Of a DNA stretch of 64,000 bases, positions 1-64,000 are shown piece by piece. A model generated the notes under the pieces. That model saw nothing but the letters and a program-made list of their open reading frames with translations. It did not search any database and had not been told where the DNA came from. Source of the DNA: a virus; IMG/VR virus record IMGVR_UViG_3300021178_000001, positions 1 to 64,000 of that record; one strand, given 5' to 3'. The translations under genes were made by a program, and so were the position numbers. The first letter of the stretch is position 1. Every line of letters starts with the position of its first letter.

Positions 1-1
1 A

Positions 2-148
2 ACGACACAATCTGCGGAAAATTCAGGATATAGCGCCGTCATCAAGGATTATTCTGACAAAATGTTTGGAAAAACTAAGGATGACCCTTATTCTATCTTA
101 TCGATATTAAAGAGCTATTACAAAGGTACACAGATGAATATAATTTAA
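2..148 (+). CDS. C-terminal end of a truncated gene, unknown product
   Basis: The frame is open from the left edge to a TAA at 146-148 and gives 48 residues ending KGTQMNII. No motif is recognisable. The gene body lies outside the window. It is the last gene before the GIY-YIG endonuclease, so the endonuclease sits between it and the VTC-Nudix gene. The reading frame choice rests only on it being the long open frame on the strand of the following genes. Confidence 0.45.
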   Translation, partial: TTQSAENSGYSAVIKDYSDKMFGKTKDDPYSILSILKSYYKGTQMNII

Positions 149-171
149 CAGTGTGCTTATCTGTTAATCTC

Positions 172-180
172 TGATACATT
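172..180 (+). promoter_or_regulatory. Extended -10 promoter of the GIY-YIG gene, leaderless
   Basis: TGATACATT with the -10 hexamer TACATT at 175-180. The ATG starts after exactly 6 bases, so transcription should begin at or next to the start codon. No Shine-Dalgarno sequence precedes the ATG. Confidence 0.5.
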
Positions 181-186
181 TAAACT

Positions 187-1116
187 ATGCAAACTCTTGA
201 TAAAATAAATAATTGGGTCATCTATGCTTTGACATTTCCTAACGGAAAAAAGTATATTGGCTTATCTTCCAACTTAGAACGCCGTTTGCGAGATCATAAA
301 AGCCGTGCCAAGACTTTGCAAATGAAAGTTGGCCGTGCTATTACAAAATATGGTTTTGATTCAATTAAAGTGTCTACTCTAGCATCTAGCTTAACGCATG
401 AAGCAGCTTGCGCTCTAGAAATCGCTTTAATAAAGGAGTTTGACACTTACAAGTCGGGATACAACTCTAGTTTAGGTGGTGAAGGGGTCACCGGAGTTCC
501 GGCATGGAATGTAGGTATACCAGTTACTCGCGAGCAGAAGCTCAAGTACGCAGAGTCGCGAGAGTGTAGAGAATTTAGAGCTATAAATCGTGAAACTGGT
601 AAAGAAGTCTGGCGAGGACTTTTGCAAACCGAATGTTTGACTGCACTTGGTTTTCCGCAATCTTATAAAGGCAACCTGAATACATGTTTGTCTGGTCAAC
701 GTAAAACCATAGCTGGCATTTACTTCGAATACTTAGATGAGCCAAAAAGTGCGCGCGACGTATCTAAACATCTATATTGGGAAGATCAGAAATACAGAAG
801 TAAGACAACTAAGGCCATGTCTAAAGCTACCAACAAGCGCCGTTCAGAGATGTCTAAAAATGCAAACACGCTGTGGGCAGATTCAACTTATTCTGACAAA
901 CTAATGACTCAGCGTGCGGATCCAGCGTACAGAGAACACATTGCAAAGACACGAGGAGCTAAATTATTCGAAGTCTCAGAGCGCGAAACTGGAAAAGTTA
1001 TATGGTCGGGGTACAATCAGTCTGAATGTTGCAGATTTCTCGGTACTACAACTCCGCCTAAAAGATATCTTTCTGGCAAGCTAACTCATGATTACTTAGT
1101 ATTTAGGTATACATAA
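187..1116 (+). CDS. GIY-YIG homing endonuclease
   Basis: The N-terminal 90 residues hold a GIY-YIG nuclease fold: VIYALTF followed by KKYIGLSSNLERRLRDH supplies the paired motifs and the conserved Arg. The C-terminal part has two copies of a module (about residues 125-185 and 255-309), each with an RETGKxxW core followed by a Cys/Leu-rich stretch and an LSG motif, probably DNA-binding repeats. Family members cut an intronless or free-standing target and spread by recombination. It is free-standing here. Its TAA abuts the ATG of the next gene with no spacer. Codon third positions are more AT-rich than in the structural genes, which suggests recent acquisition. Confidence 0.85.
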   Translation: MQTLDKINNWVIYALTFPNGKKYIGLSSNLERRLRDHKSRAKTLQMKVGRAITKYGFDSIKVSTLASSLTHEAACALEIALIKEFDTYKSGYNSSLGGEGVTGVPAWNVGIPVTREQKLKYAESRECREFRAINRETGKEVWRGLLQTECLTALGFPQSYKGNLNTCLSGQRKTIAGIYFEYLDEPKSARDVSKHLYWEDQKYRSKTTKAMSKATNKRRSEMSKNANTLWADSTYSDKLMTQRADPAYREHIAKTRGAKLFEVSERETGKVIWSGYNQSECCRFLGTTTPPKRYLSGKLTHDYLVFRYT

Positions 1117-4020
1117 ATGACCTACGACGAACTCACATCTAAACTCCTCAAAGCTCCCTCCGACCTAGGATGGGCGGACGCCGGCGCGTCGTTGGCGACC
1201 GAGAACACCGACTCTCTCCTCAACCGCGTGGAGGACAAGTACTTCGTGTCTAAGAAGCACTTGAACGAACTCGCCTCAGAACTCAAGAAGAACTTGAAGG
1301 ACGGAGAGAACGACACCCACGCTCGGTTCAATCGGAACCGCACGATTTACTTGGATACTCCCGACCTCGACTGCTTCAAGGACGCGGTCTCGGGCATCAA
1401 GCCTCGCTTCAAGATGCGCGTTCGCCAGTACGCTCCGAACGACAAGCCCTTCGAAGACGTGGCTTACTTGGAGCTCAAGATCAAGACCGAGACCGGACTC
1501 ACCAAGAAAACTCGCTTCCGCATTCCGGCTTGGATGGTCCACGACATCTCGAACGGCAAACCAATTCCGACCAACGACGAGTTGGTCAACCTCAACCGCG
1601 AGATCACTCCCGCGGCGCTGACTCACCGCATCGGAGTCATCAACTCAGTTTTGTCCAAGTATGGTTTCCGTCGCCAGGTCGTGGTCGAGTACCAGCGCCG
1701 GGCCTACTCCAACGACGACGTTCGTGTGACCGTAGACGACTACCTGATGTACAAGGACAACCGACCCGTCGTCGAAGAGATAGAGAACGTCTCGGGCTGG
1801 AAGAGTGTCTCAAAGGTATCCGACCGTCTCAAGAACAACAACATGCTGATTCTCGAAGTCAAGCACAAGTCCGCTCAACCCCCGTGGATTTCAGAGCTTC
1901 TCAAGAAAGTGGAAGCCGAGCCCGTAAAGTTCTCGAAGTACTGCGCCGCTATATACAGCATGGTCGAAGATCCCAAGAAGTCGGACTCGGGTTCGTTGAC
2001 TCGCAACACGGTGATAGACATCGCGCCCTTGATGACTCTGTTCGAAGACGCTTCTCCGATGCAAAAGTCAACGAAGAAAGACTTGGCCAACATAGCTTAC
2101 GTAGTTCTTCGCGACAAGAACTTCGTCTTGGTCGGCAAGCGAAAGAACAACGACAAGTGGGGTTTACCCGGAGGTCGTTTCGAAGACGGAGAAGACAAGG
2201 AAGAAGTCGCGCTTCGCGAACTTAAGGAAGAGACCGGGATTAAACTTAAGTCCGGAGACTTGACTTACGAAGGTAAAAAGGTAGTTGAGACGGACGACGA
2301 GATCAAGACCGTTTACATTTTTTCTGGAAAGCATCCCGGAGGAGAGCCTGAGACGAAGGACGACGAGTTCTCCAGCTGGGAGTGGATTCGCTGCGAGAAC
2401 GGGATGCTGCCGGCTAAGATCTTAGAAGACAAGATGAACGGCCCGACCGAAGCCGCGTTTGAGAAGATGGGCCTCACGAAAGCAGAACCGATGAATAAAG
2501 CCGTGTCAAAGAAGACTCTATTTTACGTGTGCGTCGTTCCTATCAACTCGATGGGCCAAGTGTTGCTCGGCGAGCGCAAACAAGACGGCATTTGGACTAC
2601 TCCAGCCGGTGGAGCAGATCCCGGAGAATCTCCGGAACAAGCCGCCGTGCGCGAGGCTTGGGAAGAAGCTGGACTAGCCGTCATTCCCTCGATGCTCGAG
2701 TCCATCGGCATCAAGGAAGCTCCGAACGGAAAACCAGTTCACTGCTTCATGGTCCGCACCGACCAAACAAATCTGTCGGTCCGCATGGATCCAGACAAAG
2801 AAGTTGCGGCTTGGAACTGGTACTCGCGAGAAGATCTTCCAGCCGGTTTGTCTCGTCAGAAAAACGCCAACCGCTTGACCACGATCACGAGGGCTCTCAT
2901 GAAGTTCTACGGTTTAACTAAGGCAGAATTAGAAATGGATTCTTTGACAGACAAGCTGAACAAAGGTGGTCCCGGATCGGGTCAAGCAGGTCATATGACA
3001 GCCAAGAAACCGGGACACCCCCAAGTCGGCGGATCTACTCCCGAAGCTCCGACCGTCAACAAAGTCAAGGCTCACTTAGAGCTTCTCCGCAACGGCAGTG
3101 TTCTCCCCGGAGTCCACACCGCGTCCGGTAAGCCTATAGTGACGAGCATGGACTCGGCGAAAGCTCAAGGGTACGACGAGCAAGACCACGTCGACGCCAT
3201 GAACGTGCACTACAACATGGCTCAAAAAGTCAACGCCACGATCGAGAAGATGAAGATGGCCGGTAAAGAAGTCCCCAAAGAAGCCCGTGAGATAGCTAAG
3301 TTTCACGAGAAGCAAATGAAGGCCAACATGGCCGCTCGCGACCACTTAGAGGACCAAAAGAACGTGATGGCTCAGCGCAAAAAGAAACCGATCGCCGCAG
3401 TAAAGAAGTCAACCACTCAGATGGGATCCGGACTCGGAGACCGCGACTTAGACGTCGGTCAGTACGCTCAGACTCGCGCCCACGCCGACCGAGAGTGGCT
3501 GGAGAAGCTGTACGTAGGCATGGAGAACTCCCACTTCGGTGACTCTCCCGAGCACTTCCATACCGACAAGGGCGTATTACACTTGTGCAAGGTGGACGAC
3601 GGCTTGTACTCCGGCTTCTTCACCAACCAAGAGCTGGTGGGCGACGGGATGCTCCAAGACAACGCCAAAGTCCGAATCGAGCGCATCACGATTCCAGAAC
3701 TAGTTCAGTTCATGACCGCCAAAGAGTGGATCAAACCGGCCTTTGAGGACATTCCAGTCGCGCCGCCCGAACCCGTTAAAAAAGAGTTCAACGAGGGCGG
3801 ACTTCCCGCCATGTTCTCCGAGACGGCCCCGAGCGCCGCTTCAGAACCGCTCCAGGGCATCAAAGAGCCCAACTCTGTGGCCGTAGTCAACAGCCCAATA
3901 ATGGAGTCGTTGACCGAAAAGTTAAGTTCTCCTCCCCCTTCCGTTCCCAACATAGTTCAATTCGAAGTCAACGAGCAAAAGATCCGGATGCTGGAGCTAG
4001 TCTCCAAATTGTTGAGTTGA
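1117..4020 (+). CDS. VTC domain - Nudix - Nudix fusion protein, probable virion or head-region protein
   Basis: Residues about 35-290 match the VTC/triphosphate-tunnel polyphosphate polymerase fold: VEDKYFV, IYLDTPDLDCF, RFKMRVRQY, YLELKIKTE, VVVEYQRRAY, VRVTVDD and LILEVKHK supply the tunnel Arg, Lys and Glu residues. Two Nudix domains follow, at about 320-455 and 468-600, each with a full GX5EX7REUXEEXGU box (GRFEDGE...RELKEETGI and GADPGE...REAWEEAGL), so both should bind metal and hydrolyse a nucleoside diphosphate-X bond. After KGGPGSGQ (about residue 617), a linker seen in phage head proteins, the last 350 residues are unassigned and partly coiled coil. The start abuts the endonuclease stop. 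Domain calls are firm; substrate and virion location are inference. Confidence 0.85.
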   Translation: MTYDELTSKLLKAPSDLGWADAGASLATENTDSLLNRVEDKYFVSKKHLNELASELKKNLKDGENDTHARFNRNRTIYLDTPDLDCFKDAVSGIKPRFKMRVRQYAPNDKPFEDVAYLELKIKTETGLTKKTRFRIPAWMVHDISNGKPIPTNDELVNLNREITPAALTHRIGVINSVLSKYGFRRQVVVEYQRRAYSNDDVRVTVDDYLMYKDNRPVVEEIENVSGWKSVSKVSDRLKNNNMLILEVKHKSAQPPWISELLKKVEAEPVKFSKYCAAIYSMVEDPKKSDSGSLTRNTVIDIAPLMTLFEDASPMQKSTKKDLANIAYVVLRDKNFVLVGKRKNNDKWGLPGGRFEDGEDKEEVALRELKEETGIKLKSGDLTYEGKKVVETDDEIKTVYIFSGKHPGGEPETKDDEFSSWEWIRCENGMLPAKILEDKMNGPTEAAFEKMGLTKAEPMNKAVSKKTLFYVCVVPINSMGQVLLGERKQDGIWTTPAGGADPGESPEQAAVREAWEEAGLAVIPSMLESIGIKEAPNGKPVHCFMVRTDQTNLSVRMDPDKEVAAWNWYSREDLPAGLSRQKNANRLTTITRALMKFYGLTKAELEMDSLTDKLNKGGPGSGQAGHMTAKKPGHPQVGGSTPEAPTVNKVKAHLELLRNGSVLPGVHTASGKPIVTSMDSAKAQGYDEQDHVDAMNVHYNMAQKVNATIEKMKMAGKEVPKEAREIAKFHEKQMKANMAARDHLEDQKNVMAQRKKKPIAAVKKSTTQMGSGLGDRDLDVGQYAQTRAHADREWLEKLYVGMENSHFGDSPEHFHTDKGVLHLCKVDDGLYSGFFTNQELVGDGMLQDNAKVRIERITIPELVQFMTAKEWIKPAFEDIPVAPPEPVKKEFNEGGLPAMFSETAPSAASEPLQGIKEPNSVAVVNSPIMESLTEKLSSPPPSVPNIVQFEVNEQKIRMLELVSKLLS

Positions 4021-4024
4021 CTTT

Positions 4025-4033
4025 TGATATAAT
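4025..4033 (+). promoter_or_regulatory. Extended -10 promoter
   Basis: TTGATATAATTG with TATAAT at 4028-4033 and the TG extension. No -35 is seen at the normal distance. It lies just after the VTC-Nudix stop and drives the next gene with a leader of about 35 bases that contains TTTAGGAG. Confidence 0.6.
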
Positions 4034-4074
4034 TGATACAAGCCTTTTCAAAAGTTAAGTTTTAGGAGACTCTG

Positions 4075-5541
4075 ATGCCCGACATCGAACAAGAAATTCA
4101 GCAAGTTGCAGACGGTTTAGAGAAGTCCACTCAGACTCCCAAAGAACGGTTGTTCGAGACTATCAGACACTTGGGTCCCGCAGAACTCAGAGCTCGCATG
4201 GCTGGTCTCGAGAAGAGCGAGAAAGAGTTGCTCTTGGACGCCTTGACCGAGATGAAGAAAGCCGTCGAGATGGACAAAGAGTACGCCGCCGAGTACGTTC
4301 AGGGCAAGCTCAAGGCCACTAAGATTCAAGAAGACAAGGCAGACGACGACCAAGACGAAAAACTCGTGTTTAACTCTCCGGAAGCCGTCACCGTCAACCA
4401 CCAAGGCACTCCGACCAACGGTTGGGAAGGCCAAGTCATTAAAGGTAAAAAAGACATGTCTGATAAAAAAGAGCCGAAAGATTCCAAGATCAAAGAAGCA
4501 AAGAACCAACCCGAAGACGCCGAGGACCACCAACTTCGCAGCATGAAGAAGTCGGTCGAGATCCTCAAGAAGCACGGCGCCATGATGCTGGAGATGTACC
4601 CGGACGACATCGAGAAAGCTCACGTCGGTTTCGCTGCCGTAAGCGCCAACGCCGCCAAGCACGGAGCCGACGACCCAGACGCCGTCGCAGCCGCCGTGGG
4701 ACGCAAGAAGTACGGTAAAGAAGGAATGGCTAAGCTAGCCGAAGCGGGCAAGAAAAAAGAAATGAAGAAGGGCGAGGACATGGAAAAAGCTTACGGTGAG
4801 GGAATGTGCAAGAAGCAAGGTGTTCCAGAAGGCATAGACCCAGCCAAGCAAGAGCGCTGCGTGCGCAAGCTCAAGGGTGAGAAGGGCAAGAACGCCTACG
4901 CGATCTGCAACGCTTCCATGAAGAAGGGCCTCCCAGTAACGACTGAAGTTAAAGAAGCCCTCCTCGAGATCAAGAAGTCGATCGAAGAGCAGCTCCAAGG
5001 CTTCGGTCAAGAAGCTACCCCAGAACTGATCAAGGCTGAGATGAAGCGCCTCCTCAAAGAAGAAGACCAAGACGGTGACGCTCCCGAGATGAACGTCAAG
5101 ACTCGTGCCAACAAAGAAGACGTGGCAGCTCTCGACCTCGCCGAAGACAACAAGAAAGCTCAAAAGAAAGTGGACGACGAGAAGCAAGGTCAAAAGGGCG
5201 AAGTGAAGAAAGCGATTTGGGGCGGCGAGAACGACCTCCTGAAAGCCAACACGAACGGACGCAACTTTCACTTCTCGATGGAAGAGCACCTCGCTTGGCT
5301 GGAAGTCAGCAAAGCCGGTGTTAAAGTAGAAGACTTGAACAAGTCCAGCGAGAAAAAAGACGACTTGAACGACATCATCGCCAAGTCTCAGGACACGACC
5401 TGGGGTCACATCGAGTGCGAGACCTTGATCAAAGCCAACGACGCCAAGCGCGGTAAGGTATTCAAGTCCTTCGAGAACAAAGAGATTCAAGAAGCTTTGG
5501 GACTCACTGACGAAGAGGCCCGTAAGATATTAGGGGAATAG
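4075..5541 (+). CDS. Lysine/glutamate-rich head-type structural protein
   Basis: 488 residues, strongly charged, mostly helical. It contains sequence patterns known from phage head or prohead proteins: GRKKYGKEGMAKLAEAGKKK (about residue 207) and a KQERCVRKLKGEKGKNAYAI stretch with a CNAS end (about residue 260), where two Cys flank a short helix. The C-terminus has GRNFHFSMEEHLAWLEVSKAG. It could be a scaffold, a prohead core component or a decoration protein; the exact role is not clear. A strong SD (TTTAGGAGACTCTG) sets the start. A large GC-rich hairpin follows the gene. Confidence 0.65.
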   Translation: MPDIEQEIQQVADGLEKSTQTPKERLFETIRHLGPAELRARMAGLEKSEKELLLDALTEMKKAVEMDKEYAAEYVQGKLKATKIQEDKADDDQDEKLVFNSPEAVTVNHQGTPTNGWEGQVIKGKKDMSDKKEPKDSKIKEAKNQPEDAEDHQLRSMKKSVEILKKHGAMMLEMYPDDIEKAHVGFAAVSANAAKHGADDPDAVAAAVGRKKYGKEGMAKLAEAGKKKEMKKGEDMEKAYGEGMCKKQGVPEGIDPAKQERCVRKLKGEKGKNAYAICNASMKKGLPVTTEVKEALLEIKKSIEEQLQGFGQEATPELIKAEMKRLLKEEDQDGDAPEMNVKTRANKEDVAALDLAEDNKKAQKKVDDEKQGQKGEVKKAIWGGENDLLKANTNGRNFHFSMEEHLAWLEVSKAGVKVEDLNKSSEKKDDLNDIIAKSQDTTWGHIECETLIKANDAKRGKVFKSFENKEIQEALGLTDEEARKILGE

Positions 5542-5576
5542 TTCCTCCTCAACGATTTATAAAGAGTCACCACGAG

Positions 5577-5615
5577 AGCCGGGGAAAGGAGTTCAAACAG
5601 CTGACTTCCCCGGCT
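5577..5615 (+). terminator. GC-rich hairpin, probable terminator
   Basis: A perfect 10-bp stem, AGCCGGGGAA (5577-5586) with TTCCCCGGCT (5606-5615), closes a 19-base loop and is followed by AGTTTATTTT. The T tract is interrupted, so attenuation or mRNA end protection is also possible. Confidence 0.6.
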
Positions 5616-5636
5616 AGTTTATTTTAGGAGTCTAGG

Positions 5637-5942
5637 ATGGATCTGAACGACGCGAAAAGCAAGTGGAGTAAGTTCGTGTCTTCATTGAACGACCAAGGCG
5701 TACCAGTTCCGATGATCAGGGACCCAAAGACTGGCAAGGGATCAGTTTCTTTGACTTTGGTGTTTGTCAGCTTCAACGTGTGTCTGATCTCTTTCTTCGG
5801 TAGAGCCGCCGGGTTCTTTGGGGGAGTCAGTCAGACAGAGTCATTCAACATGTTTTTGGCCGCGTGTGGACTTTATTTCGGAAGAAAGTTTCAAAAAGAC
5901 GGTTCTAAAGTTGAAGTGTCAGAAGAGAAGAAGGACCGATGA
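5637..5942 (+). CDS. Small membrane protein with two transmembrane segments
   Basis: 101 residues. A polar N-terminus of about 35 residues precedes two hydrophobic segments (about 36-56, SVSLTLVFVSFNVCLISFF, and 68-82, FNMFLAACGLYFG), then a charged lysine-rich tail. The shape fits a class II holin-like or small inner-membrane protein, but its place among head and neck genes is also typical of a conserved myovirus membrane protein of unknown role. It has an SD (TTTAGGAG). The stop overlaps the next ATG (ATGA). Confidence 0.6.
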   Translation: MDLNDAKSKWSKFVSSLNDQGVPVPMIRDPKTGKGSVSLTLVFVSFNVCLISFFGRAAGFFGGVSQTESFNMFLAACGLYFGRKFQKDGSKVEVSEEKKDR

Positions 5943-7102
5943 GCAAGTACGGACACAACAACGCGACTAAAAAAGCTCGAGGTTGGAACGTTCCCGAACC
6001 CGTCGTTTTGCCCGAAATCAATCCTCAAGGCCGCATCGACTTAGACCCATCTAAGTTTGACTTACTGATTCAGCAAAAAGGCATCGTTGCAAAAGTTTAC
6101 CGCACTTTGTATTGCCCAAACGTTAAGAGTTGCGATGGGGCCGAGCATGAAATCGACTGTACTTTTTGCAACGGTTCCGGTTTCTTGGACGTCGACCCGA
6201 TATGCGTCTATGTCTTCATTCAGACTCAAGAACTCGACAAGCTCCCGAACGTCGAGGGATTCGTGGACGGCAACACCGTGCTGATCACCTTCCCGATCGG
6301 CGTCGAGATGCAGTACTTCACCAAGATCGAGCTCCACGACTTCACTGAGGTTTATCCCCAGCGCGTCTTGAGGAAACCCGGAGCCTTGACGGATATCCTA
6401 AAGTACCCCGCGTGTCGAGTCAACGTGCTCATCGACCGCAACCAAATTCGATACTTCCAAGAGATGGACTTCACTTTGGACTTGAACGGCAACGTCAAGT
6501 GGCTGACTGCGGGAGACCAGCAAAAAGTAGCTTTCTCGGCGGTCCCAGACTCGGGTTCGTTCACTCTGACTTTCGGATCGTTTACCACCGCTCCAATTCC
6601 GTTCAACGCTTCGGCCGCTCAAGTGGAAGCGGCTTTAGAGTTGACCTCGGTTTTGGCCAACGTGACGGTGACGGGTGACTTCACGACTGGCTTCAAGGTG
6701 ACGTTCGTCGGAGTTGACTCTCCCGTCGCGCTGTTGACCTCGAGCTCGTCTCTGGCACACGGGGTCACTCCCGTGACGATCGCAGTGACCGACGTGGCGA
6801 TCGCGGCCCGCAAGCCGAACGACAACGAGCCGTACTCCATCCACTACGAGGCGAGGGTCCAGTACCGCGCCAAGATGGCGGTGCACTCCAACCGCTTCAC
6901 TCAGTTCGCCACGGGCAACCAGATCCAGCACGTGAAGATGAACGAGCAGTGGTACTGTGCCAAAGAGTTTTTGGTCAAGCTCACCGACAAGTTCACGGCC
7001 GTCGAGTTGCAGCAGGGACCTTACGACGCGCACAAAATTGTCATCGAAGACGGCGGAGACCCGGCGGGATCAGGTTCCGGCGGACCGGACGACAGTGATT
7101 AG
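5939..7102 (+). CDS. Neck or head-completion type protein with zinc knuckle and inserted Ig-like domain
   Basis: 387 residues. A cysteine cluster near residues 58-80 (CPNVKSC, CTFCNGSGF) looks like a DnaJ-type zinc knuckle. Residues about 197-285 are a separate beta-sandwich module of the SGSFTLTFGSFTTAPIPFNA / AAQVEAALE / GFKVTFVG type, a surface domain found inserted in many phage structural proteins. The flanks (RNQIRYFQEMDFTLDLNG and YEARVQYRAKMAVHSNRF) read as one split domain. The order after head genes suggests a connector or neck component. The start overlaps the previous stop. The end overlaps a reverse gene by four bases. Confidence 0.6.
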   Translation: MSKYGHNNATKKARGWNVPEPVVLPEINPQGRIDLDPSKFDLLIQQKGIVAKVYRTLYCPNVKSCDGAEHEIDCTFCNGSGFLDVDPICVYVFIQTQELDKLPNVEGFVDGNTVLITFPIGVEMQYFTKIELHDFTEVYPQRVLRKPGALTDILKYPACRVNVLIDRNQIRYFQEMDFTLDLNGNVKWLTAGDQQKVAFSAVPDSGSFTLTFGSFTTAPIPFNASAAQVEAALELTSVLANVTVTGDFTTGFKVTFVGVDSPVALLTSSSSLAHGVTPVTIAVTDVAIAARKPNDNEPYSIHYEARVQYRAKMAVHSNRFTQFATGNQIQHVKMNEQWYCAKEFLVKLTDKFTAVELQQGPYDAHKIVIEDGGDPAGSGSGGPDDSD

Positions 7103-7551
7103 TCTCCGTCTTCACAGTTCATCTTTGAACAAACAGTTAAATATGGAACGCTATCTTCTAAGTCTTGCAGTTCGTCTGGAACAATTCGTCCTTTTGACAC
7201 TAGCCTGAATCTTTTGATCGCCAGTTTCTCTCTCTTTTTTATCTGACTCATAGCACGACTTAGAAACTTTGTTAAATCATAGTTCAAGTTGGCTTCTAGG
7301 TTCATGGAGACTTTTTTGATCTCAATCGGTGTCTTACTCCACGCTTCTACAAAGTCTTTAGCCCAGTTCTCATACGGAATTTCGTCCAGCAATACGCGGT
7401 CACAGTTTAGAACTCTCCATCGGTCTTCTGCGTAAGAGTTATATGCGCTGTCGGATTTGTCGTTTTCTTGACATGCACCCCACGATCTTCTACGTTCTTG
7501 AATGCTGTATTTTTCAATTCGTAATTTCATTTTAAACTCCTTCAAGGACAT
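7099..7551 (-). CDS. Hypothetical protein
   Basis: 150 residues, charged, no recognised domain. Contains an ENWAKDFVEAW stretch and a helical KKREKLAIKRF segment; Cys residues occur near both ends. An SD (TGAAGGAGT region in the preceding gene) and the continuous coupling of this reverse cluster support it. Last gene of the cluster, converging on the neck-type gene with a 4-base overlap. Confidence 0.6.
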   Translation of the reverse strand: MSLKEFKMKLRIEKYSIQERRRSWGACQENDKSDSAYNSYAEDRWRVLNCDRVLLDEIPYENWAKDFVEAWSKTPIEIKKVSMNLEANLNYDLTKFLSRAMSQIKKREKLAIKRFRLVSKGRIVPDELQDLEDSVPYLTVCSKMNCEDGD

Positions 7552-7697
7552 TCTAGTGGATTGTGACCGTTTTTAGTTAGCACTCTTACACACCGTTCGT
7601 GAGCTTGCTTATAAGATGTGAAAGAACTCACCAAATTTTCTACACTGAAAATAAGCACGAACACTTGGAATAAGAACATAATACAAATGAATTTCAC
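7542..7697 (-). CDS. Small membrane or exported protein
   Basis: 51 residues with a GTG start at 7697. GTG is chosen over the upstream ATG because AAGGGG lies 5-6 bases before it and GTGA overlaps the previous gene's stop. Residues 2-20 (KFICIMFLFQVFVLIFSV) form one hydrophobic segment, a signal anchor or signal peptide. The remainder is polar with two Cys, which would suit the periplasm. Confidence 0.55.
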   Translation of the reverse strand: MKFICIMFLFQVFVLIFSVENLVSSFTSYKQAHERCVRVLTKNGHNPLECP

Positions 7698-7936
7698 GCT
7701 ATCCCCTTGTTTCTCTCGACTCGTCTCCAACCCAAACTCTCTAGTTCTCTAACTTCACTCTCGACGGGACCCAGCAGCGCGTACAACGTGCCCAAGAACT
7801 TGAAGTTCCGGTCGTGCAGGTCGCACGTAGCGTCGATCTGGCAAAACCCTTGGTCGGTCTGATAACCCGACGCTTGGACGTGTATGACGTCCTCGCCCTT
7901 CCGCAGCCAGTAGTGTTTTGACTCGTTCTCGTGCAT
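7694..7936 (-). CDS. Hypothetical protein
   Basis: 80 residues, soluble, not recognised. Starts one base after the upstream stop and ends in a GTGA overlap with the next gene, so it belongs to the same translationally coupled string. It has a short aromatic N-terminus (KHYWLRKGEDVIHVQ) and a C-terminal LGWRRVERNKG. Confidence 0.55.
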   Translation of the reverse strand: MHENESKHYWLRKGEDVIHVQASGYQTDQGFCQIDATCDLHDRNFKFLGTLYALLGPVESEVRELESLGWRRVERNKGIA

Positions 7937-7937
7937 T

Positions 7938-8210
7938 TCAGTGACTCGCCTCCACTACCGTGTCATCCAAGAACGGGTGTCTGATTTTTCCTAAAATCAC
8001 TTCCGAGTTCCACTCTCCCATGTACGACAGTTCGACCTCGTCGTGGTGCCCCAGACAAAACACTAGGCGCACTTGGGACGTCAAGTCTTCGATGGTGTCA
8101 GTGACCAACCTCAACCGCCGGCACAAATAAAAGTCCATGGACTCGCTGTTGGCGGGGATGGCGACGTACTGGGCGTCGGTTCTGGTGTCTTTCTTGTACA
8201 AGAATCTCAT
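7938..8210 (-). CDS. Hypothetical protein
   Basis: 90 residues, no recognised family. The alternating hydrophobic pattern (RLVFCLGHHDEVELSYMG) suggests beta structure. The start overlaps the upstream stop by ATGA. Confidence 0.55.
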   Translation of the reverse strand: MRFLYKKDTRTDAQYVAIPANSESMDFYLCRRLRLVTDTIEDLTSQVRLVFCLGHHDEVELSYMGEWNSEVILGKIRHPFLDDTVVEASH

Positions 8211-8596
8211 GGGTGTTCCTCAATCGTTCGTTTTGTAATCATGGCTTTGTCAAAGTTACACTTAACTTTCGCGTTCCATTTTTCAGCTTCTTTCTTTGCG
8301 TGGTCTTCAGAAAAGAATAGTCCAATTTGAACGTCGCCGCCTGGACTCGATCGCCAAACTTCGTAGACTTCTACGCGGTCGTCTGTGCGCTTGTCCATAG
8401 GTCCATAGTAGAACACCGGATGAGAGTTGTCGTCCTCATACGTTTCTTGAGCGTCTGGACGATGCACTTGAAGATGTTGGTGAACTAAAGCCAAGACATC
8501 CCCCCATTGGAGATCATGTTGATCGACCATGCGATCTAGGACTTTCTCCAAGTCGAGCAAAATGTCACCCAGTCTCTCTCGTTTCTTCTTCATCAT
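8207..8596 (-). CDS. Hypothetical protein
   Basis: 129 residues. A charged helical N-terminus (LGDILLDLEKVLDRMVDQ) precedes a region with VEVYEVWRSS and FFSEDHAKKEAEKWNAK, which resembles a small SPOR- or phage-type alpha/beta fold. The function is not known. SD TAGGAA precedes the start; the stop is coupled to the next gene by ATGA. Confidence 0.55.
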   Translation of the reverse strand: MMKKKRERLGDILLDLEKVLDRMVDQHDLQWGDVLALVHQHLQVHRPDAQETYEDDNSHPVFYYGPMDKRTDDRVEVYEVWRSSPGGDVQIGLFFSEDHAKKEAEKWNAKVKCNFDKAMITKRTIEEHP

Positions 8597-8597
8597 G

Positions 8598-8762
8598 TTA
8601 TTTCCTACAGTGGTGCGACATGTTGTTTATCCAGAGTGCCGTCATAGCTCCTATGACTTGGCCAGTGTTACTAAACCCAAAGTACCGCATACCGAATATA
8701 CATAAGATGATGGCAGGCACTTCTAAAGTAGCAAAACACAAACGCATAAGTAATCTCTTCAT
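8598..8762 (-). CDS. Small membrane protein
   Basis: 54 residues starting at 8762 (MKRLLMRLCF). The longer open frame upstream is a shadow of the HAD gene. The start makes an ATGA overlap with the HAD stop. One clear hydrophobic segment (LEVPAIILCIFGMRYFGF) and a second weaker one (GQVIGAMTALWI) suggest an inner-membrane protein. Confidence 0.55.
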   Translation of the reverse strand: MKRLLMRLCFATLEVPAIILCIFGMRYFGFSNTGQVIGAMTALWINNMSHHCRK

Positions 8763-9145
8763 TTGATCTTCGCCTTTCCTGGATCGCCGGCGCCCCAGTA
8801 AGGCCTCGGCATGAATTCTTCGGGCTTCATGTCGTCCAGCAGCCACCTGGGCTTCGCCATGACGACGTCTACGTAAGCTTCTAACTTGAGAGCTTCCACG
8901 ACGGCTAGTGCCCACTCACAGCCAGACCCAGACCAAACTACGATGTAGTGTCCCTTGTGGTGGTGGGTCATCAGTGACTCCACGTTGTCGGAGTAGACTT
9001 GGTAAGTAGCTTTTACATCGTTGAAGTCAATTTCTATGACGCCACGAATATTGATGCATTCTGGAATATGCTCTAATTGAGACCAACTCACGAGAGTGTC
9101 GTCTACATCTACACAAACGACTAAGTCACTCTTTAAAATTTGCAC
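8759..9145 (-). CDS. HAD-superfamily phosphatase
   Basis: 128 residues. Motif I is VVCVDVDDTLVSW with the nucleophile Asp and the acid/base Asp two residues on. Motif II is IVVWSGSG (Ser), motif III is the Lys in VVMAKPRW, and the acidic motif IV is probably LDDM. This is a minimal HAD core without a cap, the size of phage-encoded nucleotide or polynucleotide phosphatases. The substrate cannot be read from the sequence. GTG start directly after the upstream TAG. Confidence 0.75.
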   Translation of the reverse strand: MQILKSDLVVCVDVDDTLVSWSQLEHIPECINIRGVIEIDFNDVKATYQVYSDNVESLMTHHHKGHYIVVWSGSGCEWALAVVEALKLEAYVDVVMAKPRWLLDDMKPEEFMPRPYWGAGDPGKAKIK

Positions 9146-9475
9146 CTAAAACCCCCAACCAAATGTAAATTGCCCGCCGTTTGATCTTACCGTAGTATTT
9201 ATCGAAGGCATCGCGCCGTTGTTTTTTATCAACAGCGTTGAAACTTCTCGGTCTTTGATCACTTTCGCCGTAAATAAAGTCACAGCCAGCACTTCGGGCC
9301 CGGTCACAGACACCGCTTTGGATTGAGCTATCTTTGTCGCCTTGTCCTCTACGTTCGCGGTGCTTTGCTTCACGTTGTACTGCAAAGACGCAGCTTCCAC
9401 CGCCTTAATGCAAGCGGCGTGTTGGTTGCCATACAACCCGACGCACGCTTGAGTGATCATGAACTCGATCAGCAT
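9146..9475 (-). CDS. Hypothetical protein
   Basis: 109 residues, no recognised family. The N-terminus (MLIEFMITQACVGLYG) is weakly hydrophobic, the middle is Ala/Lys/Thr-rich, and the C-terminus ends in an aromatic GQFTFGWGF strand. Overlaps the upstream gene by 7 bases. Confidence 0.55.
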   Translation of the reverse strand: MLIEFMITQACVGLYGNQHAACIKAVEAASLQYNVKQSTANVEDKATKIAQSKAVSVTGPEVLAVTLFTAKVIKDREVSTLLIKNNGAMPSINTTVRSNGGQFTFGWGF

Positions 9476-9752
9476 TTGGCTTTCCTCAACTTACTCTTCT
9501 TCAACTTAGCTTCCTCGCGACATGCCTCAAACTTCTTGCCGTGACCTCGGGTTCTCTCTATGACGATCTCAGTCCGACCTCCGTGAGAGTGGAGCTCGTG
9601 TACGGCCCGAACGTTCTCGAACGTAGTGATCGTCATCCACTTTGACAGCCAAGTCATGGCGATGTGCCCGGTGTCGAAGATAACTCCCTCGGCTACGACT
9701 CCGAGACCGGAGTGCCCGTGGACATCTGAGTGTCTGAGTAAGTAAAAAGTTT

Positions 9753-9756
<4 letters not shown>
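9469..9756 (-). CDS. Conserved-type phage hypothetical protein
   Basis: 95 residues. The pattern FYLLRHSDVHGHSGLGVVAE, then F..G...M.W, and VHELHSHGGRTEIV is one I recognise from small phage proteins of unknown function. The multiple conserved His (DVHGHSG, HELHSHGG) could bind metal. The lysine-rich C-terminus (AKLKKSKLRKAKC) may be disordered. ATGA overlap with the upstream gene. Confidence 0.6.
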
Positions 9757-10331
<575 letters not shown>

Positions 10332-10348
10332 TGTTTACTCCTAGATCA

Positions 10349-10377
10349 ATCGTAAATCAAATTAGTAAGTTTGTAAA
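10349..10377 (-). promoter_or_regulatory. Sigma-70 type promoter for the small-gene cluster
   Basis: On the - strand, TTTACA (10372-10377), 17 bases, TACGAT (10349-10354), then TAGGAG and the ATG at 10331. It is one of the few promoters here with a near-consensus -35. Confidence 0.5.
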
Positions 10378-10397
10378 CTGTGTCTTCTCAGACACAG
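10378..10397 (-). terminator. Terminator hairpin after the sigma gene
   Basis: A perfect 8-bp stem CTGTGTCT/AGACACAG with a 4-base loop lies just past the sigma stop and is followed on the - strand by TTTACAAACTT. The -35 of the next promoter directly abuts the stem. Confidence 0.55.
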
Positions 10398-10399
10398 CC

Positions 10400-11791
10400 T
10401 CACGACAGCTCGTCGTCTAACTCGTTCTTTTTCTTCATCTTGTCTAGTCCCTTGTTCTGCACTAAACGAACCCCCATCTTAGTCAAGCCTACAGACTCCG
10501 CTATTTGCTGGAGGGTCATCTCTTCGTGAGGCTCTCCGATGCCGAAACGCAACCGGATGATCTTCTCAGTGCGAGGCGGCAAGGTGCCCAATATTTGACG
10601 GATCTTCTCGCGCAGCAGTTTTTTAGCGGTCAAGTTGAACGGATTCTCGGTGCCGTCCGAAGGCAACACGTCCAGCATCGTCACGCCGGTAGACATCTCG
10701 TCCTCGATCCCGACCTTGTGCACCGCGATTTGATCTAGTCGCTCCAAGACTTCGACCGTAACCTTGGCCTTGACCGCGATCTCTTCTTTCGAGGGAGTTC
10801 GGCCGAGTTCGTTCGTAAGCTTAGTCACGATAGTCGAAAGTTGAGTCTGCAAGAACTCGATGTGAGTCGGGATGCGAACCGTTTTGGACTTGTTCGAGAT
10901 GGCGCGGCGAATGGTCTGGTCGATCCACCAAGTCGCATGGGTGCCGATCTTGGCGCCGCGAGTCGGATCGTGCTTGTTGATGGCTTTAATCAAGCCGATG
11001 TTACCCTCTTGGACCAAGTCGTCGAAGTCGAGTCCCCGGTTCGAGAACTTCTTGGCCCTCGAAATCACCAACCTCAAGTTGCGGCGAATCAGCTCGTCTT
11101 TAAACTTCTTCATCTCGGTTTCGGAGACCGTGATCGACGTGTACAGCTTCTTCACTTCGGCAAAGTTTTCCTTCGAGATGCCAGAGTTCTCTATGACCTT
11201 GAGTGACGCCGCGTGCTCGACGCACTCGTGGACTCGAGCCATCAGGCGCTGTTCCGTCGTCTCGAACTTGCGCACGAAGTAAGTCTTGGCCACGTCGCTG
11301 GTCTTGAGGTTTTCTACGAGTCCCAAGAGGTCCGAGTGAGTCGTCAGCTCAAAGTACCGCAGCAGCTCGACCAGCTTGCGCTCGTAGTCGTTGACGGCGG
11401 AGAACTTCTTCTTGATCTGAGAGACTAGAGCGTGGATGAGAGTGCTGGACAACGACACGGCGGCCAAGTGAGTGTCGATCTCGGACTGGACGAGGTCGTC
11501 TTCCAAGGAGTCGACCAACCGGCTGAAGGAGGACGAGACGGAAGCCACTTCGGTTTTGCTCGACTCGTCGTTCAAGCGCCTCGAAATCTTCACGATGTCC
11601 TCGAGACTCTGAGACTTCAATAGTTCCAAGAGTTCGTTCTTGAAGAACTGCGACGATGCGCACTCGTGCAAGATCTTGTTCTGCCGGGTCTCGATGTTGT
11701 TCAAGAGAACGTCTTCCTCATTTCTGGTGAGTAAGGGAGTCTCGTGGAGCTGCGACAAGTAAAACTTAAGGCTAGAGTCTTGATGGTCCAA
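10400..11791 (-). CDS. Primary-type sigma-70 RNA polymerase sigma factor
   Basis: 463 residues. Region 1.2 (FYLSQLHETPLLTRNEE), a divergent helical insert (about 60-220), region 2 (RRNLRLVISRAKKFSNRG, DDLVQEGNIGLIKAI, HATWWIDQTIRRAI), region 3 (VRIPTHIEFLQTQL, ELGRTPSKEEIAVKA) and region 4 (LPPRTEKIIRLRFGIGE, then a helix-turn-helix TLQQIAESVGLTKMGVRLVQ) are all present. It should direct host RNA polymerase to phage promoters. In E. coli RpoD the 4.2 recognition helix reads TRERIRQIE; here it is TKMGVRLVQ, so the -35-contacting Arg-Glu pair is gone. Start is TTG at 11791, with GGAGG six bases upstream. Divergent from the dUTPase gene. Confidence 0.93.
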   Translation of the reverse strand: MDHQDSSLKFYLSQLHETPLLTRNEEDVLLNNIETRQNKILHECASSQFFKNELLELLKSQSLEDIVKISRRLNDESSKTEVASVSSSFSRLVDSLEDDLVQSEIDTHLAAVSLSSTLIHALVSQIKKKFSAVNDYERKLVELLRYFELTTHSDLLGLVENLKTSDVAKTYFVRKFETTEQRLMARVHECVEHAASLKVIENSGISKENFAEVKKLYTSITVSETEMKKFKDELIRRNLRLVISRAKKFSNRGLDFDDLVQEGNIGLIKAINKHDPTRGAKIGTHATWWIDQTIRRAISNKSKTVRIPTHIEFLQTQLSTIVTKLTNELGRTPSKEEIAVKAKVTVEVLERLDQIAVHKVGIEDEMSTGVTMLDVLPSDGTENPFNLTAKKLLREKIRQILGTLPPRTEKIIRLRFGIGEPHEEMTLQQIAESVGLTKMGVRLVQNKGLDKMKKKNELDDELS

Positions 11792-11888
11792 ATTGGCCTC
11801 CGGCGACGTTGTGAGTACTTATAGATGGTACGTTGGACGTCGAACCGTGCACACGTTAAAATGAGTGTACTTGAAACTTTTATTTAGG

Positions 11889-11894
11889 TACGAT
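11889..11894 (+). promoter_or_regulatory. Probable -10 box of the nucleotide-metabolism operon, leaderless
   Basis: TACGAT ends exactly 6 bases before the dUTPase ATG, and no SD is present between them. It matches consensus at 4 of 6 positions and lacks TGn, so it is weaker than the other leaderless cases. Confidence 0.4.
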
Positions 11895-11900
11895 TGACAG

Positions 11901-12338
11901 ATGAATCCAGAAAACAAGTGTGCTCATCTATATAACCAAGAAGTAGACGTCGACAAGATCACCATCGAAGAGATGTTTAAGATGCAACTGGCGCTCCAAG
12001 ACCACGTTTTGAAGACGAAGGGTCGAGGAATGGACTACCACTCGGCTTCGTTCGAAGAGCGGGTCGCTGACATAACCCGTCAGTGGCGCAACATCAACTG
12101 TGAGATGGCTGAGTTGATCGAGAGGCTCCCGTTCAAGGAGTGGAAAAACTATACTCCTGAACAAAAAGCAGGATTTACTTCCGAGGAACATCGACTTGAG
12201 GTACTGTATGAATACATCGACATTTGGCATTTTATAATGAACATTGGACTAGCACTAGGAGTAAACGGTGAAACATTCAAAAAGCTCTACGCGACTAAAA
12301 ACAAAGAAAATATCGACCGGCAAAACAGAGGGTATTAA
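11901..12338 (+). CDS. All-alpha dimeric dUTPase (possible dUTPase/dCTPase)
   Basis: 145 residues, the usual size of the all-alpha NTP pyrophosphatase dUTPases. Metal-binding helices are visible: NCEMAELIERLPFKEW (E-x3-E) and LEVLYEYIDIWHFIMNIG (E-x2-D plus the family IDxxHF pattern). The ending KNKENIDRQNRGY is the family substrate-contact tail. The reaction is dUTP to dUMP and PPi. In T4 the related gp56 also destroys dCTP, which matters here because a hydroxymethylase-like gene lies downstream. First gene of the operon. Confidence 0.82.
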   Translation: MNPENKCAHLYNQEVDVDKITIEEMFKMQLALQDHVLKTKGRGMDYHSASFEERVADITRQWRNINCEMAELIERLPFKEWKNYTPEQKAGFTSEEHRLEVLYEYIDIWHFIMNIGLALGVNGETFKKLYATKNKENIDRQNRGY

Positions 12339-12348
12339 GACGAAGCCA

Positions 12349-12834
12349 ATGGCTTTGCCGATCTACAACGGCGGAACAGGACGCACGGAATCCACAAATT
12401 TGTGGATTCCTATTCTTTGTATAATGAGTGTTGTAGGTATAGTAATTTTCAGTCTGTTAGTGTCTCATGGAACCCTTTATAGCAGCACTGGGGGAGTTGA
12501 AGTTGGAAACTGCTTCAAGCACGACTACTCCAGCGTGTTGGTTCACATAGACTCGATGCGCGGCGACGGCAACTACTACGTAGACTACACTTACGCAGAT
12601 TCCGGACAAAAAGAAGTGGGTACTAACACTCGCTCCAACACCAACCACACTAGCGACTACGACGAGTTCAACGGATTCAGGTCTGTGAACAAAACTCAAG
12701 TTAACTGCAGCGACTTCTATAGACTCAAGTACGACATTCAGATTAAGAATCTTCAAGACGGTCAAAAATTACTTCAAGGGCACTTAGACGACGCTCGTAC
12801 AGAAATCAACGTTTTGCAGAGGGAACATAAGTGA
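12349..12834 (+). CDS. Single-pass membrane protein with periplasmic domain
   Basis: 161 residues from the ATG at 12349; an open frame extends further upstream inside the dUTPase gene but there it is a shadow. A hydrophobic segment at about residues 20-45 (WIPILCIMSVVGIVIFSLLV) follows a short N-terminus. The rest is polar, with two Cys, several NHT/NKT-type sites and a helical C-terminus. No family recognised. The stop overlaps the next start (GTGA). A perfect 24-bp palindrome lies in its 5' coding part. SD is weak, so the start is uncertain. Confidence 0.55.
   Translation: MALPIYNGGTGRTESTNLWIPILCIMSVVGIVIFSLLVSHGTLYSSTGGVEVGNCFKHDYSSVLVHIDSMRGDGNYYVDYTYADSGQKEVGTNTRSNTNHTSDYDEFNGFRSVNKTQVNCSDFYRLKYDIQIKNLQDGQKLLQGHLDDARTEINVLQREHK
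12387..12410. repeat. Perfect 24-bp palindrome
   Basis: GGAATCCACAAA followed immediately by its reverse complement, inside the 5' end of a coding region. It could be a dimeric-protein binding site or form a perfect hairpin in RNA. No T tract follows, so it is not a terminator. Confidence 0.8.
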
Positions 12835-13388
12835 AGTCTTGGTACGAGATCTACTCCGAGAGGATGAACTCGAGGTACACTCAGCACGTCGCCGACAGAT
12901 ACGCGCCGTTCATTCAGGAGTTGTACGAAGTCAGAGCCACATCGGCGACTGAGATCGGCTGCGGCGCCGGAAACATCACTCGGATCTTGCGCGAGATGAA
13001 GGATTTGCCCGGATTTCATTACGGGTTGATCGATAGTTGTCCCAAGATGCTGAGTTTGGCCGTCGAAAACAACCAAGCTTTAAATTGTGCCTTCATGTGC
13101 GCCGATGTTAGAGAACTAATTCAGAGCGACGTAGACTTGATCCACTCTCACGGGTTGCTCGAACACTTCGACGATTCCGACATAAGACATATCGTGAAGA
13201 TGTGCCGAATGGCGAGTCCGATTCAGATCCACTACGTGCCCGGAATCAAGTACGAGAAGTCTTCTCGGGGTGACGAGCGGCTCATGGACGTAAGCGAGTG
13301 GGCTAACATCTTGCAGGGTTTAGGTAAGTTAACTGTTAAAACCTTCAACGACGGGTACGACTATATTTTAAGACTGGAGACGAGATGA
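12831..13388 (+). CDS. Class I SAM-dependent methyltransferase
   Basis: 185 residues. Motif I is TEIGCGAGNITRIL, motif II YGLIDSCPKML, and a motif IV-like DLIHSHGLLEHF follows. The size and the missing target-recognition domain fit a small-molecule or RNA/protein methyltransferase rather than a sequence-specific DNA methylase. GTG start with GAGGGA upstream, in GTGA overlap with the previous gene; its own stop overlaps the next ATG. Its place between dUTPase and the thymidylate-synthase-fold gene could mean a role in nucleotide modification, but that is inference. Confidence 0.75.
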   Translation: MKSWYEIYSERMNSRYTQHVADRYAPFIQELYEVRATSATEIGCGAGNITRILREMKDLPGFHYGLIDSCPKMLSLAVENNQALNCAFMCADVRELIQSDVDLIHSHGLLEHFDDSDIRHIVKMCRMASPIQIHYVPGIKYEKSSRGDERLMDVSEWANILQGLGKLTVKTFNDGYDYILRLETR

Positions 13389-14170
13389 AAACTTACGAAA
13401 ATATCCATGATGCGTACGTCAACACTTTGGCAGACGTCTACGACAACCCGGACTATGTCGCCGAACCCCGCGGTCAGCGGACACGCGAAAAGCTCAACTA
13501 TCAGTTCTGTGTGACCGATCCAACTGTGGAGCCGATTCGCACCTTCGACTTGAAACGCAACGAAGTGATCAAAGACTATACTGCAAAAGAAATGGCGTTG
13601 TACGACTCGTGCACCGACGACGTCGAGGACTTCGCCGAAGCTTCTAAGTTCTGGCTGCGTTTGCAGAATCCCGACGGCACAGTGAACTCGGCTTATGGCG
13701 CTCTTATTTGGGAGAAGAAATCATACGGCAACCCGAATTTCGAGTTGGATAAAGAGATTAGAGAAGCAGCCGGACAGTATCCTGTAGAAGTTTGGCACGC
13801 AAAACGTACCCCGTGGCAGTGGTGCAAGGAATCTTTGCTCAAGGACAAAGACACTAGACAAGCCGTACTACACTTCAATTTACCAGAGCACGCTTGGGTT
13901 GGGGTGAAAGACTTTACTTGCACAATGTACGGAATTTTCTTAATACGCGATAACAAGATTAATCTAACAATATCAATGCGTTCAAACGATTTGACCCTTG
14001 GATTAGTTTATGATTTGAGCTGGTTTGTAAGTTTAATGTACAAGATGCGGGATGAACTTAAGGAAATGTATCCTGATTTAGGTATTGGAACTTACACACA
14101 TTTTGTGAATTCTCTCCATATTTACGACAGAGACCAAGAAAAGATCCTGAAGATGTTGGGGCGTGTCTGA
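13385..14170 (+). CDS. Thymidylate-synthase-fold enzyme, candidate dCMP hydroxymethylase
   Basis: 261 residues. The C-terminal half aligns by eye with thymidylate synthase: RQAVLHF (phosphate-binding Arg region), VKDFTCTMYG (catalytic Cys in the PCH position), NKINLTISMRSNDLTLG (RSxDxxLG motif) and HIYDRD near the end (HxY substrate motif). At the position of TS Asn177 (GVPFNIA) this protein has Asp (GLVYDLS). T4 dCMP hydroxymethylase has the same Asn-to-Asp change, which selects cytosine. The likely reaction is dCMP to 5-hydroxymethyl-dCMP, but a dUMP enzyme cannot be excluded. SD GGAGACGAG. Confidence 0.78.
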   Translation: MKTYENIHDAYVNTLADVYDNPDYVAEPRGQRTREKLNYQFCVTDPTVEPIRTFDLKRNEVIKDYTAKEMALYDSCTDDVEDFAEASKFWLRLQNPDGTVNSAYGALIWEKKSYGNPNFELDKEIREAAGQYPVEVWHAKRTPWQWCKESLLKDKDTRQAVLHFNLPEHAWVGVKDFTCTMYGIFLIRDNKINLTISMRSNDLTLGLVYDLSWFVSLMYKMRDELKEMYPDLGIGTYTHFVNSLHIYDRDQEKILKMLGRV

Positions 14171-14227
14171 AAAGATACAGTTTGCAATCTCTCTGATTCA
14201 ATTTAAAATAGATTTAAGAGGTGTCTC

Positions 14228-14443
14228 ATGGACTATCAAAAGAAAAATCTTAAGTTTGGTCAGAAAGTAAAGGTCATAAAGACAGCATCCAGTATGGATG
14301 ACCACGAAGGTACCATTAGCGGTTTAGCAATGATTCACATTTTTGACACATACATTGTGACTCTTGCATCGCCAAAAGATCTCGGTACTGGAGTGTTTCA
14401 ATCGTTCATAATGCCTGAAACATGTTTGGAGATTATAGAATGA
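14228..14443 (+). CDS. Small SH3-like hypothetical protein
   Basis: 71 residues. Beta-rich pattern LKFGQKVKVIKTASSMDDHE, GTISG and DTYIVTLASP, like KOW/SH3-type small barrels. No function assigned. SD AGAGG. The stop overlaps the kinase start (ATGA). Confidence 0.55.
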   Translation: MDYQKKNLKFGQKVKVIKTASSMDDHEGTISGLAMIHIFDTYIVTLASPKDLGTGVFQSFIMPETCLEIIE

Positions 14444-14979
14444 GACCATCGACGCAATATTTGGTCGACGGAATAGATCGTTTGGGAAAATCGACTCTCA
14501 TTAAAAACTTGCAAGACGAGCTCGGGTATCATCTAGTAGTTCATTACGACAAACCAAAAAGACTTAAGGTGTACGAACACTTCGGTAGTGAAGCTTTATT
14601 CACTTATCAATATGAAGCGTATAAAACCATGTTCAACATGATCAATTGTGGCTTGCCTGTTATATTCGATCGAGCTCACTTGGGAGAAATGGTTTACGCT
14701 CCGATGTACCGCGGTTACGACGGTGACTATGTTCTAGACATAGAAAAAGAAGTCAACACTCGGGGAACTCGCCTCGTGCTTCTCACTACGTCAGACTTCT
14801 CGTTTCTCAAGGACGACGGTTTGTCCTTTGACTTCTCCAAGAAAGAAGCGGAACAAGCCTTGTTCATTCAAGCATTCCACAAGTCTTCGATCGCTGACAA
14901 ACTCATCGTGGACGTAAGCAACGGAAAAGGTTCGTATAAAACACCCGACCAGATTTTAGCCGAAGTCTTGAGAAAATAG
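14440..14979 (+). CDS. Deoxynucleoside monophosphate kinase-like P-loop enzyme
   Basis: 179 residues. Walker A is DGIDRLGKSTLIKNL, close to thymidylate kinases (GxxGxGKS/T with a preceding Asp). VIFDRAHLGEMVYAPMYRG carries the DR-type catalytic and substrate loop. RLVLLTT is the central strand. It should phosphorylate a dNMP to dNDP. After a hydroxymethylase-like gene the expected substrate could be the modified nucleotide, as for T4 gp1. The start at 14440 is preferred over 14422 because GGAG is correctly spaced and ATGA overlap occurs. Confidence 0.75.
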   Translation: MRPSTQYLVDGIDRLGKSTLIKNLQDELGYHLVVHYDKPKRLKVYEHFGSEALFTYQYEAYKTMFNMINCGLPVIFDRAHLGEMVYAPMYRGYDGDYVLDIEKEVNTRGTRLVLLTTSDFSFLKDDGLSFDFSKKEAEQALFIQAFHKSSIADKLIVDVSNGKGSYKTPDQILAEVLRK

Positions 14980-15002
14980 TGTACGTTAGAGTTTGGTTGA
15001 GC

Positions 15003-15008
15003 TATAAT
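15003..15008 (+). promoter_or_regulatory. -10 box (TATAAT)
   Basis: TATAAT after GGTTGAGC, 41 bases before the next ATG. The leader contains a strong SD, TTAGGAGGG. No -35 seen. Confidence 0.5.
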
Positions 15009-15049
15009 GAATTAAGGTTACGAAACACATCCTTTAGGAGGGATTGAAA

Positions 15050-15361
15050 ATGGAAACAACTACACTTGTAGCAAGTCAAGAAACGAAGTCCAACGGAACG
15101 GGAACAGTTCCACAAACGGAGCAAAAGGACGCAGTTTTTGCTCTCGCACTCAGAGCTTTGGGTTCAAAACACGCGACGGGACAACCACTAAAGTCGCTCG
15201 TGACCAAAGAAGTCCGCAAGGCCATCCGCGTCGGATTGTACGAGGGCATCAAGGACGGCACGATCAAGTACTCGAAGGCCGGAAAGTCCGACGGACAACT
15301 CAAGAAGTACTGTTCTTCTTTGATCAACAACTGGCTCAAGAAAGATCCGCGCTTCAACTAG
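15050..15361 (+). CDS. Hypothetical basic protein
   Basis: 103 residues from ATG at 15050 (AGGAGGG seven bases upstream; the TTG at 15044 is too close). A disordered Thr/Ser/Gln N-terminus of about 25 residues precedes a helical basic domain (VTKEVRKAIRVGLYEGIKDG, KKYCSSLINNWLKKDPRF) that could bind nucleic acid. The family is not recognised. It has its own promoter and one of the best SDs in the window, so it may be strongly expressed. Confidence 0.6.
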   Translation: METTTLVASQETKSNGTGTVPQTEQKDAVFALALRALGSKHATGQPLKSLVTKEVRKAIRVGLYEGIKDGTIKYSKAGKSDGQLKKYCSSLINNWLKKDPRFN

Positions 15362-15367
15362 TATAAT
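15362..15367 (+). promoter_or_regulatory. -10 box, leaderless promoter
   Basis: TATAAT immediately after the previous stop codon, exactly 6 bases before the ATG at 15374. No SD. Confidence 0.55.
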
Positions 15368-15373
15368 TTAACC

Positions 15374-15667
15374 ATGAGCAAGAATCAAACTCAATCCGGT
15401 TTCTCTTACGAAGTCGGCGACAGAGTTCGAATTTGGACCATATTTAAACAGCCCGTTGGGTCGATACAAAAGATAACGGAAGAAGGATCGCTCAAAAAGT
15501 ACGAAGTGTACTACGTCTACCACGACGGAAGGTACTTCACGGACGTCTTTGACTTCGTTGATCTAACTCTAGTGGACCGACTGTACAACTGGGATCGCTG
15601 CACTTGCGGCAGCAATTCCGAGAAGCACTCGGACTACTGTTACAAGAAGACTAAGCTGAGAGGATGA
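15374..15667 (+). CDS. SH3-like protein with CxCG...HSDYC zinc motif
   Basis: 97 residues. The N-terminal part (YEVGDRVRIW, EYHDG-like YHDGRYFTD) is SH3/KOW-like. The C-terminus has CTCGSNSEKHSDYC, a putative zinc site. The same motif starts the 83-residue protein at 25032-25283. Function unknown; such domains often bind nucleic acid or protein. The stop overlaps the next start. Confidence 0.6.
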   Translation: MSKNQTQSGFSYEVGDRVRIWTIFKQPVGSIQKITEEGSLKKYEVYYVYHDGRYFTDVFDFVDLTLVDRLYNWDRCTCGSNSEKHSDYCYKKTKLRG

Positions 15668-15864
15668 AGATGGATACCTTAAAAAGATTGGGTCTAAAAG
15701 TGTTGGCGGCGATTGTTTCCGTGCTGTTCACCTCGTTCGTGACTTCTGTCACGGTCGGAGTGTTGAACCTACATGACTTCCGCTTAGTTGTGGCAGTGAT
15801 TATGGGAGCTCTAATGGTGACCCCATTTTATGAAATTTTGACGAGAGGCGAAGATTTAGAGTAG
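15664..15864 (+). CDS. Small membrane protein with two transmembrane segments
   Basis: 66 residues. Hydrophobic segments at about 11-33 (LKVLAAIVSVLFTSFVTSV) and 40-57 (LVVAVIMGALMVTPFY) join a short loop. The layout resembles small holin-like proteins, but there is no lysis gene next to it. ATGA overlap with the previous gene. Confidence 0.55.
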   Translation: MKMDTLKRLGLKVLAAIVSVLFTSFVTSVTVGVLNLHDFRLVVAVIMGALMVTPFYEILTRGEDLE

Positions 15865-15870
15865 AATTTG

Positions 15871-16148
15871 AGTGTCGCGGCGTTGATAATACTAGGCGGT
15901 CGGTGCGGTTGTACAGCTTCCCGACTTAGTAACAAGTTAATCCGACGCGACACTTAATCCCTGCACCTCTTCGGAGTTGTAGTCGGGAACGGTGATTCGA
16001 TCCGCTGGGGACTTGTTCTCGTTCGAGTCGAGCAATTGCCGTTCCTTACTAGGCACCTGTGCCCTTAACTGGGAATTAAAGTGCCGAAGAGCGCAACCTG
16101 CTCTGTGATTTCTAAGTTCGAACTTAGAGCGCCCAGTGGTTGGGTTGC
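15871..16148 (+). ncRNA. Structured non-coding region, candidate phage ncRNA
   Basis: No convincing gene occupies this stretch, but many helices can be drawn. AGTGTCGCG (15871-15879) pairs with 15946-15954 around an inner arm (15891-15930). GGAACGG (15986-15992) pairs with CCGTTCC (16039-16045). Further hairpins are GGCA-CCTG-TGCC (16052-16063), AGAGC...GCTCT (16088-16104) and the palindrome CTAAGTTCGAACTTAG (16112-16127), which GCAACC/GGTTGC (16093-16148) can enclose. It is not a canonical tRNA, since the acceptor-like helix closes only 46 bases. The strand is assumed from its neighbours. No promoter or terminator is clear. Confidence 0.4.
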
Positions 16149-16161
16149 TGCTAGCTTTTAA

Positions 16162-16281
16162 TTTATTATCAAATACATGAGTGCGCACGCCTAATAATTT
16201 GAATGCCAAGTATTTAAATTTATTGAAACTCAACTTCGTAAATTTATATCAATTTCAAGAGTGTTCGCTCTTAATAATTCG
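16162..16281. repeat. Two imperfect 40-bp direct repeats, 80 bp apart
   Basis: Copies at 16162-16201 and 16243-16281 share the pattern TTTATnATCAA...GAGTG...TAATAATT. The second copy can form AAGAG...CTCTT. AT-rich, and immediately upstream of the leaderless promoter of the neck gene. Confidence 0.5.
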
Positions 16282-16292
16282 ACTTAACTTTC

Positions 16293-16301
16293 TGATACAA
16301 T
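16293..16301 (+). promoter_or_regulatory. Extended -10 promoter, leaderless
   Basis: CTGATACAAT with TACAAT at 16296-16301 and exactly 6 bases to the ATG at 16308. No SD. Confidence 0.6.
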
Positions 16302-16307
16302 TCCTAA

Positions 16308-17066
16308 ATGGACATCGAAGTTAAGTTAATAGCCGACGAGCTCGGAAAAGACCTGGAAAAAGCGGCTCCCCAAGTTCAAGCCGAGATCGAACGCGCCGTA
16401 GAAAACTTGGCGCACGCCGCTTACGCCGCCATCGTGGCTAAAATTCAGGGGATGTCCGCAGACCCCAAGAACCGCCAAGATTATCTAAAAGCTCTTAAGT
16501 TTCAAGATCTAGGCGACGCGACTTGGCTTATATACTTGGACGGAGAGTGGGCTTCTAAGCTCGAGGAAGGCTTCGGCCCGTACTCCATCAAGGACGTTCT
16601 CCTCAAGTCGACTAAGACTGTCCAAGTAGGCGCTAGAGCCGGGCTTCCTTGGGTTCGCAAGAACAAGCAAGGAAAAAAGTTCGCCAGCGTGCCGTTCGAG
16701 CACAAGCCGTTCTCGGGCGAGAAAATGTCGGGATCTTTAGCCGAAGACATCAAGAAGATTTTAGTCAAGAACCGAGCTGGTCAAGATCAGCCGATCACTA
16801 AGATCTTTCACGACTTGGGTGGGAAGCCGATCTCTGGTAAAGTCGCGACCGCCAACAACGTGGGCATAACTAATTTAGAGGGATTGACCAAGTACCAGTT
16901 CGTCCACGACTCGGGTAAAGTTTCGAGCGTTTACATGACTTACCGCACGGTTTCAGAAGACTCGACGGGATTTCAACACCCTGGACACAAAGGGTATCAG
17001 CTGTTCAAAGAAGCCGAACAATACGTTGAGTCCGAGATCAAGAACATACTCAATCAACTTCTCTAG
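16308..17066 (+). CDS. Neck / HK97 gp10-like head-tail joining protein
   Basis: 252 residues. A helical N-terminus (AAPQVQAEIERAVENLAHAA) resembles the family that includes HK97 gp10. The C-terminus has FQHPGHKGYQLFKEAEQYVE, matching the family ending with an aromatic-Pro-Gly motif followed by a long helix. The central part holds EEGFGPYSIKD. Such proteins act in head-tail completion. The downstream order of terminator, sheath and tube supports this. Confidence 0.65.
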   Translation: MDIEVKLIADELGKDLEKAAPQVQAEIERAVENLAHAAYAAIVAKIQGMSADPKNRQDYLKALKFQDLGDATWLIYLDGEWASKLEEGFGPYSIKDVLLKSTKTVQVGARAGLPWVRKNKQGKKFASVPFEHKPFSGEKMSGSLAEDIKKILVKNRAGQDQPITKIFHDLGGKPISGKVATANNVGITNLEGLTKYQFVHDSGKVSSVYMTYRTVSEDSTGFQHPGHKGYQLFKEAEQYVESEIKNILNQLL

Positions 17067-17068
17067 GA

Positions 17069-17074
17069 TATAAT
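17069..17074 (+). promoter_or_regulatory. -10 box, leaderless promoter
   Basis: TATAAT begins two bases past the previous stop and ends exactly 6 bases before the ATG at 17081. No SD. Confidence 0.55.
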
Positions 17075-17080
17075 CTCAAA

Positions 17081-18016
17081 ATGGGCATTTCTTTACCTGA
17101 CTTAATCATAGAGTGCACGATTCGAGACGGCATAGAGTACTTGAAGGCTAACCCGTTAGTTCTTCAAGACATATTCTCGCCGTTGCTCAGCATGTACGCT
17201 TCCCGCAAGTACGGTCAAGCCGAAATCGACCGCATCAACTCTGTCTTACAGACCAAGACCATAGCGGTGGTTCACTCGTTTCACGAGGCGGAGGCTAAGT
17301 CCCCGTGCTACTCTATTCAACTAGGCTCTGAGGGCGAAGCCAAGGAACGAGCCAGAATCAACGACTTCGAGGCCGACGAGCAAGACACTCTGACGGGTTC
17401 TGCGCTACTCCCGTACGTCAAGATCAGCTCTTTGACTCCCACGGCTTACGACCCTCTGACGGGCAAAGTGTCGGTCTCCGACTCGGCCGACATGTCCATA
17501 GTCAACCATAAGTACATCTTCACGGACGGAGCCGACGTCGAGTTCGAGATCCAGCGCGGGTTCTCGAACGTTCCCGGCAACAAGTTCTTCTTCATCCTGA
17601 AACAACAGGTCGTGGACATAGTGCATCCCGGATCAATAAAGAGCTTCATAAACTACTCCCAGCACGAAGTTAAGAGCTACACTAGTCAAGTCAACATTTT
17701 GGTCGGAGTCCACTCCAAAGACGCGCTCTTGACCAAGTACTTGTACGTGATCCTTAAGTACATAATGGCCTCGCGGAAGCACGACTTAATTCAGCGCGGG
17801 ATGCTCAACTCGTCTTTTCAAGGGTCGGACTTCACCCGCGACTTGAGGTACGAGGGCGACATGGTCTTCACTAGGTTCTTCACCGTCTCGGGTCAGATAG
17901 ACGACTCTTGGCGCTCGGACAACGTGGACCTCGTCGACGCCGTTCAACTCAACTTACAGCCCGTAGATTTCGGGGAAGAGACCTCCGGGGACGACGAGAG
18001 CATTCCGGAGGACTAG
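17081..18016 (+). CDS. Probable tail terminator / tail completion protein
   Basis: 311 residues. No single diagnostic motif. The C-terminal half (VNILVGVHSKDALLTKYLY, VILKYIMASRKHDLIQRG, FQGSDFTRDLRYEGDMVFTR, FFTVSGQIDDSW) has the strand-helix pattern of tail-terminator proteins, and the gene lies two places before the sheath. The acidic tail (EETSGDDESIPED) is probably disordered. The assignment rests mainly on position. Confidence 0.55.
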   Translation: MGISLPDLIIECTIRDGIEYLKANPLVLQDIFSPLLSMYASRKYGQAEIDRINSVLQTKTIAVVHSFHEAEAKSPCYSIQLGSEGEAKERARINDFEADEQDTLTGSALLPYVKISSLTPTAYDPLTGKVSVSDSADMSIVNHKYIFTDGADVEFEIQRGFSNVPGNKFFFILKQQVVDIVHPGSIKSFINYSQHEVKSYTSQVNILVGVHSKDALLTKYLYVILKYIMASRKHDLIQRGMLNSSFQGSDFTRDLRYEGDMVFTRFFTVSGQIDDSWRSDNVDLVDAVQLNLQPVDFGEETSGDDESIPED

Positions 18017-18042
18017 TCCAAGAGTTTATTGGCTAGTTTCGG

Positions 18043-18048
18043 TATAAT
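18043..18048 (+). promoter_or_regulatory. -10 box, leaderless promoter
   Basis: TATAAT after TTTCGG, exactly 6 bases before the ATG at 18055. No SD. Confidence 0.55.
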
Positions 18049-18054
18049 TGAGCT

Positions 18055-18282
18055 ATGGAAAATAAGCGCCAAAAGAAATTACGCGCTCAGGTTTCCGAAG
18101 ATTCGAGTGAGAGCAAAAAGTTAAGTCAAGAGATTCCGTTCGAGCTCTTCTTCGCCAAGTGCGTGTTCGAGGGAAAACTCAAGTATTGGCAAAGAAAAGA
18201 GATCTTTGCGTTCTTCAAAGACATGAACTTGAGAGAAAAAGAAGACCTGACCACTTACGAAGCGACGCTCGAAAAGTTTTAA
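18055..18282 (+). CDS. Small hypothetical protein upstream of the sheath
   Basis: 75 residues, basic N-terminus (KRQKKLRAQ), then helices (PFELFFAKCVFEGKLKYW, EIFAFFKDMNLREKEDL). Not recognised. Position suggests a tail-assembly accessory protein. Leaderless start; the sheath follows 12 bases later with its own SD. Confidence 0.55.
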   Translation: MENKRQKKLRAQVSEDSSESKKLSQEIPFELFFAKCVFEGKLKYWQRKEIFAFFKDMNLREKEDLTTYEATLEKF

Positions 18283-18294
18283 TAGGAGAAACCA

Positions 18295-20151
18295 ATGGCC
18301 ATCGTAAAATCTTTCAACGGCAGAAGCATCAGAAAACCGGGCGCTTACTCTAAGTTCAGCGTAGACAACTCGGCTGGGTCTGACCTCGCCGCGAACGACG
18401 TTTTGTTTCTCGTGGGCGAGTCCGCCAACGGAGCTCCGGGATCTTCCGACGGCATTCAGTCCTTCGACGCCGCCAACTTGAGCGCGTTGATCGCCAAGTA
18501 CGGCACGGGTCCTCTAGTGGACTGCGCCGTCGCCTCGGTTCGTCCCTCGAAGTCTCCCGGAGTCGGCGGAGCTGGAAAAATTCTGGTGTTCAAGACCAAC
18601 GCCTCGGTGCAAGCTTCCGCGACTTTGCTCCAGAGCAGCAACCCTTACGCGAGCGTCTCGGGCAGCGCTTGGGGCAAGTCAGACAACTTTTACTCGGTGG
18701 TAGTTTCCGCCGGCGACTCCGCGAGTCAGAAAAACATCTCGGTCACGCAGCTCGGTGGAACGGTTGAGTCTCTCGGCGAGAACCTCGCTCAGAACGTGAT
18801 CAGCGTCCAGTACACCGGCAACGGTTCGGCCGCTACTTTGACGATCTCTGGGTTGACTCGCGCGGCTCTCACACTGACGACGGCTCTCACGGGTCAGTCC
18901 GACGGTTCCTTGAACTTGAGCGTTCCGCTCGCCAACAAGACGATCAAGCAACTCGTGGACTACGTCAACGCTCAACCGGGGTACGTAGCTTCCGTCGTGA
19001 CGGCTTCGCTGTCTTCGGGTCCAGCCAACCAGCTCGACCCCGTTTCGGCGGTAAACATCTTGGTCCTGAAAAACTTGCTCCAGCTCCAGCACGAGATCAT
19101 CACGCTCATCAACACTTCCGCCCGCGTTCAAGCCGTCGAACCTTCTCAACCCTTGGGATCAGTTCCGGACAACCAGACGAAAGCTTTGTCGGGTGGAGCT
19201 CAAGGCGCTTCGGCCAACTCTGACTTCTCGACCGCCTTCGCCAACTCCCTCGGCGAAGACTACAACGTGCTGTTGCCCTGCGTGTCTCGCGACGCTTCGG
19301 AAGACATCGCCGACGCTGTTTTAGGTTTCACTGACCCCTCTTCGAGCTACACCATCGCGGCCGTCATCGCGGCGGCTTCCTCTCACTTGACTCTTCGCGG
19401 CAACGTTCAGAACCGCAAAGAAGCTCAAGGAATGGGTGGAATCCGCAAGTCCACCAAGGCCGCAGCTTACGCCGCGATCAACAACGTGGCCGACTACAAC
19501 TTTCAGGTGGCCATGCAAGACGTCGTCTTCACTGACGCAGTCGGAGACATCGAAGTCGGTCACCCGCACGTCTTCGCCGCCATGTGCGCTGGAATTCGTC
19601 TCGGCACCGACGTCGGAACTCCGCTCACCCACAAGTTCTTGAACGTGCTCCAAGTGGGTCACTTCTTGAACCCAGCGACACTGCTTCCGACGGGAGACTT
19701 CAACCCCGGAGTGGACTACAACGACGCGATAACGAACGGCGTGCTCTTCTCCGAGAAGTTCGGTAACGGCAACCGCATCGTGGTGGACAACACGACTTAC
19801 GGCATCGACGGCTCCTTCGTGTTCAATCGTGGGTCAGTGATCGAAGCGAGCTACTTCGTGTTCAAGACTCTGCGAGACACTGCGGACTCGGTGTTCGTGG
19901 GCAACAAGACTTCCAAGGGTCTCGCCAAGTCGATCAAGAGCGCGATCCGCAACAAGTGTCGTGAACTCGCCGTTCCGGAAGTGAACATCATCACTCCGAG
20001 CGACGCGAACCCAGACGGAATCGTTGAGAAAACGTTCGTTGTCACGGTCGTAGGTAACACCGCGAGCGTGCAGCTAGAGTTCCAGCCTGTTCAAGGACTT
20101 GATTTCATCCTGTTGTCGTTCACCCTCGGCGACATCCAACAAACGGCTTAA
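18295..20151 (+). CDS. Contractile tail sheath protein
   Basis: 618 residues, within the usual size range. The N-terminus (GRSIRKPGAYSKFSVDNS, DVLFLVGES) is the sheath entry domain with the PGxY signature. The C-terminal domain (GVDYNDAITNGVLFSEKFG, GNRIVVDNTTYG, SYFVFKTLRDTADSVFVG, LAVPEVNI) holds the conserved sheath core ending in interlocking strands (VQLEFQPVQGLDFILLSF). It forms the contractile outer tube around the tail tube. SD AATAGGAG. Confidence 0.9.
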   Translation: MAIVKSFNGRSIRKPGAYSKFSVDNSAGSDLAANDVLFLVGESANGAPGSSDGIQSFDAANLSALIAKYGTGPLVDCAVASVRPSKSPGVGGAGKILVFKTNASVQASATLLQSSNPYASVSGSAWGKSDNFYSVVVSAGDSASQKNISVTQLGGTVESLGENLAQNVISVQYTGNGSAATLTISGLTRAALTLTTALTGQSDGSLNLSVPLANKTIKQLVDYVNAQPGYVASVVTASLSSGPANQLDPVSAVNILVLKNLLQLQHEIITLINTSARVQAVEPSQPLGSVPDNQTKALSGGAQGASANSDFSTAFANSLGEDYNVLLPCVSRDASEDIADAVLGFTDPSSSYTIAAVIAAASSHLTLRGNVQNRKEAQGMGGIRKSTKAAAYAAINNVADYNFQVAMQDVVFTDAVGDIEVGHPHVFAAMCAGIRLGTDVGTPLTHKFLNVLQVGHFLNPATLLPTGDFNPGVDYNDAITNGVLFSEKFGNGNRIVVDNTTYGIDGSFVFNRGSVIEASYFVFKTLRDTADSVFVGNKTSKGLAKSIKSAIRNKCRELAVPEVNIITPSDANPDGIVEKTFVVTVVGNTASVQLEFQPVQGLDFILLSFTLGDIQQTA

Positions 20152-20155
20152 GTCA

Positions 20156-21118
20156 TTATTTAGGCAGTTTGTTTCCTTTCTTTTGATTGTCGATGGCCCA
20201 CAACGGCTGCATGTTAGAAAAATGTACAGCCTTTTTTCGCTGCTCTAAGTCGGTGAGATCAAACTTCGAAATGGGCCATATGTGGTCCAAGTGCCAACCG
20301 TTAGCCCCGTAATTGTCCCAAGTCATTCCCGGTTGAAACTTAGATTCTATGTATTTTCTAAACTCCTGAATTGAACAACCCAGCAGTTCGACGACTTTTG
20401 CACCGCTCTTGTTCTTAACCATCGCTCTAGACATCGAGGTCCTAAGTCTGAGGGAAAGTCTATAATTCTCGTCAGACTCGCACCTCAACTTAGAGTGTTC
20501 GATGAAGCATTCGATGCACCAAGTTTTCACCCCTAGTTTATGCGAATTTGAAAATTCTGTCAAAGACTTGTCGACCTTACACCTAGAGCATACTTTTCGC
20601 TGCGTCTCAGCTATGCCGTCACGCAGTTTCTTAAACTTTTCTATTTTTGCCGAGTTGCTCTTTTCTCTCACTCCCGGAATATCTAGTATCGAAGTCGTGC
20701 CGTAGTTCTTAAACAGAGTCTCTTGAGCTTTGGCTCTGCACTCGGGAGTTCTAGCCGCCGAAATACCTTTCTCGTGGTTTTCTCTCAAACTCAAGACCGA
20801 TTCGACTCCGTACCTCTCTAAGTTCGTTTCCCTGATCTTCTCCTTCACTGCTTCCACTTGAAACGGGTTCAATCCGCCGTACTTCTCTTTGCAAGCTTTT
20901 CTGGCATCCACGATTTGAGCCGCATTTCTACACGTCGAGCACTCATATCTTCCCAGTTTCTTGATTTTGGTCTTGACGTGACCTACGCGCACGCAGTCTG
21001 TCCCCTTGCACTTCGGGCAATCGAACACGGCTTTGTCGGCGACTCTGTAAGAGTCTCGGTGGCCCTTGAAGTCTTCGGTCAAATACGTGTACCAGTCTAG
21101 GTCTAGTTCGTTGCTCAT
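20156..21118 (-). CDS. HNH homing endonuclease with KYG-type DNA-binding repeats
   Basis: 320 residues. Start chosen at 21118 (MSNELDLDW) because AAGGAG lies upstream; the longer frame is a shadow of the next gene. A zinc ribbon (CPKCKGTDC, CSTC) comes first. Then repeats of the EKYGGLNPFQVEAVKEK / LERYGVESV / KNYGTTSIL type follow, known from phage endonucleases. A second Cys pair (CSRC...CIEC) precedes the HNH motif, WHLDHIWPISKF...HFSNMQPLWAIDNQKKGNKL. It is inserted in reverse between sheath and tube genes, 4 bases after the sheath stop. Confidence 0.85.
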   Translation of the reverse strand: MSNELDLDWYTYLTEDFKGHRDSYRVADKAVFDCPKCKGTDCVRVGHVKTKIKKLGRYECSTCRNAAQIVDARKACKEKYGGLNPFQVEAVKEKIRETNLERYGVESVLSLRENHEKGISAARTPECRAKAQETLFKNYGTTSILDIPGVREKSNSAKIEKFKKLRDGIAETQRKVCSRCKVDKSLTEFSNSHKLGVKTWCIECFIEHSKLRCESDENYRLSLRLRTSMSRAMVKNKSGAKVVELLGCSIQEFRKYIESKFQPGMTWDNYGANGWHLDHIWPISKFDLTDLEQRKKAVHFSNMQPLWAIDNQKKGNKLPK

Positions 21119-21179
21119 GTCTACTCCTTGTATAGGTTTAATCGTACCAGATCTCAGAAGAAAAGGGAACTTAACTAGA

Positions 21180-21185
21180 TAAAAT
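21180..21185 (+). promoter_or_regulatory. -10 box, near-leaderless promoter
   Basis: TAAAAT ends 8 bases before the ATG at 21194. The GAGGG between them is only 3-4 bases from the ATG. Confidence 0.4.
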
Positions 21186-21193
21186 GTGAGGGT

Positions 21194-21691
21194 ATGAAGA
21201 AAGTGATTTGGGGTGAAGGCAAGTACAGTTCGCAGGTTTCCGGTAACTACCGGTCGTACGGCGATTTTGCGGCCAAACACGACGCTCGGAGAGACGAGCA
21301 GCAAAAAGCCACGAGCTATTTGATCAAGGCGATGCCCGCGATGCTCAAAGCCCTCGAGATGCGAATCTCGAGCGGCCAACCGCTGTACGTGATGAGGCCG
21401 CTGAGGTACACGACTTCTTTGTTGAAGTCTCAGCTGGAAGACGATCTAGACAAGTCTTTCTACAACACGGACAAAAGTGGAGCCGGAGACAAGTTCGTGG
21501 ACGTAGTCAAGACCATCAATCCAGGAACTCAACTGGTGTTGAAGGGTTTGGACCCGAACTTGAAGGAGTTCATCTTCAACGACGGCGAGGGGAAAGAGCA
21601 CCCGATCTCGTACGACGACCGCAACGCTCTGATGACTCAGACCGATATTTTTGAGATGGTTAGCAAATTGTTCGAAGGTAAAGGAGAATAG
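21194..21691 (+). CDS. Hypothetical tail-region protein
   Basis: 165 residues, charged and mainly helical (FAAKHDARRDEQQKATSYLI). Not recognised. It sits between the sheath and tube genes (ignoring the HNH insertion), so a tail component or tail-completion factor is likely. The tube gene starts 3 bases after its stop. Confidence 0.5.
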   Translation: MKKVIWGEGKYSSQVSGNYRSYGDFAAKHDARRDEQQKATSYLIKAMPAMLKALEMRISSGQPLYVMRPLRYTTSLLKSQLEDDLDKSFYNTDKSGAGDKFVDVVKTINPGTQLVLKGLDPNLKEFIFNDGEGKEHPISYDDRNALMTQTDIFEMVSKLFEGKGE

Positions 21692-21693
21692 GT

Positions 21694-22101
21694 ATGTCTA
21701 AAGTCTTGTCGGGGTCGAAGGCGGCTCTAAAAATCAACGGTGTAAAGATAGGTTTCGTGGGATCTGTGACCATCAACGAGGACAACACGTTGACGGACAT
21801 CGACATCATCGACCAACTGGAAGTGGGCGAGCTCGCGGAGACAGCCCACAAGGTGTCCTTCAGCTGTAACTTGTTCAAAATAGACGGCAACTCGGTGTCT
21901 CAGCTCGGAATCAGACCGGATGCAATCAGAGACATCTTGACTCAGCCTGAGCTCACGATGGAGCTCTACAACTCAGTCGAAGATAGGGTTGAGTATACAA
22001 TTTCAGGGGTTAAGTGGCAGGGCGGGAGTGGCACCCTGGATGCACGGGGTGTCTGGCAAGGTTCATGGAATTTTAAAGGAAGAATTGGCACTGGAATGTA
22101 A
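21694..22101 (+). CDS. Tail tube protein
   Basis: 135 residues. GSKAALKINGVKIGFVGSVT and the beta-rich pattern ending in YTISGVKWQGGSGTLDARGV and GSWNFKGRIG fit the small tail tube proteins of contractile-tailed phages. Gene order (after the sheath, before chaperones and tape measure) agrees. SD AAAGGAGAATAGGT. A strong terminator follows. Confidence 0.75.
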   Translation: MSKVLSGSKAALKINGVKIGFVGSVTINEDNTLTDIDIIDQLEVGELAETAHKVSFSCNLFKIDGNSVSQLGIRPDAIRDILTQPELTMELYNSVEDRVEYTISGVKWQGGSGTLDARGVWQGSWNFKGRIGTGM

Positions 22102-22122
22102 TTACATTTCAAGTACTTATAA

Positions 22123-22156
22123 AAGAGATCAGCAAGAGTTTGCTGATCTCTTTTTA
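22123..22156 (+). terminator. Rho-independent terminator after the tail tube gene
   Basis: A 13-bp perfect stem (AAGAGATCAGCAA with its complement), 4-base loop GAGT and a T5 run. It ends the tail operon just before the HNH-kinase promoter. Confidence 0.92.
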
Positions 22157-22158
22157 TT

Positions 22159-22167
22159 TGGTACAAT
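22159..22167 (+). promoter_or_regulatory. Extended -10 promoter, leaderless
   Basis: TGGTACAAT with TACAAT at 22162-22167, exactly 6 bases before the ATG at 22174. It starts immediately after the terminator T tract. Confidence 0.6.
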
Positions 22168-22173
22168 GGGAGT

Positions 22174-23301
22174 ATGGAAAAGCTATGTAAGTCTTGTCTT
22201 TTGTTAAAAGATGAGTCGAAATTTCATAAAAGAAAGTCTTCACCCGACGGTTTAGCTCCAACTTGTAAAGAGTGTAGAAGTGCTGGTGAAGCTAAGTTTA
22301 GACTTAACAACGCAACTCGACTTCCAGAACTAAGAAAAGAATCTTATCGTAGAAACCGTAAAACTATATTAGCTCAAAAGAAAGAATACCACTCACTCAA
22401 CAAAGAAGCTATAAACACAAAGTCTAAGATTTGGGCTCAAGAAAATCGTGAGGAAAGCAACGCGAGACGCCGCGAAGATTATTCTAAGAATCCAGAGAAA
22501 TACAAAAAGAAGGTTAAGTCGTACGTCGACAGAAATAAAGAAAAGGTCACGAAGTATCGCACGAAATATTCGTGTGAAAGAAATCGTACGGACATTGAAT
22601 TTAAGCTTACTAGAAGTTTGCGATCTAGGATGCATCACGCCGTAGTCGGGAACCAAAAGGTTGGTTCCGCCGTCGACGACTTAGGATGCTCCATCGAAGA
22701 CTTTAAGACTTACATCAGCAAGCAGTTCAAGCCTGAAATGACTTGGGATAACTATGGTCCCGTGTGGCACCTAGACCACAAGAGGCCTTTGACTAAGTTT
22801 GCTCTCGAAGATCGCTTGCAGTTCTTAGAAGCCGCCCACTTCACTAACTACCAACCCATGTTTAAGTCCAACAACGTAAAGAAAGGCAACCGCCTCCCCA
22901 AAGTCTACTTTGTTTTTGGCTTGTTCGGCTCCGGCAAGACTACCTTAGTTAATTCCCTCAAGGATCGATTTCACGTCTTCTCGTACGACCAGTTCAGGTC
23001 ACACCCGATGGACGAGTTGACCAACCCTCCGGACTTCGACGTTCCTTCGTTGTACGAGACCCCGATGCTCGTGGGATCGTTCCTGAAGCGGTCCCGGGAG
23101 TTATTAGACGTGACCCCGATCTATCTCCGGGAACCCCTCGAAGTCATTCTGCAAAGGATCGAAGCTAGAAAGGGTGAAGTCGACGCCGAGCGGTTGGTCA
23201 AGCGAGCTCGGAGATTCGAGTCTTTGGCGCGGAAGTACGGCGCCTTCGTCGGGAACTACGCGGAAGTGGAAGAGTTCTTGAAGTCTAACCAAAAGAAATA
23301 A
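22174..23301 (+). CDS. HNH endonuclease fused to a P-loop kinase-type domain
   Basis: 375 residues in two parts. Residues 1-247 are an HNH homing endonuclease: Cys pair CKSC...CKEC, basic middle, then LGCSIEDFKTYISKQF, TWDNYGPVWHLDHKRPLTKF and HFTNYQPMFKSNNVKKGNRL. Residues 248-375 are a compact P-loop domain starting VYFVFGLFGSGKTTLV (Walker A), with REPLEVILQRIEARKG like zeta-toxin or small-molecule kinases. The HNH part ends at the same residues (KKGNxLPK) where the 320-residue HNH protein at 20156-21118 stops, so the kinase begins exactly at the HNH terminus. The 5' half is AT-richer than the 3' half. Confidence 0.82.
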   Translation: MEKLCKSCLLLKDESKFHKRKSSPDGLAPTCKECRSAGEAKFRLNNATRLPELRKESYRRNRKTILAQKKEYHSLNKEAINTKSKIWAQENREESNARRREDYSKNPEKYKKKVKSYVDRNKEKVTKYRTKYSCERNRTDIEFKLTRSLRSRMHHAVVGNQKVGSAVDDLGCSIEDFKTYISKQFKPEMTWDNYGPVWHLDHKRPLTKFALEDRLQFLEAAHFTNYQPMFKSNNVKKGNRLPKVYFVFGLFGSGKTTLVNSLKDRFHVFSYDQFRSHPMDELTNPPDFDVPSLYETPMLVGSFLKRSRELLDVTPIYLREPLEVILQRIEARKGEVDAERLVKRARRFESLARKYGAFVGNYAEVEEFLKSNQKK

Positions 23302-23449
23302 ACTTTCGCTTCGTTACAGCAACCATCAGTGAGTCCCAGGGCCACTGCAGAATGATCCCTTCGACCAAGTGGTTGTTTAGGTCCAATATGACGTAGCGAA
23401 AGAATAAAAAATTCAAGTTGATTGCGACTGTCATTACAGATACTTTCAT
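23285..23449 (-). CDS. Small hypothetical protein
   Basis: 54 residues (MKVSVMTVAINLNFLFFRYV...). Starts directly after the upstream TAA. The C-terminus overlaps the end of the HNH-kinase gene by 17 bases. Moderately hydrophobic; WPWDSLMVAVTKRKFIS near the end. Supported only by the coupling pattern of this island. Confidence 0.45.
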   Translation of the reverse strand: MKVSVMTVAINLNFLFFRYVILDLNNHLVEGIILQWPWDSLMVAVTKRKFISFG

Positions 23450-23632
23450 TTATTCTTCACTTTGACTCTTCTTTACTTCTGCATCCACCAATTCTTGTAA
23501 AATCTGTGTTCGCCCGTGCATGATGCCGGCATTGAAGTACATCTGATTTATGTCCTTTTCGGTCCAGTTCGGTGGCAAGATCTTACTCTTGTGGTGGTAG
23601 TCAAAGAACGCTTCTTCGTCAGTCTTTTTCAT
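23450..23632 (-). CDS. Small hypothetical protein
   Basis: 60 residues, acidic and helical (MKKTDEEAFFDYHHKSKILP, NQMYFNAGIMHGRTQILQEL). SD GAGGG seven bases before the ATG. The pattern YFNAGxxxGR is common in short phage proteins of unknown function. Confidence 0.55.
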   Translation of the reverse strand: MKKTDEEAFFDYHHKSKILPPNWTEKDINQMYFNAGIMHGRTQILQELVDAEVKKSQSEE

Positions 23633-23641
23633 ATTGATCCC

Positions 23642-23819
23642 TCATTTTTGGTCTCTGATAGAAACGTCCATGACGTAACCGTTCAAGCGCTTAGCTCTTC
23701 TGTAGGCCTTAACTCTATTATGATAAGCGCCGCCGCCGCGGAAAGAGAACCCCCTCTACTGCGTGGTCTACCACTACTACAAATAGCACAGTTTTCTTTT
23801 TCTTAATAATATTTTTCAT
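23642..23819 (-). pseudogene. Small gene with an apparent frameshift in a G5 run
   Basis: The ATG at 23819 makes an ATGA overlap with the upstream gene. The next gene's SD (GAGGG) follows a TGA at 23642-23644, as if one gene of about 58 codons filled this space. The frame breaks: from the ATG it ends early after 33 codons. Removing one G from GGGGG (positions 23750-23754, C on the + strand) restores a frame ending HNRVKAYRRAKRLNGYVMDV. A third frame has CAICSSGRPRSRGG, so two indels are another possibility. It may be a sequencing error or a dead gene. Confidence 0.4.
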
Positions 23820-24034
23820 TTCAACAGCCCAACCGCGTTTTGTAAACGGGACCTATATACAATGTCAGTTTCTAGTTGAAAATCTCCCACTTCGGAATCC
23901 AAAGATTTCTCCTTAGAACTGACGAAACTTGATTTTCTCTTGAACGCTTCGGTCTGACAATAATTATTTAGAGTCTGACCAATAAAATCCAGTTGATCTC
24001 CGTAAGCGCAGTCAATGATGTAAGATAAAAACAT
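23816..24034 (-). CDS. Hypothetical protein
   Basis: 72 residues (MFLSYIIDCAYGDQLDFIGQ...). No domain recognised. It has a short hydrophobic N-terminus and a charged middle (FKRKSSFVSSKEKS). Start is one base past a small upstream gene; stop overlaps the next ATG. Confidence 0.5.
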   Translation of the reverse strand: MFLSYIIDCAYGDQLDFIGQTLNNYCQTEAFKRKSSFVSSKEKSLDSEVGDFQLETDIVYRSRLQNAVGLLK

Positions 24035-24035
24035 A

Positions 24036-24140
24036 CTATGCCGCTCCGTTCGAAACCATCATGTATAAAACTCCTAAAGTCACTGCCGCGATTATCATCG
24101 TGACGTACGTTTCAGTCTCCACGGTTAGTCTCGCTTCCAT
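24036..24140 (-). CDS. Micro-membrane protein
   Basis: 34 residues with one transmembrane segment (YVTMIIAAVTLGVLYMMV). It starts at ATG 24140 inside the end of the upstream gene; an alternative in-frame GTG would give 28 residues. No good SD, so translation probably depends on coupling. Confidence 0.45.
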   Translation of the reverse strand: MEARLTVETETYVTMIIAAVTLGVLYMMVSNGAA

Positions 24141-24313
24141 CTGTCTATGCTGCGGTCCACCATGTCGAATAGCCCTTGCTCTCCGTGGATCAACCTAATC
24201 AGGTGGTACGTTACGAAGTCTAGACTGAGAGTTAAGGTTCCCGACCTTCCGTCGGCCATCTTGACGACTAACCTAGCTACGTAGAATAAACCCTCGCGCT
24301 TGTAAGGATTCAT
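24125..24313 (-). CDS. Hypothetical protein
   Basis: 62 residues starting at 24313 (MNPYKREGLFYVARLVVKMA). This start is preferred to ATG 24322 because GAGGG is 9 bases upstream and the ATGA overlap is exact. Contains a TLTLSLDFVTYHLIRLIHGE stretch. Function unknown. Confidence 0.5.
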   Translation of the reverse strand: MNPYKREGLFYVARLVVKMADGRSGTLTLSLDFVTYHLIRLIHGEQGLFDMVDRSIDRWKRD

Positions 24314-24576
24314 TTGTTCCATCCCTCGGTGTATTCCTTCTCAGTCATGGGTATGAAAACAAAACAGTGATTCTCGCATAGTTCCCGAGCGTTCTTCTCC
24401 AGTAAGTTGTTGACCATCCTGAATCTAAGAAGCAACCTTTTGTCCTCGAACTTCTCCGAGATCACCCACAGCTTGAGCACTTCGCCGTCGTCCAAAGACT
24501 CTACTCCGACGTAGCTCGGTTCTAACTCTTTCAGAGCTTTCTCAACGACGCGCTGAGTCTTGCCTTTTCTCATCAT
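24310..24576 (-). CDS. Hypothetical protein
   Basis: 88 residues starting MMRKGKTQRVVEKALKELEP. GAGGG lies 8 bases upstream of the first ATG, and the start overlaps the upstream stop. A long N-terminal open extension exists but overlaps three real genes and is rejected. Beta-alpha pattern (VLKLWVISEKF, LLLRFRMVNNLL); no family recognised. Confidence 0.55.
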   Translation of the reverse strand: MMRKGKTQRVVEKALKELEPSYVGVESLDDGEVLKLWVISEKFEDKRLLLRFRMVNNLLEKNARELCENHCFVFIPMTEKEYTEGWNK

Positions 24577-24713
24577 TTGATCATCCCTCGGTAAGTCGCC
24601 AAGGCGACGGGGTAAATACAAAGCAACGTGACTCCCATCCATGGGGCAACTCCCGGCGCGATCCAGAAGTTTAGAACGTTGGCTAAGATGCACGCTATCA
24701 CTAAGTGTTTCAC
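24573..24713 (-). CDS. Small membrane protein with two transmembrane segments
   Basis: 46 residues (VKHLVIACILANVLNFWIAP, then MGVTLLCIYPVALATY). GTG start directly follows the upstream TGA; GGGGAAG lies upstream. The stop overlaps the next ATG. Confidence 0.5.
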   Translation of the reverse strand: MKHLVIACILANVLNFWIAPGVAPWMGVTLLCIYPVALATYRGMIK

Positions 24714-24893
24714 TCACTTCCCCTTTATGCAAAAAGCGCGGGTTGGCGGACCTATATAACCCTGAAGCATCAGCTTCGTGTCGTCGAACACGTTCATCTT
24801 GACTTTGCAGGACGACTCCGACGCTACGGGAATCAACTGAGAGGTCATTCCTCCGGCTCCGGACACAAACACTAGCAGTAAGTACCAAGTCAT
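24714..24893 (-). CDS. Small secreted protein
   Basis: 59 residues. N-terminal signal peptide (MTWYLLLVFVSGAGG) and a mature part with two Cys (SSCKVKMNVF...AFCIKGK) that could form a disulfide in the periplasm. ATGA overlap with the upstream gene. Not recognised. Confidence 0.5.
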   Translation of the reverse strand: MTWYLLLVFVSGAGGMTSQLIPVASESSCKVKMNVFDDTKLMLQGYIGPPTRAFCIKGK

Positions 24894-25042
24894 CTTCGAT
24901 TCTCCTTCTCGTAAGTCTCGTAGTCAGAGTCCACGTCGGCGTATTCCATCGGAACCGTCTCGTTGTCGCACTCCGGACACAGCAAGTCGTCGGCTTGATG
25001 TACGCAGGTCTCACAAAACTTGCACCACTGGTCACTGACCAC
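24890..25042 (-). CDS. Small zinc-ribbon protein
   Basis: 50 residues from GTG 25042, with AGAGG seven bases upstream. CKFCETC and CPEC supply four or five Cys for a zinc ribbon. The acidic C-terminus (EYADVDSDYETYEKEN) is probably disordered. The longer frame to 25108 would run through the upstream gene. Function unknown. Confidence 0.55.
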   Translation of the reverse strand: MVSDQWCKFCETCVHQADDLLCPECDNETVPMEYADVDSDYETYEKENRR

Positions 25043-25283
25043 TTGTATACCTCTGAGATGGGCTAACGATCCAATGTACACCATCTGTAGATGTGTGCAT
25101 AATGCCATCTTTAGTCAAAGCAATCCAATCTATCGGGCTTCTTTCATAAAGAACTGTCCAATCGTTCTGAGATTCTTTTAAAACTACGTTTTTTTGTTCG
25201 TTATTTTTCTCAGTAACGACGTCGCACCAGTCGCTGTGTCTGTTAGATCCAACGCTGGAATTTCCGCACGTGCACTTCGCCAT
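25032..25283 (-). CDS. Small protein with CxCG...HSDWC zinc motif
   Basis: 83 residues. The N-terminus MAKCTCGNSSVGSNRHSDWC repeats the motif found at the C-terminus of the 15374-15667 product. The rest has a beta pattern with WTVLYERSPIDWIALTKDG. Starts shortly after the upstream stop. Function unknown. Confidence 0.55.
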   Translation of the reverse strand: MAKCTCGNSSVGSNRHSDWCDVVTEKNNEQKNVVLKESQNDWTVLYERSPIDWIALTKDGIMHTSTDGVHWIVSPSQRYTSGQ

Positions 25284-25284
25284 A

Positions 25285-25452
25285 TTAACTCACCAAAGCT
25301 TCTAGCTCGTCGATCAGGCGCTTCGCTTCCGCCATGTCGTCTTCGAGCTGTTTGAGTCCGTCTTCGAAGCGCTTTCGAGCTTCGATAGCTGTAAGCTTCT
25401 CGCGGGGACCTTGGGGCACTGTAAAACCGCAGTTGTTGTTCGTCGCGCTCAT
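25285..25452 (-). CDS. Small coiled-coil protein
   Basis: 55 residues starting at 25452 (MSATNNNCGFTVPQGPREKL), with AAGGAG six bases upstream. The C-terminal two thirds is one amphipathic helix (EARKRFEDGLKQLEDDMAEA). Function unknown. Confidence 0.55.
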   Translation of the reverse strand: MSATNNNCGFTVPQGPREKLTAIEARKRFEDGLKQLEDDMAEAKRLIDELEALVS

Positions 25453-25466
25453 GTTAGACTCCTTGA

Positions 25467-25721
25467 TTATGCAGCCAAAGTTTTCCACTCTATTAATTGT
25501 TCTTGAAACTGCTCTCCGAAGAGCAGTTTCACCTGCGACCCAAGCATGACGGCGTGGCTGTACTGGGTCTTTCTGACTTTGCACCAGTCACGCTCTATTT
25601 CGTTCAACTTCATGTTCTTCTTGACTATGTTGCCGTGCTTGTCGTAAGTGCGGGCGGTCTCAACGTCTGTTTGGCCAGTTGCTTTTACTAGCTCCAATAG
25701 AGCAAACCCAACGAATTTCAT
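25467..25721 (-). CDS. Hypothetical protein
   Basis: 84 residues (MKFVGFALLELVKATGQTDV...). SD GGAGGA. Pattern NEIERDWCKVRKTQYSHAV; no family recognised. It follows a 100-base gap, so it may have its own promoter (TATATTCTCAC at 25742-25752 also occurs upstream of the 41-43 kb island). Confidence 0.55.
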   Translation of the reverse strand: MKFVGFALLELVKATGQTDVETARTYDKHGNIVKKNMKLNEIERDWCKVRKTQYSHAVMLGSQVKLLFGEQFQEQLIEWKTLAA

Positions 25722-25822
25722 AATTAGTTCCTCCGTACTTCTATATTCTCACGCTCGCGAACAAAAGCAAAGTTAAAACACATAGAACTCGCATTTAAGT
25801 GGCTCCTTTCGGAGTCACTCAC

Positions 25823-25999
25823 TCAGGCTTGTTTCTTCAACTCTCGGTACTTGAACCTAGTTGACTGGGGATCGTTGGTGATCTCGCCCAACAGAGTCTC
25901 GCTGTTCGAGATCAGTCGCTTGACTTGATTCTGACGGCGCTCGTCGGTTGAGTGAAATCTGGCTTCTTTTCTTAAGGCTCTAGCTTTCTTGAGGTTCAT
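25823..25999 (-). CDS. Small basic protein
   Basis: 58 residues, helical and strongly basic (MNLKKARALRKEARFHSTDE, RRQNQVKRLI). AGGAG is six to eight bases upstream, inside the end of the preceding gene. It could bind nucleic acid. Function unknown. Confidence 0.55.
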   Translation of the reverse strand: MNLKKARALRKEARFHSTDERRQNQVKRLISNSETLLGEITNDPQSTRFKYRELKKQA

Positions 26000-26000
26000 A

Positions 26001-26255
26001 CTAACTCCTGTTGTTTTTCTTGACTTCTGTTATTACCGAATCTATCCGTCTTAAAATCTCTTTTTGGTTCGAGACGACGAAGCTGTGGGACTTTGCGATC
26101 ACATCCGCGGTCTGTTGCTGACGATCCATCAAGACGTTGTTGTTCCAAAGAACTACGACCATCAACATGAAAGTCAGTGGATCGAACGCCAACAAATGGA
26201 ATCGCATTCCAGCCACGACTAGCACTAGTAGTATCAAAGCTATTCCCCACTTCAT
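26001..26255 (-). CDS. Membrane protein with cytoplasmic coiled tail
   Basis: 84 residues. Two hydrophobic segments at 4-19 (GIALILLVLVVAGMRF) and 27-37 (FMLMVVVLW) are followed by a helical polar tail (EILRRIDSVITEVKKN). It lies directly downstream of the cytochrome gene (ATGA overlap), so a joint membrane role is possible but unproven. An overlapping frame of the same length is a shadow. Confidence 0.55.
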   Translation of the reverse strand: MKWGIALILLVLVVAGMRFHLLAFDPLTFMLMVVVLWNNNVLMDRQQQTADVIAKSHSFVVSNQKEILRRIDSVITEVKKNNRS

Positions 26256-26578
26256 GACTTAGCTCCTTGTTCTATCCACTTGCGAATCAGGTCTCGTTCT
26301 TTGTCGTCGATCTCGTTGCCTAAAGGCGGCATATTCTTGAACAAAATAACTCGCATCTTTATTTCAGCGGAATGCTCTTTTGCTATCGCGTAGTTAGTCC
26401 AATCGGTGGCGCCTACGTGACATTTAGAACACCTGGCACCGAATATGGGGCGCACCGCCGCGAACCCAACGTCGTCTGTGACCGAGTTATCTAACGCTCT
26501 TTCGTCGAAGTAGCAGTTGATGGCCCATGTCAGAAAGAGCAGTCCGAGCCCAGACACCAGCGCGACCGACTCTCTCAC
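26252..26578 (-). CDS. Membrane-anchored c-type cytochrome
   Basis: 108 residues. An N-terminal anchor (VALVSGLGLLFLTWAI) puts the rest in the periplasm. The heme-binding motif CSKCH lies near residue 50, preceded by VRPIFGAR. The distal part KNMPPLGNEIDD offers the axial Met, and KERDLIRKWIEQGAK is the closing helix typical of short c-type cytochrome domains (W-I-x-x-G-A). It should carry one covalent heme and transfer electrons, and needs the host cytochrome c maturation system. Neighbours are a subtilase and membrane proteins. A c-type cytochrome in a phage is unusual. Confidence 0.78.
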   Translation of the reverse strand: MRESVALVSGLGLLFLTWAINCYFDERALDNSVTDDVGFAAVRPIFGARCSKCHVGATDWTNYAIAKEHSAEIKMRVILFKNMPPLGNEIDDKERDLIRKWIEQGAKS

Positions 26579-26805
26579 GCGACCTTCGCGTCGCGCACGG
26601 TGTACATGAAGTGACCGAAGACTCCGAACTCGGCGTAGTCGTCGTCCAAACGGTTGAGCTCCAACACGGCCACTTCAACTTGGTCGAACTTCAAACCCAA
26701 CCTCGTGCACTCTCTCACGATTGAAGTAAGAGATCCCTCGTACGCCGGACCGTTGTTCACGTGGATCTGGTACCTGCCGTTCTTTAAATCTCTAAGTCTG
26801 TACAT
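26575..26805 (-). CDS. Hypothetical protein
   Basis: 76 residues (MYRLRDLKNGRYQIHVNNGP...). Single small alpha/beta domain: YQIHVNN, SLTSIVRECTRLG, VAVLELNRL. Between the subtilase and cytochrome genes and coupled to the latter by ATGA. Not recognised. Confidence 0.55.
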   Translation of the reverse strand: MYRLRDLKNGRYQIHVNNGPAYEGSLTSIVRECTRLGLKFDQVEVAVLELNRLDDDYAEFGVFGHFMYTVRDAKVA

Positions 26806-26836
26806 GTTATTTCCTCCGAGACTTTGTTACGTAGTC

Positions 26837-27793
26837 TTACTTTATCAAGCTAACTTTGGATCGCAAAGTCATTTTTTTAGCCGCTAGTAAAGCTCGATAA
26901 GCGTTGACTTTTCCACCGCTCGAAACTTTTCCCTTCAAGCTTGGCTTGCGGTCTACTGACTCCGATATGACTCTAATGACTTCTTTCGGCATTAGTCCCG
27001 GATACTTGGACAAGATCATGGCCGCGATTCCAGCGACGAATGGAGCGGCTTGACTGGTGCCGGAAAAGTATCCGTAACCGCCTCCCGGAACGGTCGAGTA
27101 TATGTTCTCGCCCGGAGCCGCAACTCGAACGCGCTCGACGCCCCAATCCGACATCGACCAAAGTTGCCCAGTTATCGTCGTTGCAGCAACCGACAAAATA
27201 TTGGGCAAGTCGTAAGAAGCGGGATAGTAAGTAAACGTGTCCAAACTCCAACTCTCGTTGCCGGCCGACGTCACGAACAAGATGCTCTTCTCGTTTGTTT
27301 CTTTCACGGCCTCGAGTTCGTCGGGCGAGAACTCAGACCCTCCTCCCGAGTAGTTTATGATCTCGGCGCCGCGACTTATACAATAGCGTATAGAACGCAC
27401 GAGGTTTGATAGATTCTCGGATCCGGAGTTAGCGTCCTTGAAGTACTTGACTGGAATCAAGCAAGCCGTGGGAGAGACCGCCCGGATGATTCCCGCGACG
27501 TGGGTGCCGTGGCCGTTGACGTCGATCGGGTTCTTTCTATCGGCGACGAAGTCCCAGCCGTACTCGCCCGTGTTCGGACAAATTCGATCTTTGAGGTCTG
27601 GGTGGGTCACGTCTATCCCAGTGTCTACGACGCACACCTTGACTACTCTACCGCCTCGGGCTAGTTTCCAAGCTCTCGGAGCGTCTACGTGAGAGCTCCA
27701 CTGAGCGTTGTACAAACCCCAGTTTTTAGTCAGCGGACCCGCCAAAGCTGTACTGTTAATAATCATTAACATTATTAAGATCTCGGTTCTCAT
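26837..27793 (-). CDS. Secreted subtilisin-like serine protease (S8)
   Basis: 318 residues. Signal peptide MRTEILIMLMIINSTALA. The catalytic triad is complete: Asp in VCVVDTGIDVTHPDL, His in NGHGTHVAGI, Ser in GTSQAAPFVAG. Oxyanion Asn is in TSAGNES. No obvious long propeptide precedes the WGLYNAQW start typical of subtilases, so it may need little processing. It should act in the periplasm or outside the cell. First gene of the reverse island, with its own promoter. Subtilases are rare in phages; transfer from a bacterium is likely. Confidence 0.9.
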   Translation of the reverse strand: MRTEILIMLMIINSTALAGPLTKNWGLYNAQWSSHVDAPRAWKLARGGRVVKVCVVDTGIDVTHPDLKDRICPNTGEYGWDFVADRKNPIDVNGHGTHVAGIIRAVSPTACLIPVKYFKDANSGSENLSNLVRSIRYCISRGAEIINYSGGGSEFSPDELEAVKETNEKSILFVTSAGNESWSLDTFTYYPASYDLPNILSVAATTITGQLWSMSDWGVERVRVAAPGENIYSTVPGGGYGYFSGTSQAAPFVAGIAAMILSKYPGLMPKEVIRVISESVDRKPSLKGKVSSGGKVNAYRALLAAKKMTLRSKVSLIK

Positions 27794-27809
27794 CTTCCAC
27801 CTCGACTTA

Positions 27810-27837
27810 ACTATACCACTCGACGTCGCGGTTGCAA
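27810..27837 (-). promoter_or_regulatory. Promoter of the subtilase-cytochrome island
   Basis: On the - strand TTGCAA (27832-27837), 16 bases, then TGGTATAGT with TATAGT at 27810-27815. The leader is about 10-15 bases. Confidence 0.5.
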
Positions 27838-27864
27838 ACCTAATGTTTCGCTCAACTGTATACT

Positions 27865-27873
27865 TGATATAAT
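27865..27873 (+). promoter_or_regulatory. Extended -10 promoter of the tail assembly operon
   Basis: TTGATATAATTG with TATAAT at 27868-27873. The leader of about 30 bases contains TTTAGGAG before the ATG at 27912. The local sequence is very close to the promoter at 4025-4033. Confidence 0.65.
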
Positions 27874-27911
27874 TGATGGTAAGAAGATAGGGCTACATTT
27901 AGGAGTAAAAG

Positions 27912-28352
27912 ATGAGCAAACTCAGCAACATTGGGAAAGACATCCCTGCGACTGAATCTGACTTCGTGGTGGAAGTCGAGGGCGAAGTGACCAAGAGACG
28001 TTTTATAGGAGATTTCAGCTGCAAGATTCCTCGCAAGAAAGAACAGTGCCTAATCGACAAGCACCGAGCTTTCTTGAACGGTCCTCAACCCGAGCAACTC
28101 TCTCCCGAGACTCTTCGGTTCCACCACATGATCTCGTACTTGAGGTACACGCTGGACGACAAAGGGTGTCCGAAGTGGTGGAAGGAGTCGGATCTGGGAT
28201 ACGAGCTGTACGACGAGAACGTAGTGAAGAGCGTCTACGACAAAGTTTTAGAGTTTGAAGTCGAGTGGTTGAAGGCCGTTTGGGGTGAAGAAGCCGTGAA
28301 CAAGTTGCAGACGGGTAAAGAAAATGACGAAGCCAAAGAAAAAGGAACCTGA
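27912..28352 (+). CDS. Putative tail assembly chaperone, first frame
   Basis: 146 residues. No signature motif. It is placed between the tube and the tape measure, where contractile- and long-tailed phages encode a pair of overlapping chaperones. It overlaps the next gene by 29 bases in the +1 frame. Charged C-terminus (KENDEAKEKG). The role is inferred from position only. Confidence 0.5.
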   Translation: MSKLSNIGKDIPATESDFVVEVEGEVTKRRFIGDFSCKIPRKKEQCLIDKHRAFLNGPQPEQLSPETLRFHHMISYLRYTLDDKGCPKWWKESDLGYELYDENVVKSVYDKVLEFEVEWLKAVWGEEAVNKLQTGKENDEAKEKGT

Positions 28353-28737
28353 CCCATTCGAGAGCTTGAAGTATCGGGGATACTGCTGGGCTTTCACGGA
28401 ACCGGGAGAAAGGTACACTCTCGAAGAGTTCATCAACTTCGCCAAGTTCTTCTTGTGCAAGCAAACGAAGACGCTGTGGAAGGATCCGATTTGGGACCGC
28501 TACACGGACGAAGAGATTTTAGTGGAGTACTTCGCGCATTTGTTCTCGATGGACAAGAACGCTAAACTGGATTTTGAGGTCTACGCTTTTTCGGGTTCAG
28601 ACGTGTACGGTGAGGATATTTACAGTTGGTTGGATCGTAAGATAGAAGAGAATCAAGCCGAAACTGCTAAGAAAATGGAAGAGATGCCCGACAAGGTGTC
28701 GTTTTCACCAGAAAAGAACAGAGATCGAGAGGAATAA
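28324..28737 (+). CDS. Putative tail assembly chaperone, second frame
   Basis: 137 residues, acidic and aromatic (YRGYCWAFTEPGERYTLEEF). It starts inside the previous gene with only a weak SD, so coupling or a +1 (or -2) ribosomal frameshift between 28300 and 28352 could produce a fusion, as for the G/GT pairs of other phages. No obvious slippery heptamer is visible. Confidence 0.5.
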   Translation: MTKPKKKEPDPFESLKYRGYCWAFTEPGERYTLEEFINFAKFFLCKQTKTLWKDPIWDRYTDEEILVEYFAHLFSMDKNAKLDFEVYAFSGSDVYGEDIYSWLDRKIEENQAETAKKMEEMPDKVSFSPEKNRDREE

Positions 28738-28740
28738 CCA

Positions 28741-30684
28741 GTGTCAGCTTCACTCCGAATATCGGCCAACACCAGCGAGGTAAAAAAATCTCTTTTAGAT
28801 CTTTCTCGCGACGTCAAGTCTTTGGGCAAGACTAAGATTTCTATCTTCTCGGAAAGCGACCGCAAGTTCGTTAAGGAAGAGCTCAACAAAGAACTCTCGG
28901 TGATGAAGACTAAACTCGTGGAGAATCGTACCGAAATCGGTAAGATGGTGGTCGAACAGACCAAACTAGAAAAGGGTTCCAAAGAGGAACTAGAACATCG
29001 CAAGAAAATCATCGACGCTTACCGCACTCAGACTAAACTAGCGAGTCAAGCCAACCAAATTGAGAAGCAGTCGAAGTCCATGGGTGGGTTCGGCGGCATC
29101 GGCGGAGCCAGCGCGACTTCTGGATTGCCGGGAATGTTAGCCAAAGTTGGGTCTCTCTTAGGTGGAGCCGCCGTAGCGATCGGAGCTTTGGCTCTGATGA
29201 AGGGCATGCAAGCCTCCAGTCAGTTCGCCGAAGGTGCCGGCAACCGTGTCAGACTTCGCGGCCTCGGCATGCAGTCTATGAACGTCGGGAGTCCGAGAGA
29301 ACTCGCCGAAGCCGGAATGACCGAACAAGACTTCATTCGTCGTCAGACTAGCGCTGTCTCGCGTTTGGGACGAGCGGGCGGCTCGACCCAGTCCATCATG
29401 CAGCAAGCTAAGTTCGAGCGCTCTTTCGGCCTCGAAGAAGGTTCGATGATGAACGTCTCGGGAGCTCTGAGAGGTCAGATGGGCGGCAAGGGAGCCGACC
29501 AAGCTCAGATGAAGCTTCAAGCTTCGGTGTTCGCTTCCGGCATCGAGGAAGCCATCGGTCCTTACCTAGAGTCCGCTACAGAACTTTTGTCCGAGATCAA
29601 CAAGAACGGACTCACCAACACCGACGAGATGATCAACGTGATGTCTCAGCTGGTGAAGGACGGAAAACAAACTCCCGAGCAAATAGCCGAGTCGTTCAAG
29701 TCGCTCGACTCAGCCGTCAAGAACGCCAGCGGCGAGTCAAACGCATTCTTACAAACCGCGTTCGCTCGCGGCGGAATCGGAGGCGGCAAAATCGGAGCCA
29801 CACGTCTGGCAATGTCTTCGGGCGGAGTTTTCGGGTTGAACGAAGACGAACTCGCCAAGCGCGGCTACAACCCCGACTTGATTCAGAACATGAAGGGCGC
29901 CGGATTCACTCAAGGATTGCAGAACCGATCGGGTTCTATACTCAACCAGTTCAAGCAGTCCGCCGGAATGGGCAAGGGACAAAAGATCGGCGACGTGACC
30001 GACTTGAACACAATGGTCGGTCTCAGTCAGATGTCTAACTCAGTTCTAGGAACTCAAGGAATGGAAGGCTTCGACACTCTCCGAATGATGGAGCAAGTTC
30101 AGAACAAGCAGATGACTCAAAAGCAGTTCGACCAAAAAGTCAAGGACATGCGTGAGGGCAAGGACCCACAGATCGAAAGGTTGAACAAGATCAACGCTTC
30201 GCTCGAGGGTCAAACCGAGATCTTGCGCACGATCAACACAAACTTGATGGAGAACTTGGGCAAAACTGCTGTTAAAGCCGGCAACGTCGTCGTGGACGCC
30301 GACAACGTACTAACTGGAGGCATAGGAGAAGTAGCCAAAGCCGTGGACAACCCAGACACTCAGATCTCGGCGATGAAGGGCATCAAGAAGCTCAACCGAT
30401 CTTTCTTGAAGTCTCGCGTCGGAGAAGATCCGGGCGGCGACTTCGACGAGTTCATGCAGGACCAAGAAGACCAAAAAATGCTCAAGCAAGGCAACATGCC
30501 GACGTCGGAGACGGACAAGGCGGTGCCCAGCACCAACAATCCAGAAGACTTGGCCAAAGCCGTCGAGACTGGAATGACCAAGGCGCTGCAAGCTCAAAAA
30601 ACTCCAGTGATTCAGAACAACAACAAGACCAACGTGCGGGTGCAGAGCTCGGACGGATACGTCAGCGACAAGACCCACAAGTGA
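28741..30684 (+). CDS. Tape measure protein
   Basis: 647 residues. N-terminal helical region (residues 1-120) with heptads, then a Gly/Ala hydrophobic stretch (GMLAKVGSLLGGAAVAIGAL), long helices with Met/Gln-rich segments, and a polar tail. Size, composition and the position between chaperones and baseplate genes are typical. At about 0.15 nm per residue it would set a tail of roughly 95-100 nm. GTG start with GAGAGGAATAA upstream. Confidence 0.75.
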   Translation: MSASLRISANTSEVKKSLLDLSRDVKSLGKTKISIFSESDRKFVKEELNKELSVMKTKLVENRTEIGKMVVEQTKLEKGSKEELEHRKKIIDAYRTQTKLASQANQIEKQSKSMGGFGGIGGASATSGLPGMLAKVGSLLGGAAVAIGALALMKGMQASSQFAEGAGNRVRLRGLGMQSMNVGSPRELAEAGMTEQDFIRRQTSAVSRLGRAGGSTQSIMQQAKFERSFGLEEGSMMNVSGALRGQMGGKGADQAQMKLQASVFASGIEEAIGPYLESATELLSEINKNGLTNTDEMINVMSQLVKDGKQTPEQIAESFKSLDSAVKNASGESNAFLQTAFARGGIGGGKIGATRLAMSSGGVFGLNEDELAKRGYNPDLIQNMKGAGFTQGLQNRSGSILNQFKQSAGMGKGQKIGDVTDLNTMVGLSQMSNSVLGTQGMEGFDTLRMMEQVQNKQMTQKQFDQKVKDMREGKDPQIERLNKINASLEGQTEILRTINTNLMENLGKTAVKAGNVVVDADNVLTGGIGEVAKAVDNPDTQISAMKGIKKLNRSFLKSRVGEDPGGDFDEFMQDQEDQKMLKQGNMPTSETDKAVPSTNNPEDLAKAVETGMTKALQAQKTPVIQNNNKTNVRVQSSDGYVSDKTHK

Positions 30685-30692
30685 GGTGACCG

Positions 30693-32345
30693 ATGGCTAC
30701 ACCGTTGTCGTTCTTATTGCCCGGTACCACAATCCCCTCGGCTCCCACGCTGAGCAACGACACTCAAGACATCGTCTCGCAGTGTAAGGTAGTTATTTAC
30801 GACTGGACTACTCGAGGCTTGACCTTGAACTCCGGCCGCGACTCAGACTTGACCAAGACCTCGGCGCTCGACGTCAGTTCTCAGATCTTGTCCTTCAATT
30901 ATTCGAAGTCGATGGGCGGACCGACGGGAACGTTCAGTTTCACTTTAAGCAACTCTCCAGACTATGGCTCGGGCGACTGGAAGGACATCATAAAGCGCGG
31001 CACTTGGTGCGTGATCTACATGTCCCGTGAGGGTGAGTTAGTCCTCAATCCGAAAGTTGGAGTTCCCGACCCCAACTCAAAGAAGCTTCAAGAAGCCAAG
31101 AAGATTAGATGCATAGGATTCATAGACCGCGTGGCCGTCAAGGCCGAGATGAGCGAGCGCGGAGCCTTCGACGTCACTTACGAAGTGAGCGGGCGCGACT
31201 TCGGAGTCGTGTACGAGGACACTTCCATCTGGCACAACGTGTTTCGCTTCGAGCGAATCATGCTCGACGCCATCGCCACCTCGCAGCTGAACATCACTGG
31301 AACTGTCACGGTGGACAAAGCCGTTTCCTTGATCCACGACTTGTTCTTCAACCCAAAGTCGGTTCCTGGCGCCAAGGTGAACTCCGAGCACTCTTTGGTG
31401 TCGACCGCGCTTCAGTGGCTGATGCCGAGGCAGATGCTGAACGACATCGGCCTCAACGTCGGAACTTCTCCGTTTTGGGGCGAGATTCCGCACGTGAAGA
31501 ACTTCTCCAAGACCGAGGCCAACTTAGCCATAGAGAAGCCGACCGACTATTTGTCCGGCAACGCTTGGGAAATGCTGAAGAAGCTCTCGGTTCCCCAGTT
31601 CCACGAATTGTTCACCGAGACCGACGACTCAACGGGACTTCCGAGTCTGACATTCAGGCCCATTCCTTGGGCTTTGAACAAGGCGAAGTATCCCACGGTC
31701 GGAAAGCGAATCAAGCTGTACAAAGACTTGCCTACGGTAACTTTAAGCGCCATAGACGTCGTGGACTTTCACTTGGGCGAGGACAACCACGCGAGGTACA
31801 ACTCGTTCTTGGCTACGGTCTCGACTTCTTTGATCAACGTCGAGGACAACATATCTTTGCTCGACGGGTCTGGGTTTCCCAAGAACGTTCAGGACTCGAT
31901 CAAGAGGTACGGTTTCCGTCCCATGCACGTCACCGTAGACGCGATCGTGAAGAACGCGGAGAAGTCGAACGGTAAGTCTAACTCCAAGATCTTGATCGAG
32001 TTCAACGAAGTGCTTTACGACTACTGGAACAACGCCGTGTTCGCCGAGTCGGGCGAGATCTCGGCGGTCGGTCAAAACGCAGTCAAGATAGGCAAGTGTC
32101 TGGTGTTCGACGAGAAGACTCCCTACGCGTTCGGCAAAAGGTACTACATCGAGGGGTACACTGATTCGTACTCGGTCGACGAAAAGGGCGCGGGTTACTG
32201 GGGTCAAACTATCTCCGTGACTCGCGGGTTCCAAGAGTCTTCTTTGGCTTCGGGCACCGACTTCGGCGAACGGGACGACGCCTTCACCCACGAGGGAGAG
32301 TTTACTCCCTCGGGAATGGCTTCCGGAAAGCAGAATAAAAAATGA
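30693..32345 (+). CDS. Baseplate hub-type protein
   Basis: 550 residues. Beta-rich with SFNYSKSMGGPTGTFSFTLS and IRCIGFIDRVAVK near the N-terminus and YYIEGYTDSYSVDE with QTISVTRG near the end, the layout of gp27/gpD-like hub proteins that join tube and spike. The gene between the tape measure and the spike gene supports this. SD GAGGTGA. Confidence 0.68.
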   Translation: MATPLSFLLPGTTIPSAPTLSNDTQDIVSQCKVVIYDWTTRGLTLNSGRDSDLTKTSALDVSSQILSFNYSKSMGGPTGTFSFTLSNSPDYGSGDWKDIIKRGTWCVIYMSREGELVLNPKVGVPDPNSKKLQEAKKIRCIGFIDRVAVKAEMSERGAFDVTYEVSGRDFGVVYEDTSIWHNVFRFERIMLDAIATSQLNITGTVTVDKAVSLIHDLFFNPKSVPGAKVNSEHSLVSTALQWLMPRQMLNDIGLNVGTSPFWGEIPHVKNFSKTEANLAIEKPTDYLSGNAWEMLKKLSVPQFHELFTETDDSTGLPSLTFRPIPWALNKAKYPTVGKRIKLYKDLPTVTLSAIDVVDFHLGEDNHARYNSFLATVSTSLINVEDNISLLDGSGFPKNVQDSIKRYGFRPMHVTVDAIVKNAEKSNGKSNSKILIEFNEVLYDYWNNAVFAESGEISAVGQNAVKIGKCLVFDEKTPYAFGKRYYIEGYTDSYSVDEKGAGYWGQTISVTRGFQESSLASGTDFGERDDAFTHEGEFTPSGMASGKQNKK

Positions 32346-33544
32346 GAATCCGAAGAGACGGCTCGACTCAGTCCAACAACGTTCCTACTCCCTCCAACTC
32401 CAGTCGGTCGGACGACTTCGCTCTGTATCGCTGCGTCGTGACGAGAGTCGTTTACGTGGACAACGCGGCCAACGTCACCACGAACTCCTCGAACCCGAGG
32501 ATCTTGTACGACGTCGTCGTGTTGGGAGGATTCAAGTCCGGTCAAATCTTGTCCAACTGCAGGCTGGCGTCCGACCTGGGTGGAGAGTCAGGCTTTTACG
32601 AGAGAGTGCTGAGAGCTTGCACCAACGAACTGAGCACGACGAGGCTCAGCGACGCCGACGGAGACGTCGTTTTTGTGCAGTTCGTGCAGGGTCACAGTGC
32701 TTATCCGGTTATCATAGGGCTCGACAACGGTATCCACACGGTCACTTTAATCGGGGCTAACTTGGCGGATGGGCCAAGATTGTTGAGAGAATACAACGGC
32801 GTTCGCGAGACGATCAACAATTTCGGAGAGTGGAAGCAAGAAGTTAAGTCAGGCTCCGCGAACCCCGAAAAGGGGGCGTTTTTCGCCGCGGCAGTTCCGT
32901 TGGTCACTACTTTCATTTCGAAGGACGAGAAGGTCACTAGGACGTTCAAGAGCGGTCTAACGATAACAGAAGAAGGTCCAGCGGACAAAGTGACCAGCGC
33001 TTTTAAGACTGGCTTGCTCGAAGTCAGCGACGGACTCAACGACAGAGTAACGGCGACGTTCAAGAACGGCTTGAACATAGTCGAAGACGGAGTCGCGGAC
33101 AAGATCACGGCAACCTTCAAGAACGGTCTAACGGTCACGCAAGACGGAGCTGCGGACAAAGTCACGATGTCTTTTTCCCACGGCCTACAAGTCGTGGAGG
33201 ACGGCTCGGCCGACAAAGTCACGGTGACGACGGCTGGAGGAGCCACAGTAACGATCGACGGAGCGGGAGACAACATCAAGCTGAAAACCGCGGGAGGAGC
33301 CGAGCTTAACTTGAGTACCGGTAAAGTTGCGTTGGGACAAGGATCGGTTGAGATCTTGGACAAGCTTTCCAAGGTAGCGGATCTGATATCTCAGTGGGCC
33401 ACGACTGTGGGAGCGGTGCACACGCACCTCGGTAACCTCGGCTACCCTTCTGATATTCCAGACAATTTTCTAGGTTACCTGCAACTTGGCTCGGACGAAG
33501 CCGCTCAAAAAGCCTTAGTTGACTCTATCAAGGGAACTCTGTAA
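32342..33544 (+). CDS. Baseplate central spike protein with repeat beta-helix
   Basis: 400 residues. Residues about 25-140 fit an OB-fold domain of gpV/gp5-type spikes (VTRVVYVDNAANVTTNSSNP, VVVLGGFKSGQ). Residues about 195-320 are a run of six or seven repeats of about 19 residues (FKSGLTITEEGPADKVTSA, FKNGLTVTQDGAADKVTMS), ending in TTAGGATVTIDGAGDN, a beta-helix needle. The C-terminus has VGAVHTHLGNLG, with possible metal-binding His. The start overlaps the hub stop. Confidence 0.75.
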   Translation: MRIRRDGSTQSNNVPTPSNSSRSDDFALYRCVVTRVVYVDNAANVTTNSSNPRILYDVVVLGGFKSGQILSNCRLASDLGGESGFYERVLRACTNELSTTRLSDADGDVVFVQFVQGHSAYPVIIGLDNGIHTVTLIGANLADGPRLLREYNGVRETINNFGEWKQEVKSGSANPEKGAFFAAAVPLVTTFISKDEKVTRTFKSGLTITEEGPADKVTSAFKTGLLEVSDGLNDRVTATFKNGLNIVEDGVADKITATFKNGLTVTQDGAADKVTMSFSHGLQVVEDGSADKVTVTTAGGATVTIDGAGDNIKLKTAGGAELNLSTGKVALGQGSVEILDKLSKVADLISQWATTVGAVHTHLGNLGYPSDIPDNFLGYLQLGSDEAAQKALVDSIKGTL

Positions 33545-34185
33545 TGTCGATGAGCGGACCCGCTTTAGGAGACTTCGTTCGCTCCTCGATGGGCTTTCCC
33601 TTGCCTTTGTCCACTCAGCTCAACGGTTGGGGAACCGCCGTCGTTACCCACATTCAAACTTCGGCGATAGTCACTCACGCTCCTGGAACCGTCACTGGAA
33701 CTGCCCCGCCGAACGGAGGCGCTCTTTCTAACGGAGCCGCGGACAACGGCACGATTTCGGGACTCAGCGGCTCAGTGCTAGCCAGTTTAGTGGCTTCGGA
33801 CGCCGGATACGGCTACGTCACAGGTCGGTTGCAGACCTTTTGTGACGACATCGTGGCCCACATTCAGACTTACGGAAGAGTTCAGTTCGCGACCGGAAAC
33901 ATCGTTGGAAGTTGCTCGAACACTACGGGAACTGACGGAACCTTGACTGGAACCGGCCACGACGGGTTCGTCAAGAACTTGAACGGGTCGATATTGGCTA
34001 GCACCATTCACGCGGACGTGGGGTACCCAGGGTCGGTTTCAGGTCGCTTGAACGAGTTCTGCACGGCTTTCGTCACGTACATCATGGCCAACGCGGTCGT
34101 AACTCACACTAACGTAACGGCTATTTGTCCCGCGGGCGGCGGAGACATCATCGATGGGCAAGCTACCAATGGTACCGTAGCGTAG
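33544..34185 (+). CDS. Baseplate-region protein with internal duplication
   Basis: 213 residues, Gly/Thr/Ser-rich. A unit of about 75 residues occurs twice: LSGSVLASLVASDAGYGYVTGRL... and LNGSILASTIHADVGYPGSVSGRL..., each followed by an FxxDIVxHIQ-type helix and a Gly/Thr turn region. A partial third copy begins the protein. No family recognised. Its stop-start overlap with the spike gene suggests spike-tip or hub association. Confidence 0.55.
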   Translation: MSMSGPALGDFVRSSMGFPLPLSTQLNGWGTAVVTHIQTSAIVTHAPGTVTGTAPPNGGALSNGAADNGTISGLSGSVLASLVASDAGYGYVTGRLQTFCDDIVAHIQTYGRVQFATGNIVGSCSNTTGTDGTLTGTGHDGFVKNLNGSILASTIHADVGYPGSVSGRLNEFCTAFVTYIMANAVVTHTNVTAICPAGGGDIIDGQATNGTVA

Positions 34186-34188
34186 ACT

Positions 34189-34197
34189 TGATAAAAT
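34189..34197 (+). promoter_or_regulatory. Extended -10 promoter
   Basis: TTGATAAAATTA with TAAAAT at 34192-34197. The next gene starts with GTG at 34225 after GGGAG. Confidence 0.5.
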
Positions 34198-34224
34198 TAA
34201 AGGCAAGGTCGGGAGCGTTCAATC

Positions 34225-36309
34225 GTGGCTGATTCAGTAAGTCCCTTAAATCAACTGGTAGACAACATCTCTGGCTCGGTCCTGAATTTACTGGGACTGA
34301 GCAACGATTCCTACCCCAAGCAAGCCAACTCCAAGGAAGTCATGGCCGTGCTGAGTACGGTCGACGGTTCTAACTGGCTGAAACTCAGTTTTCCCTACAC
34401 TTTCTCGGTGGTGAACATCGGCGGCACGGGAAATAACCCCTTCACCGACTTTTCTTTGCCCCTCGCTCCCACTTCTTTGAAACAGACCGAAGAGTTCGCC
34501 ATCTCGATTCGCCCGACTCAGGGCGGCACGACGACCACTCACTCTGGAAATAGATACAAAACCTTAAATATAAAGGGGACTACTGGAGTGGCTCCTTTTA
34601 AGGGATCCGGAGGCGCGAGAGCCAAGACGGGCGTCGCCATATTCCAGCCGAAACAGCTCAAGTACCTCTCGGGGTACGAGGTGTTCATTCGACTGCGCAA
34701 CTGGTTCCGGGCGTACTACGAGTACAAGAAGACACAAGGGAAGCACGCCGTAGGTCTTCGTCTGGTGTTCAAGAACTACAAGGACGGAGAGTTTCTCATA
34801 GTCGAGTTGGTCAAGTTCGACATGGAGCGCCAAGGTTCGAGGTCGTTTCTTTACGACTACGACCTCGAGTTCAAGGTGATCTCGCACTTGTCCTTCACGG
34901 CGCTGAACAACCGCACCACGGGTTTCGAGGAAGCTCTGGAGACCGTGAACGACGTTCTAGACACTTCCCGCGGCGTGATGCTGCGCTCGCAAGACATCCT
35001 TCGTCAAGTTGAGTCCACGTACGAGTCGATCGTGGTCGAGCCGCTCCGCAAGATCTCCTTGACCGTCAAGGCGGCCATCGGTGTGGTTACCGTAGCCGGA
35101 GACATGGGCAACAAGGCGATCAAGAACACCGTCTCGTCTTTCTCGGCTCTGACCATACTCTTGGGACTCAAAGCTCAGCAAGACGCGAACAAAGTGACGG
35201 GTGGACTCGACCACAGAATAGCGGCCGTCGTGCTGCCCAAAGACTTGACCAACGCGGCCAAGACTCAGGGCGCCAACTCGATCATCAACTTGAACGAAGC
35301 GCTGATGGCGATGGACCCTTCCGTGTTCCCGGAACAAACCAGAAACGCCCTCGCGCTGGACCAATCCGCTTCTCAAAAGTTGCCAAAGTCTTTTTACTCC
35401 AACACTCTGACCGGGTTAATTCGAGTCAAGAACAACTTGGAAGACTTCTTGAACTTGGGGTCTCCTCAGTACGACTCCATATTCGAGCGCACCGCCACGC
35501 TCAAGGCGTCTTTCACGAAGGTCCCCACTTCCGCAGAACTCGACTTGTTGGCGGCCTTCAACGACGCCATTTCGGCGCTCCAACTTCTTCTTTCGACCGA
35601 GTCTTTGTTCAAATCGAGCTACGACGCTAGGATAGCCGACATGATCTCTCGGTTCAACGGCAACATCGAGCTGTTCGCCGAGTCTGCGGTGCTGCAGCAA
35701 AAGTACGTGGCTGGACAAACTTTAGAGAGAATAGCTCAGCAAGAACTCGGCGACTCCACTAGGTGGGGGGAACTGGTCGAAGTGAACGGTCTAAAAGCTC
35801 CCTACGTGACCGACGACAAGTCCTCGACCTTAGAAGGAGTACTGAGACCCGGAGACACCTTCTTGATTCCGACCGCCGCGGTCAGCGGCTTCAGTCAAGT
35901 TCCTTCGGCCAAGGACATCAAGACTACGGTCGGATTGTCCGAGTTAGAGAAGTCTCTCGGGACTGACTTGAAGGTTACCAGTAACTTCGACTTGTCTTTG
36001 TCGAACTCGGGCGACTTGGAAGTGGTCTCGGGCGCCCAGAACATGGCTCAAGCCGTGATCCTGAAGCTGTCTTACACCAAGGGCGAGATCATGAGGTATC
36101 CGGAACTCGGCACCGGGTTGATTCCGGGAGTCAAGTTTCCACCGATCGAGACCATCAAAGAAGGGCTGACGAACACGCTGTTGCAAGACAACCGCATCGA
36201 TAATATTTTTGATTTAAGTATAATCAGAGATGGCAGTGCGGCGTACATATCCTTCAACTTAAAGATCAAGTCGATCGACATTCCCGTACCGATCAAGATT
36301 CCGCTGTAA
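34225..36309 (+). CDS. Baseplate protein: tube-initiator-like, LysM and gp25 domains fused
   Basis: 694 residues. The N-terminal domain (YLSGYEVFIRLRNWFRAYYE, LRLVFKNYKDGEF) resembles tail-tube initiator or DNA-circularisation type proteins. A LysM-like module at about 495-555 (QTLERIAQQELGDSTRWGEL, VNGLKAPY, LRPGDTFLIP) matches the gp53 type. The C-terminal 110 residues (QAVILKLSYTKGEIMRYPEL, GTGLIPG, NRIDNIFDLSIIRDG) form a gp25/GpW lysozyme-like wedge domain. T4 encodes these functions in separate proteins. Confidence 0.75.
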   Translation: MADSVSPLNQLVDNISGSVLNLLGLSNDSYPKQANSKEVMAVLSTVDGSNWLKLSFPYTFSVVNIGGTGNNPFTDFSLPLAPTSLKQTEEFAISIRPTQGGTTTTHSGNRYKTLNIKGTTGVAPFKGSGGARAKTGVAIFQPKQLKYLSGYEVFIRLRNWFRAYYEYKKTQGKHAVGLRLVFKNYKDGEFLIVELVKFDMERQGSRSFLYDYDLEFKVISHLSFTALNNRTTGFEEALETVNDVLDTSRGVMLRSQDILRQVESTYESIVVEPLRKISLTVKAAIGVVTVAGDMGNKAIKNTVSSFSALTILLGLKAQQDANKVTGGLDHRIAAVVLPKDLTNAAKTQGANSIINLNEALMAMDPSVFPEQTRNALALDQSASQKLPKSFYSNTLTGLIRVKNNLEDFLNLGSPQYDSIFERTATLKASFTKVPTSAELDLLAAFNDAISALQLLLSTESLFKSSYDARIADMISRFNGNIELFAESAVLQQKYVAGQTLERIAQQELGDSTRWGELVEVNGLKAPYVTDDKSSTLEGVLRPGDTFLIPTAAVSGFSQVPSAKDIKTTVGLSELEKSLGTDLKVTSNFDLSLSNSGDLEVVSGAQNMAQAVILKLSYTKGEIMRYPELGTGLIPGVKFPPIETIKEGLTNTLLQDNRIDNIFDLSIIRDGSAAYISFNLKIKSIDIPVPIKIPL

Positions 36310-36326
36310 ATCAGAGAAAGCTATAA

Positions 36327-39300
36327 ATGCCAAATCTAGTTTTAAAAAGTGAGCGCCAGATTCAGACCAGCATGCTGGCCGTGCTGATCGCTCAACTCGG
36401 CTTAAACGACATCAATCCGGCGTCCGTCATAGACATCCTCACGCAAGCCGCGGCACAGTCGGACTTCGCCCAGTACTACCAAATTGCGCAAGTCTCGAGG
36501 TTGGCCGACATCGAGTCTTTGTCGGGCACGGACCTCGAGCTCAAGGCTTTCGAGTACGGCATCTTCCGGTTGACGGCTCAAAAAGCCAGTGGATCGATCT
36601 CCATCTTGAGACCGACGGGATTCGTCAAGGTGTCCACGACTTTTTACGCCGGTTTTCCCGCCCCGATCGTGGGCGACTCGACCATCAACGTGAACGATGC
36701 CTCGAACGTGCTGATCGGGTCTTCGGGAACTCTGATTTTGGGTCGCGGCACCAACAACGAGGAGCAAGTCACTTACTCGGTCGCTCCCGTTAATAATATA
36801 AATTACTTCACTTACACTCTCAACGCTCCGGTGACCAAGAACCACTCGACTTCAGAGACAATCATTCTCAGACAAGGAACCGACGAGTTCGTTTTGGCCG
36901 GAACTATAGTCGTGGTTCCAGCTACGGGAACCAGCAACGAGATTCAGTTCGCCACCGTGAACGACGAGACTCTACTAGCTGGCGAAGCCGAAGTGGACAA
37001 CGTGGAAGTCATTGCGGTAGTTCCGGGATCTGACGGAAACATCGCGGCGGGTTCCATATTCGGTACGGCAGCTTTTCCGAGTCCCCCGTTCATCGGAGCT
37101 CGAGCCACCAACGCGGCCAAGTACACTACCGGTCAAGACTTGGAGCAAGACGACGACCTTCGGGACCGCATCAAGAACGCTGTTCAAGCCCTCACCAAGG
37201 GCATCAAGCAAGCCATCCAGACCGCCATCGTGGGTCTCGTAGACCCGATCTCAGCCAAGCGAGTCGTTTCGGCCTCGATCGTTTTACCCATAGCCGACGT
37301 GGACGCCGTGAAGATCTACATAGACGACGGCACGGGTTTTGAGCCTTCCTTCAACTCTCAGGGATTCGAGACCGTCAGAGCCAACTCGACCGGGGGCGAA
37401 CAGCGCCTTCAACTCGACCAATTTCCAGTCGTGAAGGCGCAAGTCGAGAACAACTTGTTTCAACCCTACGACATGTCCTCGGGTCCCTTGACTCTGACTT
37501 ATCAAGTTGGAACGCTGATCGAGACCGTGACTTTCCAGACCTCCGACTTCGACTTCCCGAGCATCGCTCAAGCCGAAGAAGTCGTGGTGGCTATAAATGC
37601 CCGATCGAATCTGATCGAAGCTAGAACTTCCGAAGCGGGACAAAAAATAGTCATCACCGCCAAAGCGGACGTGAACGAGAACATTCAGATTTTGTCCGGG
37701 ACCGCCAACTCGATACTATTCTTTCCGACCGACCGACGCGATACCCTGAACTTGTACATGGACGACGTGAAGCTGTCGAAAGACGGAGCCACGGCGATTC
37801 TGGACTCCGGGAACCAAGCTCCGTACAACTTGCTCGCGATCGGAGCTTACCCTCATTTTTTGACCTTCGTGGTGGACGGAAAGACGGCCAACCCTCAGAC
37901 CGCCACGATCAACTTGGCCGACGTCGCGATTCCCGCAGCCGTCACGGCGATAGAGGTCGCAGCCATGATCAACCGAGACATCTCGGGACTGACCGCTACG
38001 CCGATCAACACGAACACAAAAGTTAGGTTAGAGTCCAACACCAAGCTGACGGCTGCTTCTAAGATTCACGTCACGGGCGGAGACGCCAATAATTCTCTGA
38101 ACGGACTGAACTTTTCCACCACTGAAGTCGCGGGCATCAACGGAGACTACACCTTCAACCGAGAGCTCGGACTCATTCAGCTAGTCGTTCCGATGGGAGT
38201 CAACCAGACTGCGACCTCAGGATCTTTGTTCACCCGAGCCAAGCTGAGAGCCGGCAACTCTGAGGTTTACTCTCCCTCCAACGGACAAACCTTGGTAATC
38301 AGCGTCGACGGCGGGAGCAACCAGACCGTCACCTTCGACGCCTCGTTCGCGGGAGGTCAGACCGCTCAGTACTCCGCCGCCTTCATCAACGCTCGGCTTC
38401 TCGGAGCCACTGCGGTTGTTAGACAAGTCGGGTTCTTGAACTTCCTCGAGATCCGCACCAACACCTTCGACGTGTCGGGCTCGATCGTGATTCGGGGATC
38501 TTCGACGGGTAACTCCACCTTCGCGTTTCCGTTGGACTTAACCAAGACCTCGGACGTTCCGAACAAGGCTTACAAAGTTTCCGAAGACGCGGGACCTTAC
38601 GCCTTCGCCGAAGGTAATTCTCTCGTAGTAGTGATCGACAACGACATCGTCAACAACACTTTCTCGGTTCCATTGATTCAAGTCAGGTCAGTGTCCGGTG
38701 CCACTTCTGGATCAGTCTTCGCGGCTTCGACCCTCAACAACGTGTTCACACTCCAGAACCAAATCGTCGGGTACGCGGCGGCTTTCCAGAACGGTCCCAA
38801 CACGACGTCCGGAACCGTAGTCACCGTTTCGGTCTTGGGCGGCGGAATAGCCAGGTACACTTTCTCGGCGGCTCCTCCCAGCTTCGTGAACTTCGTGGTC
38901 GGCGACTTCGCCAAGCTGACCGGGTTCACGAACGTGGAGAACAACGTAAACGCCATAATAGTCAACAAGGGTGTCAACTACGTGGACGTGGCGAACTCGA
39001 TCGCCATAAACGCCAGTTCTCAAGCTGGGACGGGACTCTTGAGCGAGAAGCGGATCGTCGCGGCTTACAACCAGCTCACGGGTCAAGTCACCGTCGGCGT
39101 CGCCTTCACCAGTACTCCCGGAGTCGGCAACTCTCTGATGGTTATCCCCAGCACCACTCAGAACGTGGTGGACTACTTGAACAACACTCGCATAACTTCG
39201 ATTTCTTTGAAGGCTGACATCGAGGGAGTCTCGAACGACACCTTGGTGCAAATAGCTTCGCAGTCCGAGGGTTCGGACGGCTACGTTCAAGTCACGGGCG

Positions 39301-39743
39301 GCAACGCCAACGACGTCCTCGAGTTCGACACGTCTTTGTTTCGCGGGTTGGCGGGATACGAGTACTGGACCGGACTCACTAAGCTGGTGCACTCGACAGT
39401 TTACGGAGACGACTCAGACTTGACTTCGTTCGCCGGAGTCGGCGCCGCCGGAATCATATTCCGAATCTTGGCTCCCACCACGATCGACTTCCCAGTGTCC
39501 CTGCAAGTCGCTCTCAAAGAGGGATTCACGATCTCTGCCTTGGAGAACGAGATTCGCTCGGCCGTGACGGGTTACGTCAACTCGCTCGGCGTCGGAGAAG
39601 AAGTCGTGATCGAGGAGATCAGAGCTTCGGTCATCGCCATCGCGGGCATCGTGGACGTAGTTATTTTAGATCCCGTGGCCAACATCCCGACCGCGGACAA
39701 CGAGCTGGCTCGCGTAGCTGACTCAGCCATTCTGATAGGCTAA
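36327..39743 (+). CDS. Baseplate J-like wedge protein (gp6/gpJ family)
   Basis: 1138 residues, longer than P2 gpJ. The N-terminus (DFAQYYQIAQVSRLADIESL, SGTDLELKAFEYGIFR) and the core (ADNVEVIAVVPGSDGNIAAG-like, DLEQDDDLRDRIKNAV) are the gpJ signatures. Residues about 350-950 contain many beta-sandwich inserts. The C-terminus (TIDFPVSLQVALKEGFTISA, YVNSLGVGEEVVIEEIRASV) is the conserved wedge end. It forms the baseplate wedge ring. Confidence 0.8.
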   Translation: MPNLVLKSERQIQTSMLAVLIAQLGLNDINPASVIDILTQAAAQSDFAQYYQIAQVSRLADIESLSGTDLELKAFEYGIFRLTAQKASGSISILRPTGFVKVSTTFYAGFPAPIVGDSTINVNDASNVLIGSSGTLILGRGTNNEEQVTYSVAPVNNINYFTYTLNAPVTKNHSTSETIILRQGTDEFVLAGTIVVVPATGTSNEIQFATVNDETLLAGEAEVDNVEVIAVVPGSDGNIAAGSIFGTAAFPSPPFIGARATNAAKYTTGQDLEQDDDLRDRIKNAVQALTKGIKQAIQTAIVGLVDPISAKRVVSASIVLPIADVDAVKIYIDDGTGFEPSFNSQGFETVRANSTGGEQRLQLDQFPVVKAQVENNLFQPYDMSSGPLTLTYQVGTLIETVTFQTSDFDFPSIAQAEEVVVAINARSNLIEARTSEAGQKIVITAKADVNENIQILSGTANSILFFPTDRRDTLNLYMDDVKLSKDGATAILDSGNQAPYNLLAIGAYPHFLTFVVDGKTANPQTATINLADVAIPAAVTAIEVAAMINRDISGLTATPINTNTKVRLESNTKLTAASKIHVTGGDANNSLNGLNFSTTEVAGINGDYTFNRELGLIQLVVPMGVNQTATSGSLFTRAKLRAGNSEVYSPSNGQTLVISVDGGSNQTVTFDASFAGGQTAQYSAAFINARLLGATAVVRQVGFLNFLEIRTNTFDVSGSIVIRGSSTGNSTFAFPLDLTKTSDVPNKAYKVSEDAGPYAFAEGNSLVVVIDNDIVNNTFSVPLIQVRSVSGATSGSVFAASTLNNVFTLQNQIVGYAAAFQNGPNTTSGTVVTVSVLGGGIARYTFSAAPPSFVNFVVGDFAKLTGFTNVENNVNAIIVNKGVNYVDVANSIAINASSQAGTGLLSEKRIVAAYNQLTGQVTVGVAFTSTPGVGNSLMVIPSTTQNVVDYLNNTRITSISLKADIEGVSNDTLVQIASQSEGSDGYVQVTGGNANDVLEFDTSLFRGLAGYEYWTGLTKLVHSTVYGDDSDLTSFAGVGAAGIIFRILAPTTIDFPVSLQVALKEGFTISALENEIRSAVTGYVNSLGVGEEVVIEEIRASVIAIAGIVDVVILDPVANIPTADNELARVADSAILIG

Positions 39744-39753
39744 AAGGAGCTCC

Positions 39754-41082
39754 ATGGCTGACTCACTCAAGAAGATGCTCGACACGATTCCGCGCGTTTA
39801 CAACCCGGAATTCAACCCCGTCATCAACGCGTTCATAACCGCCATCGCGCAAGAAGACGACTTGATCTCGACTCAGATCGACAACGGCAAGGATCAAATA
39901 TTTATACGAACGGCTACGGGCCAGTACTTAAACAAGGCGGCTAACTCGCTCGGAGTGTCTCGTCCTCCGGCTCTCGGACTCGACGACCCCAACTTTCAAG
40001 AACTGGTTCCGAACTTGTCCCTGAAGCCCAAGCAAATCAAGAAGGCGTTCTACGACACCGCGGACGTCTTTTGGGGACCACTCTTCTCTAGAGCCAACGC
40101 CACGACTGCGAACTTTGCTCCCTACGACGTCTTGACCGGAGACGTTTTGTCCGTGATCGTGGACAACGGACCCGTGCAGAACATAAAGGCTCTGACGGGC
40201 GACATAGCGATCAACGGAGCGGCAACGGCCGAAGAGATCGTGAACGTGTTGAGTCGAGTCAAGGGAGCGACCGCTTCGGTCGTCGCCAACTCAGTCTCTG
40301 GGACCGAGCAAGTCAACCTTCGAACGAACACTCCCGGATCCGTCGGAACTGTGGAGTTCTTGACTTCTTCGATGGTGGGTCCGTCGAAGCTCGACTTCAT
40401 GATTCATTCCTACGACATCTTGGACTTACCTCAAAGAGTGTCGGTCTACAACTTGACCTCGCACGAGCTGGTCATCGAGATCCCGGCAATCGTTCCGGCG
40501 CTGAGACGCACTCTCAAGGGTTCGCACCACTTTCACGCCGACGGAACTCTGGAACCTCCAGAACCCACTTCCAACGGAATTTGGCAAGGCTCGTTCTTCT
40601 TTGATCCAACGGGGTCGCAGGGAGCGTTTACTCTGACGTCACAAAAGGCGACGCTGGAACAAACGCTGGATCGCGGTTCTGTGTACACCTCGATGACGGT
40701 GGACAGCTCGGCTTTGGTCGCCAACCCTTCCGGGATCTTCATGCTCAACTTTGGCTTTCAGAACCAAGAGGGACCGATCAGATATCGAGGAGTTCCGAAC
40801 TCAAACACGATTCTGATCGATCCCAGCTACGTCTTCAAGAACACTCACTTGTCGGGCGAGTCGTTCAACGTGCTGGCCAACCAGATCCCCTACACTCCGA
40901 GACGCAACGGACAAGACTTGGCTATATACCTAACGTCTCCGTCGAGCGCGAGGACGATCGTTCAGGGGATCTTGGACTCTTTGAAGGCAGCCGGAATCAT
41001 CATTCATTTCATAGTGTTGGCACCAAAATATAGGTACGTTTTAGACAATCCCTATTTGCCCGAGATCGAGCCTAGTCTTTAG
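39754..41082 (+). CDS. Baseplate gpI-like tail protein
   Basis: 442 residues. The N-terminus (TIPRVYNPEFNPVINAFITA and GQYLNKAANSLGVSRP) fits the P2 gpI / wedge family, which follows gpJ. Central and C-terminal parts add beta-rich domains (e.g. FMLNFGFQNQEGPIRYRGVP) that may contact the fibres. SD AAAAGGAG. It overlaps a reverse gene by 11 bases at the end. Confidence 0.68.
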   Translation: MADSLKKMLDTIPRVYNPEFNPVINAFITAIAQEDDLISTQIDNGKDQIFIRTATGQYLNKAANSLGVSRPPALGLDDPNFQELVPNLSLKPKQIKKAFYDTADVFWGPLFSRANATTANFAPYDVLTGDVLSVIVDNGPVQNIKALTGDIAINGAATAEEIVNVLSRVKGATASVVANSVSGTEQVNLRTNTPGSVGTVEFLTSSMVGPSKLDFMIHSYDILDLPQRVSVYNLTSHELVIEIPAIVPALRRTLKGSHHFHADGTLEPPEPTSNGIWQGSFFFDPTGSQGAFTLTSQKATLEQTLDRGSVYTSMTVDSSALVANPSGIFMLNFGFQNQEGPIRYRGVPNSNTILIDPSYVFKNTHLSGESFNVLANQIPYTPRRNGQDLAIYLTSPSSARTIVQGILDSLKAAGIIIHFIVLAPKYRYVLDNPYLPEIEPSL

Positions 41083-41305
41083 CCCTCTCTTCTATTAACT
41101 TTATGTAGTTCTCATCTACGTAATCCGCAATCATATAATGGTCACGTTCGGGCCATAACTCTGTACCTTCAGACATACAGATCCCAGGTAGACAATAACG
41201 TACCCTGTATGCAGGTGTTCCGTTAGGAAACTGATGATGTCCCAGAATTACAATGGGGTCATTTGATCCAGGTATACAAACTATGTCCTTGGATTTAAAT
41301 TTCAT
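41072..41305 (-). CDS. Hypothetical protein
   Basis: 77 residues, single beta-rich domain (FKSKDIVCIPGSNDPIVILG, YRVRYCLPGICMSEGTELWP) with an SH3-like pattern of short phage proteins. Function unknown. Overlaps the baseplate gpI-like gene end by 11 bases. Confidence 0.55.
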   Translation of the reverse strand: MKFKSKDIVCIPGSNDPIVILGHHQFPNGTPAYRVRYCLPGICMSEGTELWPERDHYMIADYVDENYIKLIEERAKD

Positions 41306-41339
41306 ACAACCCGTATCTCCCAGAGATCGAACCGAGCAT

Positions 41340-41642
41340 TTAAGATTTTCGTGTCAGTTTCGTCAACATTGAATGAATCTCGTTGACTTGATTCTCAATG
41401 TGCTCTAACCGTAAACGTGTGTTGTCAACGGGATCATGGACAAATGATGGTAGTCTTTTCCATTCTTTGTCTTGTTTCACCACTGCGTGTCCTACAGACA
41501 TCACTAAAACTACGCTATTTTCTTTAAAATCACTGGTTAAATTTTCAAAAGTATGAACGGCTGGAAACCAAGTGAAATCGCCTTCGGAATTATTAGCTAA
41601 CTTCAATGAAAAATAATGATCATATTCAGTGTTCTTAATCAT
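41340..41642 (-). CDS. Hypothetical protein with C-terminal coiled coil
   Basis: 100 residues starting at 41642 (MIKNTEYDHYFSLKLANNSE); the upstream open extension is a shadow. ATGA overlap with the upstream gene. The C-terminal TRLRLEHIENQVNEIHSMLT is a helix. Confidence 0.5.
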   Translation of the reverse strand: MIKNTEYDHYFSLKLANNSEGDFTWFPAVHTFENLTSDFKENSVVLVMSVGHAVVKQDKEWKRLPSFVHDPVDNTRLRLEHIENQVNEIHSMLTKLTRKS

Positions 41643-41857
41643 TTGTCTCCCTTCTTGTCTTTGCAATCTTCTACGCACTGGTTGTAAGCGACGGTGAATA
41701 TCAAGGCGCTCGCTATGAAAAGAAGTCCCGGAAATGGGCTCTCGAACAAATAAAAACTGAACATTATTATTCCAACCAAAGTTAAAAATAAAAACGAGAG
41801 CACTACTGTGGAAAGTACAGTAAAAATCGCCGCTTCAATCAAACATTCTTTCTTCAT
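41639..41857 (-). CDS. Small membrane protein with two transmembrane segments
   Basis: 72 residues. Two long hydrophobic segments (FTVLSTVVLSFLFLTLVGII and GLLFIASALIFTVAY), with Cys near each end of the membrane region and a lysine-rich tail. ATGA overlaps on both sides. Confidence 0.55.
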   Translation of the reverse strand: MKKECLIEAAIFTVLSTVVLSFLFLTLVGIIMFSFYLFESPFPGLLFIASALIFTVAYNQCVEDCKDKKGDK

Positions 41858-41979
41858 TTTGCTTTCCTCACGCTCGGGATCTCTCGGATCTCGTTCACGG
41901 TGTCTTTAGCAATCTCCACGATAACGAAGAACGCTATGAAACAAATCAGGGTAGCTATAAGTGCTTTAATTTGATACAT
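41854..41979 (-). CDS. Micro-membrane protein
   Basis: 41 residues, one transmembrane helix (ALIATLICFIAFFVIVEIA) and a charged tail. GAGG lies four bases before the ATG, and ATGA overlaps the next gene. Confidence 0.5.
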   Translation of the reverse strand: MYQIKALIATLICFIAFFVIVEIAKDTVNEIREIPSVRKAK

Positions 41980-41980
41980 T

Positions 41981-42478
41981 TTACCTCATTCCTTGCATCT
42001 GGTTGATGTAATAACTGCGTTCCATCTCATAAACTTGAGCTTGCGAGTCGTTGAACGAAGTCGGGTTCATTATGCTCTCCGGCCACTGACTCGACGCGAA
42101 GACGTTGGCGAAAGAGATCATGTTCGGGTCGTGGTTCAGGTTCAGCGAGCAGTGTCCTAGCTCATGGTACACCAGTTGCTCACGCCTCGACACGCTTATT
42201 TGCTGAAAGTACGCGGGATCGATCTGAACGTACCTCTCCCCGTTGTTCCACTTGACGCACTGCCCCGCCTCGGATTTCTGCAGCAGCGGAACGAAGTAGA
42301 CGGTGTAGTAGACCGAGACGTTGAACTCTTCCTCAAACTTGCTCACTAAGGACTCCATCGCCGGATCCACGTTTCGAACCATGGGCAAGTTGAGGTAGTC
42401 CGACGGGTACTGGATGTCGTCGACTTTCTTGGCGCAGCCGAACAACACCGACACGACTATTAGTGTAATGAACTTCAT
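41981..42478 (-). CDS. Lipoprotein with zincin metalloprotease motif
   Basis: 165 residues. Signal peptide and lipobox MKFITLIVVSVLFGCAKK give an acylated Cys15. HELGHCSLNLNHD has the HExxH zinc motif and a third His seven residues on, one more than in metzincins. A hydrophobic VSVYYTVYFVPLLQ strand precedes it. It should be a periplasmic or outer-membrane metalloprotease, or a zincin used for another purpose. The start overlaps the SprT gene stop by 4 bases. Confidence 0.65.
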   Translation of the reverse strand: MKFITLIVVSVLFGCAKKVDDIQYPSDYLNLPMVRNVDPAMESLVSKFEEEFNVSVYYTVYFVPLLQKSEAGQCVKWNNGERYVQIDPAYFQQISVSRREQLVYHELGHCSLNLNHDPNMISFANVFASSQWPESIMNPTSFNDSQAQVYEMERSYYINQMQGMR

Positions 42479-43023
42479 GGCTTATGCTCGATCGTTCCGC
42501 CGCACGGACATATGTAGCGTCCAGAATCTTTGGTGGCTATCGAGTGCTGCTGTTTCTTGTGTCTAATCATGCTCAACTTAAAGTTGCGGTCGCAAGAGAC
42601 ACACTCGTAGTCGAATCGGCGTTGAACGGCTCTGAACGCCGAGACATCCATTTTGTGGTAAGTGTCGTCTGGAGCACCAAAGATCTTCATAATCGCTTTC
42701 CACTCAGGTCCGTGACCGCACTGCTTCTCGTACAACTGATTTGCCACGACGTGAGCCAACTCGTGAAGATATGTAGGAATCAACTCGTCGGGATTCACGG
42801 CCAAAAGTCGTGCATTTAAGTGAATTTTGGCGATCTTTGACCAAGCTTTGCCCGCGCAAGTTCTCAAACGTTCGGATAACTCCACTTGAACTCGGTCAAC
42901 TTTAGTGAAAACGGCGAGCGACTCATCGCAAGGAAAAGCTCTTCGAAGTCTCAGCATAGCACCTAAATGCGCCGCCTCGAGTTGAGGGATCAATTTTTTG
43001 CGTTTCAAAGTGATGACTTTCAT
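42475..43023 (-). CDS. SprT-like zinc metalloprotease
   Basis: 182 residues. The catalytic motif is LHELAHVVANQLYEKQCGHG, with the HExxH and the downstream GHGPEW His of SprT proteins. The C-terminal zinc ribbon (YECVSCDRNFKLSMIRHKKQ, then ICPCGGTIEH) is also typical. SprT/Spartan proteins act on DNA-protein crosslinks or nucleic-acid-bound proteins; some phages carry them. Cytoplasmic, unlike its downstream lipoprotein neighbour. Confidence 0.85.
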   Translation of the reverse strand: MKVITLKRKKLIPQLEAAHLGAMLRLRRAFPCDESLAVFTKVDRVQVELSERLRTCAGKAWSKIAKIHLNARLLAVNPDELIPTYLHELAHVVANQLYEKQCGHGPEWKAIMKIFGAPDDTYHKMDVSAFRAVQRRFDYECVSCDRNFKLSMIRHKKQQHSIATKDSGRYICPCGGTIEHKP

Positions 43024-43030
43024 GGGAACC

Positions 43031-43306
43031 TCAAAGTTTTTTAATAAGTTTCAATGCGCCGATCTTCTTGGCGCATCCGCTGCCCAAAACGATCTCACAA
43101 GTGGCGGCGGGATCTTCCTTGATCTCTTCTACTGAAGAAGCCGCCGAGATGTAGATCGGATTGGCTGGGAAATGCTCTCGTTCGCAAACCTCGCACTGAA
43201 AGTTGGTGTTACCCATCTCCCAGCGACGAAGCGTGAGGCCTAGGCTCAGCATGTACTTGATTCGATATTCAATTTCGATTGCTTTGTTCACATAGTCCTC
43301 GTCCAT
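43031..43306 (-). CDS. Zinc-binding phage protein
   Basis: 91 residues. CEVCEREHFP and the CEIVLGSGCAKKIG stretch give four Cys in two pairs. The pattern RWEMGNTNFQCEVCER with a closing GCAKKI is known from short phage proteins of unknown function. Overlaps the upstream gene by 19 bases. Confidence 0.55.
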   Translation of the reverse strand: MDEDYVNKAIEIEYRIKYMLSLGLTLRRWEMGNTNFQCEVCEREHFPANPIYISAASSVEEIKEDPAATCEIVLGSGCAKKIGALKLIKKL

Positions 43307-43488
43307 TTGCCGTTTATTTTTTCAAACAGTTGTCCTTGGAATATCTTACATTCAGGTGGTGGTGTATAACCAAGTTGTATAATGGGAGCACCCAACTTTT
43401 GGCGTGCAACACAAAGAAAGTGAGCTGTAATTCTAGGGTCGGGTTCTAAGTTACCGTCGCAAATTGTACATCTCTTTTGGTTGCTCAT
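43288..43488 (-). CDS. Small zinc-finger-like protein
   Basis: 66 residues starting at ATG 43488 (MSNQKRCTICDGNLEPDPRI). GAGG is five bases upstream; the GTG at 43494 is too near. CTIC with a later HFLC may bind zinc. It follows the 24-codon micro-ORF at once. Confidence 0.5.
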   Translation of the reverse strand: MSNQKRCTICDGNLEPDPRITAHFLCVARQKLGAPIIQLGYTPPPECKIFQGQLFEKINGKWTRTM

Positions 43489-43490
43489 AA

Positions 43491-43565
43491 TCACCTCAAA
43501 ATAAGTTTAAGAACGATTTTGATGGCTCGGTACCAAGTGTTTCGGTTCAAGTTAATGTTGCTCAT
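43491..43565 (-). CDS. Leaderless micro-ORF, 24 codons
   Basis: MSNINLNRNTWYRAIKIVL and five more residues, stop at 43491. Its ATG lies exactly 6 bases after a -10-like TAAGAT with TGG in front, the same spacing as on the + strand. Its stop is beside the SD of the next gene, so it may be a leader peptide for the operon. Confidence 0.4.
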   Translation of the reverse strand: MSNINLNRNTWYRAIKIVLKLILR

Positions 43566-43571
43566 AGATCT

Positions 43572-43580
43572 ATCTTACCA
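43572..43580 (-). promoter_or_regulatory. Extended -10 promoter of the 41-43 kb island, leaderless
   Basis: On the - strand TGGTAAGAT with TAAGAT at 43572-43577, followed by 6 bases and the ATG of the micro-ORF. No -35 seen. Confidence 0.45.
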
Positions 43581-43657
43581 TTGCTGGCTTAAAAGTACAG
43601 TTATTTGTTCTTCAATAAAATCCGTTAGTTATCTAATCAACCGAGGGAACTCTAGAC

Positions 43658-43698
43658 GGTATATTCTCACATTTTGATCTATTACTGAGGAATATACC
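43658..43698. promoter_or_regulatory. Inverted repeat in the divergent intergenic region
   Basis: GGTATATT (43658-43665) and AATATACC (43691-43698) face each other across 25 bases, between the leaderless reverse promoter and the + promoter at 43728. It could be an operator for both units. The rest of the 43581-43771 gap has no gene. Confidence 0.35.
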
Positions 43699-43727
43699 CC
43701 GTTAGAAGAGTTCGGGAACCAGGTGGA

Positions 43728-43733
43728 TATAAT
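43728..43733 (+). promoter_or_regulatory. -10 box of the tail fibre operon
   Basis: TATAAT after GGTGGA. Transcription should start near 43740, upstream of the chosen TTG start at 43772. Confidence 0.5.
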
Positions 43734-43771
43734 TGGGTGTAGGTCTAAGACTCACTTCGGAGACTCCCCAA

Positions 43772-46414
43772 TTGATCCTCTCACGCTCAAAGCTTAATCC
43801 CCAGCAGCGCTTTGACCTCGAAGCCTACGTCGCCGAACAAGCCGCTTGCCGAGTCGACTCCAAGCTGTACGTTCAAAAGTTCCTCAGTTCTCAGAACCAC
43901 ATCTTGAACGGCTTCGCCGTCTCCGGCATAGGGCTCACCTCAGCCGTCGTGGGGATGGCGAACGCCGCCTTGATCGCACCGCAAAACTCGGTTGACTTCT
44001 CTTACTTCGTCTCGGCTCCCTCAGACCCAGACGTCACGATCGCCGCTTCGTCGCTCACGGTCAGTTCCCGCAACTATTTAGAAGCGAGTCTAGCCACTTT
44101 GGACGGAACCCCGATCGTCTCAGCGTTTTGGGACCCAGAAGCCAACGCTGGAAATGGCGCAGAGTTCAACCAAATCGTCAACACGATCACTGACCTAGAA
44201 GTTAAGTTCGTCGTTTTGACGGGTGGGTTCTCCGGAAGTCCCGACCGACTTCCCGTGGCGATCGTAGACGTGGACGGATCGGGAGTAATCAAACTCATCC
44301 TCGACCGCCGCGAGTTGTACGGCCGCCTCTCTAAGCCAGAGAACTTGGACAATTCCTACGCTTGGGGATCTAAAGTAGAGCCGGTTTACTCGCTCAACCT
44401 GACTTCAGAGTCTGGCACCTTCGTCTCGGGCGAGACTTTGACCATCGGCGGCGAGACCGCTACGGTCGTTTCAGGCGGCACGACCAACATCACCTTCAAC
44501 GCTCCCACGGGAATCAATTACTTCAACGGAAGTTCGGTTACGGGCGGAACTTCGGGAGCTACGGGCACAGTAAACACCGTCCTCGAGAGCTTTACCGGAG
44601 TAGACAAGAATCTCTACGCTCAAAAGGATATCAACGACGCTCTGGCGACCGAGCTCAAGACGATCAAGGACGTTCGTTTTTGGTGGCAAGACGTCGACTA
44701 CTCCTCGGACGTTCGAGGCGTTGAAAACGACCCCCTCGCTCGCCGAGTCGGAGTTCTGACCGACGCCGTCGGAGACGAGCAAGAAGATCGGTCGGGATAC
44801 CTCAGGTCCGACGACCCCGTCGCTTGGGACGGCAACTCGCTTTCCTTCACCGCCAACTTAGTTTTAGAGTTCGTCAACACCAAGAGCGGAACTCTCACTC
44901 AACACACCGTCCTTTTGGCCGGAAGTCCCATAGTTCTCAACAATTTAGAGTCCGCCTACGTCCTGATCAATCGATCTTCGACTTCTGAGAACGTCTCGGT
45001 CATTCGCTCCGGCACGACTCCTATTCCCGCTCAGTCTCAAAGCGAAAAAGACGTCTTCGTATTGTTCCGACGCCAAGACGCGGCGGCTGGCCACTTCCTC
45101 CACATCCCTTTCCACAAACAACTCTTGACTCCGGGATCTACGGTGCGTTTGGGCGCGACTGGAACGGGTGGAGGCGGAGGAGGTGGAGGCGGAACTTCAC
45201 CGTTGTTCGAGCAAGAAGTACCTTCTGGAACCGTAAACGGAGTCAACAACTCGTTCGCGCTGTCCCACACTCTGAAGACTAGTTCTGCGGCTGTAGTCTT
45301 GTTAGATACCTTGAAAGTGCCGGCTAGTCAAGTTTCGGTGACTGGAACTTCCGTAACTTTTTCTGGTTCGTCAACTCCTCAATTCGGTCAACGAGTCGAA
45401 GTTTTTTACATAGCCGACACCATAAACACACTCACCAGTTCGCAAGAAGTCCCCTCGGGAACTATCAACGGGTCCAACGCCACGTTTACTTTGGCTGGAA
45501 CTCCCCCCAACGCCGCGTCGATCTTGGTGTTCGTAGACGGCAAGAAAGCCAACGTCTCTGAGTGGAACTTGGTCGGAACGAACCAAATCGTCTTCACGGC
45601 TGGAAACATTCCGCAAGTCGGTCAGAGTTTGGAAGCGTTCTTCGTCCAAAGTTTAGGGACCACTTCGGTAGTTCAAGAAATTCCCTCCGGAACCGTAGAT
45701 GGCTCTAACGACACTTTCTCACTTTCGGTAAGTGCTCCCTACAAGAACGCTGCGGCAGTGTTCGTGGACGGGCGCAAGTCCGCTTTGGGCGACTGGAGTC
45801 TAATCTCCAGCGGCTCTGAAGTTAGGTTCGGGTCCGGATTCATTCCTCAACCCGGCCAGCGCGTAGAACTCTACTACTTCGTCGTCACGGGCGGAGGAGG
45901 CGGAAGCTCTGAGTCCCTCAACGACGCTTACCTCGTAGGCGCGACTATCACTACCACCTCGGGTGTTCCCTTCACGGTCGGCGGCGCGGCTTCCAAAGTA
46001 GCGGTCTTCAACGGCGACATCACGGTTACCGGCGTCATAGACCCCAAGGGACTAACTTTTGATCCCCAAGGTTCCACTCCGTTGACTGGATCTCAGAACG
46101 GGATTTGGGCGACTTCGGCCGGCGACTTGATCCATTCTCGTCCCAGCATGCCGGACGTGAACCTCACGCAAACGGCAGTTTCTAGCTACAAAGTCAACCG
46201 ATTCACGTTGTCTCCCACTGATATCACTAACGGATTCGTGACGCTGAGCGGAAATCCAGTTACAGTTTCCAGTACAATCTTAAATGTAATAGGCCTCGTT
46301 ACTCAAAGTTACGGGGACGATTTTACAGTCAGCGGCGCAACGCTGAGCTGGACCGGTTTAGGACTGGATGGAATTCTAAGTTCTGGAGACAAGTTAGTAG
46401 TTCAGTTTAGCTAA
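43772..46414 (+). CDS. Large tail fibre / appendage protein
   Basis: 880 residues from TTG 43772 (GGAG nine bases upstream). The frame extends to a TTG at 43733, but that codon overlaps the -10 box and would not be transcribed. After a Gly8 linker (about residue 480) come three repeats of about 75-80 residues, each starting E(V/I)PSGT(V/I)xG and ending in FGQRVEVFY-like strands. The C-terminal domain (LSPTDITNGFVTLSGNPVTV, LVTQSYGDDFTVSG) recurs in the next gene. Probably a baseplate-attached fibre. Confidence 0.75.
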   Translation: MILSRSKLNPQQRFDLEAYVAEQAACRVDSKLYVQKFLSSQNHILNGFAVSGIGLTSAVVGMANAALIAPQNSVDFSYFVSAPSDPDVTIAASSLTVSSRNYLEASLATLDGTPIVSAFWDPEANAGNGAEFNQIVNTITDLEVKFVVLTGGFSGSPDRLPVAIVDVDGSGVIKLILDRRELYGRLSKPENLDNSYAWGSKVEPVYSLNLTSESGTFVSGETLTIGGETATVVSGGTTNITFNAPTGINYFNGSSVTGGTSGATGTVNTVLESFTGVDKNLYAQKDINDALATELKTIKDVRFWWQDVDYSSDVRGVENDPLARRVGVLTDAVGDEQEDRSGYLRSDDPVAWDGNSLSFTANLVLEFVNTKSGTLTQHTVLLAGSPIVLNNLESAYVLINRSSTSENVSVIRSGTTPIPAQSQSEKDVFVLFRRQDAAAGHFLHIPFHKQLLTPGSTVRLGATGTGGGGGGGGGTSPLFEQEVPSGTVNGVNNSFALSHTLKTSSAAVVLLDTLKVPASQVSVTGTSVTFSGSSTPQFGQRVEVFYIADTINTLTSSQEVPSGTINGSNATFTLAGTPPNAASILVFVDGKKANVSEWNLVGTNQIVFTAGNIPQVGQSLEAFFVQSLGTTSVVQEIPSGTVDGSNDTFSLSVSAPYKNAAAVFVDGRKSALGDWSLISSGSEVRFGSGFIPQPGQRVELYYFVVTGGGGGSSESLNDAYLVGATITTTSGVPFTVGGAASKVAVFNGDITVTGVIDPKGLTFDPQGSTPLTGSQNGIWATSAGDLIHSRPSMPDVNLTQTAVSSYKVNRFTLSPTDITNGFVTLSGNPVTVSSTILNVIGLVTQSYGDDFTVSGATLSWTGLGLDGILSSGDKLVVQFS

Positions 46415-46434
46415 TTAAAAAAAAAGAGTAAAAC

Positions 46435-48234
46435 ATGTCGCAACTCGTAACCAAAGGTATAACTAATCTCGCCGTCACAAACGCGAAGATCGCCAACGCA
46501 ACCATTGACTTGACTTCTAAAGTCACGAACCAACTCCCCATCGCCAACGGCGGTACCGGGCAGTCGACTGCAAACGCCGCTTTCGCCGCTCTCTCCCCAA
46601 TGACGACGGCCGGCGACATCATTTACGAGAACGCCACTCCGGCGCCGGCTCGTCTCCCGATCGGGTCCAACGGCCAAGTGCTCACGGTTTCTTCTGGACT
46701 CCCAGTTTGGTCCTCGGTCGCAGCCAGCGCCAACCAGCAGCTGAGCAACCTCTCCGGAACCGTAGCAGTAAACCTCAGCCTCAATCCGGGCGCCGACAAC
46801 AGCATCAACCTCGGTTCCAGCTCCTTCTCTTGGGCCGCAGCCAACATCCACGTGTTGAACGACTCCGCGGGCGGTTCTTCGGTAGACGTCTACAACCGCG
46901 TCTTGAAAGATTCTGCGGGCGCGACTCAACTTCAGTGGTCCACCTCGGGCGTCGAGATCAACTCGGCTAACCTGAACATGAACTCGCACCTCATCAACAA
47001 CCTCGCCAACGGCGTGGTGAGAAGCGACGCCATCAACTTGGGTCAACTCCAAGACATGGTCAACGGCCTCTCCTGGAAGACCGTGGTTCGGTCCGCCACT
47101 ACGGCGGCTCTTCCGGCCAACACTTACGCCAACGGTTCCTCGGGCGTCGGCGCTACCCTCACTGGAAACTCCAACGGAGCTCTCTCGGCTCAAGACGGCG
47201 TGACTCTGGTCCTCAACGACCGCTTGCTCGTCAAGAACGAAGCGGCAACCGCCAACAACGGCATCTACTACGTTTCTCAAGTCGGTTCCGGTGGAACTCC
47301 CTACATCTTGACTCGCGCCACGGACTCCGACACGTCGGCTAAACTGGTGTTCGAGGCCGTTCAAGTCGGAAGCGAAGCTTCCACTCAAGCCGGTTACTCT
47401 TACCGCGAGAGTGACCCGGCTCCGATTACCATCGGTACGACCAGCATCGACTACGTCAACTGGGCTACTGGAGTCGCCTACAACTTTAGGAACGGTCTCA
47501 GCGTCAGCGGAGCCAACGTGGACGTTGCTCCCGGCGACAACTCGCTGACCTCGACGGCTGGTTCCCTGATCGTTAAGGAAGATCCCGCGGGCGCGATCAT
47601 CACGGGCGCTTCCGGTATCAAAGTTCAGCTCGAGTCTTCGAACCCGTCGCTGCAAATTTCGAGCAACAAGCTCGGAGTCAAGTTCGACCCAGCTGGAGCT
47701 CTAGCTTCTGGAGCTGCTGGCGTAGCAGTTCAAGTGGACAACTCCACGATCGAGATCTCGTCCGACGCTCTCCGAGTCAAGGACGCCGGGATTACGCTCG
47801 CTAAACTCGCTTCGAACTCCGTGGACGAGAACAAGATCGTCTCGACGGCGCTCAGTTCGACCGGTGCCTTGAGCGGCGGTTCTGGAACCAAACTCGCGGT
47901 TAAAGTCGACGCCGCTACAGTCAAGATCAACGGTTCCGACAACCTCGAAGGTCTCAAGGGCAACGAGGAACACCCGACTCTTTCTTCAACCGACATCACG
48001 AACCAGTACTTCGACCTCGCTCACGCGGCTTACGGCGCCAGTGCTTCGGTGAACAGCATCTCGCTGAGCGCCGTCGGACTCTTGGAGCAGTCAAAGACTG
48101 TGGACTACACCGTGTCGCTCACGGGCGGTTCTGGCGGAGTCACGAGGATCACTTTCGCGGGCGACTTGGCGACGGGCGGCAACGCTGCTCTAGTCTCGGG
48201 AGACATTCTTCAGATCAAGTACGATTACCTCTAA
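46435..48234 (+). CDS. Tail fibre protein
   Basis: 599 residues. The N-terminus (TKGITNLAVTNAKIANATID, PIANGGTGQST) is the fibre shaft motif. Residues about 210-345 form the module LSWKTVVRSATTAAL...DGVTLVLNDRLLVKNE...NGIYYVSQVG, common in phage fibres. The C-terminal domain (LSSTDITNQYFDLAHAAYGA, VDYTVSLTGGSGGVTRITF) matches the end of the previous protein. It probably forms a trimeric fibre that reaches the receptor. A weak hairpin (GGGGAA/TTCTCC) lies in the 108-base gap after it. Confidence 0.8.
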   Translation: MSQLVTKGITNLAVTNAKIANATIDLTSKVTNQLPIANGGTGQSTANAAFAALSPMTTAGDIIYENATPAPARLPIGSNGQVLTVSSGLPVWSSVAASANQQLSNLSGTVAVNLSLNPGADNSINLGSSSFSWAAANIHVLNDSAGGSSVDVYNRVLKDSAGATQLQWSTSGVEINSANLNMNSHLINNLANGVVRSDAINLGQLQDMVNGLSWKTVVRSATTAALPANTYANGSSGVGATLTGNSNGALSAQDGVTLVLNDRLLVKNEAATANNGIYYVSQVGSGGTPYILTRATDSDTSAKLVFEAVQVGSEASTQAGYSYRESDPAPITIGTTSIDYVNWATGVAYNFRNGLSVSGANVDVAPGDNSLTSTAGSLIVKEDPAGAIITGASGIKVQLESSNPSLQISSNKLGVKFDPAGALASGAAGVAVQVDNSTIEISSDALRVKDAGITLAKLASNSVDENKIVSTALSSTGALSGGSGTKLAVKVDAATVKINGSDNLEGLKGNEEHPTLSSTDITNQYFDLAHAAYGASASVNSISLSAVGLLEQSKTVDYTVSLTGGSGGVTRITFAGDLATGGNAALVSGDILQIKYDYL

Positions 48235-48342
48235 GAAACTAACAGTGGGGTGGGGAAGTAATTCTCCGCCCTTATAGACCGGCTGAAATGCCGAAGCTGC
48301 TCCGGATGGGGTGGTCTCGTGAGAGATCAAAAAGGAAAGTAA

Positions 48343-50412
48343 ATGAGTCAAATTAAGACAAAAGGCATAACTGACAAGAACGTCACTGCCGCTAAGTTGG
48401 GCTCGGGTGCGGCAACCACTGGGCAAGTAGTCATAGCAGACGGTTCTGGCGGAGCTAGTTATTCCTCGACTCCCACACTTTCTGGTCCGGTGGTCGGTAC
48501 TCAGAGTTCTTCCGACAACAGCACTAAAGCGGCCTCGACTGCTTTCGTGGCGACGGCAATCACCAATGCTTTGGCTGCGTTTCAACCTCTCGAAGCAACC
48601 TACGCCGCTTCAACTACCAACATCGTCGGCACCTATGTGAACGGAGTCTCTGGAGTCGGAGCTACTTTCACCGTTACAGCGACCGGAGCATTCTCGATAG
48701 ACGGAGTTTCTCCACCGTCGGGATCCCGCGTCTTGTTGAAGGATCAGAGTTCTGGTTTTCAGAACGGAGTGTACGATCTAACTACTGTAGGTACTACAGG
48801 TATCTCTCCCGTTCTAACTAGATCTGCCGACTTCAACACTACTACTGCTATGAACGCCGGTGACTTAATTCCAGTCGTCAACGGTACCGCAAATGCCTTA
48901 ACTTCTTGGCTTCAAACCGCTACAATAACTACGATCGGGACAGACAGTTTAGTTTTTGCAGAGTACTCAAAGAACCCCTCTTCCTACGTGTCCAGCACTC
49001 TGACTAGCGCCCATATTTTGGTGGGCAACGGATCCAACGTTGCCACTGATGTTGCCGCTTCTGGTGATTTAACTTTAGCAAACACTGGTGCATTCACTAT
49101 AGCGAACAACGCGGTTACTAACACCAAGTTAGCTCAGATGGTAGCCAATACAGTAAAAGCCAACAACACGGGCAGTACGGCTAATGCGTCTGACGTAACT
49201 TTAACGGCGAATGCCACGGCATCTTCGGTTATGTCTCGCGATACCAACGCCAATACAACTGCGAACAGTTTCATAGAGGGTTATACCACTACCGCTAGTG
49301 CCGCTGGAACCACTACGCTTACTGTTGGTAGCACCGAACAACAGTACTTTACCGGGACGACCACTCAAACTGTCGTGTTGCCGGTAGTCAGTACTTTGGT
49401 CCTTGGTCAAAAGTTTCAAGTAGTCAATAACAGCACCGGAGTCGTGACAGTTCAGTCCAGTGGGGCAAACACAGTTCAAGCCATGGCTGCGAGTACCTCG
49501 GCTTGGTTCACTGTAATCCTAGTTACTGGAACCACGGCCGCTTCGTGGAGTACAGTCTACATCGCGGGCTCTATAAGTACGCCAGTAAGCGTCGCTAACG
49601 GAGGAACCGGAGATACGACGCTTACTGCCCACGGCGTGCTGATCGGCAACGGCACTAGCGCGGTGAGCGTGACCGGCACTGGTACAACTGGGCAAGTTCT
49701 AACATCTAACGGGTCGAGTGCTGATCCCACTTTCCAGACAGCTAGTGGTGGTTCTTCAACTGCGCCGACAGTTCAAACGTTCACTTCTGGATCAGGTACT
49801 TATACTAGACCAACCTCTCCTACTCCACTTTATCTACGAGTGAGAATGGTCGGAGGCGGAGGCGGAGGCGGGGGTGACGGCACTGGAAGCGGAGCAAACG
49901 GAACTAGTGGAACTGCGAGTACGTTTGGAACTTCTTTGCTAAGCGCCAACGGTGGTATTAGAGGTATTACGGGTCAGAGTAGTGGACAAGGAGGAAGACA
50001 AGCTACCCAAATTCCCACCATAAACAGTCCAGCAATCGGTACGGGAGTACCCGGAGGATCTGGAAATTCCGGAGGTACTGCCACGTCGTCGGCGAACGGT
50101 CTCGGCGGAACTGGCGGATGCTCCGGTATACTAGGAAGCGGCAGTGGAGAGGGTGGCGGAGGCGGTGGTGCTGGTGGAAACGCTGCTACTAATTCTGGTG
50201 GCGGAGGCGGTGGTGCTGGGTCTAATACTACCACTAACGGGGTTACGGGCGGAGGTGGTGGTGCTGGAGCTTCTGGTATAGACGCGATCATTCCAAGTCC
50301 AAGCGCAACGTACTCGTACACTGTCGGTACCGGTGGTACTGGTGGCGCCGGAGGCGTCACCGGCGGCAACGGCGCCGCGGGATATATTATAGTGGAAGAA
50401 CATTATCAATAA
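48343..50412 (+). CDS. Tail fibre with glycine-rich receptor-binding tip
   Basis: 689 residues. The N-terminus (IKTKGITDKNVTAAKLGSGA) parallels the previous fibre. The module DGVSPPSGSRVLLKDQSSG...NGVYDLTTVG recurs. From about residue 505 a polyglycine-sandwich domain begins (VRMVGGGGGGGGDGTGSGAN) and ends GGAGGVTGGNGAAGYIIVEE, the type used by some phages as receptor-binding tip. It is the best candidate for host-range determination here. Confidence 0.82.
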   Translation: MSQIKTKGITDKNVTAAKLGSGAATTGQVVIADGSGGASYSSTPTLSGPVVGTQSSSDNSTKAASTAFVATAITNALAAFQPLEATYAASTTNIVGTYVNGVSGVGATFTVTATGAFSIDGVSPPSGSRVLLKDQSSGFQNGVYDLTTVGTTGISPVLTRSADFNTTTAMNAGDLIPVVNGTANALTSWLQTATITTIGTDSLVFAEYSKNPSSYVSSTLTSAHILVGNGSNVATDVAASGDLTLANTGAFTIANNAVTNTKLAQMVANTVKANNTGSTANASDVTLTANATASSVMSRDTNANTTANSFIEGYTTTASAAGTTTLTVGSTEQQYFTGTTTQTVVLPVVSTLVLGQKFQVVNNSTGVVTVQSSGANTVQAMAASTSAWFTVILVTGTTAASWSTVYIAGSISTPVSVANGGTGDTTLTAHGVLIGNGTSAVSVTGTGTTGQVLTSNGSSADPTFQTASGGSSTAPTVQTFTSGSGTYTRPTSPTPLYLRVRMVGGGGGGGGDGTGSGANGTSGTASTFGTSLLSANGGIRGITGQSSGQGGRQATQIPTINSPAIGTGVPGGSGNSGGTATSSANGLGGTGGCSGILGSGSGEGGGGGGAGGNAATNSGGGGGGAGSNTTTNGVTGGGGGAGASGIDAIIPSPSATYSYTVGTGGTGGAGGVTGGNGAAGYIIVEEHYQ

Positions 50413-50441
50413 TATCAATCAAATAGAAGAACTAACTTCGG

Positions 50442-50450
50442 TGATATAAT
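50442..50450 (+). promoter_or_regulatory. Extended -10 promoter
   Basis: GTGATATAATCT with TATAAT at 50445-50450; leader of about 15 bases with GAGG before ATG 50472. Confidence 0.55.
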
Positions 50451-50471
50451 CTATACGAGGACTTGAAATTT

Positions 50472-50963
50472 ATGAGCGGTAAAATACAGAACGAAGACAT
50501 CAAGAGCTCGGCCGAGATCGTTACAGCCGGTGGAACTGTAGCTCAGTTGCCCAACGACTCCAAGATCTACGTGACGGGTAATGGCTTGAACGAACTCTTG
50601 TCTTCAGCTATATCCAACGGCGACTTATCTAGATCACTGAGAACGCTAAATTCTCAGACTGGAACTTCTTACACTTTCGTTCTCAGCGACGGTTCCTTGA
50701 ACGGAACTCAGCCCCTAGTGCTGGGCTCCAACGCAGCGCCTCAAGCTTTTACAGTTCCAACTAACGCTTCGGTAGCTTTTCCAGTAGGCACTCAGATCGA
50801 TGTGAGTCAAGGCGGAGCCGGTAAATTAACCTTAGTCGCTGCGGGCGGCGTGACGATCAATTCTAAGGCGGGCAACTTGTCTGCCAGCGCCCAGTATGTG
50901 GCTATGACCCTAATAAAGACGGCGACCGACGTTTGGCTCTTAATCGGAGATCTGGGAGCTTAA
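50472..50963 (+). CDS. Fibre- or virion-associated protein
   Basis: 163 residues from ATG 50472 (GAGG upstream; the TTG at 50463 is too near it). N-terminus KIQNEDIKSSAEIVTAGGTV resembles fibre attachment segments. The C-terminal 90 residues (TLNSQTGTSYTFVLSDGS, FPVGTQIDVSQGGAGKLTLV, TATDVWLLIGDLG) form a beta module common in phage fibre and tail proteins. Small accessory fibre or fibre-tip adaptor. Confidence 0.68.
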   Translation: MSGKIQNEDIKSSAEIVTAGGTVAQLPNDSKIYVTGNGLNELLSSAISNGDLSRSLRTLNSQTGTSYTFVLSDGSLNGTQPLVLGSNAAPQAFTVPTNASVAFPVGTQIDVSQGGAGKLTLVAAGGVTINSKAGNLSASAQYVAMTLIKTATDVWLLIGDLGA

Positions 50964-50964
50964 T

Positions 50965-52014
50965 ATGTTCTCTGTAGGACTCCTCAGCGGATCTGGTTCT
51001 GGTTCTGGAACAAAGTTCGTCTACACGGCGAATGGTAACGCCGTCGGAGCTTTCACCATTAATCCCTCGACGGGAGCACTGACTTTAGTGGCTGGTGAAC
51101 CTTTCCCGACCACTGGGACTCCTCGCGGCTTAGCCGTCAACTTCAACGGAAAATTTCTTTACGCGGCTACGTCTAGCAACAACGTCAACGCGTTTCTGAT
51201 CAATCAGTCTACTGGTTCCTTGAGCGGGATCTCTGGGTCTCCTTTTTCTTCTGGCAGCGGTACTACCGCGTCGATAGCTTTGTCTCCCAACGGTAAATTC
51301 GCCTACAAGACCAACGTTAGCGGCGGCACGGTGTCTTGTTACTCTATCAACCAATCGACCGGAGCGCTGAGTTCTGTCTCGGCAGACGTAGCGGTGGGAT
51401 CAAGTCCGTGGGACGCGGTCGTCACTCCCAATTCCGCTTTCTTACTCGTGGCTAACAGCGGCGATAATACTATCTCTGTATTATCCATCAACCCGTCCAC
51501 CGGCGTTCTCACTCCGGTCTCTGGCTCTCCATTCAGCGGCTCACTGAGTGGTCCAACTGGTGTTACAGTTTCTCCCAACGGAAATTTCGTGTATGTAGCT
51601 AGTCCTGGAACTGGCAGAGTCAACGCGTTTACGATCAACGAGTCCACCGGTTTTCTGACTTTCGTGAACTTCTTCTCGGACGGAAGCAGCGGCGTCGGGA
51701 ACGTCGCCGTTTCCGTAGACAACAAGTTTTTATTCACTAATAACAACGACGGAACCTCGTCAGTTTACAGCATCAACCCGTCCACTGGAGCTTTGACCTC
51801 CGTTTCTGGTTCTCCATTTACTACGTCGGGAACTAACCCAGTGTCTGTAGCGGTATCCTCCAACGGAAAATTCGTCTTGGTCGCCAACAGCGGCAGCGGC
51901 AACACTACTGTATTCTCGATAGACCCGTCCACCGGCGCACTGACCCAGGTCTCCGGTTCTCCGTTCACTACGGGAGCTAACGCGCAGTCGCCCCACGCCG
52001 TAGTCGTGTTCTAA
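50965..52014 (+). CDS. Seven-bladed beta-propeller protein (lactonase/YVTN type)
   Basis: 349 residues. About seven repeats of 42-48 residues with the pattern FVYTANG...AFTINPSTGALTxVxGSPF, including repeated INPSTGAL, INQSTGxL and SPFTTxG. It belongs to the lactonase-like YVTN propeller group. The N-terminus is Gly/Ser-rich and there is no signal peptide. Its place between fibre and endolysin genes suggests a virion adhesin or fibre cap rather than an enzyme. Starts one base after the previous stop. Confidence 0.8.
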   Translation: MFSVGLLSGSGSGSGTKFVYTANGNAVGAFTINPSTGALTLVAGEPFPTTGTPRGLAVNFNGKFLYAATSSNNVNAFLINQSTGSLSGISGSPFSSGSGTTASIALSPNGKFAYKTNVSGGTVSCYSINQSTGALSSVSADVAVGSSPWDAVVTPNSAFLLVANSGDNTISVLSINPSTGVLTPVSGSPFSGSLSGPTGVTVSPNGNFVYVASPGTGRVNAFTINESTGFLTFVNFFSDGSSGVGNVAVSVDNKFLFTNNNDGTSSVYSINPSTGALTSVSGSPFTTSGTNPVSVAVSSNGKFVLVANSGSGNTTVFSIDPSTGALTQVSGSPFTTGANAQSPHAVVVF

Positions 52015-52027
52015 TGGAAACCTACCC

Positions 52028-52270
52028 GTGATCTACACTCCGAGCAACTCCAAAGGTCTGATTCTCGTGGACAACACGGGGACTCGCATTCCGGCAGTCT
52101 ACGAGTTCAACGACGAGACCTGTGAGGTCAAGTTCTACCTGATAGGCGACGGTCCAAGAAAACCACACTTCGCTCGCTCCGGTAACTCGTACCAAGAGGG
52201 TTACGACATCGTCAGAGCTTCCGCTGTAATCAAAGGCGCTAAAATGATTCAGAGAGAGGAGTCTCCATGA
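52028..52270 (+). CDS. Hypothetical protein
   Basis: 80 residues, beta-rich (MIYTPSNSKGLILVDNTGTR, PAVYEFNDETCEVKFYLIG). GTG start. The stop overlaps the endolysin start by 4 bases. It could be virion-associated like its neighbours; family not recognised. Confidence 0.5.
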   Translation: MIYTPSNSKGLILVDNTGTRIPAVYEFNDETCEVKFYLIGDGPRKPHFARSGNSYQEGYDIVRASAVIKGAKMIQREESP

Positions 52271-52668
52271 TCTCGATGCCCGAACTCATTCACGCCCCGA
52301 TCCCGCTAGAGAGTCTTCCCCGAGACCAGCGGGACAACTTGGCCGTTCTATTGGAGCGCGTCAATCAGATCCGAGCGCTTTGGGGCAAGCCCATGACCGT
52401 CACTTCCGGGTACCGCACTATGGCGGACCACCTCAGAATCTACGCCGAGAAGGGGATAACCGATCCAGCCAAGATCCCGATGCAGTCCAAGCACTTGTAC
52501 GGCCAAGCGGTGGACATTTCGGACCCAGACTTGGCCATTACGGCTTGGTTGAAGGCGAACCCACAGATCTTAGAGGACGCTGGGTTGTGGTGCGAGGACG
52601 GGAATTCAAATTGGTTACATCTGCAAAATCAACCACCTAGATCAGGTAACCGTTGGTTCTTACCTTGA
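52267..52668 (+). CDS. M15-family peptidoglycan peptidase, endolysin
   Basis: 133 residues. VTSGYRTMADHLRIY, SKHLYGQAVDISD (H-x6-D zinc ligands) and NSNWLHLQ (third His) make a complete VanY/endolysin-type M15 active site. It should cleave peptidoglycan stem peptides. No signal peptide, so a holin or tail-tip delivery is needed. ATGA overlap upstream. The stop is shared with the endonuclease VII-type gene start. Confidence 0.85.
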   Translation: MISMPELIHAPIPLESLPRDQRDNLAVLLERVNQIRALWGKPMTVTSGYRTMADHLRIYAEKGITDPAKIPMQSKHLYGQAVDISDPDLAITAWLKANPQILEDAGLWCEDGNSNWLHLQNQPPRSGNRWFLP

Positions 52669-53039
52669 GAACTTGCAAAAAATGTAATCAAGAGAAAGAT
52701 CTAACTAAGTTTGATCCTCACCGCCACACCTGCAGAAAGTGCAGATGCGACTGGCGCACAGGAGACAAACAACGTTCTAAAGCCTTGAAATATTACTACG
52801 GAATTTCCCTAGAGCAATATGACAAGATGCTTGCAAGTCAAAATGGTGTCTGTAAGATATGCAAAGGACCAGACAACGGTCCTTGGAACCGTTTAGCCGT
52901 TGATCACTGTCACGAGACTGGTAAAGTTAGAGGTTTACTCTGCGCCAAGTGTAATAAAGGCTTAGGTCAGTTCAACGACAACTCAGAGCTCATCAAAAGT
53001 GCAGCTGAATACTTGGTACAATCTAGGGTGAGGACTTAA
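52665..53039 (+). CDS. Endonuclease VII-type (His-Me finger) homing endonuclease
   Basis: 124 residues from TTG 52665, in TTGA overlap with the endolysin stop; TTG 52653 is an alternative. CKKC...CRKC zinc knuckle, YYGISLEQYDKMLASQNGVC, CKICKGP and the catalytic DHCHETGKVRGLLCAKCNKG motif match phage T4 endonuclease VII-like HNH proteins, which act as resolvases or free-standing homing enzymes. AT-richer than neighbours. The promoter of the next gene lies inside its 3' end. Confidence 0.82.
   Translation: MRTCKKCNQEKDLTKFDPHRHTCRKCRCDWRTGDKQRSKALKYYYGISLEQYDKMLASQNGVCKICKGPDNGPWNRLAVDHCHETGKVRGLLCAKCNKGLGQFNDNSELIKSAAEYLVQSRVRT
53014..53022 (+). promoter_or_regulatory. Extended -10 promoter
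   Basis: TTGGTACAAT with TACAAT at 53017-53022, inside the end of the endonuclease gene, 19 bases before the next ATG. The leader holds TGAGGA. Confidence 0.55.
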
Positions 53040-53041
53040 CT

Positions 53042-53359
53042 ATGAGCATGAAAATCGACGGCTACTCCAAGACTATCGCTCTGGCCGCTACTCCAGAGAA
53101 TCTCGTCGCTGACTCCGGTGACAAGCCTCTCTACGCGAAGAGCGTCCGAATCGCTTGTCCAGCGTCCAACGCGTCAGACCTAATGATAGGTTCAGTCTCT
53201 CGCCAGCAGTTCACCATTCCTAAAGGTACCTCGATAGACCTCGAGCAAATAAACCGCGCGGGGCAAGCCGGCAAGTTCTCTCTCAAGGACATCTGGGTCA
53301 AGGCTGGAACCAACGGCGACGCCGTTCAAGTCTTGGTGTCCGACCCGAGCGCGGATTGA
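53042..53359 (+). CDS. Small virion-type protein
   Basis: 105 residues, beta-rich (KTIALAATPENLVADSGDKP, VRIACPASNASDLMIGSV, FSLKDIWVKAGTNGDAVQVL). This pattern is common for small phage virion proteins that coat or stabilise tail structures. Last gene of the fibre operon, followed by a hairpin. Confidence 0.6.
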   Translation: MSMKIDGYSKTIALAATPENLVADSGDKPLYAKSVRIACPASNASDLMIGSVSRQQFTIPKGTSIDLEQINRAGQAGKFSLKDIWVKAGTNGDAVQVLVSDPSAD

Positions 53360-53396
53360 TTATTCTCTTAAGTAAACAATTGATTTAAGAGAATAA
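53360..53396. terminator. Convergent-site hairpin, probably bidirectional terminator
   Basis: A perfect 12-bp inverted repeat TTATTCTCTTAA (53360-53371) and TTAAGAGAATAA (53385-53396) sits between the + fibre operon and the - block. It is AT-rich and lacks a long T run on either side. Confidence 0.6.
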
Positions 53397-53402
53397 CTTC
53401 CT

Positions 53403-53699
53403 TCAATCTGGGTTGAACCACCCACATCGCATTTTAAGTAACGTCGATCCTATACTTGGAAGTTTTTCAACTGGGGATCCGTCAGAGTAGCACGGAGCAC
53501 ATTGTTGCTCGTCTAATCCTTCTGGTATCTTTTGGTCCGCTCCAACGGAGGTCGTCGATGGTTCCTCGGGAGGTCTTCCGCTCACTTCGTTGATGATTCG
53601 CTTTCCTCGACACGTGGGACACTCTTGAGTTCCAGAGACGCTCATAGGATGCGGAACTTGTCCCGTGCCGTCACAGACTGGGCATCTTTGCCAACTCAT
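53403..53699 (-). CDS. Zinc-finger protein of DnaJ-knuckle type
   Basis: 98 residues from ATG 53699. MSWQRCPVCDGTGQV and ECPTCRGKRII form two CxxCxGxG knuckles, and CAPC further on adds another pair. The rest is low complexity. Last gene of the block. Function unknown. Confidence 0.55.
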   Translation of the reverse strand: MSWQRCPVCDGTGQVPHPMSVSGTQECPTCRGKRIINEVSGRPPEEPSTTSVGADQKIPEGLDEQQCAPCYSDGSPVEKLPSIGSTLLKMRCGWFNPD

Positions 53700-53701
53700 T
53701 G

Positions 53702-53857
53702 TTAGTGTTTCTCCGGTTTCACTTCGCGCGGCTCTTTGGGTTCTACGGTGTCGCAGTAAGTCTTTTGGTTGATCTTCACGCACTCTTTTTTAGAGATGGG
53801 AGCGCTGGCACACCCGGTCAACGACGCGACAAACACTAGATAAATCAACGACTTCAT
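53702..53857 (-). CDS. Small lipoprotein
   Basis: 51 residues. Signal peptide and lipobox LVFVASLTGCAS. The mature part has two more Cys (KECVKI, TYCDTV) and a charged Pro/Glu/Lys tail. Size and position near another small lipoprotein recall outer-membrane spanins (Rz1-like), but no partner i-spanin is clear. ATGA overlap upstream. Confidence 0.55.
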   Translation of the reverse strand: MKSLIYLVFVASLTGCASAPISKKECVKINQKTYCDTVEPKEPREVKPEKH

Positions 53858-54042
53858 TTTGTCTCCTTCGGTTCTGATCTAGACTCTTTTCTCAAGCTCT
53901 TGTCGTAGCACTCGAGGATCAGTTTGCCGTTCTCTCGGCGCTCCAGGACCTTGCACTCTCGACCCTCGTACACGAACACAGTCGCGCACCCGCTGACCAG
54001 CAAACTGACTAAAAGTAGTGACGCTTTGACACTTCCTTGCAT
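53854..54042 (-). CDS. Small lipoprotein
   Basis: 62 residues. Lipobox in SLLLVSLLVSGCAT. Mature part KVLERRENGKLILECYDKSL. SD AGGAG, six bases before the ATG. It may pair with its neighbour in lysis or surface modification. Confidence 0.6.
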   Translation of the reverse strand: MQGSVKASLLLVSLLVSGCATVFVYEGRECKVLERRENGKLILECYDKSLRKESRSEPKETK

Positions 54043-54275
54043 CTCATTCTCCTAAGATTCTCGGCATTCTGAATCATGCCTTTCTTGCTCTTAAAAGATA
54101 CTACTCCGTTCTCGGTCAGGTATAAACTGACTTGTTTCGTGGAGAAGACGTTGAGTGTGAAGCACGTCGACCACCAGTAATAGAAGAAGAGAGCCTTGAG
54201 ACGAGACTGAGTTTGGACTTGATTAGTAACTAACCCGTTGTAGACGTCGATTCTTGAGTAGCTTATGGTCCACAT
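54009..54275 (-). CDS. Hypothetical protein
   Basis: 88 residues. An aromatic middle (ALFFYYWWSTCFTLNVF) could touch the membrane; the C-terminus is basic (NLRRMRCKEVSKRHYF) and overlaps the next gene by 34 bases, so the 3' end is less certain. Family not recognised. Confidence 0.45.
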   Translation of the reverse strand: MWTISYSRIDVYNGLVTNQVQTQSRLKALFFYYWWSTCFTLNVFSTKQVSLYLTENGVVSFKSKKGMIQNAENLRRMRCKEVSKRHYF

Positions 54276-54284
54276 CGAGAGTCT

Positions 54285-54470
54285 CTATTCCTCACAACAT
54301 ATCTCAAAGGTCATCCCCATAGTGTAGTCTACGCGGAATCCTTCCGATTTATAGTGATCTCTGCAAGAGGCTTCTCGCACGGTTTGCTGATAGCAGACTC
54401 TAGTATGCTCGATGGAAGACGAAGAGCATCCCGACAACAAAATGCCGGTCATTAAAAGTAAAGTCTTCAC
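54285..54470 (-). CDS. Small lipoprotein
   Basis: 61 residues starting at GTG 54470 (GGAGG upstream; GTGA overlap). Lipobox in LLLMTGILLSGCSSSS. Four more Cys, including an ending FEICCEE, would allow disulfides in the periplasm. Confidence 0.55.
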   Translation of the reverse strand: MKTLLLMTGILLSGCSSSSIEHTRVCYQQTVREASCRDHYKSEGFRVDYTMGMTFEICCEE

Positions 54471-54709
54471 TCGTCCTCCCACTCATTTACCTGATATTCA
54501 AAAGAATCTCCGGGAAAGTGTCCCGGATCCGCGATCGTAGTTTCCGGCGGTCGCATGCCTTCGCTGACTTGAAACGCCAACAACTTAGTCGCCAGGACCT
54601 GGTTGAACTCCCGCACCGTCATCATTGAGTAGTTGGGGTACTCCTCGATTTCCCGCGTGAACTCGAAGATCTTCAGAGCCATCTTGTCGACCATCTCGGA
54701 GCGTTTCAT
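54467..54709 (-). CDS. Hypothetical protein
   Basis: 80 residues, helical and acidic (MVDKMALKIFEFTREIEEYP, EFNQVLATKLLAFQVSEGMR). Family not recognised. Confidence 0.55.
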   Translation of the reverse strand: MKRSEMVDKMALKIFEFTREIEEYPNYSMMTVREFNQVLATKLLAFQVSEGMRPPETTIADPGHFPGDSFEYQVNEWEDE

Positions 54710-54733
54710 TTTGGTCTCCCAGAGTGCACTGTA

Positions 54734-55270
54734 TTAGTGAATAGACTCACACATGTGATCCAACACGTACTGAGCTTGACCGACCGCGTCGTCTAGAGCG
54801 TTGTGGGCAGTTCCAGGAATGACGATCTTGGCACCTTTACCCTGAAAGCGACGGAAGGTCCTCAAGTCCATGACTTTTGAGTAGCTCCATGGACTCTCGA
54901 GACCGTACATCTTGAAGAGGTGATCCATGATGGATACGTCGAACGTCGACCCGTTGCCCCAGACGTGGGCTTTGGAGTTGTTGGCTTTCATCCACAAAGC
55001 GAAGGTCTGAAGCACTTCCGCGGTCGGTTTGGCCTTCTCGTTGAATACTCGCTTGGCGGCGTCGGCTTGACTCAACCACCACTTGATCGTGGAACCCGTG
55101 GGCTTTCGACCTCGCTTGATCTGTTCGTCGACGTCTAGAGCCATGTAGAACGTGGGTCCCAAAAGCTTCTTCTCTACGTCGAAGAATACAGCACCGATAG
55201 AGATCACGGGAGTATCTACATCCACACCCAGAGTCTCAATGTCCACCATACAGTCATTAAAATTGCTCAT
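54734..55270 (-). CDS. DEDD-family 3'-5' exonuclease
   Basis: 178 residues. ExoI motif CMVDIETLGVD, ExoII WGNGSTFDVSIMDHLFKMYG, ExoIII HNALDDAVGQAQYVL: all four acidic residues and the DEDDh-type His are in place. The length and pattern fit the T4 DexA / phage RNase T-like exonucleases that degrade DNA or RNA 3' ends. Probably used for nucleotide recycling or DNA repair. Confidence 0.88.
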   Translation of the reverse strand: MSNFNDCMVDIETLGVDVDTPVISIGAVFFDVEKKLLGPTFYMALDVDEQIKRGRKPTGSTIKWWLSQADAAKRVFNEKAKPTAEVLQTFALWMKANNSKAHVWGNGSTFDVSIMDHLFKMYGLESPWSYSKVMDLRTFRRFQGKGAKIVIPGTAHNALDDAVGQAQYVLDHMCESIH

Positions 55271-55272
55271 CT

Positions 55273-55554
55273 TTATTCCTTCCAGTTGACGTGAAATTCT
55301 AAGACGGGAACTACTTTACTGTTCTCTAAAGTGCAAGTTCCGGTCTTCTTTAGACTTGACTTGTTGGGTGCTCTCGGCGTGTAGTTGAACGCGAAGTAGT
55401 CGACGTGGTACTTGTGACTCTTGCGATCGTCCGCAGTCCTGTAAGCCACCGAGGTATGCGCCCAAGTCAACTTGTCCGACAAGATCCAACCGATTTGGGA
55501 GTCGTCTTTCTGATGTGCAGTTAGAAACAAGAGCAGCGCAGATAGACAAGTCAT
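55273..55554 (-). CDS. Small secreted protein
   Basis: 93 residues. The N-terminus (MTCLSALLLFLTAHQKDD) is a signal peptide; the mature part is beta-rich (YHVDYFAFNYTP, VVPVLEFHVNW). Family not recognised. Starts by ATGA after the small upstream gene. Confidence 0.5.
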   Translation of the reverse strand: MTCLSALLLFLTAHQKDDSQIGWILSDKLTWAHTSVAYRTADDRKSHKYHVDYFAFNYTPRAPNKSSLKKTGTCTLENSKVVPVLEFHVNWKE

Positions 55555-55727
55555 TCTTTATCCTTTTTTAGAATCTCGTTCTTGGTCTTCACGTACAGCT
55601 GAGCGATCTCCACCGACTGCTCTATTGCAGAACGAAACCCCTTCTCATTTTCTCCAGCCAGAAACGTAGTGGGCATCTTCTTCAAGAAGATCTCGAACGC
55701 ATACTCTTCAACTTCTGTCTTTTCCAT
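55551..55727 (-). CDS. Small helical hypothetical protein
   Basis: 58 residues (MEKTEVEEYAFEIFLKKMPT...). SD AGGGAG. ATGA overlap with the next gene. Pattern SAIEQSVEIAQLYVK resembles short phage helical proteins of unknown role. Confidence 0.55.
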   Translation of the reverse strand: MEKTEVEEYAFEIFLKKMPTTFLAGENEKGFRSAIEQSVEIAQLYVKTKNEILKKDKE

Positions 55728-55738
55728 TCTATCACTCC

Positions 55739-56251
55739 CTAGTGCTCAATGTCACTCTTTTGTTTGACCAACTTCTTAAAGTGATCTAAAGCCACTCTGT
55801 AATCCAAGTAAGTTTTTAGAGGACTCGGTTTGGGTTCTGAAACTTTCTGATTTATGATCTCCTCGGGATCTTTGTTGCCTTGAATGAACATCGACATCAG
55901 GTCTTGTTCGACCATGTATAGTCTGAGTACATGAGCGTCGTCGCCCACGTAAGACGTCCCGTTCGAGTCCCTCAAGTAACACGCCGTGACCCGCAAGTTG
56001 GGGTCCAAAGTGCGGATCCTAGAGAACCACTGAATGGCGACTGCTGCTTCCACTTCGATGTGGAAGGAGACCATGACGAATCCGGGTCCCTCGTCGTTCG
56101 GAGCCACGAGGATCAGCTTGAACATCGGAAGCAGTCCCTCGAAGAACTCGTGGATGAACTCGTGTTCCGACTCCGACGCGAGGCCGTACAAGTTCTTGAC
56201 CTGTTTTACTACTTCCGAATAAATCACAGTTTGTAACTCACTTTGGTCCAT
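55739..56251 (-). CDS. Hypothetical protein
   Basis: 170 residues from ATG 56251, which overlaps the ThyX stop by 14 bases; a longer extension is a shadow. Pattern FKLILVAPNDEGPGFVMVSF and VAIQWFSRIRTLDPNLRVTA suggests an alpha/beta domain. No family recognised. Confidence 0.5.
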   Translation of the reverse strand: MDQSELQTVIYSEVVKQVKNLYGLASESEHEFIHEFFEGLLPMFKLILVAPNDEGPGFVMVSFHIEVEAAVAIQWFSRIRTLDPNLRVTACYLRDSNGTSYVGDDAHVLRLYMVEQDLMSMFIQGNKDPEEIINQKVSEPKPSPLKTYLDYRVALDHFKKLVKQKSDIEH

Positions 56252-57125
56252 CGAACATTCCGGGAGTGAACTTGGTGATGTTCTCGTCCTGCAACATTTT
56301 ACGATACTGAGCCCAACTCTTAAAGTTGCTGGTGTAGTAGGACGCGGCGGTCGACTGCGCTTGGTGTTCGGCGGGAGAAGAATGTTTCGGAATACCTCCC
56401 AAAAGACGGTCGTAGAGTTTGAGGTCGTCATCAATAGAAGTTTTAATGCCGTCGTGGTTTAAGTACGAGACTCTCGCACATCTAGCCACCGAACATTTGA
56501 TGGCGATCGTGATGGCCTCTGCTTCTTCTTGAAGACATGTGATGTCAAAAAGATCTGTAATTTCTTGTCGAGCGCTCTCGTCTATGAACGGGAGGTGCCA
56601 TCGACCATACTTTAAAAGTTGGGGTTTACTAGCTTCTCGAACGGCATACATCTCGTCCGCCAGAGCGTGAATTTCGGGTTGAGCCATTGGATGACACCTG
56701 AGAGCAAAGAAGTTGTCCCAGTCCGTCGCAGTAGCCACAACGGTGATGTGGGAGAATGGCTCGAGGAGACGATTCGCATACTGCTTATGCACTTCGAGGT
56801 TCACGAGAACTTGCGCTTGCATCACTGCCGCGTCTCTGGCGTCAATCCAGGCGTTGTAAGCTTGCTCTAGTGCTAGACCGTCTAAAGCTTCGCCGCCTTG
56901 CATCCCCTTTTGATTCTTGGTGAATGCCAGTGGAATGACTGGGTCATCCAGAACCATTTGAATCTGCTTCTTTACTGGAATAGCTCTGGAAGACGAAGCG
57001 TTGCGGGAGATCATTCGATGTGTTAAAAATTCGCTGTGAATCAACCGTGGGTAAGTCAAGACGAACGTAGTGATGCGAACGCCGTCTGGATTAATAGAGT
57101 CGGCGATAATTTTTGCTGAGATCAT
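56238..57125 (-). CDS. thyX: Flavin-dependent thymidylate synthase ThyX
   Basis: 295 residues. LTHRMISRNASSSRAIPVKK is the ThyX signature (RHRxxSxNxxSxR type). FFALRCHPMAQPEIHALADE, HLPFIDE, and the C-terminal SVARCARVSY and SPAEHQAQ segments are also typical. It makes dTMP from dUMP with FAD and methylene-tetrahydrofolate. A second thymidylate-synthase-fold enzyme is encoded at 13385-14170, so dTMP synthesis is probably this enzyme's task and the other has a different one. Confidence 0.92.
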   Translation of the reverse strand: MISAKIIADSINPDGVRITTFVLTYPRLIHSEFLTHRMISRNASSSRAIPVKKQIQMVLDDPVIPLAFTKNQKGMQGGEALDGLALEQAYNAWIDARDAAVMQAQVLVNLEVHKQYANRLLEPFSHITVVATATDWDNFFALRCHPMAQPEIHALADEMYAVREASKPQLLKYGRWHLPFIDESARQEITDLFDITCLQEEAEAITIAIKCSVARCARVSYLNHDGIKTSIDDDLKLYDRLLGGIPKHSSPAEHQAQSTAASYYTSNFKSWAQYRKMLQDENITKFTPGMFDGPK

Positions 57126-57292
57126 ACTTCCACCGGACCATAGGTTATTTGATCAAACTCTTCTTTAACTACGTCGTCTTCAATCAGACCAGAAAGACCC
57201 TCCATCATTTCTTCTGCTTCTTCCAAAGTTTCGGCATGAACTCGAACGTCGACCCAAACTATCTTAGCGACTTGTCCTTCAAAAATTTTCAT
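57122..57292 (-). CDS. Small acidic protein
   Basis: 56 residues starting at 57292 (MKIFEGQVAKIVWVDVRVHA). A beta strand then an acidic helix (ETLEEAEEMMEGLSGLIED), like short phage DUF-type proteins with a single alpha/beta unit. ATGA overlap with thyX. Confidence 0.5.
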   Translation of the reverse strand: MKIFEGQVAKIVWVDVRVHAETLEEAEEMMEGLSGLIEDDVVKEEFDQITYGPVEV

Positions 57293-57293
57293 A

Positions 57294-57557
57294 CTATTTC
57301 CCCAACACGGCAACGCGACGGTAAAATTCTTTCAACTCGTTAGAGCGACCCAAGCAGTGGTAGACCATTTGAGTCAAGAGTTGACTGCGGTTCAGACCAG
57401 ACTTTTCGCACAAGTCTTCGAAATCGATCGCGGCTTTGCCTCGGATGGTCGTAGTGCAAGTGAGTTTGTTGTCGTCGCGAACGTGCGGACTCACTTTGGG
57501 AAGTTCGAACGGAGCGAACTTGCCTTTGGGGTCATCTTTTTCTTGCTCTTTACTCAT
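57294..57557 (-). CDS. Ribbon-helix-helix-like DNA-binding protein
   Basis: 87 residues. After a charged disordered N-terminus, the C-terminal half (CTTTIRGKAAIDFEDLCEKS, GLNRSQLLTQMVYHCLGR) has the strand-helix-helix pattern with Arg/Thr in the strand, as in RHH transcription factors. It could regulate this block. Overlaps the HD gene stop by 8 bases. Confidence 0.6.
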   Translation of the reverse strand: MSKEQEKDDPKGKFAPFELPKVSPHVRDDNKLTCTTTIRGKAAIDFEDLCEKSGLNRSQLLTQMVYHCLGRSNELKEFYRRVAVLGK

Positions 57558-58155
57558 TTTCGATCTCCTTTAAAACTCTCTCAAATTCTTTCATGAACAT
57601 TCGTTTAGCAGTCATCGGACTAACCGGAAACAACGGGTGCACTAAGTACTTTTTAGACTCGTAAGACTTTATGATATCCCACTGGCTGATGTCTTCAAAC
57701 AACAATTTAGCTTCAGTAGAAAGAGCTATCAAATCCGCGGTCTTTACTCTCGCTAACGTTCTCTCGTCCCATCGGATCTTGAACTTCTTCGCTATCTTGA
57801 CGGCCAGTTGTTCCTCCAACTCTTTGAACTGCGGGAGCAAGTCTTTTAAAGGCGTCGTTATGTCACCCACGTATGCCTCGGTCGCGTCGTGCAGCAGTCC
57901 CGCCCAGATAGCGTTGGTGTCTTGCGGATATGCGTCTCGGATGATCCTAGACACTAGGACAGAGTGTTCGGCCACTGAATAAAAACTCCGACAGTGCCCA
58001 GAAAATCGGCACAAGTTTGACAAAGCGTGGGCTATGTCGTCTACGACTACGGCGCTCAGTTTACCCACTTTGGGGTCGAAGTGCTCTCCGTTTCTAGTCT
58101 GGACACAGAATCCCCGGTTTAACTTAACTTTTGTCGTCTTCTTTCGATTTGTCAC
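57550..58155 (-). CDS. HD-domain nucleotide phosphohydrolase (YfbR-like)
   Basis: 201 residues from GTG 58155 (GAGGAG seven bases upstream). DIAHALSNLCRFSGH, YSVAEHSVLVSRII, AGLLHDATEAYVGDITTPLK and a later KTADLIAL give the HD metal ligands. This subfamily is common in phages and hydrolyses dNMPs or similar nucleotides. It fits the nucleotide-metabolism theme with ThyX next to it. Confidence 0.8.
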   Translation of the reverse strand: MTNRKKTTKVKLNRGFCVQTRNGEHFDPKVGKLSAVVVDDIAHALSNLCRFSGHCRSFYSVAEHSVLVSRIIRDAYPQDTNAIWAGLLHDATEAYVGDITTPLKDLLPQFKELEEQLAVKIAKKFKIRWDERTLARVKTADLIALSTEAKLLFEDISQWDIIKSYESKKYLVHPLFPVSPMTAKRMFMKEFERVLKEIENE

Positions 58156-58417
58156 AGTCGAACTCCTCGAGACGCTTTTCAAGTCCCGGTCTAAAATGTT
58201 TTATGAAGTCCAGGCGCCACTCGTCTTGCGTCATCATCTTTGAACTCTTCTCCTCGACGTGCTCCCTCCGCGGGCGCTCCGGCTTCATGATGTTGTCCAA
58301 CTCTTGGCGCAAAGCTCTATTTTCTTTGCGCAGCTGGTTCAACATCGACTTTAAGTCCTTTACAGTCTCTCTCAACCTACGTTCACCGTTCTTCGGGTAA
58401 GTCACGCTGCGCCTCAC
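58124..58417 (-). CDS. Coiled-coil hypothetical protein
   Basis: 97 residues. A clear heptad helix (LRETVKDLKSMLNQLRKENR, ALRQELDNI) then a charged tail. Overlaps the start of the HD gene by 32 bases. No function known. Confidence 0.55.
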   Translation of the reverse strand: MRRSVTYPKNGERRLRETVKDLKSMLNQLRKENRALRQELDNIMKPERPRREHVEEKSSKMMTQDEWRLDFIKHFRPGLEKRLEEFDCDKSKEDDKS

Positions 58418-58458
58418 TTAGATCCCTCTTTCAACTTATTATAGAGTATCACGCCTCT

Positions 58459-59931
58459 TCAGTCACAGGAAATTCTATTTATCGGACACTCAAAGTTTCG
58501 ACCATAAATGTCAATTCTTTGTACAGTGTGCTTTTTCATGTATTTGGTTCTTAAAAAGTCGAAATCGTGAATTTTAGCTATATTTTTACCCTCAAAGAGT
58601 CGTACAGCTCTACCTACGGCTTGGACTATGACGATCTCGGACTTGCCACCCTGGCACATAATCAAAACATCGGTAGATTTTATATCGATCCCCTCTCCAA
58701 TTACTGAGGACCCAATGAGAATCCGAAATCGCTTGTCGTTGAAAGCCTTTATAGTGTTGTTGACGACTTCTTTCTTGTCATCACCCGAGATGTACATGTT
58801 GTCGAACCCGTGCATCTTCAAGAACTCATGGAAGATGAGACCAGCTTTGTCTTTATTCTTGACTAGAATCAAAATCTGCTCGTTGTCTCCCGACTGGTTG
58901 CAGATCTCGAGAACTTTGTTGAGGATGACTTGAGACCCGCAGTAGTTGTTGTCATATTCCTTCGGGTAAGACCTATTAGGTTTTCCTTGCAACTCATGAA
59001 TGTTGACCTCGATCGGTGTGAGGTACCCTTCCTCGATTGCTCTGTGCGCGGGATAGCGAAAGAGGACATTCGAGAGAAACCCCCACATGTCTAAAGACTT
59101 GGAGTCGTTGCGAAGGAACGTGCCCGTGAACCCGAAGCGATAGTAGATATGGTCTAACTCATTGAGAAGGTTAGTGTAACTGGCACTTCCGGCGTGGTGA
59201 ATTTCGTCGACGAACAGTGCCTCGACGTCTTTCAAGACACTCTGGATCTCTCCACTCTTTTGCAGCGAAGCGAGAGTTTGAACGGTAGCGATGCGGATCG
59301 GAGCCAGTTTCTTTCCAGACCTGACTCTCTTAGAATCTACCGTCTCCACGGCGTGACGACCGAACCAACTGACAAAGTCATTTTCAAGCTGAAGTCCTAG
59401 TCCCACGGACGGCACGATCACTAGGGAAACCATGCTGAGCTCTTTTATAAGGTATCCGGCAACCAGCGATTTTCCGCTGCCTACAGCCGCTTCAAAGACT
59501 CCCCGTCCTTCTTTTAACCCCAACTCTATCATCTCTCTTTGGTAGTACCGCATCTCGTGCGGCTTGTTGTTCCACTTCAAGACGAGCGAGTTAGTCGGTA
59601 CCTTGCGGTGGTCGATCTCTCGGCACTTAGTGCTCAAAGTTTTGACAACTTCGCGGACTATGTTGAGGTGTCCGGTCGGAAACACGTCGTCGTGGAACCA
59701 GCATACCCACTCGCTCTTCTTGAGAGCACTGATTCTTCCGAGAGTCATGTGGTACATCTTAGTGTTGTTGAACCGCTTCGCTTGGTTGAGTTGGAAGAAG
59801 AGTTGTCCAAGTTCAGCGTCGATGTCGTTGCGATAAGTCAAGACCTCTTTTACGAGTTCTCGCACGTTCGCGGGAACGTCTCCAGTCAACTTACAAAAAG
59901 AGTTGCGAATTTCGAGGTTCATCTCCACCAT
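58459..59931 (-). CDS. SF2 DNA helicase, UvsW-like
   Basis: 490 residues. Motif I is FEAAVGSGKSLVAGYL, motif II LFVDEIHHAG, motif III GFTGTFL, motif V SSVIGEGIDIKSTDVLIMCQ and motif VI IVQAVGRAVRL. An N-terminal region of about 130 residues precedes the helicase core, and the MRYYQREMIELGLKEGRGVF box is the Q-type entry. Related to T4 UvsW, which unwinds branched DNA and helps the switch from origin- to recombination-dependent replication. First gene of the reverse block. Confidence 0.88.
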   Translation of the reverse strand: MVEMNLEIRNSFCKLTGDVPANVRELVKEVLTYRNDIDAELGQLFFQLNQAKRFNNTKMYHMTLGRISALKKSEWVCWFHDDVFPTGHLNIVREVVKTLSTKCREIDHRKVPTNSLVLKWNNKPHEMRYYQREMIELGLKEGRGVFEAAVGSGKSLVAGYLIKELSMVSLVIVPSVGLGLQLENDFVSWFGRHAVETVDSKRVRSGKKLAPIRIATVQTLASLQKSGEIQSVLKDVEALFVDEIHHAGSASYTNLLNELDHIYYRFGFTGTFLRNDSKSLDMWGFLSNVLFRYPAHRAIEEGYLTPIEVNIHELQGKPNRSYPKEYDNNYCGSQVILNKVLEICNQSGDNEQILILVKNKDKAGLIFHEFLKMHGFDNMYISGDDKKEVVNNTIKAFNDKRFRILIGSSVIGEGIDIKSTDVLIMCQGGKSEIVIVQAVGRAVRLFEGKNIAKIHDFDFLRTKYMKKHTVQRIDIYGRNFECPINRISCD

Positions 59932-60008
59932 TCTACTGTGCTTTTGGTGAAGTCAAAGTTTATTTTCAAAAAAGTCAAATTTTGGTGTATTTTTCTCTCT
60001 TCAAAAGA

Positions 60009-60101
60009 TATAATAAACTATGTATAACATGCTAATGAGTAACTAAGCAGCGATTTAGCAAACATGAATTACTTGTATCTAGTAATTCATTATTCCTTTT
60101 T
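60009..60101 (+). ncRNA. Candidate small RNA with promoter and terminator
   Basis: TATAAT at 60009-60014 is followed by about 85 bases ending in a terminator. The only reading frame is 8 codons (ATG at 60020). The layout fits a small regulatory RNA of about 80 bases from about 60021. No function known. From 60102 to the GroEL start the sequence holds no gene; no clear promoter for GroEL is visible there. Confidence 0.4.
60064..60101 (+). terminator. Rho-independent terminator
   Basis: ATGAATTAC (60064-60072) pairs with GTAATTCAT (60082-60090), loop of 9, then TATTCCTTTTT. Confidence 0.7.
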
Positions 60102-60255
60102 ATCTAAAGAAATAAGAGTTAAACTGATTTTAAAGTGAAATCAGAACCGCTTCCTTTTGTCTCGTGTGGTAAGTTGAGTCGAAGTAATTCCGCGCGGCGC
60201 AGTATACGACTTGACTAACAGTGGGTTAAGATTGGTGTAACACGGAGACTCTTCA

Positions 60256-61878
60256 ATGCAAAAACAGATCATAAACGCCAAAGACTTCCTTCAGTCCAAG
60301 ATGGACGGCATGGCTGAACTAGCCGACATCGTGAAGAAGACCTTGGGTCCCGGAGGTCTTCCCATAATTTTAGAACGAGTCGGGCAAGCGCTCGACGGTT
60401 CACCCTTGGGTCCAAAGATCACCAAGGACGGCGTCTCGGTAGCCGAGGAGTGCGCTTCTGAAGACAAGGCCAAAGACGTCGTGATTCAAGCCGTAAAGGC
60501 TATTTGCAGAAAAACTAACTCCGACGCCGGAGACGGCACGACTACGGCCATAGTTTTGGGCCAAGCCATTCTTCAAGAAACTCAAAAGATCTTGCAAGAC
60601 GATCCTTCACTCAACCCACAACTAGTCAAGGAAGACATAGAACTGGTGGCTGCGAGAGTCATAGAGAAACTAAAGAGTTTAGCCGTTAAAGTGTCCGACA
60701 TGAAGGCCATCGAGGAAGTTGCGACTATCTCAGCCAACGGCGACCGATCGATAGGTCAAGTCATTCGCATGGCCTTCGAGCACGTCGGAGCCGAGGGTGT
60801 CGTCACCGTGGACGAGGGTTCTGGATCAGAAGTTACTCTAGACGTAGTCGAGGGATACCGCTTCAACCGTGGAGCTCAGTCTAGATCCGACTTCTTCAAC
60901 AACAAGGACCGAACTCACTTCGAAGCTGAGAAAGCCGCGATCGTCTTTTTTGACGGCAAACTACTCAACTTCACCGACATTATCCCGACCATTCAGTTGT
61001 TGGCCGGAGTCGACAAGGAAACTGGACAAGCTTCCAAGAAGTTGCCGCCAGTCATATTTGTGGCCAACGAGTTCAGTCGCGACGTGATTCAGTTCATGCT
61101 GATCCAGAAGATGGAGCGCGGAATGCAGCTGTGCGCCATCGAGGGTCCTCACATGAGTCACGTGAGAACTGGATACTACGACGACATGGCGGCTTACACC
61201 GGTGGAAGTCGGTTGGGTAACGGAGCTAGGTCACTCTCGGCCATCATAGAAGAGGACATCGGGTACATAGACAAGATCGTTTCGGACCAGTACAAAACGA
61301 CTATGTACGAGGGCAACGGTTCGGAAGAGTCAGTCTTAGAGCGAGTAGATCAGTTGAAAGCTTTGAAGGCGAAAGCCGAGAGTCCGTACGACGCTCAAGT
61401 CGTGAACGACCGCATCGCCGCGCTCACTAACGGAATCGCGAAGATCGGCGTAGGCGGAGCCACAGAACTAGAGATCAAAGAGAAGTACGACCGCATCGAG
61501 GATGCTCTCAACGCCTCGCGAGCCGCGATTCAAGAAGGAGTGGTAGTCGGAGGCGGAGTAACCCTCCTAAGAATAGCCGTCGAGATGTCTCCCGATTCCG
61601 TCGGAGCTAAGATCATGCAAAAAGCTCTGCAGTCGCCGTTTCGTCAGATCTTGGACAACATCGGTCTCAAAGAAGATGCAGTCAACGACATCGCGCTGTT
61701 AGTTTTAGAAGAAGAAGGAACCATCTACGACGCGCGGGATAAAAGAATTAAGAACGCCTCGGAAGCTGGTATCATAGACCCAGTTAAGGTTACTCGAACG
61801 GCGTTGGAGAATGCTGTCAGTATCGCAGGTTTGCTGAGCACCGCGGGTGGTGCGATTGTCTACAAAAAAGATAAGTAA
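60256..61878 (+). CDS. groEL: GroEL-type chaperonin
   Basis: 540 residues, the full bacterial GroEL length. KTLGPGGLP (ATP-binding P-loop), DAGDGTTTAIVL, the Asp in the EDALNASRAAIQEGVVVGGG segment (the E. coli Asp398 position) and DPVKVTRTALENA are present. There is no Gly-Gly-Met tail; it ends GGAIVYKKDK. The apical domain is divergent. Only a few large phages carry GroEL, and some of those work without GroES; no groES is in the window. SD CGGAG. It has its own strong terminator. Confidence 0.95.
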   Translation: MQKQIINAKDFLQSKMDGMAELADIVKKTLGPGGLPIILERVGQALDGSPLGPKITKDGVSVAEECASEDKAKDVVIQAVKAICRKTNSDAGDGTTTAIVLGQAILQETQKILQDDPSLNPQLVKEDIELVAARVIEKLKSLAVKVSDMKAIEEVATISANGDRSIGQVIRMAFEHVGAEGVVTVDEGSGSEVTLDVVEGYRFNRGAQSRSDFFNNKDRTHFEAEKAAIVFFDGKLLNFTDIIPTIQLLAGVDKETGQASKKLPPVIFVANEFSRDVIQFMLIQKMERGMQLCAIEGPHMSHVRTGYYDDMAAYTGGSRLGNGARSLSAIIEEDIGYIDKIVSDQYKTTMYEGNGSEESVLERVDQLKALKAKAESPYDAQVVNDRIAALTNGIAKIGVGGATELEIKEKYDRIEDALNASRAAIQEGVVVGGGVTLLRIAVEMSPDSVGAKIMQKALQSPFRQILDNIGLKEDAVNDIALLVLEEEGTIYDARDKRIKNASEAGIIDPVKVTRTALENAVSIAGLLSTAGGAIVYKKDK

Positions 61879-61898
61879 CTAGGATGGTTTTCGGCAGG

Positions 61899-61966
61899 TC
61901 CCTTAGGTCAGCAGTTCTAAGCACTTCTCCCCCCCTCCAAAGTGCAACTGGTCTAAGGGATTTTTT
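61899..61966 (+). terminator. Terminator of the GroEL gene with inner C-rich hairpin
   Basis: TCCCTTAG (61899-61906) pairs with CTAAGGGA just before T6 (61961-61966). Inside, GCACTT and AAGTGC form a second helix whose loop is C-rich (CTCCCCCCCTCC). Confidence 0.8.
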
Positions 61967-61998
61967 ATTTCTAAAGTCCAATGATTCACCCAACTTTT

Positions 61999-62007
61999 TG
62001 ATAAAAT
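61999..62007 (+). promoter_or_regulatory. Extended -10 promoter of the ribonucleotide reductase gene
   Basis: TTGATAAAATTT with TAAAAT at 62002-62007. Leader of about 25 bases with AGAGGA before the ATG. Confidence 0.55.
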
Positions 62008-62038
62008 TTAGTATCTCGGTACATTACAGAGGACCTCA

Positions 62039-63814
62039 ATGTTCAAGCCAGTTGGATTTTCTGAAGTAATTTTTAAAGACAGATACGGTTTTACTAGTGA
62101 AGAAAGTTGGACCCAAGCTTGTCGCAGAGTTGCCAAACAAGCGGCCATAGCTGAGAAACCTCTAAAAGTAGAAGTCTACGAAGATAAATTCTACGACGAC
62201 TTAGTCAACAACTATTTCGTACCAGGCGGTCGCATTTGGTACAACTCTGGTCGTCCTAATCCTCAATTGCTAAATTGTTTCGTGTTGAACGAAGACCTCG
62301 ACTCCAAGGAAGGCTGGGGTCGTCTGTTGTACGAGAACGTCGTGACCGGAATGACTGGTGGTGGGTGCGGACAAGACTTCAGCGAGATCCGTCCCAACGG
62401 CGCCGAGATCAATGGTCACCGTGGAGTCTGTCCTGGACCTTTAGGTCTGATGCGCGGAGTGAATGCCGGTTCCCACATGGTGCGAGCTGGAGGCGGTCGT
62501 CGCGCCGCCAACATGTTTTCTGTAGATTCTACGCATCCGGACGTTTTAGAAATCATCGACGCCAAGCTCGTCAAGGGCGAGCTCGACATGGCTAACGTTT
62601 CCATACGATTCAAGAACGTCACCGGCTTCGTTAAAGCAGTCATAGAAGACGGATCGTGGGAACTTAGTTGGAAGGGTAAGTACAAGCGAGTTATTAAAGC
62701 TAGAGATCTATGGGACAAGATAGTGAGCAACGCCTGGAACAACGCCGAACCAGGCATCCTCAACATGGAACTAGCACTGTCTGAGAGCACTATTTACTAC
62801 ATAGAAGAGCTAATCACCACCAACCCATGTGGTGAGATCTTCTTGACTAAGTACGGAAACTGCTGTCTCGGACACTTAGTGCTAACACGTTTCATCAATA
62901 ATGGAAAAGTTAACTGGCAGTTATTAGGCGAAGTGATTCGCAACAGCGTTCGTTTCTTAGACAATATTCTGGACGTTAACTCATACCCGTTGCCTGAAAT
63001 GAAAGCAGCTTCGCAGAAACTTCGAAGAATTGGTCTAGGCACTACTGGACTCGCCGACATGCTAGCTATGCTTGGTATCAAGTACGGTTCGAAAGAAGGC
63101 AACGAGTTTAAGGACAAACTCTTCCGATTCATATCTAAAGCGTCCTACGAAGCCTCGGTGATGCTCGCCGTAGAAAAAGGAGCTTTCCCGGCTTGTAAGC
63201 CAGAGATGCATGTCAACTCCGGTTACGTAAAGCGCATGACCGATAAGATCCGTTCTCTCATCCGCGAACACGGTATCAGAAATTGTGCCTTGCTCACTCA
63301 GGCGCCGACGGGTACCGTATCGATCTTGTCGGGCAACTGCTCGTCCGGCATCGAACCCATGTTCGCGTTCGCTTACTGGAGAACTTACTGGGACGGAGAA
63401 GTACGCAAGTCTGAGCTGTGTTTTCACCCGTTGTTCGTAGAGTTCATGAATCAAGGCAAGTCGGTGGAACACTTCGTGGCTTCCCACGAGCTCTCAGTGC
63501 GAGACCACATGGAAGTTCAGAAAGTTATTCAGTACCACATCGACAACGCGTGCAGCAAGACTATAAACATGCCGGAGTGCTACCCAATAGAAGACATGGC
63601 CAAGCTATGGCTCGAGTACTTGCCGTTCCTCAAAGGCACGACTTTTTATCGAGAAAACTCTAGAAAGTTCATCAACGCCAAGGGTGAAGAGGAAGCGCCA
63701 CCGTTGACGCCGATTCCACTCGAAGAAGCGGTCCGACTGTACAAAGAGAAGTTAACCGCAAAAACTGAAGTGGCTGAAACTAATGATTGTCCAAATGGAA
63801 GTTGTAGTATATAA
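62039..63814 (+). CDS. Class II (B12-dependent) ribonucleotide reductase
   Basis: 591 residues. VPGGRIWYNSGR, LLNCFVLNED (first active Cys), GMTGGGCGQDFSEIRPNG, TTNPCGEIFLTKYG (the Asn-x-Cys-x-Glu catalytic motif), APTGTVSILSGNCSSGIEP and a Cys pair in the tail (DCPNGSCSI) are all there. The length and the lack of a small subunit gene nearby fit the adenosylcobalamin enzyme. It makes dNDP or dNTP for phage DNA synthesis, so the phage needs host B12. It has its own promoter. Confidence 0.9.
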   Translation: MFKPVGFSEVIFKDRYGFTSEESWTQACRRVAKQAAIAEKPLKVEVYEDKFYDDLVNNYFVPGGRIWYNSGRPNPQLLNCFVLNEDLDSKEGWGRLLYENVVTGMTGGGCGQDFSEIRPNGAEINGHRGVCPGPLGLMRGVNAGSHMVRAGGGRRAANMFSVDSTHPDVLEIIDAKLVKGELDMANVSIRFKNVTGFVKAVIEDGSWELSWKGKYKRVIKARDLWDKIVSNAWNNAEPGILNMELALSESTIYYIEELITTNPCGEIFLTKYGNCCLGHLVLTRFINNGKVNWQLLGEVIRNSVRFLDNILDVNSYPLPEMKAASQKLRRIGLGTTGLADMLAMLGIKYGSKEGNEFKDKLFRFISKASYEASVMLAVEKGAFPACKPEMHVNSGYVKRMTDKIRSLIREHGIRNCALLTQAPTGTVSILSGNCSSGIEPMFAFAYWRTYWDGEVRKSELCFHPLFVEFMNQGKSVEHFVASHELSVRDHMEVQKVIQYHIDNACSKTINMPECYPIEDMAKLWLEYLPFLKGTTFYRENSRKFINAKGEEEAPPLTPIPLEEAVRLYKEKLTAKTEVAETNDCPNGSCSI

Positions 63815-63815
63815 T
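63810..63815 (+). promoter_or_regulatory. -10 box, leaderless promoter at the right edge
   Basis: TATAAT overlaps the RNR stop region and ends exactly 6 bases before the ATG at 63822. No SD. Confidence 0.5.
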
Positions 63816-63821
63816 TAATCT

Positions 63822-64000
63822 ATGCATGATTCTAGAACTAAAGGATTTAAATCTCAAGAATTAATTTCTAAGGAAGAGTTAGAACTTTATGATGGCTCAA
63901 CTAATAAAGAAATATCGGTGAAAACGGGAAGATCTATTTATATAGTTAAGAGATCTCTAATCCATCATGGACTTTACGTAGGAAAAGTTTATTTTACAAA
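63822..64000 (+). CDS. Start of a probable mobile endonuclease-type gene, truncated by the window edge
   Basis: 59 codons open to the edge. The N-terminus MHDSRTKGFKSQELISKEEL is followed by a helix-turn-helix like segment (TNKEISVKTGRSIYIVKRSL). The AT-rich codons, the leaderless start and the place between genes match the GIY-YIG and HNH genes in this window, so it may be another homing endonuclease with an N-terminal HTH. The nuclease part, if any, is outside. Confidence 0.5.
   Translation, partial: MHDSRTKGFKSQELISKEELELYDGSTNKEISVKTGRSIYIVKRSLIHHGLYVGKVYFT

Follow-up and report, generated by a model that had tools for sequence, protein, structure and literature searches.

A predicted membrane-anchored c-type cytochrome encoded in a tail-region cargo island of a large contractile-tailed phage, with relatives in Bdellovibrionia

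What use might a contractile-tailed phage make of a small c-type cytochrome? The question is raised by one open reading frame in the window, the 64,000-nucleotide stretch analyzed here (bases 1 to 64,000 of the 114,255-bp IMG/VR virus record IMGVR_UViG_3300021178_000001). Cyanophages carry photosynthetic electron carriers such as plastocyanin, and phage-borne electron carriers are seldom reported outside photosynthesis. In the phages of one study of nitrogen-cycling viruses, no electron carriers such as cytochromes were seen (PMC8115048). An earlier note on this DNA had called a haem c protein an unusual phage cargo, and its rarity held up: there was no match in 50,697 GenBank phages or in PHROGs, nor among INPHARED phages when the queries were the cytochromes of the window, of the related phage G003 (see below), and of host bacteria, together with an artificial class I probe of generic design.

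The note had also taken the gene to be carried by a phage, and the record agrees. It encodes capsid, portal, terminase, tail sheath, baseplate, DNA polymerase, helicase, and GroEL proteins and is a genuine, large, contractile-tailed phage. The gene of interest lies in an island of antisense cargo genes set among the tail genes, with the following layout.

21694-22101, plus strand: tail tube-like gene, named by its position after the sheath gene and 54 to 61% identical in relatives; left border of the island
23816-27793, minus strand: antisense cargo island between the tail tube and tail chaperone genes
26001-26255, minus strand: 84-aa putative membrane protein, downstream neighbor of the cytochrome gene
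26252-26578, minus strand: predicted membrane-anchored one-haem c-type cytochrome of 108 aa (Pfam, AlphaFold2, PDB profile search, and homologues in L231 of phage G398 and in L226)
26575-26805, minus strand: 76-aa protein, upstream neighbor of the cytochrome gene; similar proteins are encoded in this island in L222 and L224
26837-27793, minus strand: gene for an exported subtilase (PF00082, E = 7e-45) that opens the antisense run
27810-27838, minus strand: extended -10 promoter-like site directly upstream of the subtilase gene, a possible promoter of the antisense run
27912-28737, plus strand: overlapping gene pair assigned to tail assembly chaperones from position only; bounds the island on the right
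from 28741: putative tape measure gene, named by position only

The reading frame, whose position is exactly that given in the earlier note, begins with a GTG that overlaps the TGA of its upstream neighbor (GTGA, 4 nt) and ends with a TGA that overlaps the ATG of its downstream neighbor (ATGA, 4 nt). Overlaps of this kind commonly mark genes that are translated as part of an operon. The 76-aa neighbor had no PHROG match of note, and the promoter scan that marked the site upstream of the subtilase gene gave no more matches than in shuffled sequence. Exported subtilases are also encoded in the corresponding antisense island of L222, L224, L226, and L227/L228, with only 27 to 37% identity where compared.

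The protein itself had been described as a small anchored cytochrome c domain with its motifs in the right order, and each of these elements was found again, with CSKCH, NMPP (residues 82 to 85), and KERDLIRKWIEQGAK (residues 93 to 107) following a hydrophobic helix. All the elements below are on the minus strand.

26495-26557, minus strand: N-terminal hydrophobic anchor, residues 8 to 28 (AlphaFold2 helix, hydropathy)
26417-26431, minus strand: haem-binding motif CSKCH, residues 50 to 54 (direct reading; invariant)
26327-26332, minus strand: Met83-Pro84, with a putative sixth ligand of the haem (read directly; unchanged across 43 phage and Bdellovibrionia domains and in alignment A6)
26270-26305, minus strand: C-terminal helix, residues 92 to 103, with the invariant Trp101 (AlphaFold2, alignment)

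This is the sole CXXCH-containing reading frame of at least 40 aa called in the 114,255-bp record. Shuffled phage proteomes gave 0.11 CXXCH reading frames each, and the full CXXCH...MP...W..G pattern appeared in 0 of 300 shuffles, so the motif set is not a product of chance. On its own, the protein matches Pfam Cytochrome_CBB3 with E = 0.00096, below the curated cutoff. A family profile built from alignment A6 and run with hmmsearch against the PDB finds class I cytochromes (FoxE at E = 1.2e-9, c552, c6, c551, and CcoP), and nearly all of the 55 PDB sequences at E < 0.01 are c-type cytochromes or enzymes containing them. AlphaFold2 predicts a transmembrane helix at residues 8 to 28 and four further helices in a cytochrome-like order (pLDDT of 85 for the whole protein and 95.9 for the domain alone). 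Foldseek against BFVD and the PDB returned no cytochrome match, whether the query was the full model or the domain alone, the models being without haem and the domain minimal. The best 17-residue Kyte-Doolittle mean is 2.02, starting at residue 4. Cys22 is preceded by WAIN, by eye not a standard lipobox, although lipid anchoring through this residue may occur. Taken together, sequence and model point to an exported, anchored c-type cytochrome, with the membrane topology and the covalent haem both predicted.

Because the earlier note held that homologues without the Cys or Met would speak against a cytochrome, such homologues were sought; none was found. CXXCH and MP are present in all 123 collected domains, both phage homologues included, where CXXCH was a condition of collection and requiring MP and Trp removed no row. 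Across the aligned domains, both Cys residues, the His, the Met, and the Trp are invariant.

A search for related genes in the same phage group, which the note had proposed, proved fruitful. Neither the single window protein nor alignment A1 retrieved the phage homologues in direct IMG/VR scans; the relatives were reached through capsid and tail-tube searches instead. Two contigs carry homologues with CXXCH, one of 115 aa in G398 (IMGVR_UViG_3300024265_000033, 121 kb) and one of 99 aa in L226 (IMGVR_UViG_3300033553_000270, 22 kb). All three cytochrome genes share a location, the antisense island that runs from the tail-tube gene to the pair of small genes preceding the putative tape measure, in phages whose tail sheaths are only about 47 to 58% identical to that of the window phage. 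The copies are 35 to 42% identical to each other over their best aligned stretches, and every haem ligand is kept. The gene is found in only 3 of the 11 island-spanning contigs and is thus dispensable; the exported subtilase is in about half of the same contigs. Anchors vary as well: they are of the transmembrane type in the window and in G398, where by eye there is no Cys at the lipobox position, and include a lipobox-like SVSC in L226. In a tree of 95 columns, a Bdellovibrionia clade with a support of 97 includes the G398 copy, the window copy is placed without support, and a single clade of the three phage copies is not rejected (p-AU of 0.51). With so few columns, the tree neither rejects nor establishes that the phage copies have one origin.

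Another member of the group carries a cytochrome of a different kind. G003 (119 kb, with a capsid protein 67% identical) encodes a nonhomologous class I lipoprotein cytochrome (L126:12948-13280) that meets the Pfam Cytochrom_C cutoff and is 42 to 54% identical to its best Bdellovibrionia matches. Its gene sits outside the island, upstream of the tail completion gene and downstream of a gene for a 391-aa lipoprotein. It thus resembles the window protein in being small, one-haem, predicted to be exported, borne by a phage of the group, and related to proteins of Bdellovibrionia, but differs in subfamily and genome position. No cytochrome was found in G399, of which 100 of 101 kb were read. The island of G003 equivalent to that of the window contains a 2OG-Fe(II) oxygenase-family gene (L127:581-1423) whose product has no evident signal peptide.

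Where might these genes have come from? Plasmid and genome searches led first to the C-terminal cytochrome c domain of the urate hydroxylase PuuD, which is 25 to 35% identical and shares an MP..N......ER motif with the window protein. PuuD also has a large N-terminal membrane domain; the window protein has only 108 aa and lacks that domain, and an identity as PuuD was rejected. The best match in the all-genome pattern scan, which served as the cross-class comparison for the window protein, is a Bdellovibrionales lipoprotein (L012). Among 144 genomes of the class Bdellovibrionia, the window protein matches 45 (best E = 2.8e-12) and the G398 homologue matches 56 (best E = 4e-22). The cross-class control was run with the G398 homologue, whose best E values were 1e-10 in 247 Acidobacteriota and 3e-5 in 274 Gammaproteobacteria. 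A profile-profile comparison of alignments A4 and A1 was uninformative, as the query was in both. The phage cytochrome gene is thus most likely host derived, from Bdellovibrionia-type bacteria, and the kinship of the cargo genes, which is what the host assignment rests on, suggests that the phage probably infects predatory Bdellovibrio-type bacteria. A search for capsid relatives in 369 genomes of the phylum Bdellovibrionota found none.

The Bdellovibrionia relatives that were read (L096-L125 among them) are mostly lipoproteins that carry between one and three haem motifs, and some are fused to a c4-like diheme part. Their one-haem domain shares with the window protein PIFxxxCxxCH, (N/D)W..Y..A, R.....K.MP, and ER.LI..W...GA. 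They are exported and mostly lipid anchored through a lipobox, often with two or three haem domains or the diheme fusion, and they occur in a cassette, whereas the window protein has one domain, a transmembrane-type anchor, and, by eye, no standard lipobox. In 9 of 10 host neighborhoods viewed, the relative adjoins a homologous exported protein of ~400 aa that has a single CXXCH and a hydrophobic, barrel-like C terminus, and a c4-like cytochrome of ~100 aa is often present too (L249:3460-5793, L250, L251, L252, L246-L248, L254, and L255). Neither Pfam nor NCBIfam gave a significant match to the ~400-aa family; the sign of a barrel is one weak BBP2 match (E = 0.023). We read the ~400-aa protein, the lipoprotein cytochrome, and the c4-like cytochrome as a candidate envelope electron-transfer cassette with a putative barrel component. 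This cassette, though conserved, appears to be undescribed in the open-access literature searched.

With this background, we consider it somewhat better than an even bet that the phage gene supplies a host-derived, exported electron carrier that joins the periplasmic chain of the host during infection. Exported CXXCH apoproteins receive haem from the host Ccm or Ccs system and, with His/Met ligands, carry single electrons. The N-terminal helix would take the protein through the Sec pathway and tether it to the membrane with its domain in the periplasm, where the host cytochrome c maturation system would attach one haem at CSKCH and Met83 would complete His/Met coordination. The phage would need no maturation genes of its own, since the host system supplies the haem, and none was found among the identified phage genes. 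The gene would descend from Bdellovibrionia-type cytochromes whose domain works beside other envelope c-type cytochromes, and the additional, phage-controlled carrier would dock on the host periplasmic chain, with a c4-type protein or an oxidase as its partner, so that respiration and ATP supply could go on while host gene expression is shut down. That the host relatives are joined to or lie beside c4-like cytochromes gives indirect support for a role with a respiratory or periplasmic partner. The functions proposed in the earlier note, namely keeping respiratory electron flow going or feeding electrons to a periplasmic partner, thus look plausible from the family relationships. A bolder version, in which a contractile-tailed lineage of Bdellovibrionota phages repeatedly gains single-haem envelope cytochromes that join or take over the host trans-envelope cassette and rewire extracellular or periplasmic electron flow, we regard as speculative and on the whole doubtful. 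If it were true, a virus would be rewiring electron flow in a predatory bacterium.

Other explanations share much of this evidence. The protein could be a c-type cytochrome that acts not in respiration but as a dedicated redox partner, or as a peroxide or radical sink, for envelope proteins of phage or host. The neighboring genes, for small membrane proteins and an exported subtilase, would suit such a role, as would the oxygenase, another redox cargo, in the island of G003. A subtilase needs no electrons, however, the window island has no identified redox enzyme with a matching exported partner, and the G003 oxygenase seems not to be exported, which together make this account rather improbable. 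Alternatively, the phage protein might mimic one subunit of the host cassette and occupy the complex, for example, blocking a surface protein in superinfection exclusion, with haem needed for folding only. Llp of phage T5 is a phage lipoprotein that blocks a receptor; the L226 and G003 versions are lipoprotein-like, and in 9 of the 10 host genomes viewed the relatives adjoin the exported ~400-aa CXXCH protein. Yet the proteins of the window and of G398 resemble inner-membrane proteins with transmembrane anchors rather than outer-membrane lipoproteins, and the barrel nature of the ~400-aa protein is taken from weak signs, so that we judge mimicry distinctly unlikely.

It is less probable still that the gene is a passenger picked up from hosts in a cargo hot spot, without a role in infection. 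The hypervariability of the island and the presence of the gene in a minority of spanning contigs are what one would expect of a passenger, but every haem ligand has been kept while the phage copies diverged, carriage is repeated and includes a nonhomologous cytochrome, and the gene overlaps both neighbors tightly. Least probable by far is that this is no haem protein at all but a small helical protein in which CXXCH is structural or coincidental: the lack of a Foldseek cytochrome match and the subthreshold Pfam score would fit, but the shuffling results, the PDB profile matches, the export-type N-terminal helix, and the invariant His and Met all oppose it.

Comparison with known systems places the protein more closely. 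It shares CXXCH, the distal Met, and the C-terminal helix with FoxE, c552, c6, and c551; relative to solved class I cytochromes c, its CXXCH-to-Met distance is short (29 residues from His to Met), and no Foldseek match was obtained. Auxiliary metabolic genes as a kind are already known, and the window cytochrome is a variant of that kind, a metabolic gene of apparent host origin on a verified virus contig with a homologue on a 121-kb phage contig. Viral SoxD, reported with other sulfur auxiliary metabolic genes, is likewise carried by phages and belongs to an electron transfer enzyme that contains cytochrome, and in two viral contigs it lacks one or both cytochrome motifs (PMC8190135). SoxD is an enzyme subunit, unlike the window cytochrome. 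The case of cyanophage plastocyanin is alike in that the phage supplies a small exported electron carrier, as the window phage would, although plastocyanin is a copper protein of photosynthesis rather than a haem c protein and the hosts are different.

In the one phage group examined here, small c-type cytochromes of two unrelated subfamilies occur in four contigs, with haem ligands kept at about 40% identity. The earlier note had neither the host link nor the phage homologues, and such recurrence of a c-type cytochrome in one phage group appears to be undescribed in the open-access literature searched. It suggests that viruses of this group contribute a component to the electron transfer chains of infected cells, and recurrent cytochromes that conserve their ligands make it a testable question whether phages control respiratory electron flow in a nonphotosynthetic host. 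The kinship of the cytochromes is also a host lead, toward predatory Bdellovibrionota, for a group of large tailed phages.

Several other genes of the window merit mention. The gene at 1117-4020 encodes a protein with a VTC (polyphosphate polymerase) domain and, after it, two NUDIX stretches, and a sigma-70-like factor with matches to regions 2, 3, and 4 is encoded at 10400-11791. Free-standing homing-endonuclease-like genes (GIY-YIG and endonuclease VII/HNH-like) lie among the structural genes at 187-1116 and 22174-23301 and at L003:16561-17664. The GroEL gene at 60256-61878 encodes a protein 36 to 38% identical to the best GroELs of the phage collection, and in the relatives that cover its region this phage GroEL is conserved at 52 to 71%.
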